Below are positions 1 to 64,000 of a DNA stretch of 64,000 nucleotides, in pieces (the first letter of the stretch is position 1; each line of letters begins with the position of its first letter). The translations under genes were made by a program, and so were the position numbers. This DNA is from Pseudomonadota bacterium. Its GTDB lineage: Bacteria > Desulfobacterota > Binatia > Binatales > Binataceae. The notes beneath the pieces are model-generated. The model did not search any database, was not told the DNA's origin, and saw only the letters and a program-made list of their open reading frames with translations. The stretch covers positions 62,001 to 126,000 of the forward strand of contig JAJPHI010000020.1 of assembly GCA_021325355.1 (NCBI GenBank). The letters are read 5' to 3'.

Positions 1-843
1 TTCGCCGGGATCGACGTCACCTGGCATCACCCGCTGATGCTCGGCGATCAGTTCACCACCAAATGCTGGCTCAAGGATCTGATCGAGCATGAGACGCGCT
101 TCGCCGGCCGCTCGATCCAGCAGATCTATCGATGCGAGTTCTATCGGCAGGACGGCACGATGGTCGCCGAGGGCGATAGCTGGTGCTTTCGCACGGAGCG
201 TGACACCGCCCGCGAGCGCGGCACCAAGTACGAGGCGGTCAAGCAGAAGCCGCCGGTCCATTACTCGCGCGACGATCTGGCGAAAATCTTCGACCTCTAT
301 GCGCGGGAAGAGGTTCGGGGCGCCACACCCCGGTATTTCGAGGACGTCAAGGTCGGCGATCAACTGCCGACGATGGTCAAGGGGCCGATGACCGTCACCG
401 GCTTCATCGCGTTTGCCCAGGGATGGGGCGGGTTGTATATCCGCGCCAACAAGCTCGCCTGGAAGCAGCTCCAGAAGCATCCCGGGCTCGGCATCGCCAA
501 CAAGTTCGGCATCCCCGACGTCCCTGAACGCGTGCATTGGGAAGACGACCTGGCGACGCTGGTGGGCACTCCCGCGGCCTATGATTACGGTCCGGAGCGA
601 TGCTCCTGGATGACCCATCATCTGACGAACTGGATGGGCGATAGCGGTTTTCTGCGCAAAATCGCGGTGAAGATCCGCCGCCACAATCCGGTCGGCGACA
701 CGATCTATATCAAGGGTGAAGTGACGCGGAAGTTTGCCGAGGCAGGCAACCATTATGTCGAGATCGCGCAACGCGCGGAGCAGCAGGACGGCGAACTTTC
801 GGTGCTCGCGACGGGCATCGTGCGCCTGCCCAGCCGCGGTTAG
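1..843 (+). CDS. MaoC/FAS1-type acyl dehydratase-like protein, 5' partial
   Basis: The reading frame is open at the first base, so the gene begins upstream and only about 280 C-terminal residues are visible. The protein looks like a double hotdog-fold dehydratase of the MaoC/FAS1-like class, which hydrate or dehydrate acyl-CoA-type thioesters. A first hotdog tail ends near residue 75, followed by a linker and a second domain opening with PRYFEDVKVGDQLP, a typical MaoC-domain start. The end VRLPSRG is followed by TAG. It is convergent with katG. The family call is moderately secure; the substrate is not known. Several acyl-CoA-related genes occur later in the window, but none is adjacent. Confidence 0.7.
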   Translation, partial: FAGIDVTWHHPLMLGDQFTTKCWLKDLIEHETRFAGRSIQQIYRCEFYRQDGTMVAEGDSWCFRTERDTARERGTKYEAVKQKPPVHYSRDDLAKIFDLYAREEVRGATPRYFEDVKVGDQLPTMVKGPMTVTGFIAFAQGWGGLYIRANKLAWKQLQKHPGLGIANKFGIPDVPERVHWEDDLATLVGTPAAYDYGPERCSWMTHHLTNWMGDSGFLRKIAVKIRRHNPVGDTIYIKGEVTRKFAEAGNHYVEIAQRAEQQDGELSVLATGIVRLPSRG

Positions 844-925
844 CCGTTCGGCATCGCCAAATAGCCGTTCGCTGCCTTTGACTGCTCGAGAAGCGGCGGC
901 ATGTAGCGGGCGGCCACCGGCCCGC

Positions 926-968
926 GCGGGCTACGGTCTGGCGTCAAAGAGGCCGGACCGTAGCCCGC
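926..968. terminator. 17-bp hairpin between convergent genes
   Basis: Positions 926-942 pair with 952-968 (GCGGGCTACGGTCTGGC against GCCGGACCGTAGCCCGC, one G-U wobble) around a 9-nt loop. It lies between the dehydratase gene and katG, which converge. There is no T-run on either side, so it is not a classical intrinsic terminator. It could be a structural 3'-end protector, a factor-dependent terminator or a dispersed repeat. Confidence 0.4.
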
Positions 969-1056
969 ATTCCATGTTCAGGCGTGCCGATCCGCGGGCC
1001 GTCGAGTCAGGCGCCGCGAGAGTTTTTTTCTCGCCGATCGGCCGACACGATACGGA

Positions 1057-3303
<2,247 letters not shown>

Positions 3304-3390
3304 TCATGGTTGGCGTGTCATCGTCGGCAAAGCCCGATCGCTTTGCGTTGTCGGAGTTTTCCGCGTTTGTCGTACTTCCACATCGCCGCA

Positions 3391-4158
3391 CTAATGCTTG
3401 CCGTAAGCGAGCGCGGTGCCCTTGCGCTGCGCAAGGATATACGCTTCGAGCGCGCGCATTTTCGGGTCATCGGAAGAAAGCGTATGGCCCTTGACCGGAT
3501 TCTCGATGCACCAGTCGATCATGTCGCGCAGGAGAGCGACGCGCTGAAGCTGCACCTGGTACTTGGGATAGGTCTCGGGATGGGTGTTGGCGGCATTGGG
3601 ATGGCACATGTCGCAACTTACGCCGATCGTGCTGCCGAGTAGCGACGCGCTGTGGAAGACCTTGTTGCCGTAGTCGACGAAGGCGTCCGTCTCCGCCTGC
3701 CAAATCATGTAGTCGCGGCTGTGGAAACTCGCGTAAGTGTCACCCTGCTGGGTCTTGAGCTGAGCGCCGCCGGTCGCCGCGCCCGTTCCACCCGTCTCAT
3801 GAGTGGGGCCGGCTGAGGGGGCGCCGGCTGGCGCGGCGGTCGTGGTCTCCGCCTGGGCCATCACCCAATGCTGATCGGGATGTTTGCGCTGCCATTCGTC
3901 CATCAGCTTGCCCGTGACCGCCAGCGCCTGCGCATGGGTCATCTGCTCGCCGGGCTTGAGCCCCTTGACCTCGGTCGCGGTCACGCCGTCGCAGAGTTGC
4001 ACGACGACGCCGCCGTCCCGGGCGGGCGGCGTCTGATGGGTCGGCAGTGCCTGCGCGTACGCGTTATGCGCGCGATTGCCATGGCTCTGATAAATCGCCG
4101 TCGCGCCGGCAACGGCGCCGAACAGTGCCGCGGCGACCAAGCTGAGTCGAGGCTTCAT
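3391..4158 (-). CDS. exported mono-haem cytochrome c
   Basis: 255 residues. The N-terminus MKPRLSLVAAALFGAVAGA is a Sec signal peptide or membrane anchor. A single haem c site, CDMCH, lies near residue 180, and there is an Ala/Gly/Thr-rich linker around residues 105-140. The tail DPKMRALEAYILAQRKG resembles the ends of SoxA-like and other periplasmic cytochromes. The ATG at 4158 was chosen because a strong GGGAGGGAGA ribosome site precedes it and the signal peptide starts there; a longer in-frame reading would overlap the next gene. It sits between a Tat-exported phosphoesterase and katG. A role as electron donor to the di-haem peroxidase encoded upstream is an inference. Confidence 0.85.
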   Translation of the reverse strand: MKPRLSLVAAALFGAVAGATAIYQSHGNRAHNAYAQALPTHQTPPARDGGVVVQLCDGVTATEVKGLKPGEQMTHAQALAVTGKLMDEWQRKHPDQHWVMAQAETTTAAPAGAPSAGPTHETGGTGAATGGAQLKTQQGDTYASFHSRDYMIWQAETDAFVDYGNKVFHSASLLGSTIGVSCDMCHPNAANTHPETYPKYQVQLQRVALLRDMIDWCIENPVKGHTLSSDDPKMRALEAYILAQRKGTALAYGKH

Positions 4159-4214
4159 TCTCTCCCTCCCATCGCCATTGCCCATGATCGCAAGTGATGC
4201 TTCGGCATGCCGCC

Positions 4215-5375
4215 CTAGAAGCTCGCAAACTGCGGCGCTGGCGGAACGTCGACCTTGCCCCCGGATACGAGGTAGTCCGCTTTGACGGTCACCGGGTTGC
4301 GGTCCCACAGATTGTAGACCGTATCGACCAGCGCATCGTCCCGCACGGCGAAGCTGCCGTCGCCGCAGCCGTCGAACTGATCGAACGGATCGGCCCGGTT
4401 CATCTGCACCGTCAACTTCGGCAGTCCTTCCGGTGCGTAGGGCCACGGCCACGCCGTCGACAGCATCCCGTAAAAGCTGATGTTGCCGATCTGGTTGAAC
4501 AGCATCTGATGGGTGTGGCCGTGGATTACGGTGACCTTGTTGAAGGGCTTGAGGAGCGCCTGAACTTCATCGGCGTCCTCGGTCCAGAAGTTCCACGGAC
4601 GGTAGTACTTGTAGAGCGGCGAATGCGAGAAGACGACCAGCGGCGTCGCGGGCTTGAGCCTCGCCAGATCGTTCTTCAGCCATGCACGCTGCTTCTCACC
4701 GACCTCGAAGCGCGACTGGGTGGCATTGTCGAGGCCGGCCACTGTCGCCATCCTTTGCGCCGGCGTCATTCTGCGCGCGGTCCAGAAATCCTTTTCATAG
4801 ACGCTCTGGAGCACCACGACGTGGACCCCTTTCCAGTCAAAGGAATAGGTGGGCGGTCCGAACATCTCCTGCCATTTTTCGCCGAGGTCGAGATACCAGT
4901 CGTGCTCGCCGACCATCATCTTTACCGGCGCTTTGAGGGCACTGAGTATCTGCCGGCCGAGCTCGAGCTGCGAAGGTTCGCCGAGCTGCGCCAGGTCGCC
5001 GCCGTAGAGGACGAAATCGGGTTGCGGATCGAGGGCGTTGACGTCATCCACCGCCTTGACGATCGCGCGCACGAAACGCTGGTTGAGCGTGCGTTCGTAA
5101 AGATGGGCGTCCGAGATATAGGCGAAGCGGAACGGCGTCGTCCCCTGCGCGCCCTGCGTCGCGAAGCCTTGGCCGATCGCCGGAGTGCCCGCGGCGTCGG
5201 CGATCTCGACGAGCTGGAAGGTATGCGGAGGCATCAGCCCCCGGGCCATCACCGCGCCCATCGCGGCGGCGCTTACCTTCAGAAACGTTCGCCGGTCGCA
5301 GTTGCGCAGCGCCCTAAGTAGGCGGTCGCGATCTTCGTAATATCTGGTTTCGACGCTCTTGTGCCGAGGTGCCAT
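4215..5375 (-). CDS. Tat-exported metallophosphoesterase
   Basis: 386 residues of the calcineurin-like phosphoesterase fold. A twin-arginine signal is visible as DRRTFLKVSAAAMG near residues 27-40, so the folded protein should be exported. The metal motifs are in order: SDAHLY, GGDLAQLG, GEHDWYL, FSHSPLY and HGHTH. The third motif is normally GNH(D/E); here the Asn, a usual metal ligand, is replaced by Glu, which may alter the metal site. The gene lies 30 nt behind the di-haem peroxidase gene and 56 nt before the cytochrome c gene, so all three products should meet in the periplasm. The substrate is unknown. Confidence 0.88.
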   Translation of the reverse strand: MAPRHKSVETRYYEDRDRLLRALRNCDRRTFLKVSAAAMGAVMARGLMPPHTFQLVEIADAAGTPAIGQGFATQGAQGTTPFRFAYISDAHLYERTLNQRFVRAIVKAVDDVNALDPQPDFVLYGGDLAQLGEPSQLELGRQILSALKAPVKMMVGEHDWYLDLGEKWQEMFGPPTYSFDWKGVHVVVLQSVYEKDFWTARRMTPAQRMATVAGLDNATQSRFEVGEKQRAWLKNDLARLKPATPLVVFSHSPLYKYYRPWNFWTEDADEVQALLKPFNKVTVIHGHTHQMLFNQIGNISFYGMLSTAWPWPYAPEGLPKLTVQMNRADPFDQFDGCGDGSFAVRDDALVDTVYNLWDRNPVTVKADYLVSGGKVDVPPAPQFASF

Positions 5376-5405
5376 CGCCTGCTTCTCCGTACCTGAATGC
5401 CGCGT

Positions 5406-6728
5406 CTAATCGCCGCCGAGCGACGCCGGATTCTGCCGCATCGCGCTCTGTCCCGGTCCGATATCACCGAACGGACCGCTGAAACCCGGTCCCTTGCTGC
5501 CCTTGAGCCCCATCGCGGCCGCGGTGTCGCGCTGCGGACGCGTCGTGCGCGAGATTTTGAACTGCCGCGCGTACTCGGCTTTGGCCTCGGCCATGTAGGG
5601 TTGACTGGTCAGCGAGAGCAGAAACGCCGCCAGGTCGTCCTCCTGCTGCGAGCTCAGCCCGAGCGGCACGATTCCGCCGTCGAGATAGGGATTCTGCACG
5701 CCGCCCTTGTTGTAATGGTCGAGGGTATCCCAGATCGTCGCCTGCGATCCGTCATGGAAATAGGGCTCGGTCAGGAAAAGGTTGCGCAGCGACATGGTCC
5801 TGAAGGCGCCGATATCGTGCGGCTGCTTGGTCACCAGAAAGCGCCCGAGCTCACTCAGGTCGCTCGCGATGGCCATCTGATCGATCTGGCTGGGCCCCCC
5901 GGCCTGCGCCAGCATCGCGAGCGCCTGGCGCGCATGCGGCACAAAGGCTGCGTTATGGGCCGAGACGCCGATATTGTGAAAGCGATCGTCGGTGAACAGC
6001 GGGCGCGTGGGATTCCAGCCGTGGCACGACATGCAGCGACCCTGGCCGTTGAAGATGGCCCAGCCGCGCTGCTGCTGCGCCGTCAGCGCGTTGCCATCGC
6101 CGGCCATGAAGCGGTCGAACGGCGAGTCGAAGGCGAGCTGCGTGCGCTCGTAGGCGGCGATCGCCTTGACCAGGTTGTCGTAGTTGGGGGCGCTGCCAAA
6201 GACCGCGTTGAACTGCTGCCGATACTCACCGATCGCATCCAGTTTCCGGACCACGGTCTGCGGATCCGGCATCCCCATTTCGATTGGATTCAGGATCGGG
6301 TCGCGCGCCTGATCCTCGAGCGTCGGCCGGCGCCCGTCCCAGAACTGCTCGATATTGAACATCGCGTTGAGAATCGTCGGCGCATTGCGCTGACCGAATT
6401 TGGCGTGCACCCCCATCGCCGTCGGCAACTGATCGGTGAAGCCCTTGTTCGGATCGTGGCAATTGGCGCATGCGACGGTGTTGTCCACCGACAGGCGCGG
6501 ATCGAAAAACAGCGCCTTCCCCAGAGCGACTTTGGCGGCAGTCTGCGGATTATCCGGCGGGATTACGAACTTGTAGAGCCGCTCCGGAAACCCCGCCTGA
6601 TCGGTGCCCTTCGGCTCGGCCAGCGCGTCGGGCTTCGGCGCGGGCATCGTCGCTCTGGCCCCATAGACCCCGCCTATCGTCATCGCCGCAACGGCGAGAA
6701 TCACGCCCGCCCTCGATCTTCCAGACAT
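5406..6728 (-). CDS. di-haem cytochrome c peroxidase / MauG-family protein
   Basis: 440 residues with an N-terminal signal segment (about residues 8-26) and two haem c sites, CANCH near residue 90 and CMSCH near residue 235. Both are in the spacing of bacterial di-haem cytochrome c peroxidases (CCP/MauG superfamily). CCPs reduce periplasmic H2O2 with electrons from small c-type cytochromes; MauG relatives modify proteins. RNAPTILNAMFNIEQFWDGR matches the family core. The start has a strong GGGAGGAG ribosome site. It is the second gene of the operon, 40 nt behind the Irr-like regulator. Which of the CCP and MauG branches it belongs to cannot be settled by reading alone. Confidence 0.93.
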   Translation of the reverse strand: MSGRSRAGVILAVAAMTIGGVYGARATMPAPKPDALAEPKGTDQAGFPERLYKFVIPPDNPQTAAKVALGKALFFDPRLSVDNTVACANCHDPNKGFTDQLPTAMGVHAKFGQRNAPTILNAMFNIEQFWDGRRPTLEDQARDPILNPIEMGMPDPQTVVRKLDAIGEYRQQFNAVFGSAPNYDNLVKAIAAYERTQLAFDSPFDRFMAGDGNALTAQQQRGWAIFNGQGRCMSCHGWNPTRPLFTDDRFHNIGVSAHNAAFVPHARQALAMLAQAGGPSQIDQMAIASDLSELGRFLVTKQPHDIGAFRTMSLRNLFLTEPYFHDGSQATIWDTLDHYNKGGVQNPYLDGGIVPLGLSSQQEDDLAAFLLSLTSQPYMAEAKAEYARQFKISRTTRPQRDTAAAMGLKGSKGPGFSGPFGDIGPGQSAMRQNPASLGGD

Positions 6729-6768
6729 CGCGGATCTCCTCCCGCTCGAACCTGTTGCCGCCCAGCGC

Positions 6769-7185
6769 CTAACTTCGTCGGCGCGACGTCCCCCTTAGCC
6801 GCCCGCGCAGGACCACCTGATATTCCCTGACCTCGAAGCCTTCGAGCGCCTCGAGTTTCGACACCTTCAGCGAATCCCACGGGATATCGTGTATGCGCCC
6901 GGTCTCGTCATCGACGAAATGATGATGGCTGCCGACGTTGGCATCGAAGACGGTGGTGCCGTCGTCGAGCACAAACTCGCGCAGCAGCCCGTGCTCCACC
7001 ATCAGGTTCAACGTGTTGTAGACGGTCGCGCGCGAGATCATGGGAAACGTCTTTCTGACTTCGGCCGCGACCTTCTCGGCCGTGGGATGGGCCGTGGTGT
7101 TGAGCACGTACTGCGCGACCGCGACGCGCTGCGCCGACGGCTGGATGCCGTGTTCACGCAGGACCGTGTCGATATCGATCTTCAC
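6769..7185 (-). CDS. Fur-family regulator, Irr-like, cysteine-free
   Basis: 138 residues from the chosen GTG at 7185. A winged-helix domain carries SRATVYNTLNLMVEHGLL as the recognition region. The dimerisation part has GSHHHFVDDETGRIHDIP, the His-His-His pattern of Irr proteins. There is no cysteine at all, so the CxxC zinc pairs of Fur, Zur and PerR are missing. Irr in alphaproteobacteria senses haem and iron and controls haem and peroxide genes. Here the gene heads an operon for KatG and c-type haem proteins. A longer reading from 7272 would place the promoter palindrome inside the coding region, so the GTG start is preferred. PerR-like is the main alternative call. Confidence 0.85.
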   Translation of the reverse strand: MKIDIDTVLREHGIQPSAQRVAVAQYVLNTTAHPTAEKVAAEVRKTFPMISRATVYNTLNLMVEHGLLREFVLDDGTTVFDANVGSHHHFVDDETGRIHDIPWDSLKVSKLEALEGFEVREYQVVLRGRLRGTSRRRS

Positions 7186-7221
7186 ACGCGCAAGACTAAG
7201 TCTAACTTTAGACGCTGTCAA
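7185..7221 (-). promoter_or_regulatory. predicted promoter with overlapping palindromes before the Irr-like gene
   Basis: Read leftward, a perfect -35 box TTGACA (7221-7216) is followed after 17 nt by TAGTCT (7198-7193), a weak -10 box. The spacer contains the inverted repeat GTCTAA-AG-TTAGAC (7213-7200), and AGACT-T-AGTCT overlaps it toward the gene. TTTAGA/TCTAAA half-sites resemble those bound by Irr and PerR proteins. The expected start of transcription falls at or next to the GTG at 7185, so the message may be leaderless. The autoregulatory role is inferred from position and symmetry. Confidence 0.6.
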
Positions 7222-7503
7222 GATCCGGCGGACGCGATGGCAGTGCGAAAGGGCGCGTGGGTCATTTGACACAGTCCGGAGCCGGACTCAATCCAGGAAC
7301 GGCATCCTGCGGGCGCGAGGTGTCAGCGGCGCGGTCGCGACAGCGCTGACTGTTCGCACAGTTCGGCGCCGCAATTGCACCGAGAACGCGATAAGCGTGA
7401 GGGCTGCCCGCGCCGCGCGTTGCGGAGCATCCGCGCCGGCTGCGGGTTGGCGCGGTTAGCCGCAAAGGTGCTGGTCGCGGCTGACGAGATCCGCCTGATG
7501 CGA
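7222..7503. other. non-coding stretch between the peroxide operon and tRNA-Glu
   Basis: About 280 nt without a convincing gene. Short open frames on both strands show arginine-rich composition without recognisable motifs. No terminator, repeat or RNA gene was recognised here beyond the promoter to the left. Confidence 0.5.
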
Positions 7504-7581
7504 TGGCGTCCCCGACGGGATTTGAACCCGTGTTACCGACGTGAAAGGCCGGTGTCCTAGGCCGAGCTAGACGACGGGGAC
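7504..7581 (-). tRNA. tRNA-Glu (anticodon TTC)
   Basis: The reverse strand folds as a complete tRNA. The acceptor arms GTCCCCG and CGGGGAC pair, the anticodon loop CTTTCAC gives TTC, and GGTTCAAATCC forms the T loop. The terminal CCA is encoded at 7506-7504. It stands alone, upstream of the DHOD-like gene on the opposite side of the promoter gap. Confidence 0.96.
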
Positions 7582-7679
7582 GAAGCGACAGGACGTCGCG
7601 ATCCGGCGCGGGCGTGCGCGCAGGCTAGCAGAGCATCCGAAAGCCGGGCAAGCCACCGACCACGCGATCGCGGTCCGGA

Positions 7680-8519
7680 TCAGGAAAAGCGCAACGACCC
7701 GACGATCTCATTCACCGAGGCGTGACCGTATTCGCCCAGCAGATCATCGAGTTCGGTGTCGATGCGCGTCAGGGCGCCGGCACCCTCCTTGATCAGCGCC
7801 GAGCCGACCTGCACCGCGTTGGCTCCGGTCAGATGGGCGAGATAGGCGTCGCGGCCGCTGTTGATCCCGCCGACCGCGACAATCTCGACCGCGCCCATTG
7901 CCGCGCGCCGATAGGTATGGACCTGCGACAGCGCCCGCTCGGGACCTTTGGCGATGGCGGCCTTGAGGTCGACTTCGAGGTCCTTCGGCAGGTCGTTGGC
8001 GCACAGCAGCACCTGAAGCGGCAGTGACCGGCAGAGCTCAACGACCTCTGCGGGCGGCAGCTCGAGCTTCGGCGGCAGCTTGAGGGCGAGCGGCGTCTGC
8101 ACCTCGCCGCGCACGCGACCGACGATTTGCCTGAGGCGCTCGAGCGAGGCGAAGGGATTGACGGCCTTCTGCACGAAGTCGTCGGCCAGATTCAGCTCGA
8201 TGAGCTTGACGCCGGCGAGATCGAGCGTCGCCGCGACGCGGACGATCTCGTCGTCGGTTTCGCCGACGACGCTGGCGACGATTGGTTTGCCGCGCGGCAC
8301 GAGGTCGCCGGCGATATCGGCGAAATATTCGACGCCGCGATTCTTCAGATTGTCGGGCGCGTCGAGGCCGAACTGATTGCACGATTTGAACACCACCGCG
8401 CCACGATGGGCGTTGGCGAGTTCGAGAATCTCGGCGCGTTCCGCCGAATGCGGTCCGGAGGCGTTCATTACGCTCGAATTCAACAGCACTCCGCCCAAAG
8501 TGATCACCGTGCGTTCCAT
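7680..8519 (-). CDS. dihydroorotate-dehydrogenase-like FMN flavoprotein
   Basis: 279 residues with a TIM-barrel flavoprotein pattern. N-terminal VMNASGPHS resembles the class 1 dihydroorotate dehydrogenase start. C-terminal VGGINSGRDAYLAHLTGA and VQVGSALIKEG form the phosphate/FMN-binding end. The usual catalytic loop (a Cys- and Asn-containing SCPN-type segment) is replaced by ELNLADDFV, and the orotate-binding segments are not evident. It may therefore act on another substrate or be a divergent PyrD. It is a single gene, divergent from the JAMM protease gene at 8611. The ATG at 8519 gives a normal N-terminus. Confidence 0.8.
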   Translation of the reverse strand: MERTVITLGGVLLNSSVMNASGPHSAERAEILELANAHRGAVVFKSCNQFGLDAPDNLKNRGVEYFADIAGDLVPRGKPIVASVVGETDDEIVRVAATLDLAGVKLIELNLADDFVQKAVNPFASLERLRQIVGRVRGEVQTPLALKLPPKLELPPAEVVELCRSLPLQVLLCANDLPKDLEVDLKAAIAKGPERALSQVHTYRRAAMGAVEIVAVGGINSGRDAYLAHLTGANAVQVGSALIKEGAGALTRIDTELDDLLGEYGHASVNEIVGSLRFS

Positions 8520-8610
8520 GGCCTAAACTCCTACGCGGGATTTTCCCGAGGGGCAAGCAGGTTCGCACCGCAGCGTCCGAGTCTGCTAGCCTTTGAGCCT
8601 GCAGAGGTGA

Positions 8611-9087
8611 ATGGGGATGAAAGTCCGCAAGGCCTCGCTCGCGCAGATTGTCGCGCACGCCGAACGTGAATATCCGTTCGAGTGCTGCGGCTTTATCATT
8701 GGCGATGACGAGCACGAGGAAGTCCGCCCGATCCGCAATATCCAGAACCTGAAATATGCCGAGGATCCCGCCCGCTACGAGCGTGATGCGCGCACCGCCT
8801 TCCTGATGGAGCCGCGCGACCATCTGGCGGTGATGCAGGAAATCGACCGCCGCCGCCTCGCGCTCAAGGCCGTCTATCATTCCCATCCGGATCACGATGC
8901 CTATTTTTCGGCGACCGACCGCGCACAGGCCTGCACCTTTGATCCAGCCGAGCCCGACTATCCGGGTACGAGCTATATAGTGCTTTCCGTCCGCAACGGG
9001 AGCTACGCGCGCGCCGCGGTCTTCGAATGGGATACCGACCGCAGGGACTTTGTTGAAACCGACTTGCAGATTGCGGAGGACGGCTGA
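8611..9087 (+). CDS. JAMM/MPN+ domain zinc metalloprotease (Mec-like)
   Basis: 158 residues, a single JAB/MPN+ domain. The zinc signature is complete: Glu in YPFECCGFIIG near residue 25, then HSHPDHDAYFSATD near residue 90 (HxHx7SxxD type). Family members cleave isopeptide or C-terminal peptide bonds. Bacterial Mec-type proteins release cysteine from sulfur-carrier proteins such as CysO. No ThiS, MoaD or CysO partner is adjacent. GAGGTGA precedes the ATG at 8611; a second ATG at 8617 is possible. The stop overlaps the start of the next gene (TGATGA), so the two are probably translated together. Confidence 0.88.
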   Translation: MGMKVRKASLAQIVAHAEREYPFECCGFIIGDDEHEEVRPIRNIQNLKYAEDPARYERDARTAFLMEPRDHLAVMQEIDRRRLALKAVYHSHPDHDAYFSATDRAQACTFDPAEPDYPGTSYIVLSVRNGSYARAAVFEWDTDRRDFVETDLQIAEDG

Positions 9088-9713
9088 TGACTGCAGCAGA
9101 CGGCTATCGTATCGCGAATTTAGCGCAACTCCGCGAGGTTATCGGCGAGCCGAGTCCGCTCGTACACAAGAAACTACTCGGCGAACTGGATGAAACGGCA
9201 AAACAGTTCATTCGCCGCTCGCCCTTTCTTGTGCTCGCCACGGCGGACAGCGAGGGCAATCAGGACGCCTCGCCGAAAGGGGATGGTCCAGGTTTCGTCG
9301 TGATCGAAGACGATCGCACGCTGCTGATTCCCGATCGCAAGGGCAACAAGCTGGTCTTCACCCTGCAGAATATCCTCGCGAATCCGCATGTCGGACTGAT
9401 CTTCCTGGTCCCTGGCACCGACGAGACGTTGCGCGTCAACGGTGACGCCGAATTGACCGTCGATCCCGCCGTCCTCGAACGCCTGGCGGCGCGCGGCGCG
9501 CCCGCCCAGCTCGCGATTCGGGTGGCGATCCGTGAGTGCTTCTTCCACTGCGCCAAGGCTTTCCTCCGCTCGCAACTGTGGCATCCGGAGAGCTGGCCGG
9601 AACGCGTGCGGATTTCATGGGGACAGTACCTGGCATCGAAGATGGGCGCCGGCGAAGACACCGCGAAGCAGATCGACAGTTTCGTCGAGCAGGACTACAA
9701 AACGAATCTTTAA
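9087..9713 (+). CDS. PPOX-type flavoprotein (pyridoxamine 5'-phosphate oxidase-like fold)
   Basis: 208 residues matching the FMN-binding split-barrel family typified by MSMEG_1061. SPFLVLATADSEGNQDASPK and GPGFVVIEDDRTLLIPDRKG form the flavin-binding barrel, and LANPHVGLIFLVPGTDETLR the core strand. Members use FMN or F420 in small redox reactions; the substrate here is unknown. The ATG overlaps the stop of the JAMM protease gene by one base. A strong bidirectional terminator follows. Confidence 0.85.
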   Translation: MTAADGYRIANLAQLREVIGEPSPLVHKKLLGELDETAKQFIRRSPFLVLATADSEGNQDASPKGDGPGFVVIEDDRTLLIPDRKGNKLVFTLQNILANPHVGLIFLVPGTDETLRVNGDAELTVDPAVLERLAARGAPAQLAIRVAIRECFFHCAKAFLRSQLWHPESWPERVRISWGQYLASKMGAGEDTAKQIDSFVEQDYKTNL

Positions 9714-9750
9714 GACGGCGCGGCCGTGCCGAGAACGGCTTGCTCTGCGC

Positions 9751-9793
9751 AAAAAAACAACGGCGCGTCCGAGCGACGCGCCGTTGCTTTTTT
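9751..9793. terminator. bidirectional rho-independent terminator
   Basis: A perfect 12-bp stem (CAACGGCGCGTC at 9758-9769 against GACGCGCCGTTG at 9775-9786) with a 5-nt loop. A T-run follows on the + strand (9788-9793), and an A-run at 9751-9757 serves as the T-run for the - strand. It separates the convergent PPOX and hppA genes. Confidence 0.93.
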
Positions 9794-9810
9794 ATCAGCC
9801 GCTTGCCGGG

Positions 9811-12090
<2,280 letters not shown>

Positions 12091-12335
12091 CTAGGTACGC
12101 TCCCAAGATAAGCGAGAACTGCGGTCAAGCGACGTACCGCGCCCTCGCGGATTTACAAAAAAACGCCCGCACCTTTGCGGAACGGGTTACCGGCGGCAGT
12201 TTAGGTTTTCCGCGGCTTGAAGTCCAGCGGATTCGCGTATGCCGCAAGCCGTCCCGGTTGACGGTTTGGGGGTCCGCCGGGAAGCCGCTCGCCGGTTGAT
12301 CGTCGCCGATTGCCTATGGTTACTTGGAAACTGCA

Positions 12336-13682
12336 ATGCAGATTAATATCGAAAGTCCTTCCAACCTAAGACGCAAGCTGACGATCGAACTCGAACCGGC
12401 GGAAATCACGCGGGAACTGGATCGCACCTACAACGAATTGCGGCGATCGGTCCAATTGCGCGGCTTTCGTCCCGGTCACGCCCCGCGCAATCTGCTCGAA
12501 CGCTTCTTCGGCGATCAGGTGCGCGGCGACGTTATCCAGAAGCTCATCAAGGAGTACACCGACAAGGCGCTAGAAGAGCACAGCCTCAAACCGGTCGTCC
12601 AGCCGGAGATCGTCACCGAAGCGAGCGACCTCAAGAACGCCCAGCTCAAGTTCAGCGCAACCTTCGACCTGAAGCCGGAATTCGAGGTCAAGGACTACCA
12701 GGGTCTCAAGGTTCCGAGGCCGACCGTGACAGTCAGCGACGAAGAGGTGCAGGCCGCCCTCGAGCGGCTGCGCGAGCGTCACGCGACCCTTAAAAAAATC
12801 GAGGACCGCGAGGTCGTCGCCGACGGCGACTTCATCGTGGTGACGCTCGAAGCCTTCCACGACGGCCAGCCGGTTCCCGACACGAAGCTCGAGGATCGTG
12901 TGGTGCGCGTGGCCCCGAATGAACCGGCGCACGGCCTCGACGAGGTGCTGCGCGGCGCCCGGGTCGGCGAGGAGGTGCGCCGCACCCGCAGCTATCCGGA
13001 GGATTACGTCGAGAAGGACGTCGCCGGCAAGACCGTCGAATGGCGCGCAACGGTCAAAAACATTTATCAACGCCTGCTGCCCAACCTCGACGACGAGTTT
13101 GCCAAGGATCAGGGCGAGTTCCAGACCCTCGACGAACTCCGTGCGGCGATCCGCAAGGATCTCGAAGCGCGCGCCGAGCAGGAGGCCGACGCCCACGCGC
13201 GCCAGGGCCTGCTCGATTTGATTATCGAGCGCAATCCGATCGAGGTCCCTGAATCCCTGGTGCTGCGCGAGCAGCGGGCGCTCGAGGCCGAAATGGCCAA
13301 CGCCCTCGAGGCCGCCGGGATGGCGCACGAGGCGGCCCGCGAGAGCGCCGCCCAAAACCCTGACGAGATGCGCAAGCGCGCCGAGAAGCGCGCCCTCAGC
13401 GGACTTATCGTTGATGCGATAAGTCAGCAGGAAGGGATCGCCATCAGCGACGATCAGCTCGCCGAGCGTGTCGCCGCGCTGGTCACCCAGACCAGCGGTC
13501 GTCAGCGCGAGCGCGTCGCCGAGTTTTATCGCGACGAGCACAACCGCGAGCTCCTGCGTCAGATCATGCGCCGCGACGCGACGCTGGACTATCTGCTGAA
13601 AAACGCGAGCCGCGAGGAGCCTCAGGAAGCGGCGGCCGGCGCGGCGACGCCGAACCCGAGCGAGTCGGAGCAGCCGTCGTGA
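12336..13682 (+). CDS. tig: trigger factor (ribosome-associated chaperone and prolyl isomerase)
   Basis: 448 residues. The N-terminal ribosome-binding domain contains LRGFRPGHAPRNLLERFFG near residues 45-63, matching the G-F-R-x-G-x-x-P signature. An FKBP-type domain follows at about 150-240 (DGDFIVVTLEAF, VGEEVRRTRSYPEDY), then the helical C-terminal arms. It catches nascent chains at the exit tunnel. The ATG at 12336 gives the family-typical MQINIESPS start; a TTG four codons upstream also fits. It opens the tig-clpP-clpX-lon series, an order common in Proteobacteria-like lineages. Confidence 0.97.
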   Translation: MQINIESPSNLRRKLTIELEPAEITRELDRTYNELRRSVQLRGFRPGHAPRNLLERFFGDQVRGDVIQKLIKEYTDKALEEHSLKPVVQPEIVTEASDLKNAQLKFSATFDLKPEFEVKDYQGLKVPRPTVTVSDEEVQAALERLRERHATLKKIEDREVVADGDFIVVTLEAFHDGQPVPDTKLEDRVVRVAPNEPAHGLDEVLRGARVGEEVRRTRSYPEDYVEKDVAGKTVEWRATVKNIYQRLLPNLDDEFAKDQGEFQTLDELRAAIRKDLEARAEQEADAHARQGLLDLIIERNPIEVPESLVLREQRALEAEMANALEAAGMAHEAARESAAQNPDEMRKRAEKRALSGLIVDAISQQEGIAISDDQLAERVAALVTQTSGRQRERVAEFYRDEHNRELLRQIMRRDATLDYLLKNASREEPQEAAAGAATPNPSESEQPS

Positions 13683-13684
13683 GG

Positions 13685-13731
13685 CGGCGGCGCGCCGGAA
13701 GATCGATCGACCGGACCGGCGGCGCCGTTTT
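13685..13731 (+). terminator. possible weak terminator or attenuator between tig and clpP
   Basis: GC-rich arms at about 13685-13698 and 13716-13727 can pair with one internal loop and are followed by TTTT. The T-run is short and the stem imperfect, so it may reduce rather than stop transcription into clpP. A separate clpP promoter between 13732 and 13830 would be consistent with this. Confidence 0.4.
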
Positions 13732-13830
13732 CAGTTGCCGCCGTAGGTTAAACTGGTTAGACTTTTGTTACTGAGTGGCCGCTTGATCGACCCTTTTGAA
13801 GCGGGCTTTCGTCGGACTCTCGGAAGTTGG

Positions 13831-14427
13831 ATGAGCAGCCTCGTTCCAGTCGTTGTTGAACAAACCGGCCGCGGTGAACGCGCTTACGATATCTACTCGC
13901 GCCTGCTGAAAGACCGCATCGTCATCCTCGGTTATCCGATTAGCGACGAAGTCGCCAACCTGGTCACGGCGCAGATGCTCTTTCTCGAGGCCGAAGATCC
14001 CGAGAAGGAGATCAACTTCTATATTAATTCGCCGGGCGGTTCGGTCACCGCGGGACTGGCCATCTACGACACGATGCAGTTCATCAAGCCGCCGGTTTCG
14101 ACGCTCTGTCTCGGGCAGGCGGCGTCGATGGCGGCGATCTTGCTTCTGGCAGGTGAGAAGGGCCGCCGTTACGCGCTGCCGAATTCGCGCATCATGATGC
14201 ATCAGCCGCTCGGCGGCGCGCGCGGACAGGCCACCGATCTCGATATCCATGCGCGCGAGATCCTGCGGATCCGCGAGGAGATTAACAATATCGTGATGCG
14301 GCATACCGGCCAGAACCTGCGCAAGATTGAAAAGGACACCGACCGCGATCTGTTTTTGACGCCGGAACAGGCGGTTGAATACGGTTTGATCGATGAGGTA
14401 ATCGTTAGCCGACGATCGGCGAAGTGA
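13831..14427 (+). CDS. clpP: ATP-dependent Clp protease proteolytic subunit
   Basis: 198 residues from the ATG at 13831, the usual ClpP length. The catalytic triad is visible as Ser99 in GQAASMAA, His124 in MMHQPLGG and Asp173 in the KDTDRD segment. SPGGSVTAG forms the substrate-binding strand. ClpP assembles into a double heptamer and works with ClpX, encoded 15 nt downstream. A reading from 13765 would add 22 residues not seen in the family, so the internal ATG is preferred. Confidence 0.97.
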
Positions 14428-14442
14428 GCTCCGGGAGATACT

Positions 14443-15693
14443 ATGGCGAAGCATGACGACCGTGCGGGCAACCTGGTCTGTTCCTTTTGCGGTAAAAGCC
14501 AGGATGAAGTCCGCAAGCTTATCGCCGGTCCGACCGTCTATATCTGCGACGAATGCATCGACCTCTGCAACGACATCATCGCCGAAGAGACCGATAACGA
14601 GGAGGCCTTCAGCCAGAGCTCGGCGGTGCCCAAACCGGCCGAGATAAAGCGCGTCCTCGATCAGTACGTAATCGGCCAGGAGCGCGCCAAGAAGATCCTG
14701 TCGGTCGCCGTCCATAACCATTACAAGCGCATCGATTCGCAAAGCGTCACCGGCGACGTCGAACTGCAGAAGTCGAACATTCTGTTGATTGGACCGACCG
14801 GCGTCGGCAAAACGCTGCTGGCGCAGACCCTGGCGCGGTTCCTCCAGGTCCCGTTCACCATCGCCGACGCCACCTCGCTGACCGAAGCGGGCTACGTCGG
14901 CGAAGACGTCGAAAATATCATCCTGTCGCTGCTGCAGAACGCCGACTACGATATCGAGCGTTGTCAGCGCGGCATCGTTTATATCGACGAGATCGATAAA
15001 ATTGCCCGCAAAAGCGACAATCCCTCGATAACTCGTGACGTTTCCGGCGAGGGTGTGCAGCAGGCTCTGCTGAAGATCGTCGAAGGCACGATGGCCAGCG
15101 TGCCGCCCAAGGGCGGCCGCAAGCATCCGCAGCAGGAATTTCTCCAGGTCGATACCACCAACATCCTGTTTATCTGCGGCGGCGCCTTTGTCGGCCTCGA
15201 CGATATCATCCGCCGCCGTATCGCCGGCAAGACCATGGGCTTTCGCGCCGATCTGAGCAATCGCGACGCGCGCTCGGTGTCGGAGCTGCTGAGCGAGGTG
15301 CAGCCCGAAGACCTGCTGCGCTTCGGTCTTATTCCGGAGTTCGTCGGCCGGCTGCCGGTCATCGCCACCCTCGGCGAGCTTGACGAAGAAGCCCTCGTCC
15401 GTATCTTAACCGAACCCAAGAACGCGCTGGTGCGCCAGTATCAGCGGCTGTTCGATATGGAGAACGTACATCTGAAATTCGCGCAGGGTGCGCTGCGCGC
15501 GATTGCCCGCGAGGCTCTCAAGCGGAAATCGGGCGCGCGCGGCTTGCGGGCCATCATGGAAGCGATCATGGTGGACCTGATGTACGAAATTCCATCGCAG
15601 CCCAATATCAAGGAGGTAATGATCTCGGAGGAGGTTGTGACGCAGAAGGAACAGCCTCTGCTGGTGTATCAGAAGACCGCTGAGACCGCTTAG
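14443..15693 (+). CDS. clpX: ClpX unfoldase, ATPase subunit of ClpXP
   Basis: 416 residues. An N-terminal zinc finger (CSFCGK and CDECIDLC, four Cys between about residues 15 and 40) is followed by an AAA+ domain with Walker A GPTGVGKT near residue 115 and Walker B VYIDEID. The RKHPQQEF region, the pore-loop area and the C-terminal [11 protein letters not shown] sensor-2 segment are present. It unfolds substrates and feeds ClpP. A GGGAG ribosome site lies 6 nt before the ATG. Confidence 0.98.
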
Positions 15694-15717
15694 GCGGGAG
15701 GAGAATTAGCGACGGAA

Positions 15718-18204
<2,487 letters not shown>

Positions 18205-18229
18205 GGGGACTGGGAGGACCAATGGGCAT

Positions 18230-18269
18230 CGGGCGAGCCCGCTGGCAGGGCTCGCCCGTCGCTTTGTTT
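18230..18269 (+). terminator. terminator after lon
   Basis: A perfect 11-bp stem (CGGGCGAGCCC at 18230-18240 with GGGCTCGCCCG at 18248-18258), 7-nt loop, then TCGCTTTGTTT. The T-run is interrupted, so some read-through into hup is possible. Confidence 0.75.
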
Positions 18270-18301
18270 AACCCGCCTGGGGCGGACGGGGTGACCGCAC
18301 T

Positions 18302-18616
18302 ATGACGAAAGCCGACTTGATCGAAACGCTAGCCAATAAGCTGGGGATTAATCGCGCCGAGGCCGAAAAGGCGTTAAACATCATTCTCGATGATATCGTT
18401 CATGCTCTCAAGCAGGGCGACCGCGTTAATATCTCCGGTTTCGGAACCTTCTCGACCTCAACTCGCGACGCCCGCACCGGCCGCAATCCCAAGACCGGTG
18501 AGACGATCCAGATAGCGGCCAGTCGCGCGGCCAAGTTCAAACCCGGCAAGCAGTTGAAGGATTCGCTCAACGAGGGGCTGGACACGACGCCGCCTACCAC
18601 GACGATCTCAGCCTGA
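18302..18616 (+). CDS. hup: HU-family DNA-binding protein
   Basis: 104 residues. MTKADLIETLANKLGINRAE starts the helical dimer domain, and GFGTFSTSTRDARTGRNP leads into the DNA-binding beta arm. It is a small basic nucleoid protein that bends DNA as a dimer. It is about 10 residues longer than typical HU because of a Thr/Pro-rich C-terminus (DTTPPTTTISA). The lon-hup neighbourhood is common. Terminators lie on both sides, so it is probably its own transcription unit. Confidence 0.95.
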   Translation: MTKADLIETLANKLGINRAEAEKALNIILDDIVHALKQGDRVNISGFGTFSTSTRDARTGRNPKTGETIQIAASRAAKFKPGKQLKDSLNEGLDTTPPTTTISA

Positions 18617-18646
18617 TTCCACGGGCGGCCATTTTGCGTATCGAAT

Positions 18647-18682
18647 CGCGGGGACGATCACCGATCGACCCCGCGCCGTTTT
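18647..18682 (+). terminator. rho-independent terminator after hup
   Basis: CGCGGGG (18647-18653) pairs with CCCCGCG (18669-18675). After an A-A mismatch, CGATC (18655-18659) pairs with GATCG (18663-18667) around a 3-nt loop. TTTT follows at 18679-18682, immediately before tRNA-Val. Confidence 0.85.
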
Positions 18683-18690
18683 GCGGGCTC

Positions 18691-18765
18691 GGGCGGTTAG
18701 CTCAGCGGTAGAGCATCGGCCTTACAAGCCGGGGGTCGCTGGTTCGAAACCAGCACCGCCCACCA
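18691..18765 (+). tRNA. tRNA-Val (anticodon TAC)
   Basis: GGGCGGT pairs with ACCGCCC to form the acceptor stem. The anticodon loop CTTACAA gives TAC, GGTTCGAAACC is the T arm, and CCA is encoded at 18763-18765. A transposase remnant lies about 150 nt beyond its 3' end. Confidence 0.97.
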
Positions 18766-18910
18766 ACGAATACATCGCATCCCACCGAGAATTCCGCTCC
18801 GCTTGAGATTGGCGGCAGCGGTCGCGCAACAATCGCGCCGTCGCCAGCCCGTCTTTTCGCTATTGCGCCGATCGCCAGACCAGCCCTTGCGGCTCCCTTT
18901 GCGCGTCGCC

Positions 18911-19036
18911 TCAGCGCTCTCTGATGGCGAAGAAACCCACCCGCCGCTCCCAGTGGGCGGTCAAGGACTCAACCGCCTTGGGGTACTTGGCTTGGTATTC
19001 GGTCTCGAAGCGCGTTCTGGGTGCCGCCTTTTTCAT
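18911..19036 (-). pseudogene. remnant of an IS256/Mutator-family transposase
   Basis: A 41-codon open frame ending in TGA translates to a segment containing YQAKYPKAVESLTAHWER and then FFAIRER. This resembles the part of IS256-family transposases where YxAKYPKAVxCL is followed by a Leu/Phe-rich FFxFPAEH stretch. The catalytic DDE residues and most of the protein (normally about 400 residues) are absent. It is therefore a decayed fragment downstream of tRNA-Val. No terminal inverted repeats were seen. Its ATG overlaps the stop of the small ORF upstream, probably by chance. Confidence 0.65.
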
Positions 19037-19260
19037 CCCGTCACCCGATCCACAACTTTCCGTAATAGCCCTATCGTTTGCATCGCGTCATCAAACCACC
19101 GGCGCTGATAATCCTGAATAAAAGGTCCAGCCATCCCGACTATGTCGGCGAAACAGATGGATGCTACATGCAGAATTTCCGCGACACGTTGTTTACTCGC
19201 CCTGTCGCGTTTCAGGCGGAGCTCCTTCCATGCGGCTGCAGTCAATTTGTCGTCGTTCAC
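19033..19260 (-). CDS. small hypothetical protein
   Basis: 75 codons from a GTG start with no clear ribosome site. The sequence is partly amphipathic (FADIVGMAGPFIQDYQRRWF near residues 37-56) with a basic N-terminal half. I do not recognise a family. Because it sits beside a transposase remnant and has a weak start, it may be a gene fragment rather than an expressed gene. Confidence 0.3.
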   Translation of the reverse strand: MNDDKLTAAAWKELRLKRDRASKQRVAEILHVASICFADIVGMAGPFIQDYQRRWFDDAMQTIGLLRKVVDRVTG

Positions 19261-19377
19261 GCCGGTGAGCAGCGCGCCGGCCGGCGCGGGTCACATTCAG
19301 GCCGGGACCTAAGCCTCGTCGGCACTCAACGAGTTGGTAGAAGATCTCATCCAGCGGTAGAGTTCCGGGGTCTCGGC

Positions 19378-20031
19378 TCAAGCGCGAGGATCGGAGCGCT
19401 GGTTGTAGATGCTCATCGCGCGCTCCAGCCCGTCGCGGATGATCGCCTCGACCGCGTCCGCGATCCGTTCGAGCAGGCCCTCGACGACGCGCCGCTCTTC
19501 GCGGTCGAAGGCGTCGAGCACATGGTCGATAGCACCCCCTGTCTGGCTGGGGCGTCCCACGCCGACGCGAATGCGGATGAAGTCGGGGCCCAGCGCCGCC
19601 GCGACCGAACGCACGCCGCGATTACCCGCGTCGCTGCCGCCGCGTTTGAGCTGAAGCCGCCCGAGGGGCAGGTCGAGTTCGTCATGAATAACGATCACTC
19701 GTTCGACCGGAATTCGGAAATAGCCGGTGAGCGACGCGAGGCAGTCACCGCTGCGATTGTAAAAGGTCTGCGGCATCACGATTATCGCCGGCGCGTCGGC
19801 AATCCGCGCGTCGCCGAAGAGGCCGCTGAACTTGTTGCGAGTCAGCTCGATACCATAGCGTGACGCCAGATAAGTCGCGGCCATGAATCCGGTATTGTGG
19901 CGCGAGTCCTTGTAGCGGCCACCGGGATTTCCCAGACCTGCGACCAGCCAGCGACCTTCGACCGCGGCCGTTTCACGCGGTGGCGAGGACGGCTGGCGAA
20001 AGCGATCGAACAGACGACTGAAATGACTCAT
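19378..20031 (-). CDS. pth: peptidyl-tRNA hydrolase
   Basis: 217 residues. It recycles peptidyl-tRNA released from stalled ribosomes. WLVAGLGNPGGRYKDSRHNT contains the catalytic His and its Asn neighbour, PQTFYNRSG and VIHDELDLPLGRLQLKRGG the substrate-site Asn and Asp, and GNRGVRSV the next conserved block. About 25 residues precede the usual start (MSHFSRLFDRFRQ), slightly longer than typical. The ATG overlaps the hisC stop in an ATGA arrangement, so the start is supported by coupling. Last gene of the five-gene leftward string starting at 25232. Confidence 0.96.
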   Translation of the reverse strand: MSHFSRLFDRFRQPSSPPRETAAVEGRWLVAGLGNPGGRYKDSRHNTGFMAATYLASRYGIELTRNKFSGLFGDARIADAPAIIVMPQTFYNRSGDCLASLTGYFRIPVERVIVIHDELDLPLGRLQLKRGGSDAGNRGVRSVAAALGPDFIRIRVGVGRPSQTGGAIDHVLDAFDREERRVVEGLLERIADAVEAIIRDGLERAMSIYNQRSDPRA

Positions 20032-21176
20032 CCAGCGCTCGTCGGCGCCGGGGCGCCGCTGATTCTTTCCGCATTTCTGTGAAAGGAGGGCAGCAGGGCC
20101 GCAAGTGCGTCGAACAGAGCCCGCATCTCGCTCGGTCGGCCGATTGAAACGCGCAGGGCGTCGCGAAAAATCGATTTCGGAAAATGCCGCACCAGGATAC
20201 CGCGGCGCCGGAGCGCCGCCGCGAGCGGTGCCAGATCATAACCGGCGAGGCGGGCAAGAACGAAATTGGCCTGCGACGGCGGCACTTCGAAGCCCAGCGC
20301 GCGCAGCCGGCGCTCGGTAAGCGCGCGCGTCCGCCTGACGCGCTCGACATTGCGCCTCATCCAGGGCAGGTCGGCGAGAGCGGCCGCACCGGCGACGATC
20401 GCCAGGCGATTCAGATTGTAGGAATCCTTTACTTTGCGTAGCTGCTGAATGATTGCCGGATTGGCGAAGGCGAGCCCCAGGCGCATCCCGGCAAGCGAGA
20501 AGGACTTCGAGAGCGTGCGCAAAACGATCACATTGTCGCAGGTGCGGACCAGATCAAGCGCGTTACTCTCAGCAAAATCCACGTAAGCCTCGTCGACCAC
20601 CAGGAGGTGATCGGACAGGGCCCGCGCCAAGGCCGCGAGCGCGTCGTGGGAAGCGACGGCGCCGCAGGGCGAGTTGGGACTGCACACAATGGTGAGGCGG
20701 GCACGCTCGTCGGCCAGGCAATCGAGCGGTAACCGATAGTCGGGCTCCAGCGGGATACGCGCGACGCTCGCCTCGGCGATCGCGGCCAGCGTGTCGTACA
20801 ATGAGTAGGTCGGCTGCGGATAGGCAACCTTGTCGCCGACTCCAACGATCGCGCGAAAAAGCATCGAGAGCAGTTCATCAGAGCCGTTGCCGGCGATGAT
20901 CATTTCGCGCCGCACGCGATAGGCGCGCGCGGCCGCGTCGATGAACGCGTCGGCATTGGGCGCCGGGTACAGGCGGAGAGAAGCCGTGGCTTCCGCGAGG
21001 ATCGCGCGTCGCACTTTGGGCGACGGCGGATACGGATTCTCGTTGGTGTTGAGCTTGATCAGCTCCTGGCCCGGACGCGGTTGCTCACCGGGCACGTAGG
21101 GCGCCATCGACGCGATTGCCCGACGGAACATCCGGGCGCCGCTATCTGATGAAGGAACGGACAGTCGAGCGGTCAT
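20028..21176 (-). CDS. hisC: histidinol-phosphate aminotransferase
   Basis: 382 residues, PLP-dependent class I/II fold. KLNTNENPYPPSPKV opens the protein, GNGSDELLSMLFRA is the cofactor phosphate region, VVDEAYVDFAE carries the PLP-pyridine Asp/Tyr, and TLSKSFSLAGMRLG holds the Schiff-base lysine near residue 228. It transfers the amino group from glutamate to imidazole-acetol phosphate in histidine synthesis. No other his gene is nearby, so assignment within the closely related HisC/AroJ aminotransferase group rests on sequence. The ATG overlaps the cutA stop (ATGA). Confidence 0.92.
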   Translation of the reverse strand: MTARLSVPSSDSGARMFRRAIASMAPYVPGEQPRPGQELIKLNTNENPYPPSPKVRRAILAEATASLRLYPAPNADAFIDAAARAYRVRREMIIAGNGSDELLSMLFRAIVGVGDKVAYPQPTYSLYDTLAAIAEASVARIPLEPDYRLPLDCLADERARLTIVCSPNSPCGAVASHDALAALARALSDHLLVVDEAYVDFAESNALDLVRTCDNVIVLRTLSKSFSLAGMRLGLAFANPAIIQQLRKVKDSYNLNRLAIVAGAAALADLPWMRRNVERVRRTRALTERRLRALGFEVPPSQANFVLARLAGYDLAPLAAALRRRGILVRHFPKSIFRDALRVSIGRPSEMRALFDALAALLPSFHRNAERISGAPAPTSAG

Positions 21177-21532
21177 CGGGTTAATCTGCGTGAATTGTTG
21201 CGTGCCGGTCCGGTCGAATCCAATAGCCAGTTGAGATAGGCGCTCGAACCGCCAGCCAGCGGCAGCGCGATGATTTCCGGAACGTCATAGCTGTGTAACT
21301 GACGAACGCGATTCTCCAGGGTGCGAAACAGTGATGATCGAGTTTTGATAATCAACAGATGTTCGCGCGCAGACTCAATTCGTCCTTGCCAGCGATAGAT
21401 CGAGCTCAGCGGACCGACGATATTGACGCAGGCGGCAAGTCGCTCTTCGACAACACGGCGCGCAATTTTGCGGGCCTCGGCCGCCGTCCCGGCCATCACC
21501 AAAACCACACGTGCAGTCGCCGCGCGCGCCAT
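21173..21532 (-). CDS. cutA: divalent-cation tolerance protein CutA
   Basis: 119 residues from the ATG at 21532. The CutA pattern is clear: EARKIARRVVEERLAACVN, then SIYRWQGRIESAREHLLIIK and HSYDVPEIIALPL. CutA forms a very stable trimer; a role in metal tolerance is traditional but poorly understood. The 21532 start leaves 11 nt after the preceding gene and matches the family length, whereas an upstream in-frame start at 21601 would add 23 residues and overlap it. Confidence 0.93.
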   Translation of the reverse strand: MARAATARVVLVMAGTAAEARKIARRVVEERLAACVNIVGPLSSIYRWQGRIESAREHLLIIKTRSSLFRTLENRVRQLHSYDVPEIIALPLAGGSSAYLNWLLDSTGPARNNSRRLTR

Positions 21533-21543
21533 GGCGCAACACT

Positions 21544-22239
21544 TTAGCGGCGCCGGTTGAGCAGTCCAAGCCGGCGCAGCAGCCGCGCGGTTGCGGGACA
21601 TGGACAGCGCCCATCACTGAGCCGCAGCTCCGCGAGCAGCATCAGAAGGTCATCCCGACAATCGACGTCGTACCACGCATCGCCGAGCCCATAGCCGACG
21701 CTGCCGGCTTCGAGGCGGCGAAGGGTGTTGGCGAAAACATTGGCGGTGCCCCAGCGGATACCGCGGAAAATATCGGGCAGCACGCCGCGCGCGGCGACGG
21801 CATAGTAGCCGCCATCCAGGCTTGGCCCCAGCACCACGCGGAAACGCCGCAGTAGGTTCATGAGGCGAGTCAGAAATTGATGGGGCAGCGAGGGGATATC
21901 GGTGCCGATCAGCAACGCGCCGTCGTCGAGGTACGGAACCAGCACGCGGCGCATTCGCGCTCCCAAAGCACCGCTGCCCTGATCGACCAGTTCGGCATCA
22001 TAACGTCGCGCCAGGCGCCGGAAGTACGGACTATCCGCCGCTGAGCCGTGACAGCTACCGGCGATGACCAGTCGATCGGTGATGGCGCGGGCTTTGGCGA
22101 GCGTGTCGAGTGCGAAGGCGTGGGCCAGGGCCGCCGACGCGTCGGCGCCGATCGCCGGGATCAGGCGGGTCTTGGTGCGACCTGCCACCGGCTCGCGCGC
22201 GAAAACGATGATCGCCGGATGAACCTTGGCGCTTTTCAC
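21544..22239 (-). CDS. TIGR04282/DUF2064 glycosyltransferase-like protein
   Basis: 231 residues with a nucleotide-sugar transferase A-type fold. IIVFAREPVAGRTKTRLIPA is the N-terminal nucleotide-binding segment, GTDIPSLP the acidic metal site, and LGPSLDGGYYAVAARG the core. Members are often annotated as glycosyltransferases of the arsenosugar type or as MobA-like. It starts with GTG overlapping the stop of the AsmA-like gene (GTGA). No ArsS or radical SAM partner is adjacent, so the function is open. Confidence 0.85.
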   Translation of the reverse strand: MKSAKVHPAIIVFAREPVAGRTKTRLIPAIGADASAALAHAFALDTLAKARAITDRLVIAGSCHGSAADSPYFRRLARRYDAELVDQGSGALGARMRRVLVPYLDDGALLIGTDIPSLPHQFLTRLMNLLRRFRVVLGPSLDGGYYAVAARGVLPDIFRGIRWGTANVFANTLRRLEAGSVGYGLGDAWYDVDCRDDLLMLLAELRLSDGRCPCPATARLLRRLGLLNRRR

Positions 22240-25232
22240 TTTATGGTGTTCGGCGCAATCACGTTGAGGGGCAGGCCGAGCATCTTCTTTACAAACTCGG
22301 CGACCGAGGTAATCGGCTTCGGGATTACGCTCGGATTCTGGTAGGGTCCGGTGACGTGAAAATAGGCCGCGAGCAGATTATCAGTACCGCCGGCAAGATG
22401 GGCACCAATCAGGGGAATATGCCTCAGCAGCCAATTGGCGGTCAGCGCGGGGACCACGCTCAACTCCAGGTTCACCTGTCCGGTGCCGAAATTGATATTG
22501 CCATTCGACGCCATCTCGAGCACCGGTCCGACCAACGCGAGATCGTCGGTGTTGAACACTCCGTGGATACCCTGAAAGCTTCCGGATACCAGGTTATAAG
22601 GTAACCCGCTCAAACGCGGATCCGGAACACTCGCGGTCAACCAGCTCTTGAGATTGATGAGACCGAGGATCCGCGACAGCAGCGCCCATCGATGGATGCG
22701 GCCGTTCGTAAGCCGGATCGAGAAGGTGCCACGAAAAGAGGAGAAAAAATCGGTATCCGTGTTCGCCCACAGATCCATCGTCGCGGTGGCGGCGCCGGTC
22801 AGGGGCGGTGCTTCGTCGGGTTTCAGCGTATGCAGCAGAGCAGCGCTATCGATGTTCGTGACCTTGCCCAATGCACGCACCCAATTGTTGGGTCCCGGTA
22901 TGCCGGACAGCCAGAGGCGCATCGTTCCGCCGTCGAGCTCGGCGTTCAGATCGTCAACGCGCCATTGGATATGATCGCTGAGGAAATCCGTCGACAGGCG
23001 CGTCAGGGTCAGAGGACCAACGCTCCCCTGACGCACATCGACGTGGCCGCTGATGGCGATCGGAAATACCGGCGGCGGTGCAAGATTGTGCTGCCAGGGC
23101 GGATGGATAAACGTCAGGGCGGTGATATCCAGACGCTCAACGGATGCATCGACGTGGACACTCGGATGCTGGAAGTCCGGCACACGAAGATTCAGTGTCA
23201 CCGGCGAACCTTCAAACTCTCCCTCATCGATCTTAAAGCTGATGCTGTGATCATAGATCGTGCCGCGCGCCGATCGGGTGACAATCGGCGATCGCAGAAA
23301 GCCCACGTAGAGTTTCCCGGCGCCCATCGTCAGATTGCCGGTGATCGCCGGCAGCGAGGCGCGGCTGGTACTGTTCACTTGAAATAAGCCGTCCACCGGA
23401 CCGGCGATCGCGAATTTCGGAAGCCCCAAAATCGGGGACCAGGGTGCCAAGTCGAAGTGACGCATCCGCACGGCAAAATCGTGAAACTGCAGGTGCGTCA
23501 GGATGCTGCCGTTCAGGATCATCAAGCCATCGCGGGCGGCGGCGGGCACGACCCGTACCTGATTGAGTTGCGCCGAGGCCGGAGTGAGGATCACGTTACC
23601 GTCCGTGAGAGCAACCGTCTGGCTCGGGCTGCCGACGGCGAGCGTCATTTGCGTGGTCTGCAGGGCGACTCGATAATTCCGCACTGCGCTCCACGAAAAG
23701 GACGGGTTCAAAGCACCCGACGCAGCAACCGTGATCGGCGCGAGACCGCCGGCTCCGCTGACGGCGCCGCCGAGCTTCGCGTTGACTGCACGCGCATACG
23801 GCGCGAGAGCCGGATAGAGCTCGTTCAAGTCGAGTGCCGCCTTCAGCCGCAGACTGTAGGGAATCACCCTCGGAGCACGCTTCAGGTCGGCATCCGCGGT
23901 GACGTCTTCGATGCGTGAATTGCCGAGCCGGAAATAACCCTGGCTCAGATGAAGCGTCGAGGCGGAATAATGCACCTGTCCATTGAAGGCGTGTAACGGA
24001 GGGAGGCCGCTGCCGGGCGGGAACTGATAGCCGGCATCGCGCACCGTCGCATCCATCTCTATTTGCCGGGGCAGCGTAGCGGCGGTCAACGTGCTCAACG
24101 GCGCCGGCGAGTTGATCGCGATTTGGTCGAAGGCGACGTCGCCGGAGGCGACTGAAGCCATTGCTGCGGTCAGGCCCGATGGCAGGCCTTTGAGTGAACG
24201 CGCGAGGAGCGCGAGATTGTCCAGGGCGACCGTCGGTCCGCTAAGCGCAAAGCTCAGAGCGGGATCGCGGCTGAAGGGCTGATTTAATGCGGCATTCCCC
24301 ACGATCTGGACCTGGGAGGCCTGCATCAGGCTCAGCCTTGGCAACTGCAACTGCGTCGGCGAGATCGAAAACGTCGTCGACAGACCCAGGTCCTTAAGGT
24401 TCACGGGGCGGGTCAGCGCATCACCGTTCAGCGCGACCGAGGGAAGGTTCGCGCTGGTGTCGCCGGTCAAAGCTCCGCCTCGGGCCAGCGCCAATCTGCA
24501 TACCCCGTCGATCACGCTCGAGAGCTTGAACGGCCCAAGATTCAAGTCGCGCAGCGTGAGGTCCCAAAACCATATGCGTCCGGTCAGCAGCTTCGCCGCC
24601 GACGCCTCGAGTGACAGGATTCCACTAATCCGCACGCCGTCGAGGCCTGGCGGCAGCAGGCTGGCGTCGAAATTTACGATCCAGGGTGAAGTCGCCGGCG
24701 CATCCGACGGGGTGCTGCGATAGAAGCGAGCATCCAGATGGCGAAGGAGGGTCTTCTGGTCCTGCTCGACGACCGCGTCGATCAGGTCAAGGCTTTCGAC
24801 CGTATCGGTCAGGCCGGCGAGCGCCGCTTGAACGCGAGCAACGAGCTCGCTGTCGAGCAATGACAATTCAGGCAGAAAGCTGACCTGCGCGGGCGGCAGC
24901 AAAATAACCGGCTGATCGAGAACCAGTCGCTCGACCGGCAGCCCATGGTTACGAAGAATTGCTGAGAAACTGAGCACGGCTCGAATGTCCGTAAGGCGAG
25001 CGACTTGGTGACCATCGGCAAAAATCTCGGGATGCTCGAGAATGACCACGAGTTTTGAGCTGATGCCCAAACGGGTTCGGGAAACCCTGACGTCGACTCC
25101 GGTGCGATCATGGATGCGCGCCAGGATGAGGCCGGCGATGCGGTCTTCGTTGCGAATCGCGAGCATGAACGCACTCGCGATAACCATCGCGAGCAGAGCA
25201 ACCGCGTAGAGGAGCAGCCGGACCGCGCGCAT
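22236..25232 (-). CDS. AsmA/YhdP-like envelope protein
   Basis: 998 residues. An N-terminal membrane anchor (LLLYAVALLAMVIASAFML, about residues 6-24) is followed by a very long beta-rich periplasmic region with repeated IxGxxxL-type strands, and a C-terminal module (NFGTGQVNLELSVVPA, then GPYQNPSVIPKP) typical of AsmA-like and DUF3971 proteins. This superfamily forms bridge-like grooves for phospholipid movement between membranes. It starts the overlapping string with the glycosyltransferase-like, cutA, hisC and pth genes. Assignment to the superfamily is good; the exact subfamily is uncertain. Confidence 0.82.
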   Translation of the reverse strand: MRAVRLLLYAVALLAMVIASAFMLAIRNEDRIAGLILARIHDRTGVDVRVSRTRLGISSKLVVILEHPEIFADGHQVARLTDIRAVLSFSAILRNHGLPVERLVLDQPVILLPPAQVSFLPELSLLDSELVARVQAALAGLTDTVESLDLIDAVVEQDQKTLLRHLDARFYRSTPSDAPATSPWIVNFDASLLPPGLDGVRISGILSLEASAAKLLTGRIWFWDLTLRDLNLGPFKLSSVIDGVCRLALARGGALTGDTSANLPSVALNGDALTRPVNLKDLGLSTTFSISPTQLQLPRLSLMQASQVQIVGNAALNQPFSRDPALSFALSGPTVALDNLALLARSLKGLPSGLTAAMASVASGDVAFDQIAINSPAPLSTLTAATLPRQIEMDATVRDAGYQFPPGSGLPPLHAFNGQVHYSASTLHLSQGYFRLGNSRIEDVTADADLKRAPRVIPYSLRLKAALDLNELYPALAPYARAVNAKLGGAVSGAGGLAPITVAASGALNPSFSWSAVRNYRVALQTTQMTLAVGSPSQTVALTDGNVILTPASAQLNQVRVVPAAARDGLMILNGSILTHLQFHDFAVRMRHFDLAPWSPILGLPKFAIAGPVDGLFQVNSTSRASLPAITGNLTMGAGKLYVGFLRSPIVTRSARGTIYDHSISFKIDEGEFEGSPVTLNLRVPDFQHPSVHVDASVERLDITALTFIHPPWQHNLAPPPVFPIAISGHVDVRQGSVGPLTLTRLSTDFLSDHIQWRVDDLNAELDGGTMRLWLSGIPGPNNWVRALGKVTNIDSAALLHTLKPDEAPPLTGAATATMDLWANTDTDFFSSFRGTFSIRLTNGRIHRWALLSRILGLINLKSWLTASVPDPRLSGLPYNLVSGSFQGIHGVFNTDDLALVGPVLEMASNGNINFGTGQVNLELSVVPALTANWLLRHIPLIGAHLAGGTDNLLAAYFHVTGPYQNPSVIPKPITSVAEFVKKMLGLPLNVIAPNTIK

Positions 25233-25290
25233 GAGAAGGGCTCCTGCTCTTAGGCTGCTGTTCGGCCAGAGCCGGAAGCGGCCGCCGCGC

Positions 25291-27138
25291 TTAGTGGCCT
25301 TCCGAGATCAGACGGTCGGTGGTGTCTGCCCACGCCGCGCGATGCTTGCTGCGCAAAGCGGTTTTAAGAATGCGATTGCGGATGCGTACGGACTTCGGTG
25401 TAAGCTCGACCAGTTCCTCTTCGTCGATCCATTCGAGGGCCGCGTCGAGACCCATGACCTGCGGCGGCGACAGACGAATGGCCTCGTCGTGACCGGCGGC
25501 GCGGATATTGGTGAGCTTCTTTTCGCGGCAGACATTGACCGGCAGGTTGGTCTCGCGCGAGTACTCGCCGACGATCATGCCTTCGTAAACCGGGTCGCCG
25601 GCACTGATGAAGAACCGGCCGCGCTCCTGCAGATGAAAGATTGCGTAGCCGGTTGCGACGCCTTCACGATCGGAGATCATTGCGCCGTTCTGCCGCATCT
25701 TGATCGAGCCGCACCACGGCCCATAGCCGTTGGCGACGGAATGCATCACGCCGTTGCCGCGCGTCTCGGTGAGAAAACGCCCGCGAAATCCGATGAGACC
25801 GCGGGCCGGCGCGTCGTACTCGAGCCGCACCCGACCGCTGGCGAAGGTCTCCATTGAGCGCAGACGGCCCTTGGCCGCCGCGAGCAACTGCGTGACCGTG
25901 CCGATCGCCTCTTCAGGTATATCGATGACGAGGAATTCCATCGGCTCGAGCACCGCCCCGCCCTCCTGGCGCGTCAGCACGGTCGGCTTCGAAACCTGCA
26001 GTTCGTAGCCCTCGCGGCGCATGGTTTCGAGAATGACGGCGAGCTGAAGCTCGCCGCGACCCATCACCCGCCACGCTTCCGGGCTCAACTGTTCGATCCG
26101 CACGCTGACGTTGCGGCGTGCTTCAAGCTCGATGCGCTCGCCGAGCTTGCGCGAGGTAACATAGGAACCCTCGCGCCCCGCCCAGGGCGAGTTATTGACG
26201 GCAAAGGTCATCGCGACCGTCGGTTCATCGATTCGAATCCCCGGCAAGGGACGCGGATTCTCGGGATCGGTGATGGTATCGCCGATCTCGATATCGCTGA
26301 GGCCGGCAACCATGACGATATCGCCCGCGGCCGCGGTCGCAAGCTCAACCCGTTTGAGGCCTTCCCAGCCGTAGAGCCGGGTGATTTTGCCCGCCCCCCG
26401 GCGCTCCTCGCCGCGGCAATTCAGATAGACCCCGCCGGCGACCATGCCGCCGGCTATGATCCGGCCGATGGCGAGACGGCCAACATAGTCGTCGTAGTCC
26501 AGATTGTTGACCTGAAATTGCAGGGTCGCGTCCGGGTCGACTTCCGGGCCGGGCAGGTGGCTCAAAATCGCTTCAAACAGCGGCCGCAAATCCGCCCCTG
26601 GCGTCGCCAGGTCGAGGCTCGCGGTTCCCGCGCGGGCGTTGGTGTATAGCACGGGAAAATCGAGATGCTTTTCGTCGGCGTCGAGATCGATAAACAGGTC
26701 ATAGATCTCGTCCAGCACCTCTGCCGGTCGCGCATCCTGGCGATCGATCTTGTTGATGCAGACCACCGCCGGCAGATACTTTTCGAGCGCCTTGCGGAGC
26801 ACGAAGCGCGTTTGCGGCAGCGGCCCCTCACAGGCATCGACAAGCAGCAGGATGCCATCGACCATCGACAGCGTGCGTTCGACTTCGCCACCGAAATCAG
26901 AGTGGCCCGGCGTGTCGACGATATTGATTCGGGTTGACTGCCAGGTTATCGAGGTGTTTTTCGCCATGATGGTGATGCCGCGTTCGCGCTCGAGCGCAAA
27001 CGAATCCATCACACGATCAGCCACCTGCTCATTGGCGCGAAAGACGCCCGATTGCCGCAGCATCGCGTCCACCAGCGTGGTTTTACCATGATCGACGTGA
27101 GCGACGATCGCTAAATTACGGATGTCCTGGCGACGCAT
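25291..27138 (-). CDS. typA: translational GTPase TypA/BipA
   Basis: 615 residues from the ATG at 27138, the family-typical length. [20 protein letters not shown] is the P-loop, [11 protein letters not shown] the switch I threonine segment, [16 protein letters not shown]3 and [13 protein letters not shown]4. EF-G-like domains and the BipA-specific C-terminal domain ([17 protein letters not shown]) follow. It binds 70S ribosomes under stress and cold. An upstream in-frame ATG at 27183 would add 15 residues; neither has a strong ribosome site. Confidence 0.97.
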
Positions 27139-27280
27139 GCGATAAAATGCGACCGAGCCGGAAAGCGGCTCGGCCGCATCCATCGAGTCTACTGATTACC
27201 GGCGAGGGAGTAAACGCAGTCGCTCGGGCCGCGCCGGGCCTCGAACAAGATCAATAAAGGCAGCGTCCCGGTGGCGGCGG

Positions 27281-27715
27281 CTATTGTGAAACGTACTGGC
27301 GCAGTTGTTCGAGTTCGAACTGCGCTTCGCTCAACCGCTGCTTGACAACATCGCCGATGCTGACGATGCCGCATAAGGCGTCCGCCTCGACCACAGGCAG
27401 ATGCCGAATGCGGCGATGGGTCATGATCTCCATCAACTCGACGATCGGATCGTCGAGATTGCAGGTGGTGACCTCGCGCGTCATCAACGCATCGACCGGC
27501 TGACTCAGCACCGCCGGGCCCAGACGACTTATCCCGTGGATGATGTCGCGTTCCGAGATGATGCCGATCAGATGACGGCGCGAGTCGATGACCGGCACCG
27601 CCCCAATCCGATTGCGGGTCAGGATTTCGGCAACCGTGTCGATCCGCATCTCAGGGTTTACCGTGACCACCTGCGGCCCCTTCAGATTCAGCACGTCGGA
27701 GACCTTTGCTGTCAT
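27281..27715 (-). CDS. tandem CBS-domain protein
   Basis: 144 residues made of two CBS domains (about 8-63 and 75-133) with RNRIGAVPVIDSRRHLIGII and RRIRHLPVVEADALCGIVSI as the two core blocks. A CBS pair binds adenine nucleotides such as AMP or ATP. There is no catalytic domain, so it is probably a small nucleotide-sensing protein. It is transcribed leftward just before typA, with about 140 nt between, and is divergent from the DUF2182 gene. Confidence 0.93.
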   Translation of the reverse strand: MTAKVSDVLNLKGPQVVTVNPEMRIDTVAEILTRNRIGAVPVIDSRRHLIGIISERDIIHGISRLGPAVLSQPVDALMTREVTTCNLDDPIVELMEIMTHRRIRHLPVVEADALCGIVSIGDVVKQRLSEAQFELEQLRQYVSQ

Positions 27716-27893
27716 AATCGATCTCCTTGTCGGGCAGCGCTGACGCCTGCCGACGCCTCGAGCCTTGATTATTGATCCGAGCGGCGCAGTTGATGCAAGC
27801 GCAAGACGATCCGCGCATGAGCGACAGTTTGCGCACGGCGGCCCCTCGTATGATGCTGAGAGGCGGGAATTCGGAATTTCGCCGGGTCCACGG

Positions 27894-28748
27894 ATGGCTG
27901 AAAGTGATCAGGCCTGCTGCGAGGTCGAGGTGGCGCCGCTCCCGCGGTCGCGCCGCCTGATCGTCTGGTCGAGTCTCGCGATAGCTTCGCTTCTCGCGTG
28001 GCTGTATCTGCTCTGGATGCCGATGTCGGTCGCCGACTTGGGCGCGGCGGGCGCGCTGTTCCGCCCCCTCCCTTCTTCATGGGCGAACGCGATTCTACTC
28101 TTCATGATGTGGGCCATCATGATGGTCGCGATGATGCTGCCGAGTGCGTCGCCCGTGATTGCCGCGTATGCACGGGGCGCTGGAAGGCGATCGGCCGCGG
28201 GCGGCGCGATCGCCTCGTTCACCGCGGGATACCTCGCCGTATGGACCATCTTCAGCCTCATCGCAACGATGGTGCAGGCGGCGCTGCACGGCCGTGGGAT
28301 TCTCAGCGCTCGCGGCACCCTGAGACCGACCGTCGGCGGTGCGGTGCTGATCGCCGCGGCGCTCTATCAGTTCACTCCGCTTAAGCGCTCCTGTCTGACC
28401 GGCTGCCGCTCGCCGATGCGGTTCGTGACGAGCGAACGGCGTAGGGACGGCGAAATTGCCTTTGTGACCGGATTCCGTCACGGTTTGTCCTGCCTCGGAT
28501 GCTGTTGGATGATAATGGCGCTGCTGTTCGTATTCGGCGTAATGAACGTCGCCTGGGCCGCCGCCCTGAGCATCCTGGTGTTGCTGGAGAAAGTGCTCCC
28601 AGCGGGACGCCTTGTCGCGCGTGTGAGCGGCGTCGCGATGTTCGCCGCGGGCATCGCACTGATGCTCCAGGTCAGCTCCGCAAGTGCCCGGCCGACCAGA
28701 CATGTCGGATATCATCTACACGATCGGCCACTCGACTCACGCCATTGA
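27894..28748 (+). CDS. DUF2182 integral membrane protein
   Basis: 284 residues with about six hydrophobic segments. The Met-rich MMWAIMMVAMMLPSASP segment near residues 65-81 is the hallmark of DUF2182 (predicted metal-binding membrane proteins). HGLSCLGCCWMIMALLF contains a second conserved Cys pair. The N-terminus has EVAPLPRSRRL before the first helix. Function is unknown. The ATG at 27894 is chosen because the 43 residues upstream in frame are not membrane-like. The 3' end overlaps the DUF488 gene by 47 nt in another frame. Confidence 0.83.
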   Translation: MAESDQACCEVEVAPLPRSRRLIVWSSLAIASLLAWLYLLWMPMSVADLGAAGALFRPLPSSWANAILLFMMWAIMMVAMMLPSASPVIAAYARGAGRRSAAGGAIASFTAGYLAVWTIFSLIATMVQAALHGRGILSARGTLRPTVGGAVLIAAALYQFTPLKRSCLTGCRSPMRFVTSERRRDGEIAFVTGFRHGLSCLGCCWMIMALLFVFGVMNVAWAAALSILVLLEKVLPAGRLVARVSGVAMFAAGIALMLQVSSASARPTRHVGYHLHDRPLDSRH

Positions 28749-29256
28749 GGTGTTTGTCGAGCTCCTGCGCAAGCACGGGATTCAACTCGTCGCTGACGTC
28801 AGGTCGTTTCCGAGTTCGCGGCGGTGGCCGCAATTCAATCAAACGCCGTTCCGCGAGTCGCTTGAGGCCAGCGGAATTCAGTACTTATGGTTCAAGGCTT
28901 TGGGCGGGCGGCGGCGATCATCGAAGAAGGACTCACAACATACCGCCTGGCAGGTCGACGCGTTTCGATCGTATGCCGACTACGCCGACTCCGCTGACTT
29001 CGTCGCCGGCCTCGAGGATCTGCAGCAAATCGCGCGGGCGCAGCGCGTCGCCTTCATGTGCTCGGAAGGATTATGGTGGCGATGCCATCGGCGCATCATC
29101 GCCGACCATCTGACCATCGCCGGCTGGACCGTGAATCATATCCTGCCGACGGGTCAGCTCGCCGAGCACGCCCTGCCCGACTTTGCCCGCGTGGTTGATG
29201 GGCGCCTGATCTATGACGGCAATCAAGCGCCGCTGAAACTCGAGCGCCCGAGCTAA
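28702..29256 (+). CDS. DUF488 family protein
   Basis: 184 residues from the ATG at 28702. The family marks are IYTIGHSTHAIEVFVELL at the start, DVRSFPSSRRWPQFN, and CSEGLWWRCHRRIIADHL near residue 120. DUF488 proteins are small, uncharacterised, with conserved Cys/His/Arg suggestive of nucleic acid or metal contact. It starts inside the DUF2182 gene (47-nt overlap), indicating translational coupling, and its TAA meets the TAG of the convergent FAH-family gene within 4 nt. Confidence 0.88.
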   Translation: MSDIIYTIGHSTHAIEVFVELLRKHGIQLVADVRSFPSSRRWPQFNQTPFRESLEASGIQYLWFKALGGRRRSSKKDSQHTAWQVDAFRSYADYADSADFVAGLEDLQQIARAQRVAFMCSEGLWWRCHRRIIADHLTIAGWTVNHILPTGQLAEHALPDFARVVDGRLIYDGNQAPLKLERPS

Positions 29257-30125
29257 ATCAGATCGGTGTTGGCCGGTTCCGCGATGACCCGATTCTCAAT
29301 ATGACCGATCTTCTCGATCTCGATCCGCACGACATCGCCGGCCTTGAGCCACTTCGGCGGCTTCATGGCCCCGGCCACACCGCTGGGCGTGCCGGTCGAG
29401 ATGATCGTCCCGGGCTCCAGGGTGAAGACGGTGGAAAGAATTTCAACCTGCTCGAAGCAATTGAAGATAAGGTTGCGCGTATTCGAGTGCTGACGAACCT
29501 CACCGTTGACCATCGTCTTCAGATCAAGATTATGCGGGTCGCCGATTTCGTCGGGCGTCACGATCCAGGGTCCGGTCGGCCCGTGCGTGTCGAAGGATTT
29601 GCCGAGCGTCATGGTTTGCGCCCGCCGCTGCCAATCGCGCACGCTGACGTCGTTGACAATCAGGTAGCCGGCGATGACCTCGTGGGCGCGGGCGCGCGGC
29701 ACGTGACGACATCGACGGCCGATCACGAAACCCAGTTCGCCCTCGTAATCGAGAGCCTCCGAGGCGCGCGGCAGATGGATCGGATCGTACGGCGCGTTGA
29801 CGCAGCTTGATTGCTTATTGAAGAAGATCGGGAAAGTCGGCTTGGCCATCCCGGTCTCGGCAATATGATCAGCATAATTCAGACCGACGGCGAGGAATTC
29901 CGGCGGGCGGCGCACCGGCGGCTCCAGCCTGACCTCACTTAGCGGAATCTTCGGTGCGGTCGCCGCGGCCTTGCGCGCCGCCTCGACGCTCTCTTTACCG
30001 TTCCTCAGGAACTCGATCATTTCGCGCGGAAGCGCCGGCACCGCGCTGCATACATCGGCGACGGAACCGTCCTGAAAGACGCCGACGCGGGTTGCGCCCT
30101 GATGAGTGAAGGTCACGAGTTTCAT
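29253..30125 (-). CDS. fumarylacetoacetate-hydrolase-family protein
   Basis: 290 residues. Lid and core pattern of the FAH family: FLAVGLNYADHIAETG, then YEGELGFVIGRR with metal-binding Glu residues, NDVSVRDWQRR, KSFDTHGPTGPW and STGTPSGVAGAM. Members hydrolyse or decarboxylate beta-diketo acids and related products of aromatic breakdown. The ATG at 30125 has a strong GGAGGAG site. A 14-bp perfect palindrome (30160-30173) lies 35 nt upstream and may be the operator. The exact substrate cannot be read from sequence. Confidence 0.92.
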   Translation of the reverse strand: MKLVTFTHQGATRVGVFQDGSVADVCSAVPALPREMIEFLRNGKESVEAARKAAATAPKIPLSEVRLEPPVRRPPEFLAVGLNYADHIAETGMAKPTFPIFFNKQSSCVNAPYDPIHLPRASEALDYEGELGFVIGRRCRHVPRARAHEVIAGYLIVNDVSVRDWQRRAQTMTLGKSFDTHGPTGPWIVTPDEIGDPHNLDLKTMVNGEVRQHSNTRNLIFNCFEQVEILSTVFTLEPGTIISTGTPSGVAGAMKPPKWLKAGDVVRIEIEKIGHIENRVIAEPANTDLI

Positions 30126-30159
30126 GAGACTCCTCCAAGTGGCTCGAGCTTTAATCTCT

Positions 30160-30173
30160 CGCACATATGTGCG
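30160..30173. promoter_or_regulatory. 14-bp perfect palindrome before the FAH-family gene
   Basis: CGCACATATGTGCG is fully self-complementary and sits 35 nt upstream of the FAH-family start, in the gap before the cytochrome gene. This is the size and position of an operator for a dimeric repressor. No regulator gene is adjacent, so the binding partner is unknown. Confidence 0.45.
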
Positions 30174-30218
30174 CAGAAGTGGAGCGGTGCGTAATCGGGC
30201 GCACGATGGCGACGGCGC

Positions 30219-30485
30219 TCATTGCGGCTGCTGCGCGTGCCGTTGCAGATAGCTGAGGATCTGCTGCTGCTGCGCGGCGCTCAGCGGCGGTAATCCCGCT
30301 TCGGCCATCTTCGGCTCCATCGCCTCAAGCTGAACGCGCCACATCGACGGCGTCAAGGACTCGGGTGCGTAGGGACGGTGACAGGAGCCGCATCGCGACG
30401 CATAAAGCTGCGCCGCCGGCGAGGCCGCTTCAGGCAATGGCTTGGCGCATCCGCAGGCCGCAACGATCGCGACCAATGACCACAT
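30219..30485 (-). CDS. small cytochrome c lipoprotein
   Basis: 88 residues from the ATG at 30485. MWSLVAIVAACGC gives a short hydrophobic signal with a possible lipobox (VAAC). RCGSCHRPYAPESL carries one haem c site (CGSCH), and MEPKMAEAGLPPLSAAQQ contains candidate axial Met residues. It is likely anchored in the membrane as a small electron carrier. A TTG start at 30509 would add eight residues. It follows the HIT-family gene by 30 nt. Confidence 0.72.
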   Translation of the reverse strand: MWSLVAIVAACGCAKPLPEAASPAAQLYASRCGSCHRPYAPESLTPSMWRVQLEAMEPKMAEAGLPPLSAAQQQQILSYLQRHAQQPQ

Positions 30486-30515
30486 CCGGCTGACTGTGAT
30501 GTTGTGCAAGCGGGA

Positions 30516-30989
30516 TTACCAATGGGCCGAGGGCAGCACGCGCCCCAGTTCGGCGCGCACTTTCTCGATGAGTTCGCGCCGATCGCCGTCCGCGAGGCCG
30601 ACTCGGCGCTCCGCCTCGGGGCGCACCCAGACTGGCTCGCGGCACCTCGGATCGCTCGCAAACCGCGGTAGGACGTGCCAGTGAACGTGTGGCTCGAGGT
30701 TGCCGAGACATTCGTAATTGAGCTTCAGCGGCGCGACAACCCGATTGATCGCGCGCGCGGTCGCCAGCAGTTCGTCGAACAGCTCATGCGCTTCGCCGTG
30801 AGGCATCAGGAACAGCTCGCTCACGTGGCGCTTGGCCAGGAGGATGCAGTAACCGCGATAGAACTGCTGATCGCCGAGGATCAGGAAGCTGCGTGGCAAC
30901 TCGGCGACGAGGTCGGCAGATTCGCGCCGGCGGATCCGCGCGAGCGTGGCGCAGATGCCGCACGGCGCAACGGTCTCACTCGGCGGCAT
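30516..30989 (-). CDS. HIT-family nucleotide hydrolase/transferase
   Basis: 157 residues. The histidine triad is visible as HVHWHVLPR near residue 105, following NYECLGNLEPH. CGIC at the N-terminus may bind zinc, as in some HIT proteins. Members cleave nucleotide phosphoramidates or dinucleoside polyphosphates. The ATG at 30989 has GGAG 8 nt upstream and overlaps the deaminase gene by 14 nt. A TTG at 31007 is less likely. Confidence 0.88.
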   Translation of the reverse strand: MPPSETVAPCGICATLARIRRRESADLVAELPRSFLILGDQQFYRGYCILLAKRHVSELFLMPHGEAHELFDELLATARAINRVVAPLKLNYECLGNLEPHVHWHVLPRFASDPRCREPVWVRPEAERRVGLADGDRRELIEKVRAELGRVLPSAHW

Positions 30990-31446
30990 CGCGCGACTCC
31001 GGGACAACCTGCGTCAGCGTCACCCGCGCATAGGACAGCAGCTCCGCGATGGTGTGCAGCTTATACGGTTTCTCGTAATAGATTCGGCGGATGCCGGTGT
31101 TGATCAGGACTTTCATGCAATGGATGCAGGGCGTGTGCGTAACGTAGATATCGGCATCGCGAATCGCACTGCCGTTGCGCGCCGCCTGGGTGATCGCGTT
31201 GATTTCGGCGTGGATGGTCCGGTAGCAGTTCTGTTCGATTTCGCCGTCCGGCGTCCGCGACTCGTAAATCAGACAGCCCACGTCGAGACAATGCGGCAGC
31301 CCGGCCGGCGCGCCGTTGTAGCCGGTCGCGAGGATACTGCGATCGCGGACAATTACGGCACCGACCCTGGCGCGCAGACAGGTCGAACGCTCGGCGACCT
31401 GCCGCGTGATCGTCATGAAATATTGATCCCAGCTCGGGCGTGACAT
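30976..31446 (-). CDS. deoxycytidylate/cytidine-type zinc deaminase
   Basis: 156 residues from the ATG at 31446. The zinc ligands and catalytic Glu are in TIHAEINAI and HTPCIHCMK (HAE and PCxxC). RARVGAVIVRDRSILATGYN opens the fold. This matches ComEB/dCMP deaminase proteins, which make dUMP from dCMP. Upstream in-frame residues to 31563 are Ser/Arg-rich and overlap the thioesterase gene, so the internal start is preferred. It is 4 nt behind the thioesterase gene. Confidence 0.9.
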   Translation of the reverse strand: MSRPSWDQYFMTITRQVAERSTCLRARVGAVIVRDRSILATGYNGAPAGLPHCLDVGCLIYESRTPDGEIEQNCYRTIHAEINAITQAARNGSAIRDADIYVTHTPCIHCMKVLINTGIRRIYYEKPYKLHTIAELLSYARVTLTQVVPESRDAAE

Positions 31447-31450
31447 CGCA

Positions 31451-31861
31451 CTAGGAACTTGACCCGCGGCTGCCGAGCTTTTGCGCGAAACGCTCGTCGA
31501 ACTTTGCGCGCGCCAGGACGGCTCGCGTATGAGTGCCGGACCCGATCTCCTCCTTTTCGTCAAAGGCGCGGATCACGTACTCGACGCGGCGTCCTTCGCC
31601 CCCGGTGATTTCGGCTTCGGCGCGCACCTTCCATCCGACCGGCGTGGCTGCAGTATGCGTCACATTGACGGTAACTCCTACCGACATTTCTCCGGGTTCG
31701 AGGAAGGGGCGCAACGCGTCGATCGCCGCCAGCTCCATCGCGAGGCTCATCCTGGCGGTCGCCAGCACCATCGGCAGCGTCGGCTCGACACTGCCGGCAA
31801 GGTCGCTCTGCGCGACGACAAACTCGTGGGTTCCTTTGGCGCCTTTGGCTATCGGCTTCAT
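31451..31861 (-). CDS. hotdog-fold thioesterase, FlK-like
   Basis: 136 residues of a single hotdog domain. LATARMSLAMELAAIDALR forms the long helix, FLEPGEMSVGVTVNVTHTAA the strand pair with conserved Glu and His, and GSGTHTRAVLARAKFDERF the C-terminal strand. The pattern matches fluoroacetyl-CoA thioesterase-like proteins, which act on small acyl-CoAs. It lies 26 nt behind the DsbA-fold isomerase gene. Substrate unknown. Confidence 0.85.
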   Translation of the reverse strand: MKPIAKGAKGTHEFVVAQSDLAGSVEPTLPMVLATARMSLAMELAAIDALRPFLEPGEMSVGVTVNVTHTAATPVGWKVRAEAEITGGEGRRVEYVIRAFDEKEEIGSGTHTRAVLARAKFDERFAQKLGSRGSSS

Positions 31862-31887
31862 GATTGCCTCGCTTGATTGTCCTGGCG

Positions 31888-32496
31888 TTAGCGTCGAAGC
31901 CCCATGCGATCGAGTTTTTTGACGACCCAGGCGATCCTATCGTTACCCCAGAAGGGCTCGCCGTCCACGATCAGCGTGGGCACGCCAAAGACGCCGTCGC
32001 GCTCGCCCTGCGCGAGGGCTTCGGCCAGCGCCGTCTCGCCCTCCCGCGCGGCGAAATGGCGGAACCCGGCAGCGTCCATCCCACACTCTTCGATCAGGCG
32101 AGCGAGCGCGTCGAGACTCTCGAGGTCGAGCTCGCGCTTGAAGAAACGTTCGAAGACCGTGCGCGAATATTGGCGAAAATTGCCCGCGCGATCGGCGAAG
32201 ATCCCGCTGATAAGCGCGAGGCGGCTGTCGAACAGCTTCTGCGGACCGCGGATGATAAGGCCGCGCTCGTTCGCGAAGCGGCGGGCGTCCGCATAGAGAT
32301 AGCGAACCTTGAACCAGTCACGGTTGGTGCGCGCGGGCAGCTCGCCGCCATAGGCCCGAAAATCGAACACATGCGGCACGAAGGTGAGCTGCACGCGATG
32401 GGTGCGCTCGAGATCGATCGCCGGGTCAAATGCCAGGTACGTGAAGGGGCTCTTGTAATCGTAATAGAACCGGATGATTTCCGTCGCCTGCGACAT
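31888..32496 (-). CDS. DsbA-fold 2-hydroxychromene-2-carboxylate isomerase-like protein
   Basis: 202 residues with a thioredoxin/DsbA-type fold lacking the CxxC pair: IIRFYYDYKSPFTYLA has Ser-Pro at that position, as in the glutathione-dependent kappa-class group. VFGVPTLIVDGEPFWGNDRI is the cis-Pro segment and C-terminal strand. Relatives isomerise naphthalene-pathway intermediates or act on polyketide products. The neighbours (thioesterase and LLM oxidoreductase) suggest a catabolic role; the substrate is not known. Confidence 0.87.
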   Translation of the reverse strand: MSQATEIIRFYYDYKSPFTYLAFDPAIDLERTHRVQLTFVPHVFDFRAYGGELPARTNRDWFKVRYLYADARRFANERGLIIRGPQKLFDSRLALISGIFADRAGNFRQYSRTVFERFFKRELDLESLDALARLIEECGMDAAGFRHFAAREGETALAEALAQGERDGVFGVPTLIVDGEPFWGNDRIAWVVKKLDRMGLRR

Positions 32497-32596
32497 GACG
32501 TCTCATGCAGATAGCGGAAATCCGCGCCCGAGACAAAGGCCGCCTGCAAGGCCTGCCAGAACCACGGAACGATCCGCCCTCCGCACCGCAATAGCG

Positions 32597-33652
32597 TCAG
32601 GCGAACTCGTTGAACGACTCGGCCGGGCGAAGTGGCCAGGCCTCCGCCAGCGTCTCCATTGCTCGCAGGATGCGCCGCCGGCGTTCTTCTCGATCAGGGG
32701 CATACGAGACGAACTGCAGCGCCGTGGAGGTGATGCCGGCTTTTTCGTAATCGCGCAGCCGCTGCGTGATCCGGTCGGGCGTGCCCAGCACGTAAAGCGC
32801 CTCCATCATGGTGTCCGGCAGCGCCGTCAGGGCCTTTTTCCGGTCGCCCGCAGTCCACGCCTCAAAGGCCGTCCGCGCTTCGTCCTCGTAGCCGAGCCAA
32901 CGAAAGAACTTATTGTATTGCGGCACGGTAACGTAGGCAGTCATCTCGCGGCGCAGATGCTCGCGCACGGTATGCTCCTCGGGATCAATCGCTACCAGGA
33001 TCCGACAGGCGATATCGACTGTATCGGGGTTGCGTCCGCCGCGGCGCGCGCCTTCGCGGATTGCCGGCAGCATCCTCGTCGGAAAGGTCTCGGGGGTGAT
33101 GTAGTTGACGATCACACCATCACCGATTTCCGCGGCGACCCGCAGCATCTGCTCGCCTTGCGCGGCAACGTAAATCGGCGGCGGCGTATCCGGCGGCGCG
33201 GCCAGGCGAAAGCCGTTGATGCTGAGCGTCTTGCCTTGAAGCGTAACCTTCTCGCCTGTGAAGGCGGCGCGGATGGCCGCGACGGTCTCCTTCAGACGCG
33301 TGACCGGCAACTGGTACGGAATGCCCATCCACTGTTCGACGATGGTCGGCGTCGAAAGGCCGAGGCCGAGCACGAAACGCCCTCCGGAGAAGTTCTGGAT
33401 ACCGGTCGCGGATAGCGCGATCAGCGCCGGCGGCCGGGTGAAGGCCGAGACGATCGCAGTGCCGAGCCGCATGTGTTCGGTCACGGTGGCGGCGGCCGCG
33501 AGCGGGGTTATCGCATCACCCTGAAAGGTTTCGTAGGACCAGCCGTCGCGAAAGCCGAGCCGCTCGGCATGGCGCACCAGTTCGACCAGATGGCGGTTGT
33601 TGAATCCGTCGAGGGGAATTGTAATGCCCAGTCGCATCGTGGGTATCCTCAT
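32597..33652 (-). CDS. LLM-class F420-dependent-type oxidoreductase
   Basis: 351 residues, luciferase-like TIM barrel. LGITIPLDGFNNRHLVELV starts the barrel, HMRLGTAIVSAFTRPPALIA and SGGRFVLGLGLSTPTIVEQ follow, and the C-terminal part contains VPQYNKFFRWLGYEDEA. The ATG at 33652 overlaps the stop of the YdiJ-like gene (ATGA) and is taken as the start; an ATG at 33637 with GAGG 9 nt upstream is an alternative. Cofactor (F420 or FMN) and substrate are inferred from family only. Confidence 0.87.
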   Translation of the reverse strand: MRIPTMRLGITIPLDGFNNRHLVELVRHAERLGFRDGWSYETFQGDAITPLAAAATVTEHMRLGTAIVSAFTRPPALIALSATGIQNFSGGRFVLGLGLSTPTIVEQWMGIPYQLPVTRLKETVAAIRAAFTGEKVTLQGKTLSINGFRLAAPPDTPPPIYVAAQGEQMLRVAAEIGDGVIVNYITPETFPTRMLPAIREGARRGGRNPDTVDIACRILVAIDPEEHTVREHLRREMTAYVTVPQYNKFFRWLGYEDEARTAFEAWTAGDRKKALTALPDTMMEALYVLGTPDRITQRLRDYEKAGITSTALQFVSYAPDREERRRRILRAMETLAEAWPLRPAESFNEFA

Positions 33653-36519
33653 TCGCTTGCTGCCGTGGACGACGTCGGACGATTATTCATAGCCTGTTTC
33701 AGCGCCTGCGCCAGATGGAGTGGCGTGCGATCCGGGCAAAACTGCCGGATTTGCGCGCGGCAGGCAAACCCGTCGGCGATAATCAGGGTCTCGGGCGGGG
33801 TTTGCCGAATCGCCGGCAGCAGGACCCGTTCCCCGATCGCGCGCGAGAGCTCAAAGCGCTCGCGACCGTAACCGAAGGCCCCCGCCATCCCGCAGCAGCC
33901 AGCGTCCGGCGCCTCAACCTGCAGACCGGTCGAGCGGCGGAGCAGCGTAAGCTCGTCGGCATCGCCAGCCAGCGCCTGGCTGTGACAATGGCGATGGACG
34001 AACGCCCGGCCGGTAAGCGCGGGCATAAGATGCGCCGCCTGCCGATTGATGAACTCGTCGAACGTCAGCGCATGGTCGCGAAGGAGCCGCGCCTCCGCGT
34101 TGTGCGGGAACAGCGCGATCAGCTCGTCGCGCAAGGTGAGAATGCAGCTCGGTTCGAGTCCGACGATCGGCACGCCGCGGGCCGCGTACGGACTGAGCGT
34201 CTTCATCAGACGCATCAACCACACCCGCGCACTGTCGAGCATCCCGGCCTCGAACATCGGACGCGCGCAGCAGAGGTCGTCGCGCGGGACGGTTACGCGA
34301 AAGCCGGCGCGCTCCAGCACTTGGGTGGCAGCGATCGGAACCTCGGGTGAAAAGAAATTACTGAAGGTATCGGGAAACAGCAGGACCTCGTGCGACCCGG
34401 AAGTGGGCGGACGCTGCAGGAACCACGAGCGGAAGCTGCGCTCGGCGAAGGTCGGCAGGGAGCGCTCCGGATGAAGTTCGAGGAGCCGCCGCAAAAGCCC
34501 GCCCATCGTTCCGCGGACGAATCGGTTTGCGATCCCCGGGGCGATCGCCGCGAGGCGCGCCAGCAGGTGGATACGGCCGAAGAACTGCGTCTGCAATGGT
34601 CGCTGATGCAGCGCGTAATAGCGCGAAAGAAACTCCGCCTTGTACGCGGGAATATCGACCGCCGCCGGACATTCGGTCTTGCAGGCTTTGCAGGACAGGC
34701 AGAGCGCCAGCGCTTCGTAAATCGCCTGATCGGTCGGTCCATCGGGCAGCAGGTTCCCGGCAAGACCCTCGTAGAGCAGACGCGCGCGGCCGCGCGTCGA
34801 ATGCATCTCCTCCCGCGTGGCCATATACGAGGGGCACATCGTGCCCGCATCGGTCTTGCGACATTTGCCGATGCCGACGCATTTGAGAACCGCGCCGGAA
34901 AATCCCCCTTCGGCAGAAAAATCGAAATGCGAGCGTAACGGCGGCGGCGGCAACTGCGGGATGCGCAGCGCGCCATCGAGCGGTTCCGCGTCAACGATCA
35001 CGCCCGGATTCATGCGATGATCAGGATCGAAGATCTGCTTGAACTCGCGGAAGGCCTCCATCAGCTCATCGCCGAACATCGCCGGCAGCAGTTCCGAGCG
35101 CGCCAGCCCGTCGCCGTGCTCGCCTGACAGCGAGCCGCCGAACTCCCGCACCAGATTGCCCATCTCGACCATCGCCGCGCGGAACTTCGCGATACCCTCG
35201 GCGCTGAAAAAGTCAAAATTGACGCGGCAGTGCAGGCAGCCCTCGCCGAAATGACCGTAGTAAGTGGCGGCATTCAGATCATAGCGCGCGAGCATCGGCA
35301 CGAAGCGGCGGAGGAACTCACCGAGCCGCGCCGGCGGTACCGCACAATCCTCGACACCCGGCCAGGTGCGCGGATGACCCGGGATGAACGCACCCGAACC
35401 GAGACCGGACTCGCGCACGCTCCACACCAGGCGCTGATCGATCGGCGCGGTCAGGATCGCAGCGCCTTCGCATTCGCGACGCACCACCGCTGCGCGCCGG
35501 ATGGCTTCCGCCGTATCGCGCAGCTCGTCGAGCGACTCGCCGCCCAGCTCGATCAGCAGAAAGGCGCGTCCCGCCGGCAAGAGCCCGACTCCGGGATTTC
35601 GTTTCTCGCGGGCGAAATCCGGCAGATGATGATCGAAGCCTTCGAGCGCCTGCGGCCGATATTCAAGCAGCCAGGGCATCTGATCGCCGGCAGCGAAGAT
35701 ATCCGCGAAGCCGAGCACCACCAGCATCGTTGCCGGCGGCTTCGGCGCGAGCTGCACCGTCGCATTGAGCACGATGCCCAAGGTGCCTTCGGCGCCGACG
35801 AAGGCGCGCGCCAGATCAAAGCCGGCTTCGGGCAGCAACTGATCGAGGTTGTAACCGGACACCCGCCGGGGAATCCGCGGAAAGCGCTCGCGGATCACGT
35901 CGCCGTACCTGCCGGCGATAGCGCGCAGCCGGCTCTGCAGGGAAGCGACGCGCTGACTGGTCGGCGACGGTGTTTGGGCGGCGGCGCCGAGGTCGAGACG
36001 GGTGCCGTCGTACAGCAGGACCTCGAGGGCCGCGACGTTATCGACGGTTTTGCCGTAGGCGGCGGAATGCGCGCCACACGAGTTATTGCCGATCATCCCG
36101 CCGAGCGTGCAGCGGTCCTTCGTGGTGGGATCGGGTGCGAAAAAGAGGCCATACTCGGCCAGCGCGGCGTTCAGATGCGCCTGGACGAGTCCGGGCTGGA
36201 CGATTGCGAGGCGACGCGCGGGATCGATCCGCAGCGTCCGGTTCATGTACTTCGAGAAATCCAGCACCAGACCGCTGGTGGTGGTTTGACCGGCGAGCGA
36301 CGTGCCGCCGCCGCGCGAGAGAATCGGCAGATGGTTCTCGCGGGCCAGTTCGACCGTGCGGATAACGTCGGCCTCGTGGCGCGGAATCACCACTCCGGCG
36401 GGAACACGCCGATAATTCGACGCGTCGGAAGCGTAGAGCGCGCGCGAGGCGGCGTCGAAGCGCACTTCCCCGTCGAGCGATCGCCGCAGCTCGTCGGCCA
36501 AGAGATTGAGCGAGCCCAT
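33649..36519 (-). CDS. FAD and Fe-S oxidoreductase, YdiJ-like
   Basis: 956 residues in three parts. An FAD-binding domain (PILSRGGGTSLAGQTT and TLGGMIGNNSCGAHSAAYGK) and an FAD-oxidase C-terminal domain are followed by two Fe-S clusters and a CCG domain. The first Fe-S site is CVGIGKCRKTDAGTMCP, with the spacing typical of E. coli YdiJ, and the second is CLSCKACKTECP. CCARPMFEAG and CCGMAGAFGY are the CCG-type cysteines. YdiJ oxidises D-2-hydroxyglutarate; glycolate or D-lactate oxidation is the alternative. The stop overlaps the LLM start (ATGA). Confidence 0.92.
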   Translation of the reverse strand: MGSLNLLADELRRSLDGEVRFDAASRALYASDASNYRRVPAGVVIPRHEADVIRTVELARENHLPILSRGGGTSLAGQTTTSGLVLDFSKYMNRTLRIDPARRLAIVQPGLVQAHLNAALAEYGLFFAPDPTTKDRCTLGGMIGNNSCGAHSAAYGKTVDNVAALEVLLYDGTRLDLGAAAQTPSPTSQRVASLQSRLRAIAGRYGDVIRERFPRIPRRVSGYNLDQLLPEAGFDLARAFVGAEGTLGIVLNATVQLAPKPPATMLVVLGFADIFAAGDQMPWLLEYRPQALEGFDHHLPDFAREKRNPGVGLLPAGRAFLLIELGGESLDELRDTAEAIRRAAVVRRECEGAAILTAPIDQRLVWSVRESGLGSGAFIPGHPRTWPGVEDCAVPPARLGEFLRRFVPMLARYDLNAATYYGHFGEGCLHCRVNFDFFSAEGIAKFRAAMVEMGNLVREFGGSLSGEHGDGLARSELLPAMFGDELMEAFREFKQIFDPDHRMNPGVIVDAEPLDGALRIPQLPPPPLRSHFDFSAEGGFSGAVLKCVGIGKCRKTDAGTMCPSYMATREEMHSTRGRARLLYEGLAGNLLPDGPTDQAIYEALALCLSCKACKTECPAAVDIPAYKAEFLSRYYALHQRPLQTQFFGRIHLLARLAAIAPGIANRFVRGTMGGLLRRLLELHPERSLPTFAERSFRSWFLQRPPTSGSHEVLLFPDTFSNFFSPEVPIAATQVLERAGFRVTVPRDDLCCARPMFEAGMLDSARVWLMRLMKTLSPYAARGVPIVGLEPSCILTLRDELIALFPHNAEARLLRDHALTFDEFINRQAAHLMPALTGRAFVHRHCHSQALAGDADELTLLRRSTGLQVEAPDAGCCGMAGAFGYGRERFELSRAIGERVLLPAIRQTPPETLIIADGFACRAQIRQFCPDRTPLHLAQALKQAMNNRPTSSTAASE

Positions 36520-36579
36520 CGCGTCGCGATTCTAGTGCAAAGCTTCGCACGCACGCCACGACCGCCGGCGCGACTCGGC

Positions 36580-36617
36580 AAAAAAAGCGGCGGCGGGCCC
36601 ATCCGGGCCGCCACCGC
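36580..36617 (-). terminator. rho-independent terminator after gltA
   Basis: Read leftward, a GC-rich stem (arms about 36617-36605 and 36600-36587, one wobble and one bulge, 4-nt loop) is followed by seven T residues (36586-36580). It stands between gltA and the YdiJ-like gene, so the two are probably separate transcripts. Confidence 0.85.
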
Positions 36618-36637
36618 AACGGATTGCCTGAACCGAC

Positions 36638-37972
36638 TCAGATGCGATCGCTGACCGCGTCCTCGCGCATGGTCGGCTCCGGACGATCTTCGATCGGCGT
36701 CCACTTGCGCAGCATTTCACCGGTATAGACCTGGCGCGGACGCGCGATCTTCTGCTCCGGGTCACGCACCATCTCGGCCCATTGCGCCATCCATCCCGAG
36801 GTGCGCGGGATGGCGAACAGCACCGGAAACATGGTCATCGGGAAGCCCATCGCCTGATAAGTCACCCCGGTGTAGAAGTCGACGTTCGGATAGAGACGGC
36901 GTGAAACGAAGTAGTCGTCCTCGAGCGCGATACGTTCGAGCTCGAGCGAGATGTCGATCAGCGGATTGCGGCCGGTAACCTCGAAGACCTCGTAGGCGAT
37001 CCGCTTGACGATTTTGGCGCGCGGGTCATAGCTCTTGTAGATTCGATGGCCGAAGCCCATCAGGCGGCGCTCACCTTTCTTGACGCCTTTGATGAAATCA
37101 GGAACGTTCTTCGGCGATCCGATTTCCATCAGCATCCTGATCACCGCCTCGTTGGCCCCGCCGTGCAACGGACCGTAGAGCGCCGCGGTGGCGGCGGCAA
37201 CGGCCGAGTACGGATCGACCTGCGAGCTCCCGACCGAGCGCATCGCATTCGCCGAGCAATTCTGTTCGTGATCGGCGTGCAGGATGAAGAGGACGTCGAG
37301 CGCCTTCTCGAGCGTCGGGTTGGGCGTGTAATTGCGTTCGCTCATGCGGAAGAGCATGGCGAGAAAGTTTCCCGTGTAGCTCAGATCATTGTCCGGATAG
37401 ACGTACGGATAACCCATCGAGTGCCGATAGGCGAAGGCCGCAATCGTCGGCATCTTGCCGATAAGCCGGCGGGTCTGCAGACGCCGCGACTCCAGGTCAT
37501 TGATGTGTGCCGCCTCGGGATAGAAAGTCGAAAGCGCGCCGACCGTCCCGACCATCATGCCCATCGGATGAGCGTCGTAGCGAAAACCCTCCATGAACTT
37601 CTTGATATTCTCGTGCACCATCGTGTGGGTCTTGATGTTCTGTTCCCAGGCCGCGTAGTGCTTGCGATCGGGCAGTTCGCCTTTGACGATCAGGTAGGCG
37701 ACCTCAAGATAATTGCTCTTCTCCGCCAGCTCCTCGATCGGGTAGCCGCGATAGCGCAGGATGCCCTTGTCGCCGTCGATGAACGTGATGCGGCTGCGGC
37801 AGGAGGCCGTGTTGGTGAAGGCCGGATCGTAGGACATCAGGCCGAAGTCGTCGGGCGAAGTCTTGATATCGCGCAGCGCGGCAGCGCGAATCACTCCGCC
37901 TTCTTCGATCGGCACTTCATATTGCCGGCCAGTACGGTTATCGGTGATCGTCAGAGTGTTCTTCGCTGCCAT
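36638..37972 (-). CDS. gltA: citrate synthase
   Basis: 444 residues. It condenses acetyl-CoA and oxaloacetate at the entry of the TCA cycle. HADHEQNCSANAMR and GFGHRIYKSYDPRAK contain the catalytic His residues and CoA/substrate contacts, and GPLHGGANEAVIRML is the next block. The N-terminal beta domain (LTITDNRTGRQYEVPI) marks the longer Gram-negative type. GGGGAG stands 7 nt before the ATG. The divergent promoter region with DedA holds two direct repeats (38032-38063). Confidence 0.97.
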   Translation of the reverse strand: MAAKNTLTITDNRTGRQYEVPIEEGGVIRAAALRDIKTSPDDFGLMSYDPAFTNTASCRSRITFIDGDKGILRYRGYPIEELAEKSNYLEVAYLIVKGELPDRKHYAAWEQNIKTHTMVHENIKKFMEGFRYDAHPMGMMVGTVGALSTFYPEAAHINDLESRRLQTRRLIGKMPTIAAFAYRHSMGYPYVYPDNDLSYTGNFLAMLFRMSERNYTPNPTLEKALDVLFILHADHEQNCSANAMRSVGSSQVDPYSAVAAATAALYGPLHGGANEAVIRMLMEIGSPKNVPDFIKGVKKGERRLMGFGHRIYKSYDPRAKIVKRIAYEVFEVTGRNPLIDISLELERIALEDDYFVSRRLYPNVDFYTGVTYQAMGFPMTMFPVLFAIPRTSGWMAQWAEMVRDPEQKIARPRQVYTGEMLRKWTPIEDRPEPTMREDAVSDRI

Positions 37973-38031
37973 TGTAACTCCCCTGTGGCGCCTTCAGCGG
38001 CGTTTTTCGCGGTTCGAACCCGAATTCCGGT

Positions 38032-38063
38032 TCAACATATATCAAGTGACAATCAACATATAT
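38032..38063. promoter_or_regulatory. two 11-bp direct repeats between gltA and the DedA gene
   Basis: TCAACATATAT occurs at 38032-38042 and 38053-38063, starting 21 bp apart, about two helical turns. The stretch is much more AT-rich than its surroundings and lies in the only divergent promoter region for gltA. It fits binding of a regulator or RNA polymerase on one face of the DNA. No promoter box was identified with confidence. Confidence 0.45.
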
Positions 38064-38165
38064 GCAGTCATACAACGTTCGCCTGAACGATGCAAGCGGC
38101 GAATTTCCGCTCGCCTCAAGTATGCGCCGATGGCAGTGTAGGGACGCGCGAGGGGCGAAGCATTG

Positions 38166-38810
38166 ATGGATAAGCTGATAAGCGCGGTGACGGCATGGGT
38201 GGTGGGCGTGATCGCAGCGCTGGGCTACGGTGGGATTGTGATCCTGATGGCGATTGAGAGCGCCTGCGTGCCGCTGCCGTCGGAAATCACGATGCCGTTC
38301 GCCGGATATCTGGTCTCGACCGGCCGGTTTGCCCTCCAAACCACCGCAGTTGCCGGAGCGATCGGCTGTCTGCTCGGATCGTACGTCGCGTATTTTGTCG
38401 GCGCGAGCGGCGGCCGCTGGTTCCTCGAACGCTATGGGCGCTATGTGCTGATTGCCCCGCACGAAATCGAGCTGGCCGACTGGTTTTTCGAGCGCTGGGG
38501 CAGCGCGACGGTTTTCTGGGCGCGCCTGCTGCCGGTGGTTCGCACCTTTATCGCCTTCCCCGCCGGCGTCGCCCGGATGCGTCTGCTGCCGTTCACGATC
38601 TACACGCTTATCGGTTCATATCTATGGTGTCTCGGACTCACCTATGCGGGTCGTCAACTCGGCCGCCATTGGCAGGCGCTCGGGCCCTACTTCCATCGGT
38701 TTGACAGCGTTATCGGCGGGCTGCTGGTGGCCGGCGGCATCTACTTCGTCTATCGCCGCCTGCGGTCGGTAGGCATACTCGGCGGCGCAATTCCCGCCCG
38801 GCAGGATTAG
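38166..38810 (+). CDS. DedA-family membrane protein
   Basis: 214 residues with four to five hydrophobic segments. GYGGIVILMAIESACVPLPS is the DedA start, with the conserved Glu and Pro; GSYVAYFVGASGGRWFLERY and RLLPVVRTFIAFPAGVARM contain the Gly and Arg of the family. DedA proteins are recycling flippases for undecaprenyl phosphate or phosphatidylethanolamine. The ATG at 38166 follows a GAGGGG-type site; a TTG one codon upstream is possible. It is a single gene divergent from gltA. Confidence 0.93.
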   Translation: MDKLISAVTAWVVGVIAALGYGGIVILMAIESACVPLPSEITMPFAGYLVSTGRFALQTTAVAGAIGCLLGSYVAYFVGASGGRWFLERYGRYVLIAPHEIELADWFFERWGSATVFWARLLPVVRTFIAFPAGVARMRLLPFTIYTLIGSYLWCLGLTYAGRQLGRHWQALGPYFHRFDSVIGGLLVAGGIYFVYRRLRSVGILGGAIPARQD

Positions 38811-38932
38811 ACCTCGGCCGCTTCGAACGTCATCCGCTTGGCGCCGCCGCCCGTCCGCGCCGCTTAGCCGATACCCACGGACGCTGCGCGGGGAGTGCGG
38901 CGCCCGCGTCGCAGCGCAGAGGCGCCACCGAC

Positions 38933-40078
38933 TTAGCCGCTGACGAAGCCGTAGAGCCTGGCCGCATTGTCGCACGTGATCTTGCGCCGGGTGGCCGCCG
39001 GCAGATGACCGAGCTCACGCTCGATGTATTCGTTCGAGTCCGGCCAGATACCATCGGGATGGGGAAAATCGGAACCCCACATGATGTTATCCTCGCCGAT
39101 CTCGTCGAGCATCTTCACGCCTATACGGTCGGTCTGGTAAGTCGCGTAGCACTGGCGGCGCCAATACTCCGAGGGCCGCATCTTCAGGTCAAGATCCTTG
39201 AACTGATCCTCCCATTCGAGGTCCATGTGATCGAGCGCATAGGGAATCCAGCCGATGCCGCTTTCGCCAATCACCACGCGGAGATGCGGATGATGCTCGA
39301 GGACGCCGGCAAAGATGATCGCCATCAGGGGCAGCGACATGAACATCTGAAAGCTCGAGATCGCCGTGGCGAAGGCGGCGCGGGCGACCTTGCGTTCGAG
39401 CTTCGAGAAGTCGGGCAGTGATCCGCCGATAGTATGAATATGCACGGGCAGACGCGCTTCTTCGGCAGCCTGCCAGAGCGGCTCCCACGAACTGTCCCAG
39501 AAGGGCGTCAGATCGGGTCGATTGGCGATCTCGACGCCGCGGATGTTGCCGCGCCTGGCGACTCGGCGAATCTCCGCCACCGCCGCATCGACGTCGTGGC
39601 TGGGCAGCTCGGCCAGACCGGCGTAGCGCTCCGGATGGGTGCGGCAGAAGTCCGCCAGCCAATCGTTGTAAATGCGCAGCATCGCCGTCGCCGCCTCGTC
39701 GTCATGCAGGCGCATACTGGCGCCGAGGATGCCGTAGAGCACTTCGGCCTGGACACCGTCGCGTTCCTGATCCTTGAGCCGCAGGTCCGGATCCGTGAGC
39801 CGCCGGATACCCTTGCGGCCGTCTTCGTAAAGGCCCGTCGAAGCCATCCGATCCGAGCGATGAATTTCGCCGGGGACATACTCGCGACCCGCCGAGCCCA
39901 TCCCGTTCATCAGGCCGAAACGGGCGCCGTTCTTCGCCACCCAATGCGGCCCTTTGCGCCCCTCCGTCACGTAGGGCATGCGATCCTTAAGTGCGGCCGG
40001 CGCGTTCGCGGTGAACAGATCCGGCGGCAGCCAGATCAGATCGATATGACAATCGGCTGAGATGCGCTCGTAGTTCAT
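38933..40078 (-). CDS. amidohydrolase family 2 protein
   Basis: 381 residues of a metal-dependent TIM-barrel hydrolase/decarboxylase. ISADCHIDLIWLPPDLF is the first metal site (the usual second His or Glu is Asp here), LPVHIHTIGG the second, and WGSDFPHPDGIWPDS the C-terminal Asp site. VVIGESGIGWIPYALDHMD is typical of the 2-amino-3-carboxymuconate decarboxylase-like group. It is the last gene of a leftward four-gene set with CMD, VOC and cupin genes, suggesting a decarboxylation step in a catabolic path. Confidence 0.9.
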   Translation of the reverse strand: MNYERISADCHIDLIWLPPDLFTANAPAALKDRMPYVTEGRKGPHWVAKNGARFGLMNGMGSAGREYVPGEIHRSDRMASTGLYEDGRKGIRRLTDPDLRLKDQERDGVQAEVLYGILGASMRLHDDEAATAMLRIYNDWLADFCRTHPERYAGLAELPSHDVDAAVAEIRRVARRGNIRGVEIANRPDLTPFWDSSWEPLWQAAEEARLPVHIHTIGGSLPDFSKLERKVARAAFATAISSFQMFMSLPLMAIIFAGVLEHHPHLRVVIGESGIGWIPYALDHMDLEWEDQFKDLDLKMRPSEYWRRQCYATYQTDRIGVKMLDEIGEDNIMWGSDFPHPDGIWPDSNEYIERELGHLPAATRRKITCDNAARLYGFVSG

Positions 40079-40133
40079 GATCGGACCTCAGTGAGAATTC
40101 AACTCGCCCATTCACCCATCGCGGAACTGAGCC

Positions 40134-40490
40134 CTAGTCCTTCAACGGCACGATCATCATTACCCGCGCCTCGTCGCCGACGGCCCGCGTCGTGTGACCC
40201 TGCCCGGTAAGGTCTTCGGCCAGGATGCCTTCGCCGGGACCGAAGCGATGAGTCGAGCCGTCGCCGAGACCAATCTCGACGCCGCCCTGGAGGGTAATCA
40301 CATATTGGCGGCGCGGAGCGTTGTGCCAATCGACGAAGGCCCCCGGCGCCATCCGCGTGAAGATTACCCCGTTCGCCGGCTGCATCGGCGTCTGCTCGGC
40401 GACCGGCAGCGATCCGGGCGCAAACGCGAGTTTGATTTCCTCAAGATGGGACTGCTGATCCGCGCCGGTATAGAGACGGTAAAGTCGCAT
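40134..40490 (-). CDS. small cupin-domain protein
   Basis: 118 residues from the ATG at 40490. FVDWHNAPRRQYVITLQGGV is the first cupin motif and GPGEGILAEDLTGQGHTTRA the second, giving a single beta-barrel with His-based metal binding. It follows the VOC gene by 13 nt. Small cupins of this kind are found in decarboxylase and dioxygenase sets; the substrate is unknown. A reading from 40562 would overlap the VOC gene. Confidence 0.88.
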   Translation of the reverse strand: MRLYRLYTGADQQSHLEEIKLAFAPGSLPVAEQTPMQPANGVIFTRMAPGAFVDWHNAPRRQYVITLQGGVEIGLGDGSTHRFGPGEGILAEDLTGQGHTTRAVGDEARVMMIVPLKD

Positions 40491-40503
40491 TATTCTTCTC
40501 CGC

Positions 40504-41394
40504 TTAGCGTGGGTCGTTGGGGATGCTGCCTTCGGTAAAGCGCAGCACCGTGCCGAAGGCATCCTTCGGATCGATCACGATAGCGTCGCCGTCGTCCATC
40601 AGGTGAAGCCCTTTGGAGCGCAGATGATCCGCCGCGCGTTGCAGGTTCTTCGTCCTGAAGGTCACCGCATGGATTCCTTCGCCGGCGCGGGCGAGGTCCG
40701 CGCCCTCGGGACTGGTCGGCGACAGGGGTTGCGCCGCCTCGACTATGGTATCGGCACCGACGGCGTAAAATACGCTGCGCCGGCGGCCGGCGGTTTCCTG
40801 CTCGTGGATCGGTTCGCAGCCGAGCGCCTGCTCATAAACCTTGCGCGCGTCCCCAAGATCCCGGAAGAGCATCGTGAGATGCGACGCCCGCTCGATACCG
40901 AGCGGATGCTCGTCGCGCGCGAAGGCATCTGACCATCCGGGCTGCAGCCGCGGATCGATGAAGAACTTCGGCACTGCCGCGAACTCGAATGCCGCATGCG
41001 TATCCTGCGGATGGGTCCAGATGGCTCCGTCCTTCGGCGAAGCCTGCGTTACCGTATGTCCGACCATATCGAACAGGCGAATGCCGCGCTCGGTCAGCCG
41101 AGCGCAGGTCTCGGCGAGGTCATCGACATACCAGGCCATCGAGTGGAAGTGCGGCCCATAACGGGAATAGAAACGACCCAGCGCCGACTTCTCCCATCCG
41201 CTCATGTATTGAAGCGGCTGCGCCGGCTCCATCACGAAGTCGCCGATCAACACCAGCGACGCCTTGCGCATCGCCGGCTTCATCTTGTTGCGGACGAAGC
41301 GGCGCACGGCAAAGACGTCGTCATACCAGGCATCCACCGCGTCGAGATCGGCAACCACGTGCAGCAGATGGAAGGCCTTGCCGATTCTGAACAT
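40504..41394 (-). CDS. VOC-family (glyoxalase/extradiol dioxygenase fold) protein
   Basis: 296 residues with two VOC modules, each with a beta-alpha-beta-beta-beta unit. FHLLHVVADLDAVDAWYDDVF starts module 1 and RASHLTMLFRDLGDARKVYE module 2, with GEGIHAVTFRTKNLQRAADH near the end. This fold includes extradiol dioxygenases and glyoxalases, often using Fe or another divalent metal. It is the second gene of the CMD-VOC-cupin-amidohydrolase set. Confidence 0.87.
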   Translation of the reverse strand: MFRIGKAFHLLHVVADLDAVDAWYDDVFAVRRFVRNKMKPAMRKASLVLIGDFVMEPAQPLQYMSGWEKSALGRFYSRYGPHFHSMAWYVDDLAETCARLTERGIRLFDMVGHTVTQASPKDGAIWTHPQDTHAAFEFAAVPKFFIDPRLQPGWSDAFARDEHPLGIERASHLTMLFRDLGDARKVYEQALGCEPIHEQETAGRRRSVFYAVGADTIVEAAQPLSPTSPEGADLARAGEGIHAVTFRTKNLQRAADHLRSKGLHLMDDGDAIVIDPKDAFGTVLRFTEGSIPNDPR

Positions 41395-41419
41395 GTTCCA
41401 CCTCGCTTCGGTTGAACGG

Positions 41420-41749
41420 TTATGATCGCTTGTCGAACACCTCTTTGGCGATCGTGGCCGCGGTTACCGCCGTCGGCCATCCGGAATAAAAGGCGAGATG
41501 GGTAATCAGCTCGCTCAGCTCGGCCTTGGTCACCCCGTTGTCGAGAGCGCGATGCAGATGGCCGCGCAACTGATCGGGCCGCTGCAAGGCGACCAGCGCC
41601 GCACAGGTGATAAGACTGCGATCGCGCTTGGAGAGCTCGGGCCGTTCCCAGACGTCGCCAAAAAGCACCTTCTCGGTCAATTCGACAAACTTCGGCACCA
41701 GCGGACGAAGCGGTTCGAGCGGAGAGCGCGGAGGGGTTCCGTCAGCCAT
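41420..41749 (-). CDS. carboxymuconolactone-decarboxylase-family protein
   Basis: 109 residues of the CMD/AhpD-like fold. RDRSLITCAALVALQRPDQL and GHLHRALDNGVTKAELSELI match the family core, and HLAFYSGWPTAVTAATIAKE the C-terminal helix. It has a single Cys, so not the CxxC redox pair of AhpD proteins. The true CMD acts on 4-carboxymuconolactone, but many relatives do not. First gene of its set; the role in a ring-cleavage path is inferred. Confidence 0.88.
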   Translation of the reverse strand: MADGTPPRSPLEPLRPLVPKFVELTEKVLFGDVWERPELSKRDRSLITCAALVALQRPDQLRGHLHRALDNGVTKAELSELITHLAFYSGWPTAVTAATIAKEVFDKRS

Positions 41750-41912
41750 ATGTTTTTCCTTTCGACGCGAGTCGCCCTCGACCCGCGCAGCCGGACGTAT
41801 GCGTGATTACCGATCTCTAGCGCGGCCCTTGGAACGACGGCAAGCGAATCCGTCGAAGCTGAAAAAGCTGCCGCGCGCGCCCCCGTTCAGACGGCCGCGG
41901 CGGCGACTTGCC

Positions 41913-42899
41913 TTAAGTCTCGACTTCGAAACCCGCGCCTTCGATGAGTTCCCGCGTGCGCTGATGATCCAGTCCGGGCGTGGTCAGATAACCATTGACG
42001 AAGATCGAGTTGACGGCGTTGAAGAGCTCGGCTTGACGCGCGCCGAGATTGAGTTCGCGGCCGCCGGCGGCGCGAATCTCCGCCGCGGGATTCAGCAGAC
42101 GCAGCAGGCACGCGACCTTCAAACACTTCTCCGGCGTCAGCTCGCGGCGCTTTTCGAGCGGCGTTCCGTCGATCGGGTGAAGAAAATTGAGGGGAATCGA
42201 ATCGAGTTCGAGCCGCCGAGTTTCGTAAGCCAGATCGATGATGTCCTCGTCCGTCTCGCCCATCCCGATAATCCCGCCCGCGCAGGTTTTGAGACCGGCC
42301 GCCTGCACATTCGCGATCGTCTGCAGGCGATCGTCATAGGTGTGCGTCGAGCAGATCTCCGGATAGAAACGGCGGCTGGTATTGAGATTGTGATTGATCC
42401 ATCCGGCGCCGGCGTTCTTGAGGCGCTGCGCGTCGGCCGCGCTCAGGATGCCGATCGAGAGGCAGAGCTCGAGGTCGGGGAATTGCCGGCGAATCCTCTG
42501 ACAGGCCTCCGCCAGATGGTCCACGTCGCGCTCCTGCGGCCCGCGCATGCTGCACACCATGCAGTACCGGCGGGCGCCGCTCTCCACCGCACGATACGCC
42601 CCCGCGACCAGCTCGTCGACGCTCTGCATCCGATAGACCGGAATCTCAGCGCGCGAGATCTTCGATTGCGAACAGTAGGAGCAATCCTCCGGGCAGATCC
42701 CGCTCTGCGCGTTGCGCAGCATGCAGAGCTTCACGCGACGGCCGAAGTGCGCTTCCCGCACCCGCCGGGTCGCCGCCAGCAGCTTACCCAGATCACGGTC
42801 GGCGCAAGCCAGCACCGCACGCGCAGTCTCACGATCGATCGCGGCGCCCGCCAGCACGGTATCCGCGACCTCTTCCCAACAGTTCTCCGCGTTTCTCAT
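41913..42899 (-). CDS. bioB: biotin synthase
   Basis: 328 residues, radical SAM enzyme that inserts sulfur into dethiobiotin. GICPEDCSYCSQSKISRAEI contains the CxxxCxxC cluster, followed by YCMVCSMRGPQERDVDHL, INHNLNTSRRFYPEI and CAGGIIGMGETDEDIIDLA. These cover both the 4Fe-4S and 2Fe-2S Cys/Arg ligands. No bioA, bioD or bioF is seen nearby. It follows the PaaI-like gene by 22 nt. Confidence 0.97.
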   Translation of the reverse strand: MRNAENCWEEVADTVLAGAAIDRETARAVLACADRDLGKLLAATRRVREAHFGRRVKLCMLRNAQSGICPEDCSYCSQSKISRAEIPVYRMQSVDELVAGAYRAVESGARRYCMVCSMRGPQERDVDHLAEACQRIRRQFPDLELCLSIGILSAADAQRLKNAGAGWINHNLNTSRRFYPEICSTHTYDDRLQTIANVQAAGLKTCAGGIIGMGETDEDIIDLAYETRRLELDSIPLNFLHPIDGTPLEKRRELTPEKCLKVACLLRLLNPAAEIRAAGGRELNLGARQAELFNAVNSIFVNGYLTTPGLDHQRTRELIEGAGFEVET

Positions 42900-42921
42900 C
42901 GATGTTTAGTTTGCTTGAGGA

Positions 42922-43395
42922 TCAGCGCGAGATCGACCATGTCGAGCTCGCGCGAACTGCGCTCCTGCCGTCGGCGTCACAGACTTCGGCTTCGAGGAAG
43001 GCGAGGGTCCGCCCGCGGCGCACTACGCGGCCGTGCCCGCTCAACGGTCCGGGGTAGAGCGCGCGCAAATGCGAGATCTTGGTCTCGGCCGTCATCGCCC
43101 ATTCGCCGTCTTCGAGTACGGAGGCGATGGCGGTGGCGAACAATTCGTCAACGAACACCCCGAGGAAGCCGCCGTGGATCGTGCCAAAGGGATTCAAAAC
43201 CGTCGGCGGCTGCTGCTCCCATCGCCAGCGCGAGGCCCCGGGGGCGAACTCCAACGGCGCGAACCCCAACTCCATCGCCGGTGACCGATACTCGCCTGTC
43301 CGGTTCTCACGAATTATCCGGTTGAGTTCGCGCAAGGGCGCGATCGTATCCTGATTGCCCACGGCTCTGCTCGCTTCGCTGAATTTTCTGAGCAT
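42922..43395 (-). CDS. PaaI-family hotdog thioesterase
   Basis: 157 residues. NPFGTIHGGFLGVFVDELFA carries the HGG...D/E pattern of PaaI thioesterases, and SHLRALYPGPLSGHGRVVRR and AFLEAEVCDADGRSAVRAS the C-terminal strands. It hydrolyses acyl-CoA substrates, as in phenylacetate pathways, but the local substrate is unknown. It reads leftward into bioB and is divergent from the cupin gene at 43469. Confidence 0.9.
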   Translation of the reverse strand: MLRKFSEASRAVGNQDTIAPLRELNRIIRENRTGEYRSPAMELGFAPLEFAPGASRWRWEQQPPTVLNPFGTIHGGFLGVFVDELFATAIASVLEDGEWAMTAETKISHLRALYPGPLSGHGRVVRRGRTLAFLEAEVCDADGRSAVRASSTWSISR

Positions 43396-43468
43396 TCCGG
43401 GCCCGCCGTTTGCGGACCGTGGAACTTACATAGTATGAGGCGCAAGCAAGGTCGATAAGGAGACGCCT

Positions 43469-43975
43469 ATGGCCCGCGCACCCCGTCGGATTGTGACCGG
43501 CAACAACGCCCAGGGAAAATCAACGATTATCATCGATGGTCCGCCGACCCCCTTCGGCGCCTATTGGATGACCGATTCGATACCCGTGGACAATCGCGGC
43601 TCGGAAGATGCCGCCGTCAAAGTGAATACGCTCGAACCGCCACGCGGCGGCAGTTACTTCCGCTTCGCCACCATCCCACCGGAGGATCCCAGTGTCACGC
43701 CCGCCGAACGCGAGCGCCAGATGGCCCGGCTGTTCGAGCAGATGAACGCCTCGCACTGCCGCGGCAACACCAGTCAGCATCCGGGGATGCACAAGACGCG
43801 CACCATCGACTACGTCGTGCTGCTCTCAGGCAAGGTCACCCTGATGCTCAACGAAGGGCAGGTTGACCTGGAACCGTTCGACGTGGTCGTGCAGCGCGGC
43901 ACGGATCACGCCTGGATCAACAAGGGACCGGAGCCGGCACTGATCGCCGCAGTTCTGATCGACGCGAAGGAGTAA
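43469..43975 (+). CDS. cupin-domain protein
   Basis: 168 residues. TRTIDYVVLLSGKVTLMLNE and DLEPFDVVVQRGTDHAWINK are the two cupin motifs, with an N-terminal extension of about 90 residues including PPRGGSYFRFATIPP. AAGGAG precedes the ATG by 8 nt. Single gene on the + strand between the PaaI and LLM genes. Relatives occur beside catabolic oxygenase genes. Function is not established. Confidence 0.87.
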   Translation: MARAPRRIVTGNNAQGKSTIIIDGPPTPFGAYWMTDSIPVDNRGSEDAAVKVNTLEPPRGGSYFRFATIPPEDPSVTPAERERQMARLFEQMNASHCRGNTSQHPGMHKTRTIDYVVLLSGKVTLMLNEGQVDLEPFDVVVQRGTDHAWINKGPEPALIAAVLIDAKE

Positions 43976-43993
43976 GCCCGGCTTTAAGATGTG

Positions 43994-44025
43994 AGCGGCA
44001 CGCGAGACGATCCTCGCGTGCCGCT
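43994..44025. terminator. 13-bp hairpin between convergent genes
   Basis: AGCGGCACGCGAG (43994-44006) pairs perfectly with CTCGCGTGCCGCT (44013-44025) around a 6-nt loop. It lies just after the cupin stop and just before the LLM stop. There is no T-run on either strand, so it is a structural end signal rather than a classical terminator. Confidence 0.55.
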
Positions 44026-44042
44026 GCCTGTTCAACTGAGCT

Positions 44043-45437
44043 TTAGTGGGCGGCCTGTTGTGCGCGCAAGGCGTCGAGGTCGACCAACGGCTCGCGCTTG
44101 GTGCCGGCCGCGAACGGACGCGAGCCCGGGGCGCGCTCGAACGGATCGAGCAGGCCGAGCTCCTTCGCGTATTCGCGCACGGCAGGCAGCACTTCCTGTC
44201 CCAAAAGCCGGATGTTCGTCATCCGGTCCTCGAAGCTGACCGGACCCTGGCTTGAGAAGAAGCCGAAGGTGCCGGGTCGCAACACTTCCAGGATGCGCTT
44301 GATCTTGGGAATCACGGTCTTCGGCGTGCCGGCGATAATCTGCATCGCGTCGACCGCTTTCGGATACGCCTTATAGACCGCAGCCTTCGCCTCTTCGACC
44401 GAGACCTCGCCCCGCGCCATCCGCTTCCGGGTACTGTCGGCGACCTTCTGCAGGTTACCTTCCTCGGCGGACGCCTGATCGGATTTGCCCAACTGCTCGG
44501 CGCTGACGCCGAGCCATCCGCCGGCGCCGGCCGTCATCGTGCGCGCGAGGCGCTTGGTCGCTTCCTTGGAATTGTAACCAGGCGGCAGCGTATGCTCGGG
44601 ACGCGAAAAGGCGCCCTGCCCGCCGCCAAACAGATGCGCTTTGCCGAGCTGCTCGGCCTTCTCTTCGGTCTCCGCGACCATCACGTGCTGCAGATAGCCG
44701 AAGTTCTCGGATCCGGCCTGGAAGCCGAGCGTCGCCGCCGTGTCGCCGTACAGGTTCCACAGTTCAACCGTCGCCGGCAGCGCCGTGCCGAGCCCCAGAT
44801 AGGGGTACTTGTGCTCCGCGCACCAGATAACGGTTTCAGGGCTCAGCACGCCCGGAATCATGATCGGCGGACACGGCTTCTGATACGGCGTGACCCACGG
44901 ATTGATGAAGCGATAGTTGAAATGCTTCCCTTCCCAGCGGAACGGCCCGGGCCGCGTCCATGCGGCGATAATGAGGTCATGCGCCTCGTTGAAGTATTCG
45001 CGATTGTAGGCCGGGTTCGCGTTATTGAAAATCTGCTCGCTGCCCGCACCGCGGACCCATCCGGGCGTGAGGCGTCCGCGCGAGATACAGTCGATAGTCG
45101 CCAGTTCTTCGGCGACGCGCAGCGGGTTCTTGAAGGTCGGCAGCGGATTGCCGAGCAGCACGATGCGCGCCTTTTTCGTGATCCGCGACAGGATCGAAGC
45201 CTCGACGTTCATCACGCCGCCCATGCAGAAGGGCGTCCCATGATGCTCGTTCAGCATGATCGCGTCGAAACCGACCTCCTCGGCATAGACCATCTCGTCG
45301 AGGTATTCGTTGTAGAGACGCGAGCCGACTTCCCGGTCAAAATATTTGTTCGAAAGTGCGAAATACGCGCGATTTTTGATGAGCTCGTCTTCGGGGACGT
45401 CGCGGTACGGCCGCTCGGTAAAATACATCAGTTGCAT
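44043..45437 (-). CDS. LLM-class flavin-dependent monooxygenase, copy 1
   Basis: 464 residues, bacterial-luciferase-like fold. VGFDAIMLNEHHGTPFCMGG carries the His pair of the luciferase-type flavin site, and GSEQIFNNANPAYNREYFNE, PGPFRWEGKHFNYRFINPW and TPKTVIPKIKRILEVLRPGT follow. It should oxygenate an unknown organic substrate with reduced FMN supplied by a separate reductase. It is a same-length tandem copy of the gene at 45471-46865, with the same GGAGACAAGC leader before ATG. No reductase gene is adjacent. Confidence 0.92.
   Translation of the reverse strand: MQLMYFTERPYRDVPEDELIKNRAYFALSNKYFDREVGSRLYNEYLDEMVYAEEVGFDAIMLNEHHGTPFCMGGVMNVEASILSRITKKARIVLLGNPLPTFKNPLRVAEELATIDCISRGRLTPGWVRGAGSEQIFNNANPAYNREYFNEAHDLIIAAWTRPGPFRWEGKHFNYRFINPWVTPYQKPCPPIMIPGVLSPETVIWCAEHKYPYLGLGTALPATVELWNLYGDTAATLGFQAGSENFGYLQHVMVAETEEKAEQLGKAHLFGGGQGAFSRPEHTLPPGYNSKEATKRLARTMTAGAGGWLGVSAEQLGKSDQASAEEGNLQKVADSTRKRMARGEVSVEEAKAAVYKAYPKAVDAMQIIAGTPKTVIPKIKRILEVLRPGTFGFFSSQGPVSFEDRMTNIRLLGQEVLPAVREYAKELGLLDPFERAPGSRPFAAGTKREPLVDLDALRAQQAAH
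45218..45284. repeat. 67-bp tract identical to 46646-46712 (copy 1)
   Basis: The interval is base-identical to 46646-46712 and codes for the same part of the LLM protein (the MLNEHHGTPFCMG region). Flanking parts of the two genes differ at many third positions. A recent gene-conversion event or strong local constraint would explain it. Confidence 0.85.
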
Positions 45438-45470
45438 TGCTTGTCTCCTTCTTCGCTTGCGCCCGTCGCG

Positions 45471-46865
45471 CTAGACCCTTACGGACTCATCGCGCTTTGG
45501 TGCGCGCTTCAGGGCTTCGAGATCCACCAGCGCATCGCGCTTGGTCCCGGGAGTGTACGGCCGCGAGCCGGGAGTGACCTCGAAAGGATCCTTGATGCCG
45601 AGTTCCTTGGCGTATTCGCGCATCGCGGGCAACACTTCCTGGCCCATCAGCCGCACGTTGTTCATTCGATCCTTGGCCGACAACGGCCCCTGAATCGTGA
45701 ACAGGCCGAAGATGCCGGGGCGCAGCGTCTCCATGATCAGGCGCAGCTTCGGCAGGACCGACTTGGGCGTGCCGACAATGATCTGAAGTCCATCCTGCGC
45801 CTTCTGATACTGCGCGTAGATCTTGGCTTTGGCCTCTTCCACGGAGACCTCGCCGCGCGCCAGCCGTTCCCTGGTCTTACCTTTGGTCGCGTGGGGATCG
45901 CCGCCGGTGCGCTCGGCTTCGGCCAGTTTCTCGGAGGTGATACCGAGGAAACCGTATTCAGTTGCCTGCTGCGCCAGCCGCTTGGTCGCCGCCTTCGAGT
46001 TGTAGCCGGGCGGCAGCGTCCATTCGACCCGCGAGAAATTCTGCGCGCCGCCGCCGAACAGTGCGCCCTTGCCAAGTTCCTGCGCCTTTTCCTCGGTTTC
46101 GGCAACGAAGATCTGCTGCAGATAGCCGAAGTTCTCGCTCCCCGCCATGTAGCCGCACTTGTTCGCCGTATCGCCGTAGAGATTCCACAACTCGACCGTC
46201 GAATGGAGCGCGGTCCCGAGACCGATATAGGGAAACTTGTGCTCGGCGCACCAGATGACCGTCTCCGGGCTGATTACGCCAGGAATCCAGATCGGCGGAT
46301 GCGGCTTCTGGTAGGGCAGCGCCCAGGGATTCACGAAACGATAGTTGAAGTGCTTGCCTTCCCATCTGAAGGGGCCCTGACGGGTCCAACAGGCAATGAT
46401 GAAATCGTGCGCCTCGTTGAAATACTCGCGATTGTACGCCGGATTGGCATTGTTGAAGATCTGCTCGCTGCCCGCGCCGCGCACCCATCCGGGGATCAAC
46501 CGGCCTTTCGAGATCAGATCGATCTCCGCCAACTCCTCCGCCATGCGCAGCGGATGCTTCAAAACCGGCAGCGGGTTGCCCAGCAGCACGATGCGCGCTT
46601 TTTTGGTAATCCGCGCCAGGATCGCCGCCTCGACGTTCATCACGGCGCCCATGCAGAAGGGCGTCCCATGATGCTCGTTCAGCATGATCGCGTCGAAACC
46701 GACCTCCTCGGCGTAGCACGCCTCGTCCAGGTATTCGTTGTACAGGTCGGCGCCGACTTTCGGATCATAGAACTTGTTCGGCACCCCGAAGAAGCTGCGG
46801 TTCTTGATGACTTCGTCTTCGGGCACGTACTTATAGGGCCGTTCGGTGAAGTGCATTATATGCAT
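45471..46865 (-). CDS. LLM-class flavin-dependent monooxygenase, copy 2
   Basis: 464 residues, the same length as copy 1 and 33 nt upstream of it. MHFTERPYKYVPEDEVIKN opens the protein, and MLNEHHGTPFCMGA, VRGAGSEQIFNNANPAYNRE and LRPGIFGLFTIQGPL match copy 1. Copy 2 has its own changes in the variable loop (residues about 305-345) and a basic tail (KRAPKRDESVRV). Different substrates are therefore possible. It follows the alpha/beta hydrolase gene by 41 nt, so all three may form one operon. Confidence 0.92.
   Translation of the reverse strand: MHIMHFTERPYKYVPEDEVIKNRSFFGVPNKFYDPKVGADLYNEYLDEACYAEEVGFDAIMLNEHHGTPFCMGAVMNVEAAILARITKKARIVLLGNPLPVLKHPLRMAEELAEIDLISKGRLIPGWVRGAGSEQIFNNANPAYNREYFNEAHDFIIACWTRQGPFRWEGKHFNYRFVNPWALPYQKPHPPIWIPGVISPETVIWCAEHKFPYIGLGTALHSTVELWNLYGDTANKCGYMAGSENFGYLQQIFVAETEEKAQELGKGALFGGGAQNFSRVEWTLPPGYNSKAATKRLAQQATEYGFLGITSEKLAEAERTGGDPHATKGKTRERLARGEVSVEEAKAKIYAQYQKAQDGLQIIVGTPKSVLPKLRLIMETLRPGIFGLFTIQGPLSAKDRMNNVRLMGQEVLPAMREYAKELGIKDPFEVTPGSRPYTPGTKRDALVDLEALKRAPKRDESVRV
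46646..46712. repeat. 67-bp tract identical to 45218-45284 (copy 2)
   Basis: Second member of the identical pair described at 45218-45284, inside LLM copy 2. The two tracts are 1428 bp apart in direct orientation and could support recombination that deletes one gene copy. Confidence 0.85.
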
Positions 46866-46906
46866 GGCTTGTCTCCCTGGCTGTGGCTCACGCTATACCG
46901 CGGCAA

Positions 46907-47695
46907 TTATGACAAAAACTCACGGACGAGCTGGATAAACTCGGCCGACTTTTCGATTTCCGGGCGATGTCCGCAATTGTCATAGATCTGCACGCGGACA
47001 TCGGTGTTCTTGAGCCCCTGCCGATAGCATTCGGCGGCCGCCACCGGCACGATCGCGTCCTCGCGACCCCAGATGATCTGCACGGGGAGCCCTTTGACCC
47101 CTTCGAGAAAGTGAATCAGCGACGGATTGTTGAGAATCGGCTCCCAGGTCAGCCGGGCGTTTTCCGTGCGCGCATCCTCAAAGGCCTCGAATTGCTCGGG
47201 CGTGCGCTCGCCGCCATAGAGTTTGGCGAATTCCGGCACGTCATGATTATGGACGCTCAAGCCCAGCGCCGTGCGCGCCGTGATCGAGAAAACGTCGGTG
47301 ATCTCGCCGCCGGGCGGCCGGATTCCCGCTGCTCCCACCAGCACCATCTTGCGGAACTGCTGCGGGTTGATGGTCGCCATCTCGGCGGCAATCCAGCCGC
47401 CGGTCGAAAACCCGATCGCATCGGCGCCGACCAGGTTCAAATCCCGCACCACCCAGCTATAGAACAGCGCCAAATCATGAATATTGCGAATCCAGTCGAT
47501 CTTGGGTGATTTGCCGAGCCCCGGCTGGATCGGGATCATGATCGTATGCTGCTTGGCCAGCTCGCTGTGCCAATTCAGCCATCCCGGATGACCGAGCTCT
47601 TCGTGGAAGACGAGCAGCGGCTTGCCGCTGCCGCCCTTGATAAAAGCGAGGTTAGTCCCCGCCACCTGGGTGACTTCTTCTGTCCATTCTGCCAT
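46907..47695 (-). CDS. alpha/beta-hydrolase fold protein
   Basis: 262 residues from the ATG at 47695. The nucleophile elbow is IGFSTGGWIAAEMA (Ser near residue 100), the acid lies in WGREDAIVPVAAAEC and the His in DNCGHRPEIEKS, so a Ser-Asp-His triad is complete. LLVFHEELGHPGWLNWHSEL is the oxyanion region. Such enzymes cleave esters or C-C bonds after ring oxygenation. A GGAGGG site lies upstream of the chosen start; the 37 residues before it in frame are charged and not hydrolase-like. Confidence 0.9.
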   Translation of the reverse strand: MAEWTEEVTQVAGTNLAFIKGGSGKPLLVFHEELGHPGWLNWHSELAKQHTIMIPIQPGLGKSPKIDWIRNIHDLALFYSWVVRDLNLVGADAIGFSTGGWIAAEMATINPQQFRKMVLVGAAGIRPPGGEITDVFSITARTALGLSVHNHDVPEFAKLYGGERTPEQFEAFEDARTENARLTWEPILNNPSLIHFLEGVKGLPVQIIWGREDAIVPVAAAECYRQGLKNTDVRVQIYDNCGHRPEIEKSAEFIQLVREFLS

Positions 47696-47814
47696 CTGCT
47701 TCTGTTCCCTCCGCTTGATTTGATCGGCGGTTCGCGCCCCAAGCTCGGTCACCTCCGCCGTCTTAGCACATTCGGTCCGGCGCTCAGGACGGCGCCGGAA
47801 AGGCAAAGCGCAAT

Positions 47815-49044
47815 CTAGGCCTCCACGCCGCCGCGCCGCTTGAGCAGCACCTTGTCGGCATAGAGGGCGCTGATCTCGTCATCGGTCATTTCCAGCATCT
47901 CGCGCAGCACCGCCTCGTTGTCCTCGCCGAGGCGCGACGCTTTCAGCTCGGTTCGATCCGGCCATTCGGAGAATTTCACCGGGAAGCCCGGGATATCGAA
48001 GTCGCCAAAGGCCGGATCGCTCACGCGCCGAACCGTCCGGCGTTCGCGCAGATGGGGATGATTCATCGCTTCTTCGAGCGACAGCACGGGCGCGCACGGG
48101 ACGCGGAATTTATCGAGCGCGGCCACCACACTCTCGCGATCGGGAAACGTCGCGAACCAGTTCTCGATAATCTCCTTGAGCGCGTCGTTGTTGCGAACGC
48201 GCCGGCCGTTGCTCTTGAACCGCTCGTCGGTCACCAGCTCAGGGCGTCCGAGCGCCTCGGCAAGACGTGGAAATTCATGCGGCTGCACCAGCAGCATGAT
48301 ATAGCCGCCGGGACATTTGAAGACGCCCGAGGGGCTGCCGGTCGGATGCTGCGAGCCGTTGCGGCGCGGCTCGAAGCGTTCCTTGCGCAGCGACTTCACC
48401 GGCACGCAGAGCTCGTGCATATGGAAGTACGTGTCGGTCAGCGACGCATCGAGATATTGTCCCCGGCCGGTGCGCGCGACGTTGAGCAGCGCAAAACCCA
48501 CCGCCATCGCTGCCGCAACCCCGGTCGAGACGTCACCGATAGCCATCGTCGGGATAATCGGCGGACGATCAGCTTCGCCGAGCAAGCCCGTTACCCCGGC
48601 AAACGATGCGCCGATGAAGTCATAGCCGGGACGATTGCGCAGTGGGCCGGTCTGCCCGGCCGCCGACACCGAACACATCACGATGCGCGGATTGATCTTC
48701 TGCAGCGTTTCGTAACCGAAACCCATGTCCGCGATCACGCCCGGCGCGAAATTCTCCACCACTACATCGATTTTGGGGATCATCCGCAGCAACAGTTCTT
48801 TGGCCCGCGGCTGACGCAGGTCGAGCGCGAGGCTCCGCTTGCTGTGGTCATGCTGAAAATAGTAGGTGCTCATGCCGTCCGCCGCCATCAGCCCCATCTG
48901 GCGGACGTGATCCCCGTCGTAGGAACGCTCGACTTTGATCACGTCGGCGCCGAGTTCAGCGAGAATCCGCGTGCAGGTCGGCCCGGCGACGAAATGGGTG
49001 AAATCAAGGACCCGGTACCCGGTGAGCATCAGTGCCTGTTGCAT
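47815..49044 (-). CDS. CaiB/BaiF-family CoA-transferase
   Basis: 409 residues from the ATG at 49044 (GGAG 5 nt upstream; ATGs at 49056 and 49029 are alternatives). RVLDFTHFVAGPTCTRILAE starts the fold, GADVIKVE the CoA site, and GQYLDASLTDTYFHMHE holds the catalytic Asp of class III CoA-transferases. They move CoA between organic acids. The neighbouring LLM and hydrolase genes suggest activation of a catabolic intermediate. Confidence 0.94.
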   Translation of the reverse strand: MQQALMLTGYRVLDFTHFVAGPTCTRILAELGADVIKVERSYDGDHVRQMGLMAADGMSTYYFQHDHSKRSLALDLRQPRAKELLLRMIPKIDVVVENFAPGVIADMGFGYETLQKINPRIVMCSVSAAGQTGPLRNRPGYDFIGASFAGVTGLLGEADRPPIIPTMAIGDVSTGVAAAMAVGFALLNVARTGRGQYLDASLTDTYFHMHELCVPVKSLRKERFEPRRNGSQHPTGSPSGVFKCPGGYIMLLVQPHEFPRLAEALGRPELVTDERFKSNGRRVRNNDALKEIIENWFATFPDRESVVAALDKFRVPCAPVLSLEEAMNHPHLRERRTVRRVSDPAFGDFDIPGFPVKFSEWPDRTELKASRLGEDNEAVLREMLEMTDDEISALYADKVLLKRRGGVEA

Positions 49045-49192
49045 ACGACTCCGCATCCCGAAGCCAATCCGCTTCGAGTCCTGGCTCTTTCGCAGTCAAG
49101 GTCTCGGCGAATCATACTAATGTCAAGGCGCAAGTGTCCAACGACCGCCGCAGCCAGCCGCGACCTTGGAGTGACAGCCCTAACCCCGCGCC

Positions 49193-50041
49193 TTAGCGCA
49201 GTTTGGCGACCAGTTCGGCCGTCTGATCGAGCCGCTGGAGCGCCTTATGTTCCTCGAAGCTCGGCTGTCCGAGCACCAGATGGGTGAAACCGAGGTCGAT
49301 AAGCCGCTGGCACTTGTCCGCGGTCGCGCCAAAGACCACCGCGCCCAGGGCGATCGTATCGAAGCGGCGCCCCGCGCGATCGGCGGCCTGACGCAGCAAT
49401 TCGAGCCGCCGGGCGAGCGCTTCGGCGGGCGAATCGACCGGAAACCAGCCATCGCAATACTCGACCACGCGCTCGAGCGACTTCATCGACAGCGACCCCA
49501 TCCAGACCGGCGGACCACCGGCCTGCGCCGGCTTCGGCCAGCACCAGATCGGATCGAAGTTGACCGTTTCGCCATGAAACTCCGCCGCCTCGTTGGTCCA
49601 GATCTGCTTCATTGCCTTGACGCGCTCGCCGGTCACCCGCCAGCGCTTCTTGAACGCGACGCCGTGATGCTCCATCTCTTCAGCGTTCCATCCGGCGCCG
49701 ATCCCCAGGATCACGCGACCCTGCGAGAGCACGTCGAGCGACGCCACCTGCTTGGCCAGATGGATCGGGTCGTGTTCAGTCATCAGGCAGACCCCCGATC
49801 CGATTTTGACCCGCGACGTAACCATCGCCGCCGCGGTCATCGCGATCATCAAATCGTGGGCGTGCGAATATTCGCGCGGCAGATCACCGCCCATCGGAAA
49901 CGGGGTCTTCCGACTGGTCGGGATATGCGTATGCTCGGGAAAGAAGACCGAATCGAAACCGCGTTCTTCGGCCGCGGCCGCAAAGGTATCGGGGCGGATC
50001 GAATAGTCCGTGGGAAAGATGATTACGCCAAAACTGGTCAT
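49193..50041 (-). CDS. LLM-class F420-dependent-type oxidoreductase
   Basis: 282 residues from the ATG at 50041 (GGAGG 6 nt upstream). FGVIIFPTDYSIRPDTFAAA, RGFDSVFFPEHTHIPTSRKT, LDVLSQGRVILGIGAGWNAE and GPPVWMGSLSMKSLERVVEY fit the F420-type LLM subfamily seen in actinobacteria and soil lineages. It is shorter than the 464-residue pair and clearly a different subgroup. It reads leftward toward the CoA-transferase gene with about 150 nt between. Confidence 0.91.
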   Translation of the reverse strand: MTSFGVIIFPTDYSIRPDTFAAAAEERGFDSVFFPEHTHIPTSRKTPFPMGGDLPREYSHAHDLMIAMTAAAMVTSRVKIGSGVCLMTEHDPIHLAKQVASLDVLSQGRVILGIGAGWNAEEMEHHGVAFKKRWRVTGERVKAMKQIWTNEAAEFHGETVNFDPIWCWPKPAQAGGPPVWMGSLSMKSLERVVEYCDGWFPVDSPAEALARRLELLRQAADRAGRRFDTIALGAVVFGATADKCQRLIDLGFTHLVLGQPSFEEHKALQRLDQTAELVAKLR

Positions 50042-50119
50042 GGCTGACCTCCGCTCTTTTCGCCACCTTACAACGATCACGTCGGCGGCCGATAACGCCG
50101 ACGATGACGGCGCCGCGGG

Positions 50120-51049
50120 CTACGACGGCTCCGTCGGCGCCAGATGCCCGAGTCGTTCGAGCACCTCGGCCAGCATCGCGGACGCGAGCCGGTCAGCCGA
50201 GGCCCGGGCTTCCGCACCGAGCGCGGCAACGCGATGCAGATAACGGCGCGCGATGAGCGCATTGCGGATGGCTCGCGTGCCCATCGGATCGAATCGATGG
50301 CACGCCGCGGAGTCCGGGTTTATCAGAATTTCGGCAATCGTCGCCCGCGAAGCCTCGCGGAACAGCCGCGCCTCGCCGGGCGGAATCAGTTCCCCGCCGC
50401 CCGTCGCGAGAATCACTTGATGCCACTCGCGGATACGCCGCAGGCCGCTCGCGAAGATCAGCCGATGAGCGCCGAAGGGCATCGGCGAGTCGATCGCCCG
50501 CCGCATCATCGCGTCGAGCGCCCCAAAGTCGAGGTCCAGCACCGTCAGCAGCAAGTCGCTGTAATGCGGCTCGCACAGCGTATCGAAGCAGGCTTCGGTG
50601 TAGATATGGCTCGCCGCTCGGCCATCGTAATAGCCGGCAAAGCGCGCGGGCAGGAAGAAGTTGTGCGCGATCACGTCGGCCGCCAGATGCGCGAGGTAAC
50701 CGTAGGCGAAGCTCCGCTCCTGATCCGTGCGCGCAGCTTCCAGCAGCGCCGCGCCGGTGGACCAGTTGTGCGAATGGCGCCGCAGCCGGCTGTGGAGCCG
50801 TCGTCCTTGAACGATATCGGGGGCCAGGCTGCCGTACAGGAACGCCTCGGGCAGGCTCGCGAGCAGCGCGCGCAGCGTATGGCCGGGCACGACGACGCTC
50901 GCGAGCACCTGCACGCCGAGCTCGATATGGGTCACCGGCCCCCAGGCGAACGCGGTCGCGGGAAGCGCTAGAATCAGCACCAGCGTGACGACTAGACTCA
51001 GAGCGATAAGGATTTTCCGCGGCACCGCCGGAATCGTAGCAGGCCGCAT
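50120..51049 (-). CDS. zinc-dependent phospholipase C-like protein
   Basis: 309 residues. A signal peptide (LIALSLVVTLVLILALPATA) precedes AFAWGPVTHIELG. Cleavage before Trp would create the N-terminal Trp that binds zinc in known zinc phospholipases C. HSHNWSTGAAL, YLAHLAADVIAHNFF and HIYTEACFDTL supply further His/Asp ligands. It is likely exported. Substrate (phospholipid or other phosphoester) is unknown. It faces the UDG gene divergently, with only 11 nt between the start codons. Confidence 0.83.
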   Translation of the reverse strand: MRPATIPAVPRKILIALSLVVTLVLILALPATAFAWGPVTHIELGVQVLASVVVPGHTLRALLASLPEAFLYGSLAPDIVQGRRLHSRLRRHSHNWSTGAALLEAARTDQERSFAYGYLAHLAADVIAHNFFLPARFAGYYDGRAASHIYTEACFDTLCEPHYSDLLLTVLDLDFGALDAMMRRAIDSPMPFGAHRLIFASGLRRIREWHQVILATGGGELIPPGEARLFREASRATIAEILINPDSAACHRFDPMGTRAIRNALIARRYLHRVAALGAEARASADRLASAMLAEVLERLGHLAPTEPS

Positions 51050-51060
51050 CAGGCGAACGC

Positions 51061-51888
51061 ATGCCGCATAACGCCCGCGACCGCATCACGCTTCAGGCCT
51101 CGTTGCGCGATTATCTCGAACAACTGCGCGAAGAAGGCCTCGACGGACTGCCGATCGCCGCGCCGCACCCTCGCGTCGAGCCGTCGGCGGCCCTTCAAGC
51201 CGCAGGATCGTCTGCCGCCGGTGCCACGCCTTCCGATTCAACTCCTGAGACTCGGTCGACCGCGGCGGGCGGCGGCGATCTCTTCTATCGCTATCCGGGC
51301 CTGGCGCAGACGGCGAACCTCGACGAGCTCCGCGACTTTATCGGCGATTGCCAGCGCTGCAAGCTCGCGCCCTTGCGCACCAAACTGGTTTTCGGCACCG
51401 GCTATCCCCAGGCTCAACTGATGTTCGTCGGCGAGGGGCCGGGGGCCGACGAGGACCTTCAGGGCGAACCTTTCGTCGGCCGCGCCGGACAGCTTCTAAC
51501 CGATATCATCGAGCGCGGCATGGGCCTCAGGCGCGCTCAGGTTTATATCTGCAACGTCATCAAGTGCCGGCCGCCCGATAATCGCAATCCCGAACCGGAC
51601 GAGGTCGCAAGCTGTGAATCGTTCCTCTTTCGGCAAATCGATCTGGTGCGGCCGCGGGTGATTGTCGGTCTCGGCACCTTCGCGGTGCAGGCGCTGCTGA
51701 AGGTCAAGACGCCCATCAGCAAACTGCGCGGGCGCTGGCAGGAGGTGCGCGGAGTGCGCCTGATGCCCACCTTCCATCCGGCCTACCTGCTGCGCAATCC
51801 CGCCGATAAGCGGCTGGTCTGGATGGATATCCAGGAAGTGATGCGCGAGTTGAAGCTCCCGCTACCCCGACGCGGCGCGCCGGCTTAG
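51061..51888 (+). CDS. family-4-type uracil-DNA glycosylase
   Basis: 275 residues. It removes uracil from DNA and carries a 4Fe-4S cluster. Cys ligands are in CQRCKLAPLR and later CNVIKCRPP/ASCESF. GEGPGADEDLQGEPFVGRAG is motif A with the active-site acid, and PTFHPAYLLRNP motif B. The first 80 or so residues (Ala/Ser-rich, ending near GGGDLFYRYPG) are an extension. The stop overlaps the convergent holA stop by 4 nt. Confidence 0.95.
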   Translation: MPHNARDRITLQASLRDYLEQLREEGLDGLPIAAPHPRVEPSAALQAAGSSAAGATPSDSTPETRSTAAGGGDLFYRYPGLAQTANLDELRDFIGDCQRCKLAPLRTKLVFGTGYPQAQLMFVGEGPGADEDLQGEPFVGRAGQLLTDIIERGMGLRRAQVYICNVIKCRPPDNRNPEPDEVASCESFLFRQIDLVRPRVIVGLGTFAVQALLKVKTPISKLRGRWQEVRGVRLMPTFHPAYLLRNPADKRLVWMDIQEVMRELKLPLPRRGAPA

Positions 51889-52967
51889 CCGGCGGCAACT
51901 TCGCGTCCGGCGCGCGCCACCAAAGCCATCAGAAAGCCGAAGAGCGCCTGCTCGCGATCCTTTATCAGGCCCATCTTGAGGCCGGCATCGAGCGCGGCCG
52001 CGCGCCGCAGCGCCTCGCGCAGGACCATCGGGCCGAACTGGCGGGCGCCGTCGATCGCGCGCTGCGCCGTCGCGCTCGACGGCGGCAGTCCGAGGGCGCT
52101 GGCCACGGCGGCGGAACCCTTGCGCGCCGCCATCAGCTCCGCTGCGATCAGCATCCGCCGCAGTTGCGGGATAACTTCGACCGCAAGCATTTCAATCGGA
52201 TCGCGTCCGGTATCGATCGCGCGCGCGGCCAGCGCCAGCGCTTCGACCAGGTCGGCGCGCGCGATCGCGCCGGCCAGCTCAAAGATCTCCGGCGTGCGCC
52301 GCGAGTGACCCGACTCCGCGACCGTCGCCGCCTCGAGCGTCGCACCCGGCTCTGCGCTGATCGCGGCGCGGCTGACGGCGTTCGCGATCGCGCTCAGGTC
52401 ACCGCCATGGCAGCTCACCAGCGCCTGGATCGCTTCGGGCGCAAGCCGCAGGCCGGCCTGACGCGCGAACAGCTCGGCATACTGCGGGATCTGGTTGTCG
52501 AAGGGCCGCTGACAGTTGACCAGCGTCCCGCCACCCTCGACCGCCCGGCGCAAGCGGATCGGCGGATTATCGCGCTCGACCACGATCATCAGACGGAGGG
52601 CGGCGTCGCGCCTGCCGCAGGCGTCGATCAGAGCGGTTTCGGCCTTGCCGTCACCGGCCGATTCCTCCGCGCCATCGCCCTCGGAGCGCGCCCGCTCACG
52701 ATACGATCGCAAAAGGCGGCAGATTATCATTCGTCGCGGACTGAAGAGGTCGCCACCTTCGAGATCGTTGAGCAAACCGTCGAGCCGATCACTGCCCCCG
52801 AGATGGAACGAGCGCCGGATAAAGCCCTGTTCGCCCCAGCGGGCGCATAGCCGCTCGAGCGCGTATTCGCGCAGGAATGGTTGCGGTCCGGCGACAAGCA
52901 CCGGGCCGAGGGGTGGTTCGCCCCGTTCAAGTTTGCGCAGAAATGTCAGGGCAGGTTCGACCGCCAC
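51885..52967 (-). CDS. holA: DNA polymerase III delta subunit
   Basis: 360 residues from a GTG start at 52967, about the usual length. VLVAGPQPFLREYALERLCA is the N-terminal nucleotide-binding-like fold, followed by FHLGGSDRLDGLLNDLEGGD. The clamp-loader collar C-terminus includes LIDACGRRDAALRLMIVVER, AIDTGRDPIEMLAVEVIPQL and RQFGPMVLREALRRAAAL. It loads the beta clamp. The ORF is open further upstream, to 53192, but that part lies inside lptE and is not part of a delta subunit. A GGAAGG site lies about 12 nt before the GTG. Confidence 0.9.
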   Translation of the reverse strand: MAVEPALTFLRKLERGEPPLGPVLVAGPQPFLREYALERLCARWGEQGFIRRSFHLGGSDRLDGLLNDLEGGDLFSPRRMIICRLLRSYRERARSEGDGAEESAGDGKAETALIDACGRRDAALRLMIVVERDNPPIRLRRAVEGGGTLVNCQRPFDNQIPQYAELFARQAGLRLAPEAIQALVSCHGGDLSAIANAVSRAAISAEPGATLEAATVAESGHSRRTPEIFELAGAIARADLVEALALAARAIDTGRDPIEMLAVEVIPQLRRMLIAAELMAARKGSAAVASALGLPPSSATAQRAIDGARQFGPMVLREALRRAAALDAGLKMGLIKDREQALFGFLMALVARAGREVAAG

Positions 52968-52972
52968 CCGCG

Positions 52973-53578
52973 CTAGAAACCTTCCGCCATCGAGCTGTAG
53001 AGGTTCTCCGCCAGTTGCTGCATCATCTGCTGCTGACCGGCCGCCATCTGGGTCTGGGCAAGCTGTATGTCGGGCAGGTTCGCGGTATCCTGCGAGCGCA
53101 GATTCTGTTGCAGAAACATCGGCGAAGTGGTGATCACGGCCGACGAAACCACGGGCACGCGGTTCGCCGCCGCCACGCCGGTCGTGTTCCACAGCACCTG
53201 ACGGCTTCGACGATCGTAGAGCGAGGCGCTGGCGCTCAGCGATTCGGCATAGTCGAGCGGTTCACCGACGGTATTGGTCGAGATCGGCGACGGCTCGAGC
53301 CGGGTGATTTCACCGCTCAAAACCAGATCGGCCTGGTCGGGTGAATCAACCAGTTGCAGCCGATCGTGATTGGCAATCTCATCCTTCAGGTAGCGCATGA
53401 ACTCATCGTTGATGCCGGTGAAGCGCGTGTGATTGGTAAACGTCTCGACGTAGATGGTGCGCGCGCTTGGCGGCAGCGCCGTCCCGGCAGCGCCAAAATG
53501 GTAGCCGCAACCGCTCATGAGGATTAGCGCGATCGCGGTGACAAGCGCCGCACTACGGCTGACCGGTCTTATCCGCAT
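52973..53578 (-). CDS. lptE: LPS-assembly lipoprotein LptE
   Basis: 201 residues. LVTAIALILMSGCGYHFGAA is a lipoprotein signal with the Cys near residue 24. SARTIYVETFTNHTRFTGIN and NPDQ-like beta strands follow, ending in a Gln/Met-rich stretch (QMAAGQQQMMQQLAENLY). It plugs the LptD barrel in the outer membrane. Its start overlaps nusB by 26 nt and its stop is 5 nt before holA, so co-transcription is likely. It indicates an LPS-type outer membrane. Confidence 0.86.
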   Translation of the reverse strand: MRIRPVSRSAALVTAIALILMSGCGYHFGAAGTALPPSARTIYVETFTNHTRFTGINDEFMRYLKDEIANHDRLQLVDSPDQADLVLSGEITRLEPSPISTNTVGEPLDYAESLSASASLYDRRSRQVLWNTTGVAAANRVPVVSSAVITTSPMFLQQNLRSQDTANLPDIQLAQTQMAAGQQQMMQQLAENLYSSMAEGF

Positions 53579-54005
53579 CCGCAGCCTCGCCTTTGTCCCT
53601 GACCCCCAGGCGTTGCGCGAGTTTATCGAGCACGCCGTTGACGAACTTTGCCGAGTCGCGGTCGCCGTAGGCTTTGGCCAGTTCGATCGCCTCGTCGATC
53701 GTCACGCGGGTCGGAATTTCCGCCATCCGCAACAGCTCGCATACCGCCAGGCGCAGGATATTGTGATCGACCCGGCTCAGGCGGCTGAGCGACCAATGCT
53801 CGAGCGTTGCGGCAATTTCGCGGTCGAAGAGCTCCGTCTCCCGCTGCACCCCGTCGATCAGCCGCAAGGCGAACAGGCGGCTGCGCTCATCGGCCGGCAT
53901 CACCTCGAACAGCAACGCCAAATCCGGGGCCGCGAGATTGCCGCGGATGTCCCGCTGATAGAGGGCCTTGAGCGCAAGCTCGCGCCCTGCGTGCCGCAGT
54001 CCCAT
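53553..54005 (-). CDS. nusB: transcription antitermination factor NusB
   Basis: 150 residues, all-helical. RHAGRELALKALYQRDIRG is the RNA-binding N-terminus, ILRLAVCELLRMAEIPTRVT and DEAIELAKAYGDRDSAKFVN the two family signatures. With NusE it binds boxA of rRNA leaders. The C-terminus GEAADADKTGQP is polar and reaches into the lptE start. It follows ribBA by 49 nt, as in many proteobacteria. Confidence 0.95.
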   Translation of the reverse strand: MGLRHAGRELALKALYQRDIRGNLAAPDLALLFEVMPADERSRLFALRLIDGVQRETELFDREIAATLEHWSLSRLSRVDHNILRLAVCELLRMAEIPTRVTIDEAIELAKAYGDRDSAKFVNGVLDKLAQRLGVRDKGEAADADKTGQP

Positions 54006-54054
54006 TGGAGACGAGCTTTCCCTCTGAACCCGACGCTATCCCGTCAGCCGCTCT

Positions 54055-55251
54055 TCAGCCGACGACCTTCAGCTTGGTCAGCAGATGGCCGAGTTTTTCC
54101 TGCTTGGTGCGCAAGTACTCGATGTTACCACGATGGGGTGGGATTTCGAGCGGCTCGCGCACGACCCGCACGCCATAGCGCTCGAGACTTTCGATCTTGT
54201 GCGGGTTATTGGTCAGCAGATGCACCTGACCGACGCCGAGGTCGCGCAAAATCTGCGCGCCGATGCCATAATCGCGCAGATCTTCCTTGAAGCCCAACTG
54301 CAGGTTGGCCTCGACCGTATCGAGGCCTTCGTCCTGCAGCGCGTAAGCGCGAATCTTATTGCCGAGGCCGATTCCGCGACCTTCCTGATGCAGATAAATG
54401 ATCACGCCGGCATCGGCCGCAAGAATTCGCCGCAGCGACTCGCTCAGTTGCTCGCCGCAATCGCACCGACTCGATCCGAAGACGTCGCCCGTCAGGCACT
54501 CCGAGTGCAACCGGACCAGCGCAGGACGCCCTTCACCGACATTGCCGTGCACCAGCGCCAGATGCTCCCGGCCGTCAACGATATTGCGGAAGACGATTGC
54601 CTGAAGTTCCCCGGTGGACACCGCAAAGGTGCTTTCGCCAACGCGCTGCACCAATAGTTCATTGGTCAGGCGATAGGAGACCAGGTCGCGCAGATGGAGC
54701 AGCGGCAACCCGTGCTCGCGGGCAAAGTCGCAAAGTTCCGCATAATGGGCCGCGAGGCCATCGTCGCGGAGAATCGCGCACAGTGCGGCGACCGGCCGCA
54801 TCCCTGCGCAGCGGATCAGATCTACCGCGCCCTCGGCCCGTCCGCTGCGCATCATCACGCCCCCGCTGAGCGCCATCAGGGGCAGGACGTGACCCGGCAT
54901 CACGAGATCTTCCGGCCCCGAGGTATCGGCGGCCAGCACCTGAATCGTCCGACAGCGGTCGCCGGCCGAGATGCCGGTCGTCACTCCGCGGCGCGCCTCG
55001 ACCAGAGCGCCGGCCTGCTCGAGCGCATCGGCCGGCTGGGTCGAAGGCACCAGCGGAATCCCAAGTTCCCGCATCCGCCGTTCGGGAATCGCGACCGAAA
55101 CGATGCCGCGAGCGTGCTGGACCATGAAGTTGACGGCGGGGACGGAGATTTTCTCCGCCGCCATCACCAGATCGCCCTCGGCATCCTCGGCGTCCGACGA
55201 GGCCACGACCACCATCTTACCGGCGCGAATATGGCTGAAAACGTCTTCCAT
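54055..55251 (-). CDS. ribBA: RibBA-type protein with GTP cyclohydrolase II and degenerate DHBP synthase domain
   Basis: 398 residues. The C-terminal half is a normal GTP cyclohydrolase [19 protein letters not shown] with three Cys for zinc, [20 protein letters not shown] and [16 protein letters not shown]. The N-terminal DHBP synthase half keeps the fold ([25 protein letters not shown]) but not the active site. The family motif DDEDRENEGD reads [10 protein letters not shown] here, and GHTEAAVDL reads GRAEGAVDL. The acidic loop, its Arg and the catalytic His are lost, so it probably cannot make dihydroxybutanone phosphate. Position between ribD and nusB fits riboflavin synthesis. Confidence 0.9.
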
Positions 55252-55296
55252 AGGACACCATCGGTATGCCGAAGCGAACGCTATCTTACCACTGAA

Positions 55297-56457
55297 TTAC
55301 GCCGAAGCGGAAACCGACCGGTCGCCAGCGAAGGCGGAGCGCCGCCGATCCGTGACGATATCGCCCTGAATCAGCCAGTCATCGCCGACCGCCTGGGCGG
55401 TGGTTGCGGCGACGGGCAAGGCGCGGCGCATGGTGGCCGCGCTCAAGCCGTCCACCGCCGGCATTCCGCTGCCGAGAATTTTGGGCGCCAGGAAGAAAGC
55501 CACGCGGTCGATTATACCCGCCGCGAGCGCCGACGCCGCCAGATGAGCACCGCCTTCGAACATCACCCGGCACACCCCGCGTCGCGCCAGTTCGCGCATC
55601 AGCCGCTTGAGGTCGAGCCCCCGGCTCGAGCGCGGAAGACCGACGATCGTGGTCCGCTCACCATAGCGCCGCTGCGCCCGGCGCACGTGCTCGGCGGCGG
55701 TCGCGAGCAGTGTCGGCGCCGCTGAGCGTTGGCGGAATACACGCTGCTCCGGCGGACATCGCAGACGGCTATCGACGACCACCCGCAGCGGATCCCGGCC
55801 GCCCGGCAGACGACAGGTCAGACGCGGATTGTCAGCGATAACCGTGCCGGCGCCGACGATCACCGCATCGCATTCGCGCCGCCACTGATGGACCAGACGG
55901 CGCGACGCCGGCGAGCTTACCCAGTGCGAATCGCCATTCGCCGCAGCGATGCGACCATCAAGGGTCATCGCCAGCTTCAGGAGAGCGAACGGCCGCCCGC
56001 GCGTCACCCGCATGATGAAACCCTCGTTCAGGCGCCGACAATCCTGCTCGAGCACTCCGACCACGGTCTCGATACCGGCCCGACGCAGCATCGCAATCCC
56101 ACGTCCGCGCACCGCCGGATACGGATCGGTGCAGCCGATGACGACCCGCGCGATACCCGCCTCGATCAGGGCGCGCGCGCAAGGCGGGGTTTGTCCCTGA
56201 TGGGCACACGGCTCGAAGGATACGATCGCGGTGGCCCCCCGCGCGTGCTCCCCTGCCTCCGCCAACGCCTGGGTCTCAGCATGCGGGCGGCCGCCGCGGG
56301 CCGTCGCTCCGCGGCCGACCACCCGGCCGTCGCGCACGATAAGGCAGCCGACGGCCGGATTCGGCGACGTCAGCCCCAGCATCTCGCGCGCGAGCGCCAA
56401 AGCCTCGCGCATCAGAGTCTCGTCGTGATGCGGTTCAGGACTGGCGGTGGCGTTCAC
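55297..56457 (-). CDS. ribD: bifunctional riboflavin deaminase/reductase RibD
   Basis: 386 residues. The N-terminal deaminase domain has the zinc ligands in [10 protein letters not shown] and [13 protein letters not shown] and the substrate-binding [13 protein letters not shown]. The C-terminal reductase domain (about 150-370) has [29 protein letters not shown] and [13 protein letters not shown]. It performs steps 2 and 3 of riboflavin synthesis. Its start overlaps the end of nrdR by 23 nt. No ribE is found next to it. Confidence 0.96.
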
Positions 56458-56986
56458 CGGATGCCGTCAGATCCAAAAGTGGTCCCGAAGCCTCCGGCGC
56501 GCCCTCGCGCGACCCGCCGAGCGCGCCGCGCTTGCGTTTCTCCAGGAGCTCCTCGAGTTCCCGCATAAACTCCTCGATGTCTTTGAACGAACGATACACC
56601 GAGGCAAAGCGCACGTAGGCCACCTGATCGATCCGTCGCAACTCGTCCATCACCGCCGAACCGATAAAGCTGCTCGGCACTTCACGCGAGCCGCGTTCGG
56701 CCAGCGCCGCTTCGATACGATCGCAGATTTGCGCAATCGTCTCGGTCGACACCGGACGTTTCTCGCATGCCCGCGTAATCCCCGCGACGACCTTGTTGCG
56801 ATCAAACGCTTCGCGCCGGTTGTCCTTCTTGACCACCATCGGAGCCGTCTCTTCGACCCGCTCATAGGTGGTGAAGCGGCGCTGGCAGGAACCGCAGACC
56901 CGCCGCCGCCGAATGGTCGCGCCGTCCCCCGACATCCGGGAATCGGTCACGCGATTATCGACTTTACGGCAAAACGGGCAGCGCAT
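56435..56986 (-). CDS. nrdR: transcriptional regulator NrdR
   Basis: 183 residues. [19 protein letters not shown] and [18 protein letters not shown] form the zinc ribbon (CxxC twice), followed by the ATP-cone ([20 protein letters not shown]). It represses ribonucleotide reductase genes by binding NrdR boxes. The tail after about residue 150 ([16 protein letters not shown]) is longer than usual. It overlaps ribD, a frequent pairing in proteobacteria. Confidence 0.97.
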
Positions 56987-57063
56987 TGACGCTATCCTGG
57001 CCTATTCGGTTGGCCGGCACCAATCGCCGGCTGAAGCCGGGGCAAGCACCCGGCGGCGGAAGA

Positions 57064-57303
57064 TCAACTTCGATGAGCGTCGATATAGTTTACAACATCC
57101 TTCACGGTGCGGATCTTCTCGGCATCCTCGTCCGAGATTTCGATCCCGTACTGCTCCTCAAGCGCCATCACCAGCTCAACAATATCGAGCGAGTCCGCGC
57201 CGAGGTCCTCGATAAAAGATGCCTCCGGCGTAACCTCGTCGGCGGACACGCCTAGTTGTTCGCTGATTATCTCGCGCACTTTGGCTTCGACCTCTGCGCT
57301 CAT
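57064..57303 (-). CDS. acpP: acyl carrier protein
   Basis: 79 residues, acidic four-helix carrier. [20 protein letters not shown] contains the DSL serine that takes 4'-phosphopantetheine. [20 protein letters not shown] and [18 protein letters not shown] complete the family pattern. It serves fatty-acid synthesis with FabD, encoded 118 nt upstream in the same leftward set. Note that fabG and fabF do not stand beside it. Confidence 0.97.
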
Positions 57304-57421
57304 CGTTAGTCATCTCCTCCCTTAAACGGACCCCCGCCGATGTAGAGCGCAGCTTAAGGACTTACCAATAGGTGCGCAAGGCGGCTTGACAATCGCGAGC
57401 CCGTCAAAATCCCTGCCGATC

Positions 57422-58363
57422 TCAGGCAGCATTCAGCGCGGTTATCGCGGCCCGCAACGCCCCCGCATCTTCGGTCGTATGGACCTTGACGGCGCGCTCG
57501 ATTCGCCGCATCAGACCCGCCAGCACGCGGCCGGGACCCGCTTCGACCGCGCTGGTGGTGCCGGCCTTGACCAGCGCCGTCATAGAGTCGACCCAGCGCA
57601 CCGGCGCAATGATCTGCTCAAGCAGCAATTCCGGGATAGGTGCGCCGTCGGTGACCAGCGCCGCGGTTACATTGCTGATCACCGGAAAGCGCGGAGCGCT
57701 GAAGCGGATTCCGCCCAGCACCGCTCGCATTCCTTCCATCGCCGGCCGCATCAGCGGCGAGTGAAAAGGCGCGCTCACGCTGAGCTCGACCGAAGCGCGG
57801 GCGCCCCGCTCCTTCGCGATTGCGAGCGCGCGCCGCACCGGCTCGGCATTGCCGGAAATAACCGTCTGATCAGGCGCATTGAGATTCGCCGGCACTGCCA
57901 CCGCGGCGGTCGTCGAGACCTCGTGGCACAGCGCCTCGACCGCCGCGTACTCGATGCCCACAATCGCCGCCATCGCGCCCACGTTCGGCGGACACGCCTC
58001 CTGCATCAGCCGCCCGCGCTCCCGCACCGCGCGCAATGCGTCGGCAAAGCTCAGCGCGCCCGACGCCACCAGGGCGCTGTATTCGCCGAGACTGTGCCCA
58101 GCCGCCATCATCGGCTCAAAGCGGCATTCAGCCTCCAGCACGCGATAGGCCGCGATCGAAGTCGCGAGGATTGCCGGCTGCGCATTCGTGGTCAGGCGCA
58201 ACTCCGCCTCGGGGCCTTCGAAACAAAGCCGCGAGAGGGCCGTTCCGAGGGCCTCGTCGGCCTCGGCGAAAGTCCGCCGCGCCGGTTCGTATTCGCGCGC
58301 GAGGTCCGCGCCCATGCCCGGCTTCTGTGACCCCTGACCGGGAAAAAGCAACGCCAGCTTCAT
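57422..58363 (-). CDS. fabD: malonyl-CoA:ACP transacylase
   Basis: 313 residues. LALLFPGQGSQKPGMGADLA is the N-terminal oxyanion/GQGSQ motif, MAAGHSLGEYSALVASGALS the active-site Ser (GHSLG), and ANLNAPDQTVISGN and SAPFHSPLMRPA the Asn/His catalytic partners. It loads malonyl groups onto acyl carrier protein. It follows plsX by 12 nt. Confidence 0.97.
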   Translation of the reverse strand: MKLALLFPGQGSQKPGMGADLAREYEPARRTFAEADEALGTALSRLCFEGPEAELRLTTNAQPAILATSIAAYRVLEAECRFEPMMAAGHSLGEYSALVASGALSFADALRAVRERGRLMQEACPPNVGAMAAIVGIEYAAVEALCHEVSTTAAVAVPANLNAPDQTVISGNAEPVRRALAIAKERGARASVELSVSAPFHSPLMRPAMEGMRAVLGGIRFSAPRFPVISNVTAALVTDGAPIPELLLEQIIAPVRWVDSMTALVKAGTTSAVEAGPGRVLAGLMRRIERAVKVHTTEDAGALRAAITALNAA

Positions 58364-58375
58364 CTGATGCTCGTT

Positions 58376-59698
58376 TCAAGAATGATGTTTGGTTGATTGC
58401 TCGGAACTCTCATGCGCGCCTTCCACAGCCGGCAGCGCATTATCGGCCACCCCGTTGGCTCCGCTTACCGCCGGCGCCGCCACACCGTCATTCGGTGCGA
58501 GCGCGTCGCCTTCGCGCGCGACGCCCGGCGCCTGCGCCGGGAGACTCGAGTGGGTCGCGCCGTCGCGCTCGCTGTCGGCCGGATGCTCCGGACGCTTGTC
58601 GCGGATACTGCCGGTGCGATGGTGAAGTCGCTCGCGCATTTTCAGGAAAAGCCCCCGCAGTCCCTTATTGGGCGCCGGCTGTGCGGCCGCCTGATCCGGC
58701 ACGGCCTGCGCCAGAACTTCGATAATCTCCGCATTGACGTTGCGCACCAGCGCCTCGTCCGCCGCCGCCCGAATCGCATTCCGAATCGCATGAGCGCTCG
58801 ACGAACCGTGGGCGATCATCGTGACGCCGTTGACCCCCAGAAGCGGCGCGCCGCCGTATTCCGAAGGATCCAGCCGCGTGCGCAAGGCGCGCAGTTTCTT
58901 GCGAATCAGCAGGAAGGCGAATTTCCGCAAAAGGCTCCCCTCGAACACCTCCCGCAGGCTGCCGATGAGAAACGCGGCGAAGCCTTCCATGGTTTTGAGC
59001 GCGACATTGCCGGTAAAACCGTCAGTGACGACGACGTCGGCGCGTGCCCGGTTGATGTCGCGACCCTCGACGTAGCCGACATAGTTGATCGTCGGCGCGA
59101 GCTTCTTCAGCATCGCCGCGGCGTGCCGGGTGTTGTCGGTGCCCTTCGATTCTTCTTCGCCGTTGGAGAGTATCGCGACACGAGGCGCGGGCATCTTCGC
59201 CACGTGCTTCCAATAAACGCTGCCCATCACCCCGAACTGCATCAGGTTGATAGCTTTGACGTCGGTATTGGCCCCCGCGTCGATAAGCAGACTCAAGCCC
59301 GTGGTGGTGGGTACCGTCGAAGCGATCGCCGGGCGATCAATTCCGGGCAGACTGCCCAGAATCGCCATCGCGGCGGCCATCACGGCGCCTGAATTGCCCG
59401 CACTGACGAAGGCGTCGGCGGCGCCCTTGTGCACCAGCTCGAGGCCGACGTGAATCGACGACTCAGGCTTGGTCAGGACCGATTCAAGCGGCGAATCGTC
59501 CATTTTCACCACTTCGGCCGCGTGCTCGATGGTCAGCGGGAGATTGGCCGTATCAAGCTGTTTGAGCTCGGCCTCAATCGCCGCACGGTCGCCGACCAGA
59601 ATGGTTTCGATCGCGAAATCCGCCGCCGCACGCACGGCTCCTTCGACCGCAGCCTTGGGCGCTAAATCACCACCCATGACGTCGACTGCTATCTTCAC
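58376..59698 (-). CDS. plsX: phosphate acyltransferase PlsX with long C-terminal tail
   Basis: 440 residues from a GTG start at 59698 (AGGAG 4 nt upstream; VKIAVDVMGGDLAPKA is the typical start). Core motifs: DAFVSAGNSGAVMAAAMAIL, RPAIASTVPTTTGLSLLIDA, DGFTGNVALKTMEGFA and GAPLLGVNGVTMIAHGSSSA. It makes acyl-phosphate from acyl-ACP for phospholipid synthesis. The conserved enzyme ends near residue 340; about 95 residues rich in Ala, Pro, Gly and charges follow (GATHSSLPAQAPGVAREG) and resemble no known domain. Confidence 0.95.
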   Translation of the reverse strand: MKIAVDVMGGDLAPKAAVEGAVRAAADFAIETILVGDRAAIEAELKQLDTANLPLTIEHAAEVVKMDDSPLESVLTKPESSIHVGLELVHKGAADAFVSAGNSGAVMAAAMAILGSLPGIDRPAIASTVPTTTGLSLLIDAGANTDVKAINLMQFGVMGSVYWKHVAKMPAPRVAILSNGEEESKGTDNTRHAAAMLKKLAPTINYVGYVEGRDINRARADVVVTDGFTGNVALKTMEGFAAFLIGSLREVFEGSLLRKFAFLLIRKKLRALRTRLDPSEYGGAPLLGVNGVTMIAHGSSSAHAIRNAIRAAADEALVRNVNAEIIEVLAQAVPDQAAAQPAPNKGLRGLFLKMRERLHHRTGSIRDKRPEHPADSERDGATHSSLPAQAPGVAREGDALAPNDGVAAPAVSGANGVADNALPAVEGAHESSEQSTKHHS

Positions 59699-59768
59699 TC
59701 TGCTCCTGCTGCAACCCGGGGCGCCGCGCGCCCTGCGCCGCGCGGTTCGCGGGCCATGCCCCTGAGGA

Positions 59769-59948
59769 TTACTCCGCCGCGGCCGCCATCTCGCGGCCAC
59801 GATACTGACCGCAATGCCGACAGACCCGATGCGGCAGGGTGGGCTCGCCGCAATTGGCGCAGGTGTGGGGATTCACCGCGCGCAAGGCGTCGTGCGCGCG
59901 CCGTTTGTTGCGCTTGGATCGCGAGGTTCGTCGTTTAGGTGCTTGCAT
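59769..59948 (-). CDS. rpmF: 50S ribosomal protein L32
   Basis: 59 residues, too short for many gene finders. [20 protein letters not shown] is the basic N-terminus, and [20 protein letters not shown] has four cysteines in two CxxC pairs for zinc. The end is REMAAAAE. It precedes plsX and follows yceD, the conserved yceD-rpmF-plsX arrangement. AAAGAG lies upstream of the ATG at 59948. A tandem repeat (59965-59997) sits in its leader. Confidence 0.95.
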
Positions 59949-59964
59949 CTGTCTCTTTAACCGC

Positions 59965-59997
59965 CAGGTGAATTTGTTAAGCAGGTGATTGGTTAAG
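59965..59997. repeat. tandem imperfect repeat in the rpmF leader
   Basis: CAGGTGA-ATTT-GTTAAG (59965-59981) is followed directly by CAGGTGA-TTG-GTTAAG (59982-59997) on the + strand. In the leftward message the pair lies in the 62 nt between the yceD stop and the rpmF start. It could be a regulator or ribosomal-protein recognition site, or a recent short duplication. Confidence 0.6.
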
Positions 59998-60011
59998 GCT
60001 GACCGTCCGCG

Positions 60012-60548
60012 CTAATGGGCCACGGGGCGCTTCACGCTGAGACTGCGCAGGACCGCCAGTCGGGGATCGCCGGCCTCCGTCCGACAGCCGCACGCATGCT
60101 CATTCAGATTGACGCCGCATCGCGCGCACAATCCGCGGCAGTCCTCCCGGCAGAGCGGCCGCTCGGCGAGCGCGAGCAGCATCTGCTCGCGCACCATCGG
60201 GGTCAGATCGATTTCGTCGCCCTGGTAAACCGTGTATTCGATTTCGTCCTTGTCGTCCTGATGATCGTCGAGCGCCGCCGGGGCAAGCACATAACGGAAC
60301 CCCCGCCCGCGATGGGTCGTGAACTCTTCGGCGCAGCGGGCGCAGGCAGCCACCAGTTCGGCCCTTACGCTGCCGTGCAAAAAGACCTCCGTCCCCGCGC
60401 GATAGTGTGCGATCCGAACTTCGACCGGACGCAGGATGCGGTATTCCTGCAGCGGCCCGACGCTCAAAGCGTGGTTCATCTCGCTCTCAGGTTCGGCAAA
60501 GTTCAGGCGCCGTTCCTCAGCGCTGATGTCATCGACCCTTAATTTCAT
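60012..60548 (-). CDS. yceD: YceD/DUF177 family protein
   Basis: 178 residues from the ATG at 60548. CARCAEEFTTH and CREDCRGLCARCGVNLNEHA give the Cys pairs of the family, with the acidic DKDEIEYTVYQGDEIDLTPM before them. YceD-like proteins accumulate near rRNA-linked genes; plant and bacterial members are associated with 23S rRNA. It is the first gene of the leftward rpmF-plsX-fabD set. A longer reading from 60596 starts at a less plausible position. Confidence 0.92.
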   Translation of the reverse strand: MKLRVDDISAEERRLNFAEPESEMNHALSVGPLQEYRILRPVEVRIAHYRAGTEVFLHGSVRAELVAACARCAEEFTTHRGRGFRYVLAPAALDDHQDDKDEIEYTVYQGDEIDLTPMVREQMLLALAERPLCREDCRGLCARCGVNLNEHACGCRTEAGDPRLAVLRSLSVKRPVAH

Positions 60549-60734
60549 GATCGGGACTCTCTCGCGGCGTCGGACCGCGAAAAACGTAAACCGCAATTAT
60601 GCCATCGCGGCGACCTAACCTAAAGAGCCCGGCAATACTGGCCTCGAGGGGTCAAGTATTGTGAGATGCGGGTGCAGCCTGCTACGATTCCGCTCGAATC
60701 GTGGACGTCTACCACCTGCCGGAGACGATCTTCC

Positions 60735-61523
60735 GTGGCGCCAAGCTTACCTCCGCTCAAACTGATTCACACCTCCGACGTTCATCTCGAGAGCGACACC
60801 TTCGGCGCGGGCCCGCGCGGCGATCATTTCCGTACGCGCGTGCGCGAAGCCTTCCGCGGTGTGGTGCAACTGGCCAATGAACGCGCGGCTCATCTGCTGC
60901 TTATCGTCGGCGACCTGTTCGATTCGAGCCGCGTTGAGCGTGAGGCCTTCGACTTCGCCATGAACACGATCGCGAGCGCGCGCATGCCGGTCGTGATGAT
61001 TCCGGGCAATCACGACGCCCACGACGAACGTTCGCTATACGCCGGCGTCGGCCGCGAACGCTTGCCCGCGAATCTGCATCTCATCCTCGAGCCGGCAGGA
61101 CAGACGATCGAGTTTCCGGAACTGGCGGCTCACCTATGGGGTCGGGCGCTCGTCGAGCATTCGCCGGATTTTCGTCCGCTGGAGGGATTGCCGCAACCGC
61201 GCCACGACCGCTGGAATATCGCGCTCGCCCATGGTTTCTTTACCGACGGCGGCGAGACCCATCGCTCCTCACCGATCACGCCGGTTGAGATCACCAGCAG
61301 CGGCTACCACTATATTGCATTGGGCCATATCCATCTCTTCGGCGACGTCTCGCACGGCGCGACGCGCGCGGTTTATTGCGGCACGCCGGCGCCGCTCTAT
61401 GCGAGTTCCGAGGCCGGCTGGGTCGCGGAAGTCACCTGCTCATCCACGGACGGCGTGAAAGTCGAGCGCGTCGTGGTGCCGAACGCCGCCTGCGCGCCTG
61501 AAGCCGCCGAGCCCGCATCATAG
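60735..61523 (+). CDS. SbcD-like metallophosphoesterase
   Basis: About 262 residues from the GTG at 60735 (an upstream ATG at 60666 in frame is possible). Motifs are in order: HTSDVHLESD, VGDLFDSSRVE, GNHDAHDERS, LAHGFFTDG and GHIHLFGDVS, a complete two-metal site. This is the DNA-repair exonuclease (SbcD/Mre11) subclass, but the protein lacks a long capping domain and no SbcC gene is adjacent. It is 87 nt before an AddB-like gene on the same strand. Confidence 0.87.
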   Translation: MAPSLPPLKLIHTSDVHLESDTFGAGPRGDHFRTRVREAFRGVVQLANERAAHLLLIVGDLFDSSRVEREAFDFAMNTIASARMPVVMIPGNHDAHDERSLYAGVGRERLPANLHLILEPAGQTIEFPELAAHLWGRALVEHSPDFRPLEGLPQPRHDRWNIALAHGFFTDGGETHRSSPITPVEITSSGYHYIALGHIHLFGDVSHGATRAVYCGTPAPLYASSEAGWVAEVTCSSTDGVKVERVVVPNAACAPEAAEPAS

Positions 61524-61610
61524 CGCCGCCGCCACCTACGCGGATAGCGGCAGCCGCTACCTATGGCTGCTTCGCGCGACAGCATTTAGAATGAGTTGGC
61601 TCAACATGCG

Positions 61611-64000
61611 ATGCGCGAGCGCCTGCTGACAATCTATCCGACCGCTTTCAAGGTCGCCGATCAATTGAAGCGGCGCAGCGTCGGCGGATGTCTGCTCGGC
61701 GCTCGGCTGACGACCATGCCGGAGCTGACCGACGCGCTGTGGCAGGAGCGGCTTGACCCCCGCACCGCGCTAAGCGCCAACGGCGAGTATCTGGCCCTGG
61801 TGGAGGCGCTCTCCCCTCGCGGCGGCGCACCCGGCGACAAGGGGTTGAGCGAAGGCCTCGGCGAGCGCACCCTCTCGCTGATTCGCCAGCTCAAGAGCGC
61901 CGGGCTCAGCGTCGACGATTGGGCCTCCGCCCTCGCGATGCAGGGGCCGACCCTGCGCGCCCGCCTCAGCGGATTTACGGAGGTCTTTCGAGCCTATGAA
62001 GCGCTGCTCAAGCGTCGCGAACTGGCCGATCGGCACGATCGTGAACGCGCTGCGCTCGACCTACTGCTCCGGCACGAGGCGCAGCGGACGCGGCCGCGCC
62101 TGCTCGACGGCGTGGACAAACTCCTGGTTGCCGAGCTTTATGACCTGAGCCTGCTCGAATTCATGGTCATCAGCGCCCTGATCCGCATCATCGGCGACGC
62201 CGAAGTGGTGATCCAGGCCGAGCATTATCCGATCGACGTCGCGCGCTTTGCCGATCTCACGTGGAACCGTTTCGTCGCTGAAGAGTCGATCGCCGATCAG
62301 ATCCTGCCGAGTTTCGTCCGCCGCGGCGGCCGCCCGGGCAACCTCGGCTTTCTGCTCGAGCATCTGTTTCGCGACGGCCAGCCAGCCGCGCCCGAACCCG
62401 ACCGCAGCGTAACGCTAATCGAGGCGCGCACGCCCCGCGCCGAAGCCGAAGCCGCCGCGCGCACGGTGCGCGAACTGCTCGAGCGCGAAGGCAAAACGCT
62501 GAGCCCCGGACGGATCGCCGTGCTCAGCGCCGACCTGAGCCGCTATCGCGATTACCTGCAGACGGCCTTCGCCGATTTTCGACTCCCCCTGCGCCTGACC
62601 GACGGGCCGCGCCTCAGCGACGCGCCGTGTGCCCGCGCGTTGATCGATCTCCTGCGGCTGCCGACGCGCGCCTTCAGCCGTCAGGCGCTGAGTACCGTCT
62701 GCGACGGCGTCTTTATACGCGCCGCCGCGGCCGCCTTTCCCGGGCTTCCGGCCGAGATTGGCTATATCGATGAAACCACGGTACCCTTCCGCGCCTGCGT
62801 CGAGCGGTACCGAAGCGAGCTCGAGCGGAATCTCGATGCAGCCGGCGACGGCGAGCGCGAACCGCGCGCTCGGCGGCTTGACGGCTTCAAGCGCGCCGCC
62901 GCCGCGTGGACCGACTTTCTCGGCGCGCTCGCGCCGCTCGCGGCGCCGGCAACTCTGCTCGATTATCTCGATCGGGTCAATCAGGCGCTCGAGCTGATTC
63001 GCTTCGATTTTCTGCCGGCCGGGGTGGTTGACGGATCGGCCTATGCCGGGGCGAGCCTGCGGCGCACGCTGACCGAACTTCACGACGAAGCGGCGCGTCT
63101 CGGCGCCGTGACGATGCGCTCGCCGCGCGAATGGATTCGCCTGCTCGAGCAGGTCTTCAGCGCCGGCGAAATTACTCCCGCGGGCAACGGTGTCGTCGCG
63201 ATGTCCGTGATGGACGCCCGCAGTCTCGACTTCGACTATGTCGTGGTCCTTGGCCTCAACGAAGGGGTCTTTCCCAGGTATTACGCGTATGATCCGCTGG
63301 TGCCGGAGGAGGGGCTCGCGGAACTCAACCGCGCCCTGCGCGCGGCACTGCGCAAACGCACCGATCTTAAGGCGCCGAGCGCTCCCGGTCCGATTCTGCG
63401 CTCGCGCGCCCAGCGCGTCAGCCGCGAACCGTTCCTTTTCTTCCTCGCGCTCTCGATGGCGACGCGCGGCGTCTTTCTCGCCTACTCGCGCGAGGATGAA
63501 GTCGGCGGTCCGCTCGCGCCATCGCCGTATATCGAGGAGGTTCAGCGGCTGCTCGGCGTGTCCGCCACGATGAGTCGCGCGGGTGAAGTCGAGGACGCCT
63601 TCACGATGCGCCAATTACTCAACCGCAGTACGACGCATCCGGAGATCGACGGGGTGCTGAGAAGCTGCGGCGTACCGGATAATCGGCTCGAGTCAATTCG
63701 CCGGCGCGTCGCTATCGAGCGCCATCGCGAGGGATACCTGGCGCGGCCCACGCGCGAAGAGGTTTTTCAAGCGGCGCGCCGCGCAGCGAAGAAGGACGAG
63801 CGATGGCCAACGCGCGATACCCTCGCCCCGGACGCGGAAAAGTTCCGCTCGGCCGGAATCTACGACGGTCACGTCGGACCCGACGCGGCGCTCGAGCGGA
63901 TACTGCTGGGCGCCCTGCCCGGCGCGCTCCGTCCCTGGAGCGCGACGCAGCTCAACGATCTGGCCGCCTGTGGCTTTCGCTACTTTGCCGCCCGGATTCT
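61611..64000 (+). CDS. AddB-like helicase/PD-(D/E)XK nuclease, 3' partial
   Basis: The open frame runs off the window end, so at least 796 residues exist and the C-terminus is unseen. DYVVVLGLNEGVFPRYYAYD and SPREWIRLLEQVFSAG match AddB/RecB-like inactivated helicase cores; TPRAEAEAAARTVRELLERE is the UvrD-like C-terminal entry. The last residues LRPWSATQLNDLAACGFRYF are the usual start of the AddB PD-(D/E)XK nuclease, with a Cys that may bind Fe-S. Motif I (Walker A) of a helicase is not evident. AddA would be expected just downstream. Confidence 0.85.
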   Translation, partial: MRERLLTIYPTAFKVADQLKRRSVGGCLLGARLTTMPELTDALWQERLDPRTALSANGEYLALVEALSPRGGAPGDKGLSEGLGERTLSLIRQLKSAGLSVDDWASALAMQGPTLRARLSGFTEVFRAYEALLKRRELADRHDRERAALDLLLRHEAQRTRPRLLDGVDKLLVAELYDLSLLEFMVISALIRIIGDAEVVIQAEHYPIDVARFADLTWNRFVAEESIADQILPSFVRRGGRPGNLGFLLEHLFRDGQPAAPEPDRSVTLIEARTPRAEAEAAARTVRELLEREGKTLSPGRIAVLSADLSRYRDYLQTAFADFRLPLRLTDGPRLSDAPCARALIDLLRLPTRAFSRQALSTVCDGVFIRAAAAAFPGLPAEIGYIDETTVPFRACVERYRSELERNLDAAGDGEREPRARRLDGFKRAAAAWTDFLGALAPLAAPATLLDYLDRVNQALELIRFDFLPAGVVDGSAYAGASLRRTLTELHDEAARLGAVTMRSPREWIRLLEQVFSAGEITPAGNGVVAMSVMDARSLDFDYVVVLGLNEGVFPRYYAYDPLVPEEGLAELNRALRAALRKRTDLKAPSAPGPILRSRAQRVSREPFLFFLALSMATRGVFLAYSREDEVGGPLAPSPYIEEVQRLLGVSATMSRAGEVEDAFTMRQLLNRSTTHPEIDGVLRSCGVPDNRLESIRRRVAIERHREGYLARPTREEVFQAARRAAKKDERWPTRDTLAPDAEKFRSAGIYDGHVGPDAALERILLGALPGALRPWSATQLNDLAACGFRYFAARI

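Follow-up and report, generated by a model that had tools for sequence, protein, structure and literature searches.

How a regulator gene can begin within a few nucleotides of its own -10 element, and which protein would act on such a promoter, are the questions raised by a short minus-strand segment of the window (the whole 64-kb stretch of DNA analysed here). An earlier note on this DNA had described a TTGACA, a 17-nt spacer holding GTCTAA-AG-TTAGAC, a TAGTCT and a GTG at 7185. All of these elements are present on the minus strand, where the promoter stretch (GATCTTGACAGCGTCTAAAGTTAGACTTAGTCTTGCGCGTGTGAAGATCG) is laid out as CTTGACA-GCGTCTAAAGTTAGACT-TAGTCT-TGCGCGT-GTG, with the 17-nt spacer at 7215-7199 (-). 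The reading that we consider probable, on the basis of sequence comparison, is that a PerR-type peroxide sensor represses its own, leaderless promoter here, at the head of a peroxide-defence operon perR-MauG/CCP-like peroxidase-metallophosphoesterase-cytochrome-katG. Neither the identity of the regulator (PerR-like) nor the katG/peroxidase operon had been named previously.

Anatomy of the regulator promoter

The elements of the promoter, in the direction of transcription, are the following:

7208..7222 (-): box A, CTTGACAGCGTCTAA, weaker second candidate operator (10/14 positions), with the -35 as its left arm
7216..7221 (-): -35 hexamer TTGACA (within CTTGACA), doubling as left arm of box A
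7200..7213 (-): GTCTAA-AG-TTAGAC, a perfect palindrome formed by the right half of box A and the left half of box B
7191..7205 (-): box B, TTAGACTTAGTCTTG, the main conserved candidate operator, matching the 7-1-7 consensus TTAGACTNAGTCTAA at 12/14 positions
7193..7198 (-): -10 hexamer TAGTCT, in the right part of box B
7183..7185 (-): GTG start codon, placed by its spacing from the -10 and by a box-to-start distance conserved in relatives

Since TAGTCT agrees with TATAAT at only 3/6 positions, a generic sigma-70 scan made no call at the regulator promoter. Standard -10/+1 spacing places the predicted transcription start at about 7186, 0-1 nt before the GTG, and the folding of the first 61 nt of the regulator message is unremarkable (z -1.5).

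The palindrome GTCTAA-AG-TTAGAC has a single exact match in the 3.36-Mb genome and is the sole match at up to two mismatches in the window (0.37 expected by chance), and it was not reported by the repeat finder. A genome-wide search with GTCTAANNTTAGAC returned, beyond the exact copy, only matches with 2-3 mismatches, which were fewer than those of the control pattern; therefore, no regulon can be derived from that palindrome. A second perfect palindrome, AGACTnAGTCT (AGACTAAGTCT, 7203-7193), which the earlier note did not mention, overlaps the first and forms part of the conserved element, box B.

Conserved boxes and the start of the message

For comparison, 80 related loci were fetched from metagenome-assembled genomes (MAGs) and strains, most of them classified under Myxococcota/Deltaproteobacteria, Planctomycetota and Acidobacteriota; MAGs predominate, and some of these taxonomic labels may be wrong. 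The element conserved among them is a 15-bp 7-1-7 box, TTAGACTNAGTCTAA, of which the window holds an imperfect copy, TTAGACTTAGTCTtg, whose right arm contains the -10. Upstream of the regulator gene, box B agrees with the consensus at 12 or more of 14 positions in 56/80 relatives, a score reached by only one of 6829 random 100-nt windows drawn from the same loci. A box was taken as assignable at 10 or more of 14 positions, which was the case in 66/80 relatives; the other 14 have a sub-threshold score, have the gene close to the end of a contig, or carry box A alone. In 61 of these 66 relatives, TTGACA (at least 5/6 positions) begins 15-17 nt ahead of the box, and the hexamer at the place of the -10 is TAGTCT in 31. 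Cultured strains with this promoter include Polyangium fumosum DSM 14668 and Minicystis rosea DSM 24000. The profile of 61 non-redundant promoters has two maxima, at TTGAC and at the box, flanked on both sides by background. A strict composite pattern (TTGAC, exact box, start codon) was found in none of 297 genomes drawn from the phylum, which shows that it does not arise by chance; the pattern is too strict for measuring distribution.

The earlier proposal of an operator within the promoter, giving autoregulation, is favoured by this comparison, but its assignment to GTCTAA-AG-TTAGAC is not supported. We judge it very unlikely that this palindrome alone, lying in the middle of the spacer of an otherwise plain promoter, is the operator: its perfect 6-2-6 symmetry, its uniqueness in the genome and the G/CTCTAA half-site that five other relatives have in this position would fit such a role, but the exact form occurs in 0/60 other non-redundant relatives and the T at -5 is unconserved. 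In addition, its pairs hold in 0.26-0.89 of promoters versus 0.51-1.0 for box B, and the B-type box found before ahpC stands without it. Box B is centred 8.5 bp downstream of the palindrome centre and covers the -10.

What is conserved in the spacer is a TC at -7/-6 and an A at -4 (profile of the 61 promoters). Indeed, GTCnA at -8 to -4 is matched at 3-4 of 4 positions in 42/61 non-redundant promoters, and in at most 9/61 when it is slid to other registers. Read together with the -35, this conserved spacer word makes a second 7-1-7 box (cTTGACannGTCnAa), which corresponds in the window to CTTGACANNGTCTAA at 7222-7208 (-). From these patterns, the spacer half-site fits better as right arm of box A, the -35 being the left arm, and GTCTAA-AG-TTAGAC is, on this alignment, the junction of boxes A and B. 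The arms of box A pair imperfectly in relatives, and the case for it is thus weaker than that for box B. Two relatives (L070 and L102) carry a box A-type box without box B: in both, the candidate operator (CTTGACAnnGTCTAA) coincides with the -35, and TAGTTT stands in the place of the -10, which looks like a shift in operator position.

The same set of relatives bears on the start of the protein, which had been placed at 7185, on a leaderless message, in preference to 7272. An ATG or GTG follows the main box by 3-8 nt in 60/66 relatives, and the predicted transcription start falls between -1 and +4 nt of the start codon in 61/66, both in agreement with 7185. No Shine-Dalgarno-like word precedes the regulator start in any of the 66 relatives with an assignable box, as had been noted for the window itself; this test is partly trivial, given that the box occupies that space, and the fixed box-to-start distance is the stronger evidence. 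A -10 of the form TANNNT, some 10-12 nt upstream of the start codon, is characteristic of leaderless genes (PMC3160421); in the window, TAGTCT lies 13 to 8 nt before the GTG, and the arrangement is kept in relatives. Together, the conserved distance of 3-8 nt and the missing Shine-Dalgarno sequence strongly support a leaderless regulator message. Since the regulator protein tree groups mostly by phylum, this layout is not the result of one copy having spread recently.

We regard as extremely improbable a protein that begins at GTG 7272 on a leadered message, with the promoter-like sequence lying inside the gene. The frame is open from 7272 in the window, but an open in-frame ATG or GTG within 150 nt upstream exists in only 18/66 relatives, the DNA before the -35 is unconserved, and the promoter itself would have to encode the extra peptide.

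A PerR-like regulator and its putative operon

Downstream of the predicted leaderless start at 7185, the minus strand carries the regulator and four further genes, and a tRNA gene lies upstream:

7504-7581 (-): tRNA-Glu (TTC), about 320 nt upstream of the regulator; terminator not found
6769..7185 (-): Fur-family regulator, PerR-like, 138 aa, no cysteine (PF01475)
5406..6728 (-): di-haem cytochrome c peroxidase / MauG-like, with Shine-Dalgarno GGAGGA in its upstream sequence (PF03150, 198.6 bits)
4215..5375 (-): calcineurin-like metallophosphoesterase (PF00149)
3391..4158 (-): c-type cytochrome with SoxA/TsdA-like domain, predicted to start at MKPRLSL (PF21342, 35.8 bits)
1057..3291 (-): KatG catalase-peroxidase (NF011635, 1310 bits)

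The regulator belongs to the Fur superfamily (PF01475, 82.2 bits against a gathering cut-off of 23.1). Its residues H33, D81, H87, H89 and D100 correspond to the PerR metal ligands H37, D85, H91, H93 and D104 in B. subtilis numbering, and are invariant in 66/66 relatives. In the DNA-reading helix, PerR proteins have an Asn where Fur has an Arg (position 61), and they also share a diagnostic Asp (PMC8638851). Here the Asn is N57 in ATVYNTL, which aligns to N61 of ATVYNNL and is invariant in the regulator alignment, and the Asp is D100. The best solved relative is Leptospira PerR (5nl9), followed by B. subtilis PerR (2fe3), and a PerR-type 7-1-7 inverted repeat, TTAGACTNAGTCTAA, stands both at the regulator promoter and before ahpC. 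The Cys4 structural zinc site is missing, with no cysteine in the window protein and none in 48/66 relatives; this site does not define PerR, because the Leptospira PerRs also lack it. The NCBIfam PerR models (PerRA, PerRB and two further PerR equivalogs) are lineage-specific, and the best score against them is 100.7 bits, where 250 is required. As it passes no named NCBIfam cut-off, we file the protein as PerR-like rather than naming it PerR.

An Irr-type (haem/iron) repressor in place of a peroxide sensor is in our estimation unlikely. IrrA does give the best NCBIfam score (101.7 bits), and the regulator has no Cys4 site and carries HHH at 87-89, but the scores lie under the cut-offs of the Irr-type models (IrrA, 101.7 against 150; Irr, 96.2 against 170) and that of Leptospira PerRB is nearly equal (100.7). 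The best solved relative, Leptospira PerR, is likewise without the zinc site, and its neighbourhood holds katG, CCP/MauG and ahpC instead of haem or iron uptake genes.

Genes for katG and CCP/MauG are found in the window and its close kin. katG lies downstream of the regulator in seven loci, most of them from close kin of the window, plus a few from Acidobacteriota, and an AhpC/TSA peroxiredoxin is the downstream gene in 8/10 loci tested. The box also precedes the ahpC genes of many relatives, and those ahpC genes have a leader and a Shine-Dalgarno sequence. The gap between the regulator and the following gene contains a second box in many relatives, as at L067:6451-6465 and in the corresponding regions of L064, L069 and L117 (the following gene is ahpC where tested). 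The genomes of ten relatives contain 1-3 box matches each at up to two mismatches, and in 10/10 these include the regulator's own promoter, so that the box is close to private to this system; the extra matches include, in Minicystis and in L054's genome, the interval upstream of the following gene. Elsewhere in the genome of L076, a box precedes an unlinked ahpC-like gene (L156:1501-1515), which suggests a small regulon.

In the window, the mauG gene and a neighbouring DHOD-like gene carry Shine-Dalgarno sequences, and the start sites of the Fur paralogues in the same genome were too unclear for their leaders to be compared. Matches to box B with two mismatches elsewhere in this genome were considered as targets and set aside, having no persuasive context. 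One of them (TTAGACAAAATCTAA; L134:1501-1515, C14:192775) follows a TTGACA at a distance of five nt and precedes short ORFs that lie behind an FtsY-like gene; the ORFs have no evident link to peroxide defence, and the site may represent either a promoter arisen by chance or an additional target.

Gaps within the apparent operon measure tens of nt, the one preceding katG being about 100 nt. A search of the window found no further copy of the box in front of mauG or katG, and the operon is thus likely to be served by one operator, at its head. It is also conceivable, although rather unlikely in our view, that the leaderless promoter is real and much of the operon message nevertheless comes from tRNA-Glu read-through or from an internal katG promoter, leaving autorepression partial. 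The tRNA gene is on the same strand, no terminator was found in the 320 nt that separate it from the regulator, and the gap of about 100 nt before katG could hold a promoter; against read-through, no tRNA gene lies near the regulator in 10/10 relatives scanned. Such read-through could add a leadered transcript into the operon.

The sequence anatomy, conservation, family hallmarks and gene neighbourhood are consistent with the following course of events for the autorepressed promoter. Metal-loaded PerR dimers would bind box B, which holds the -10, and would probably occupy box A as well, where the -35 forms the left arm; repressor and RNA polymerase could not share the promoter, and the regulator would block its own operon. 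Upon exposure to peroxide, the histidines of the metal site would be oxidized and PerR released. Transcription would then begin at GTG 7185 or 1 nt before it, and the message, presumably including the downstream peroxidases by co-transcription, would be translated without a Shine-Dalgarno sequence.

Known systems and significance

The 5' end of M. tuberculosis furA coincides with the initiation codon (PMC2358910), M. smegmatis furA1-katG1 yields a leaderless mRNA from a GTG with a FurA site overlapping the promoter (PMC12713383), and the mycobacterial FurA box, TCTTGACT-N-ATTCCAGA, contains a -35-like TTGACT (PMC4218801). Mycobacterial furA-katG is thus the closest known case in terms of layout, with a Fur-family regulator upstream of katG, leaderless and autorepressed, and its box holds TTGACT as box A of the window holds the -35; we infer that this TTGACT, taken as a -35, matches the -35 mapped there. 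Within this known kind of arrangement, the window nevertheless stands apart: its regulator has no cysteine and belongs to another clade, from other phyla, its operator consensus differs, the main box lies on the -10, and the operon is longer, with a MauG-type peroxidase, a phosphoesterase and a cytochrome between regulator and katG.

Leptospira PerRA and PerRB are peroxide regulators with the PerR metal ligands and the diagnostic Asn and Asp, and have no structural zinc site (PMC8638851). The window protein resembles them in all these features, and the PerRA structure 5nl9 is its best solved match, but they are clearly more distant than the relatives found here, and the window protein scores below the NCBIfam PerRA and PerRB cut-offs. 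We know of no leaderless katG operon for either of them.

B. subtilis PerR is autoregulated, has katA and ahpC among its targets and recognizes a 7-1-7 box, TTATAATNATTATAA. The window shares with it the 7-1-7 layout, the outer TTA/TAA and the metal ligands, but the arm middles are GAC/GTC in the window and ATA/TAT in B. subtilis, and the Cys4 zinc site of the B. subtilis protein is lacking. Irr of the Rhizobiales, which binds the ICE box TTTAGAANNNTTCTAAA, is a cysteine-poor Fur-family member with an HHH motif, like the window protein, and received the top NCBIfam score; the window protein differs in its sub-cut-off score, its peroxide-gene neighbours and its box spacing.

In wider terms, we tentatively raise the possibility, which we hold with less than even confidence, that a mostly cysteine-free PerR clade of Myxococcota, Planctomycetota and Acidobacteriota has been under lasting selection for a leaderless regulator message, with both promoter hexamers made from operator half-sites, and that, together with mycobacterial furA, it would make a leaderless gene with a promoter-nested operator a rule of design, either recurrent or ancestral, among peroxide sensors; the ahpC targets of the same box keep a leader and a Shine-Dalgarno sequence. 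If true, the regulator and its ahpC target would be translated by different routes under stress. The analysis defines, from sequence alone, an operator and likely targets for a PerR-like clade that falls outside the named NCBIfam models, in phyla where peroxide control has been little studied. Sequence comparison also indicates that an individual gene can maintain a leaderless start across phylum-level distances, and, because the regulator would be leaderless and its ahpC target leadered, the system offers a testable case of whether leaderless translation serves regulation under oxidative stress.
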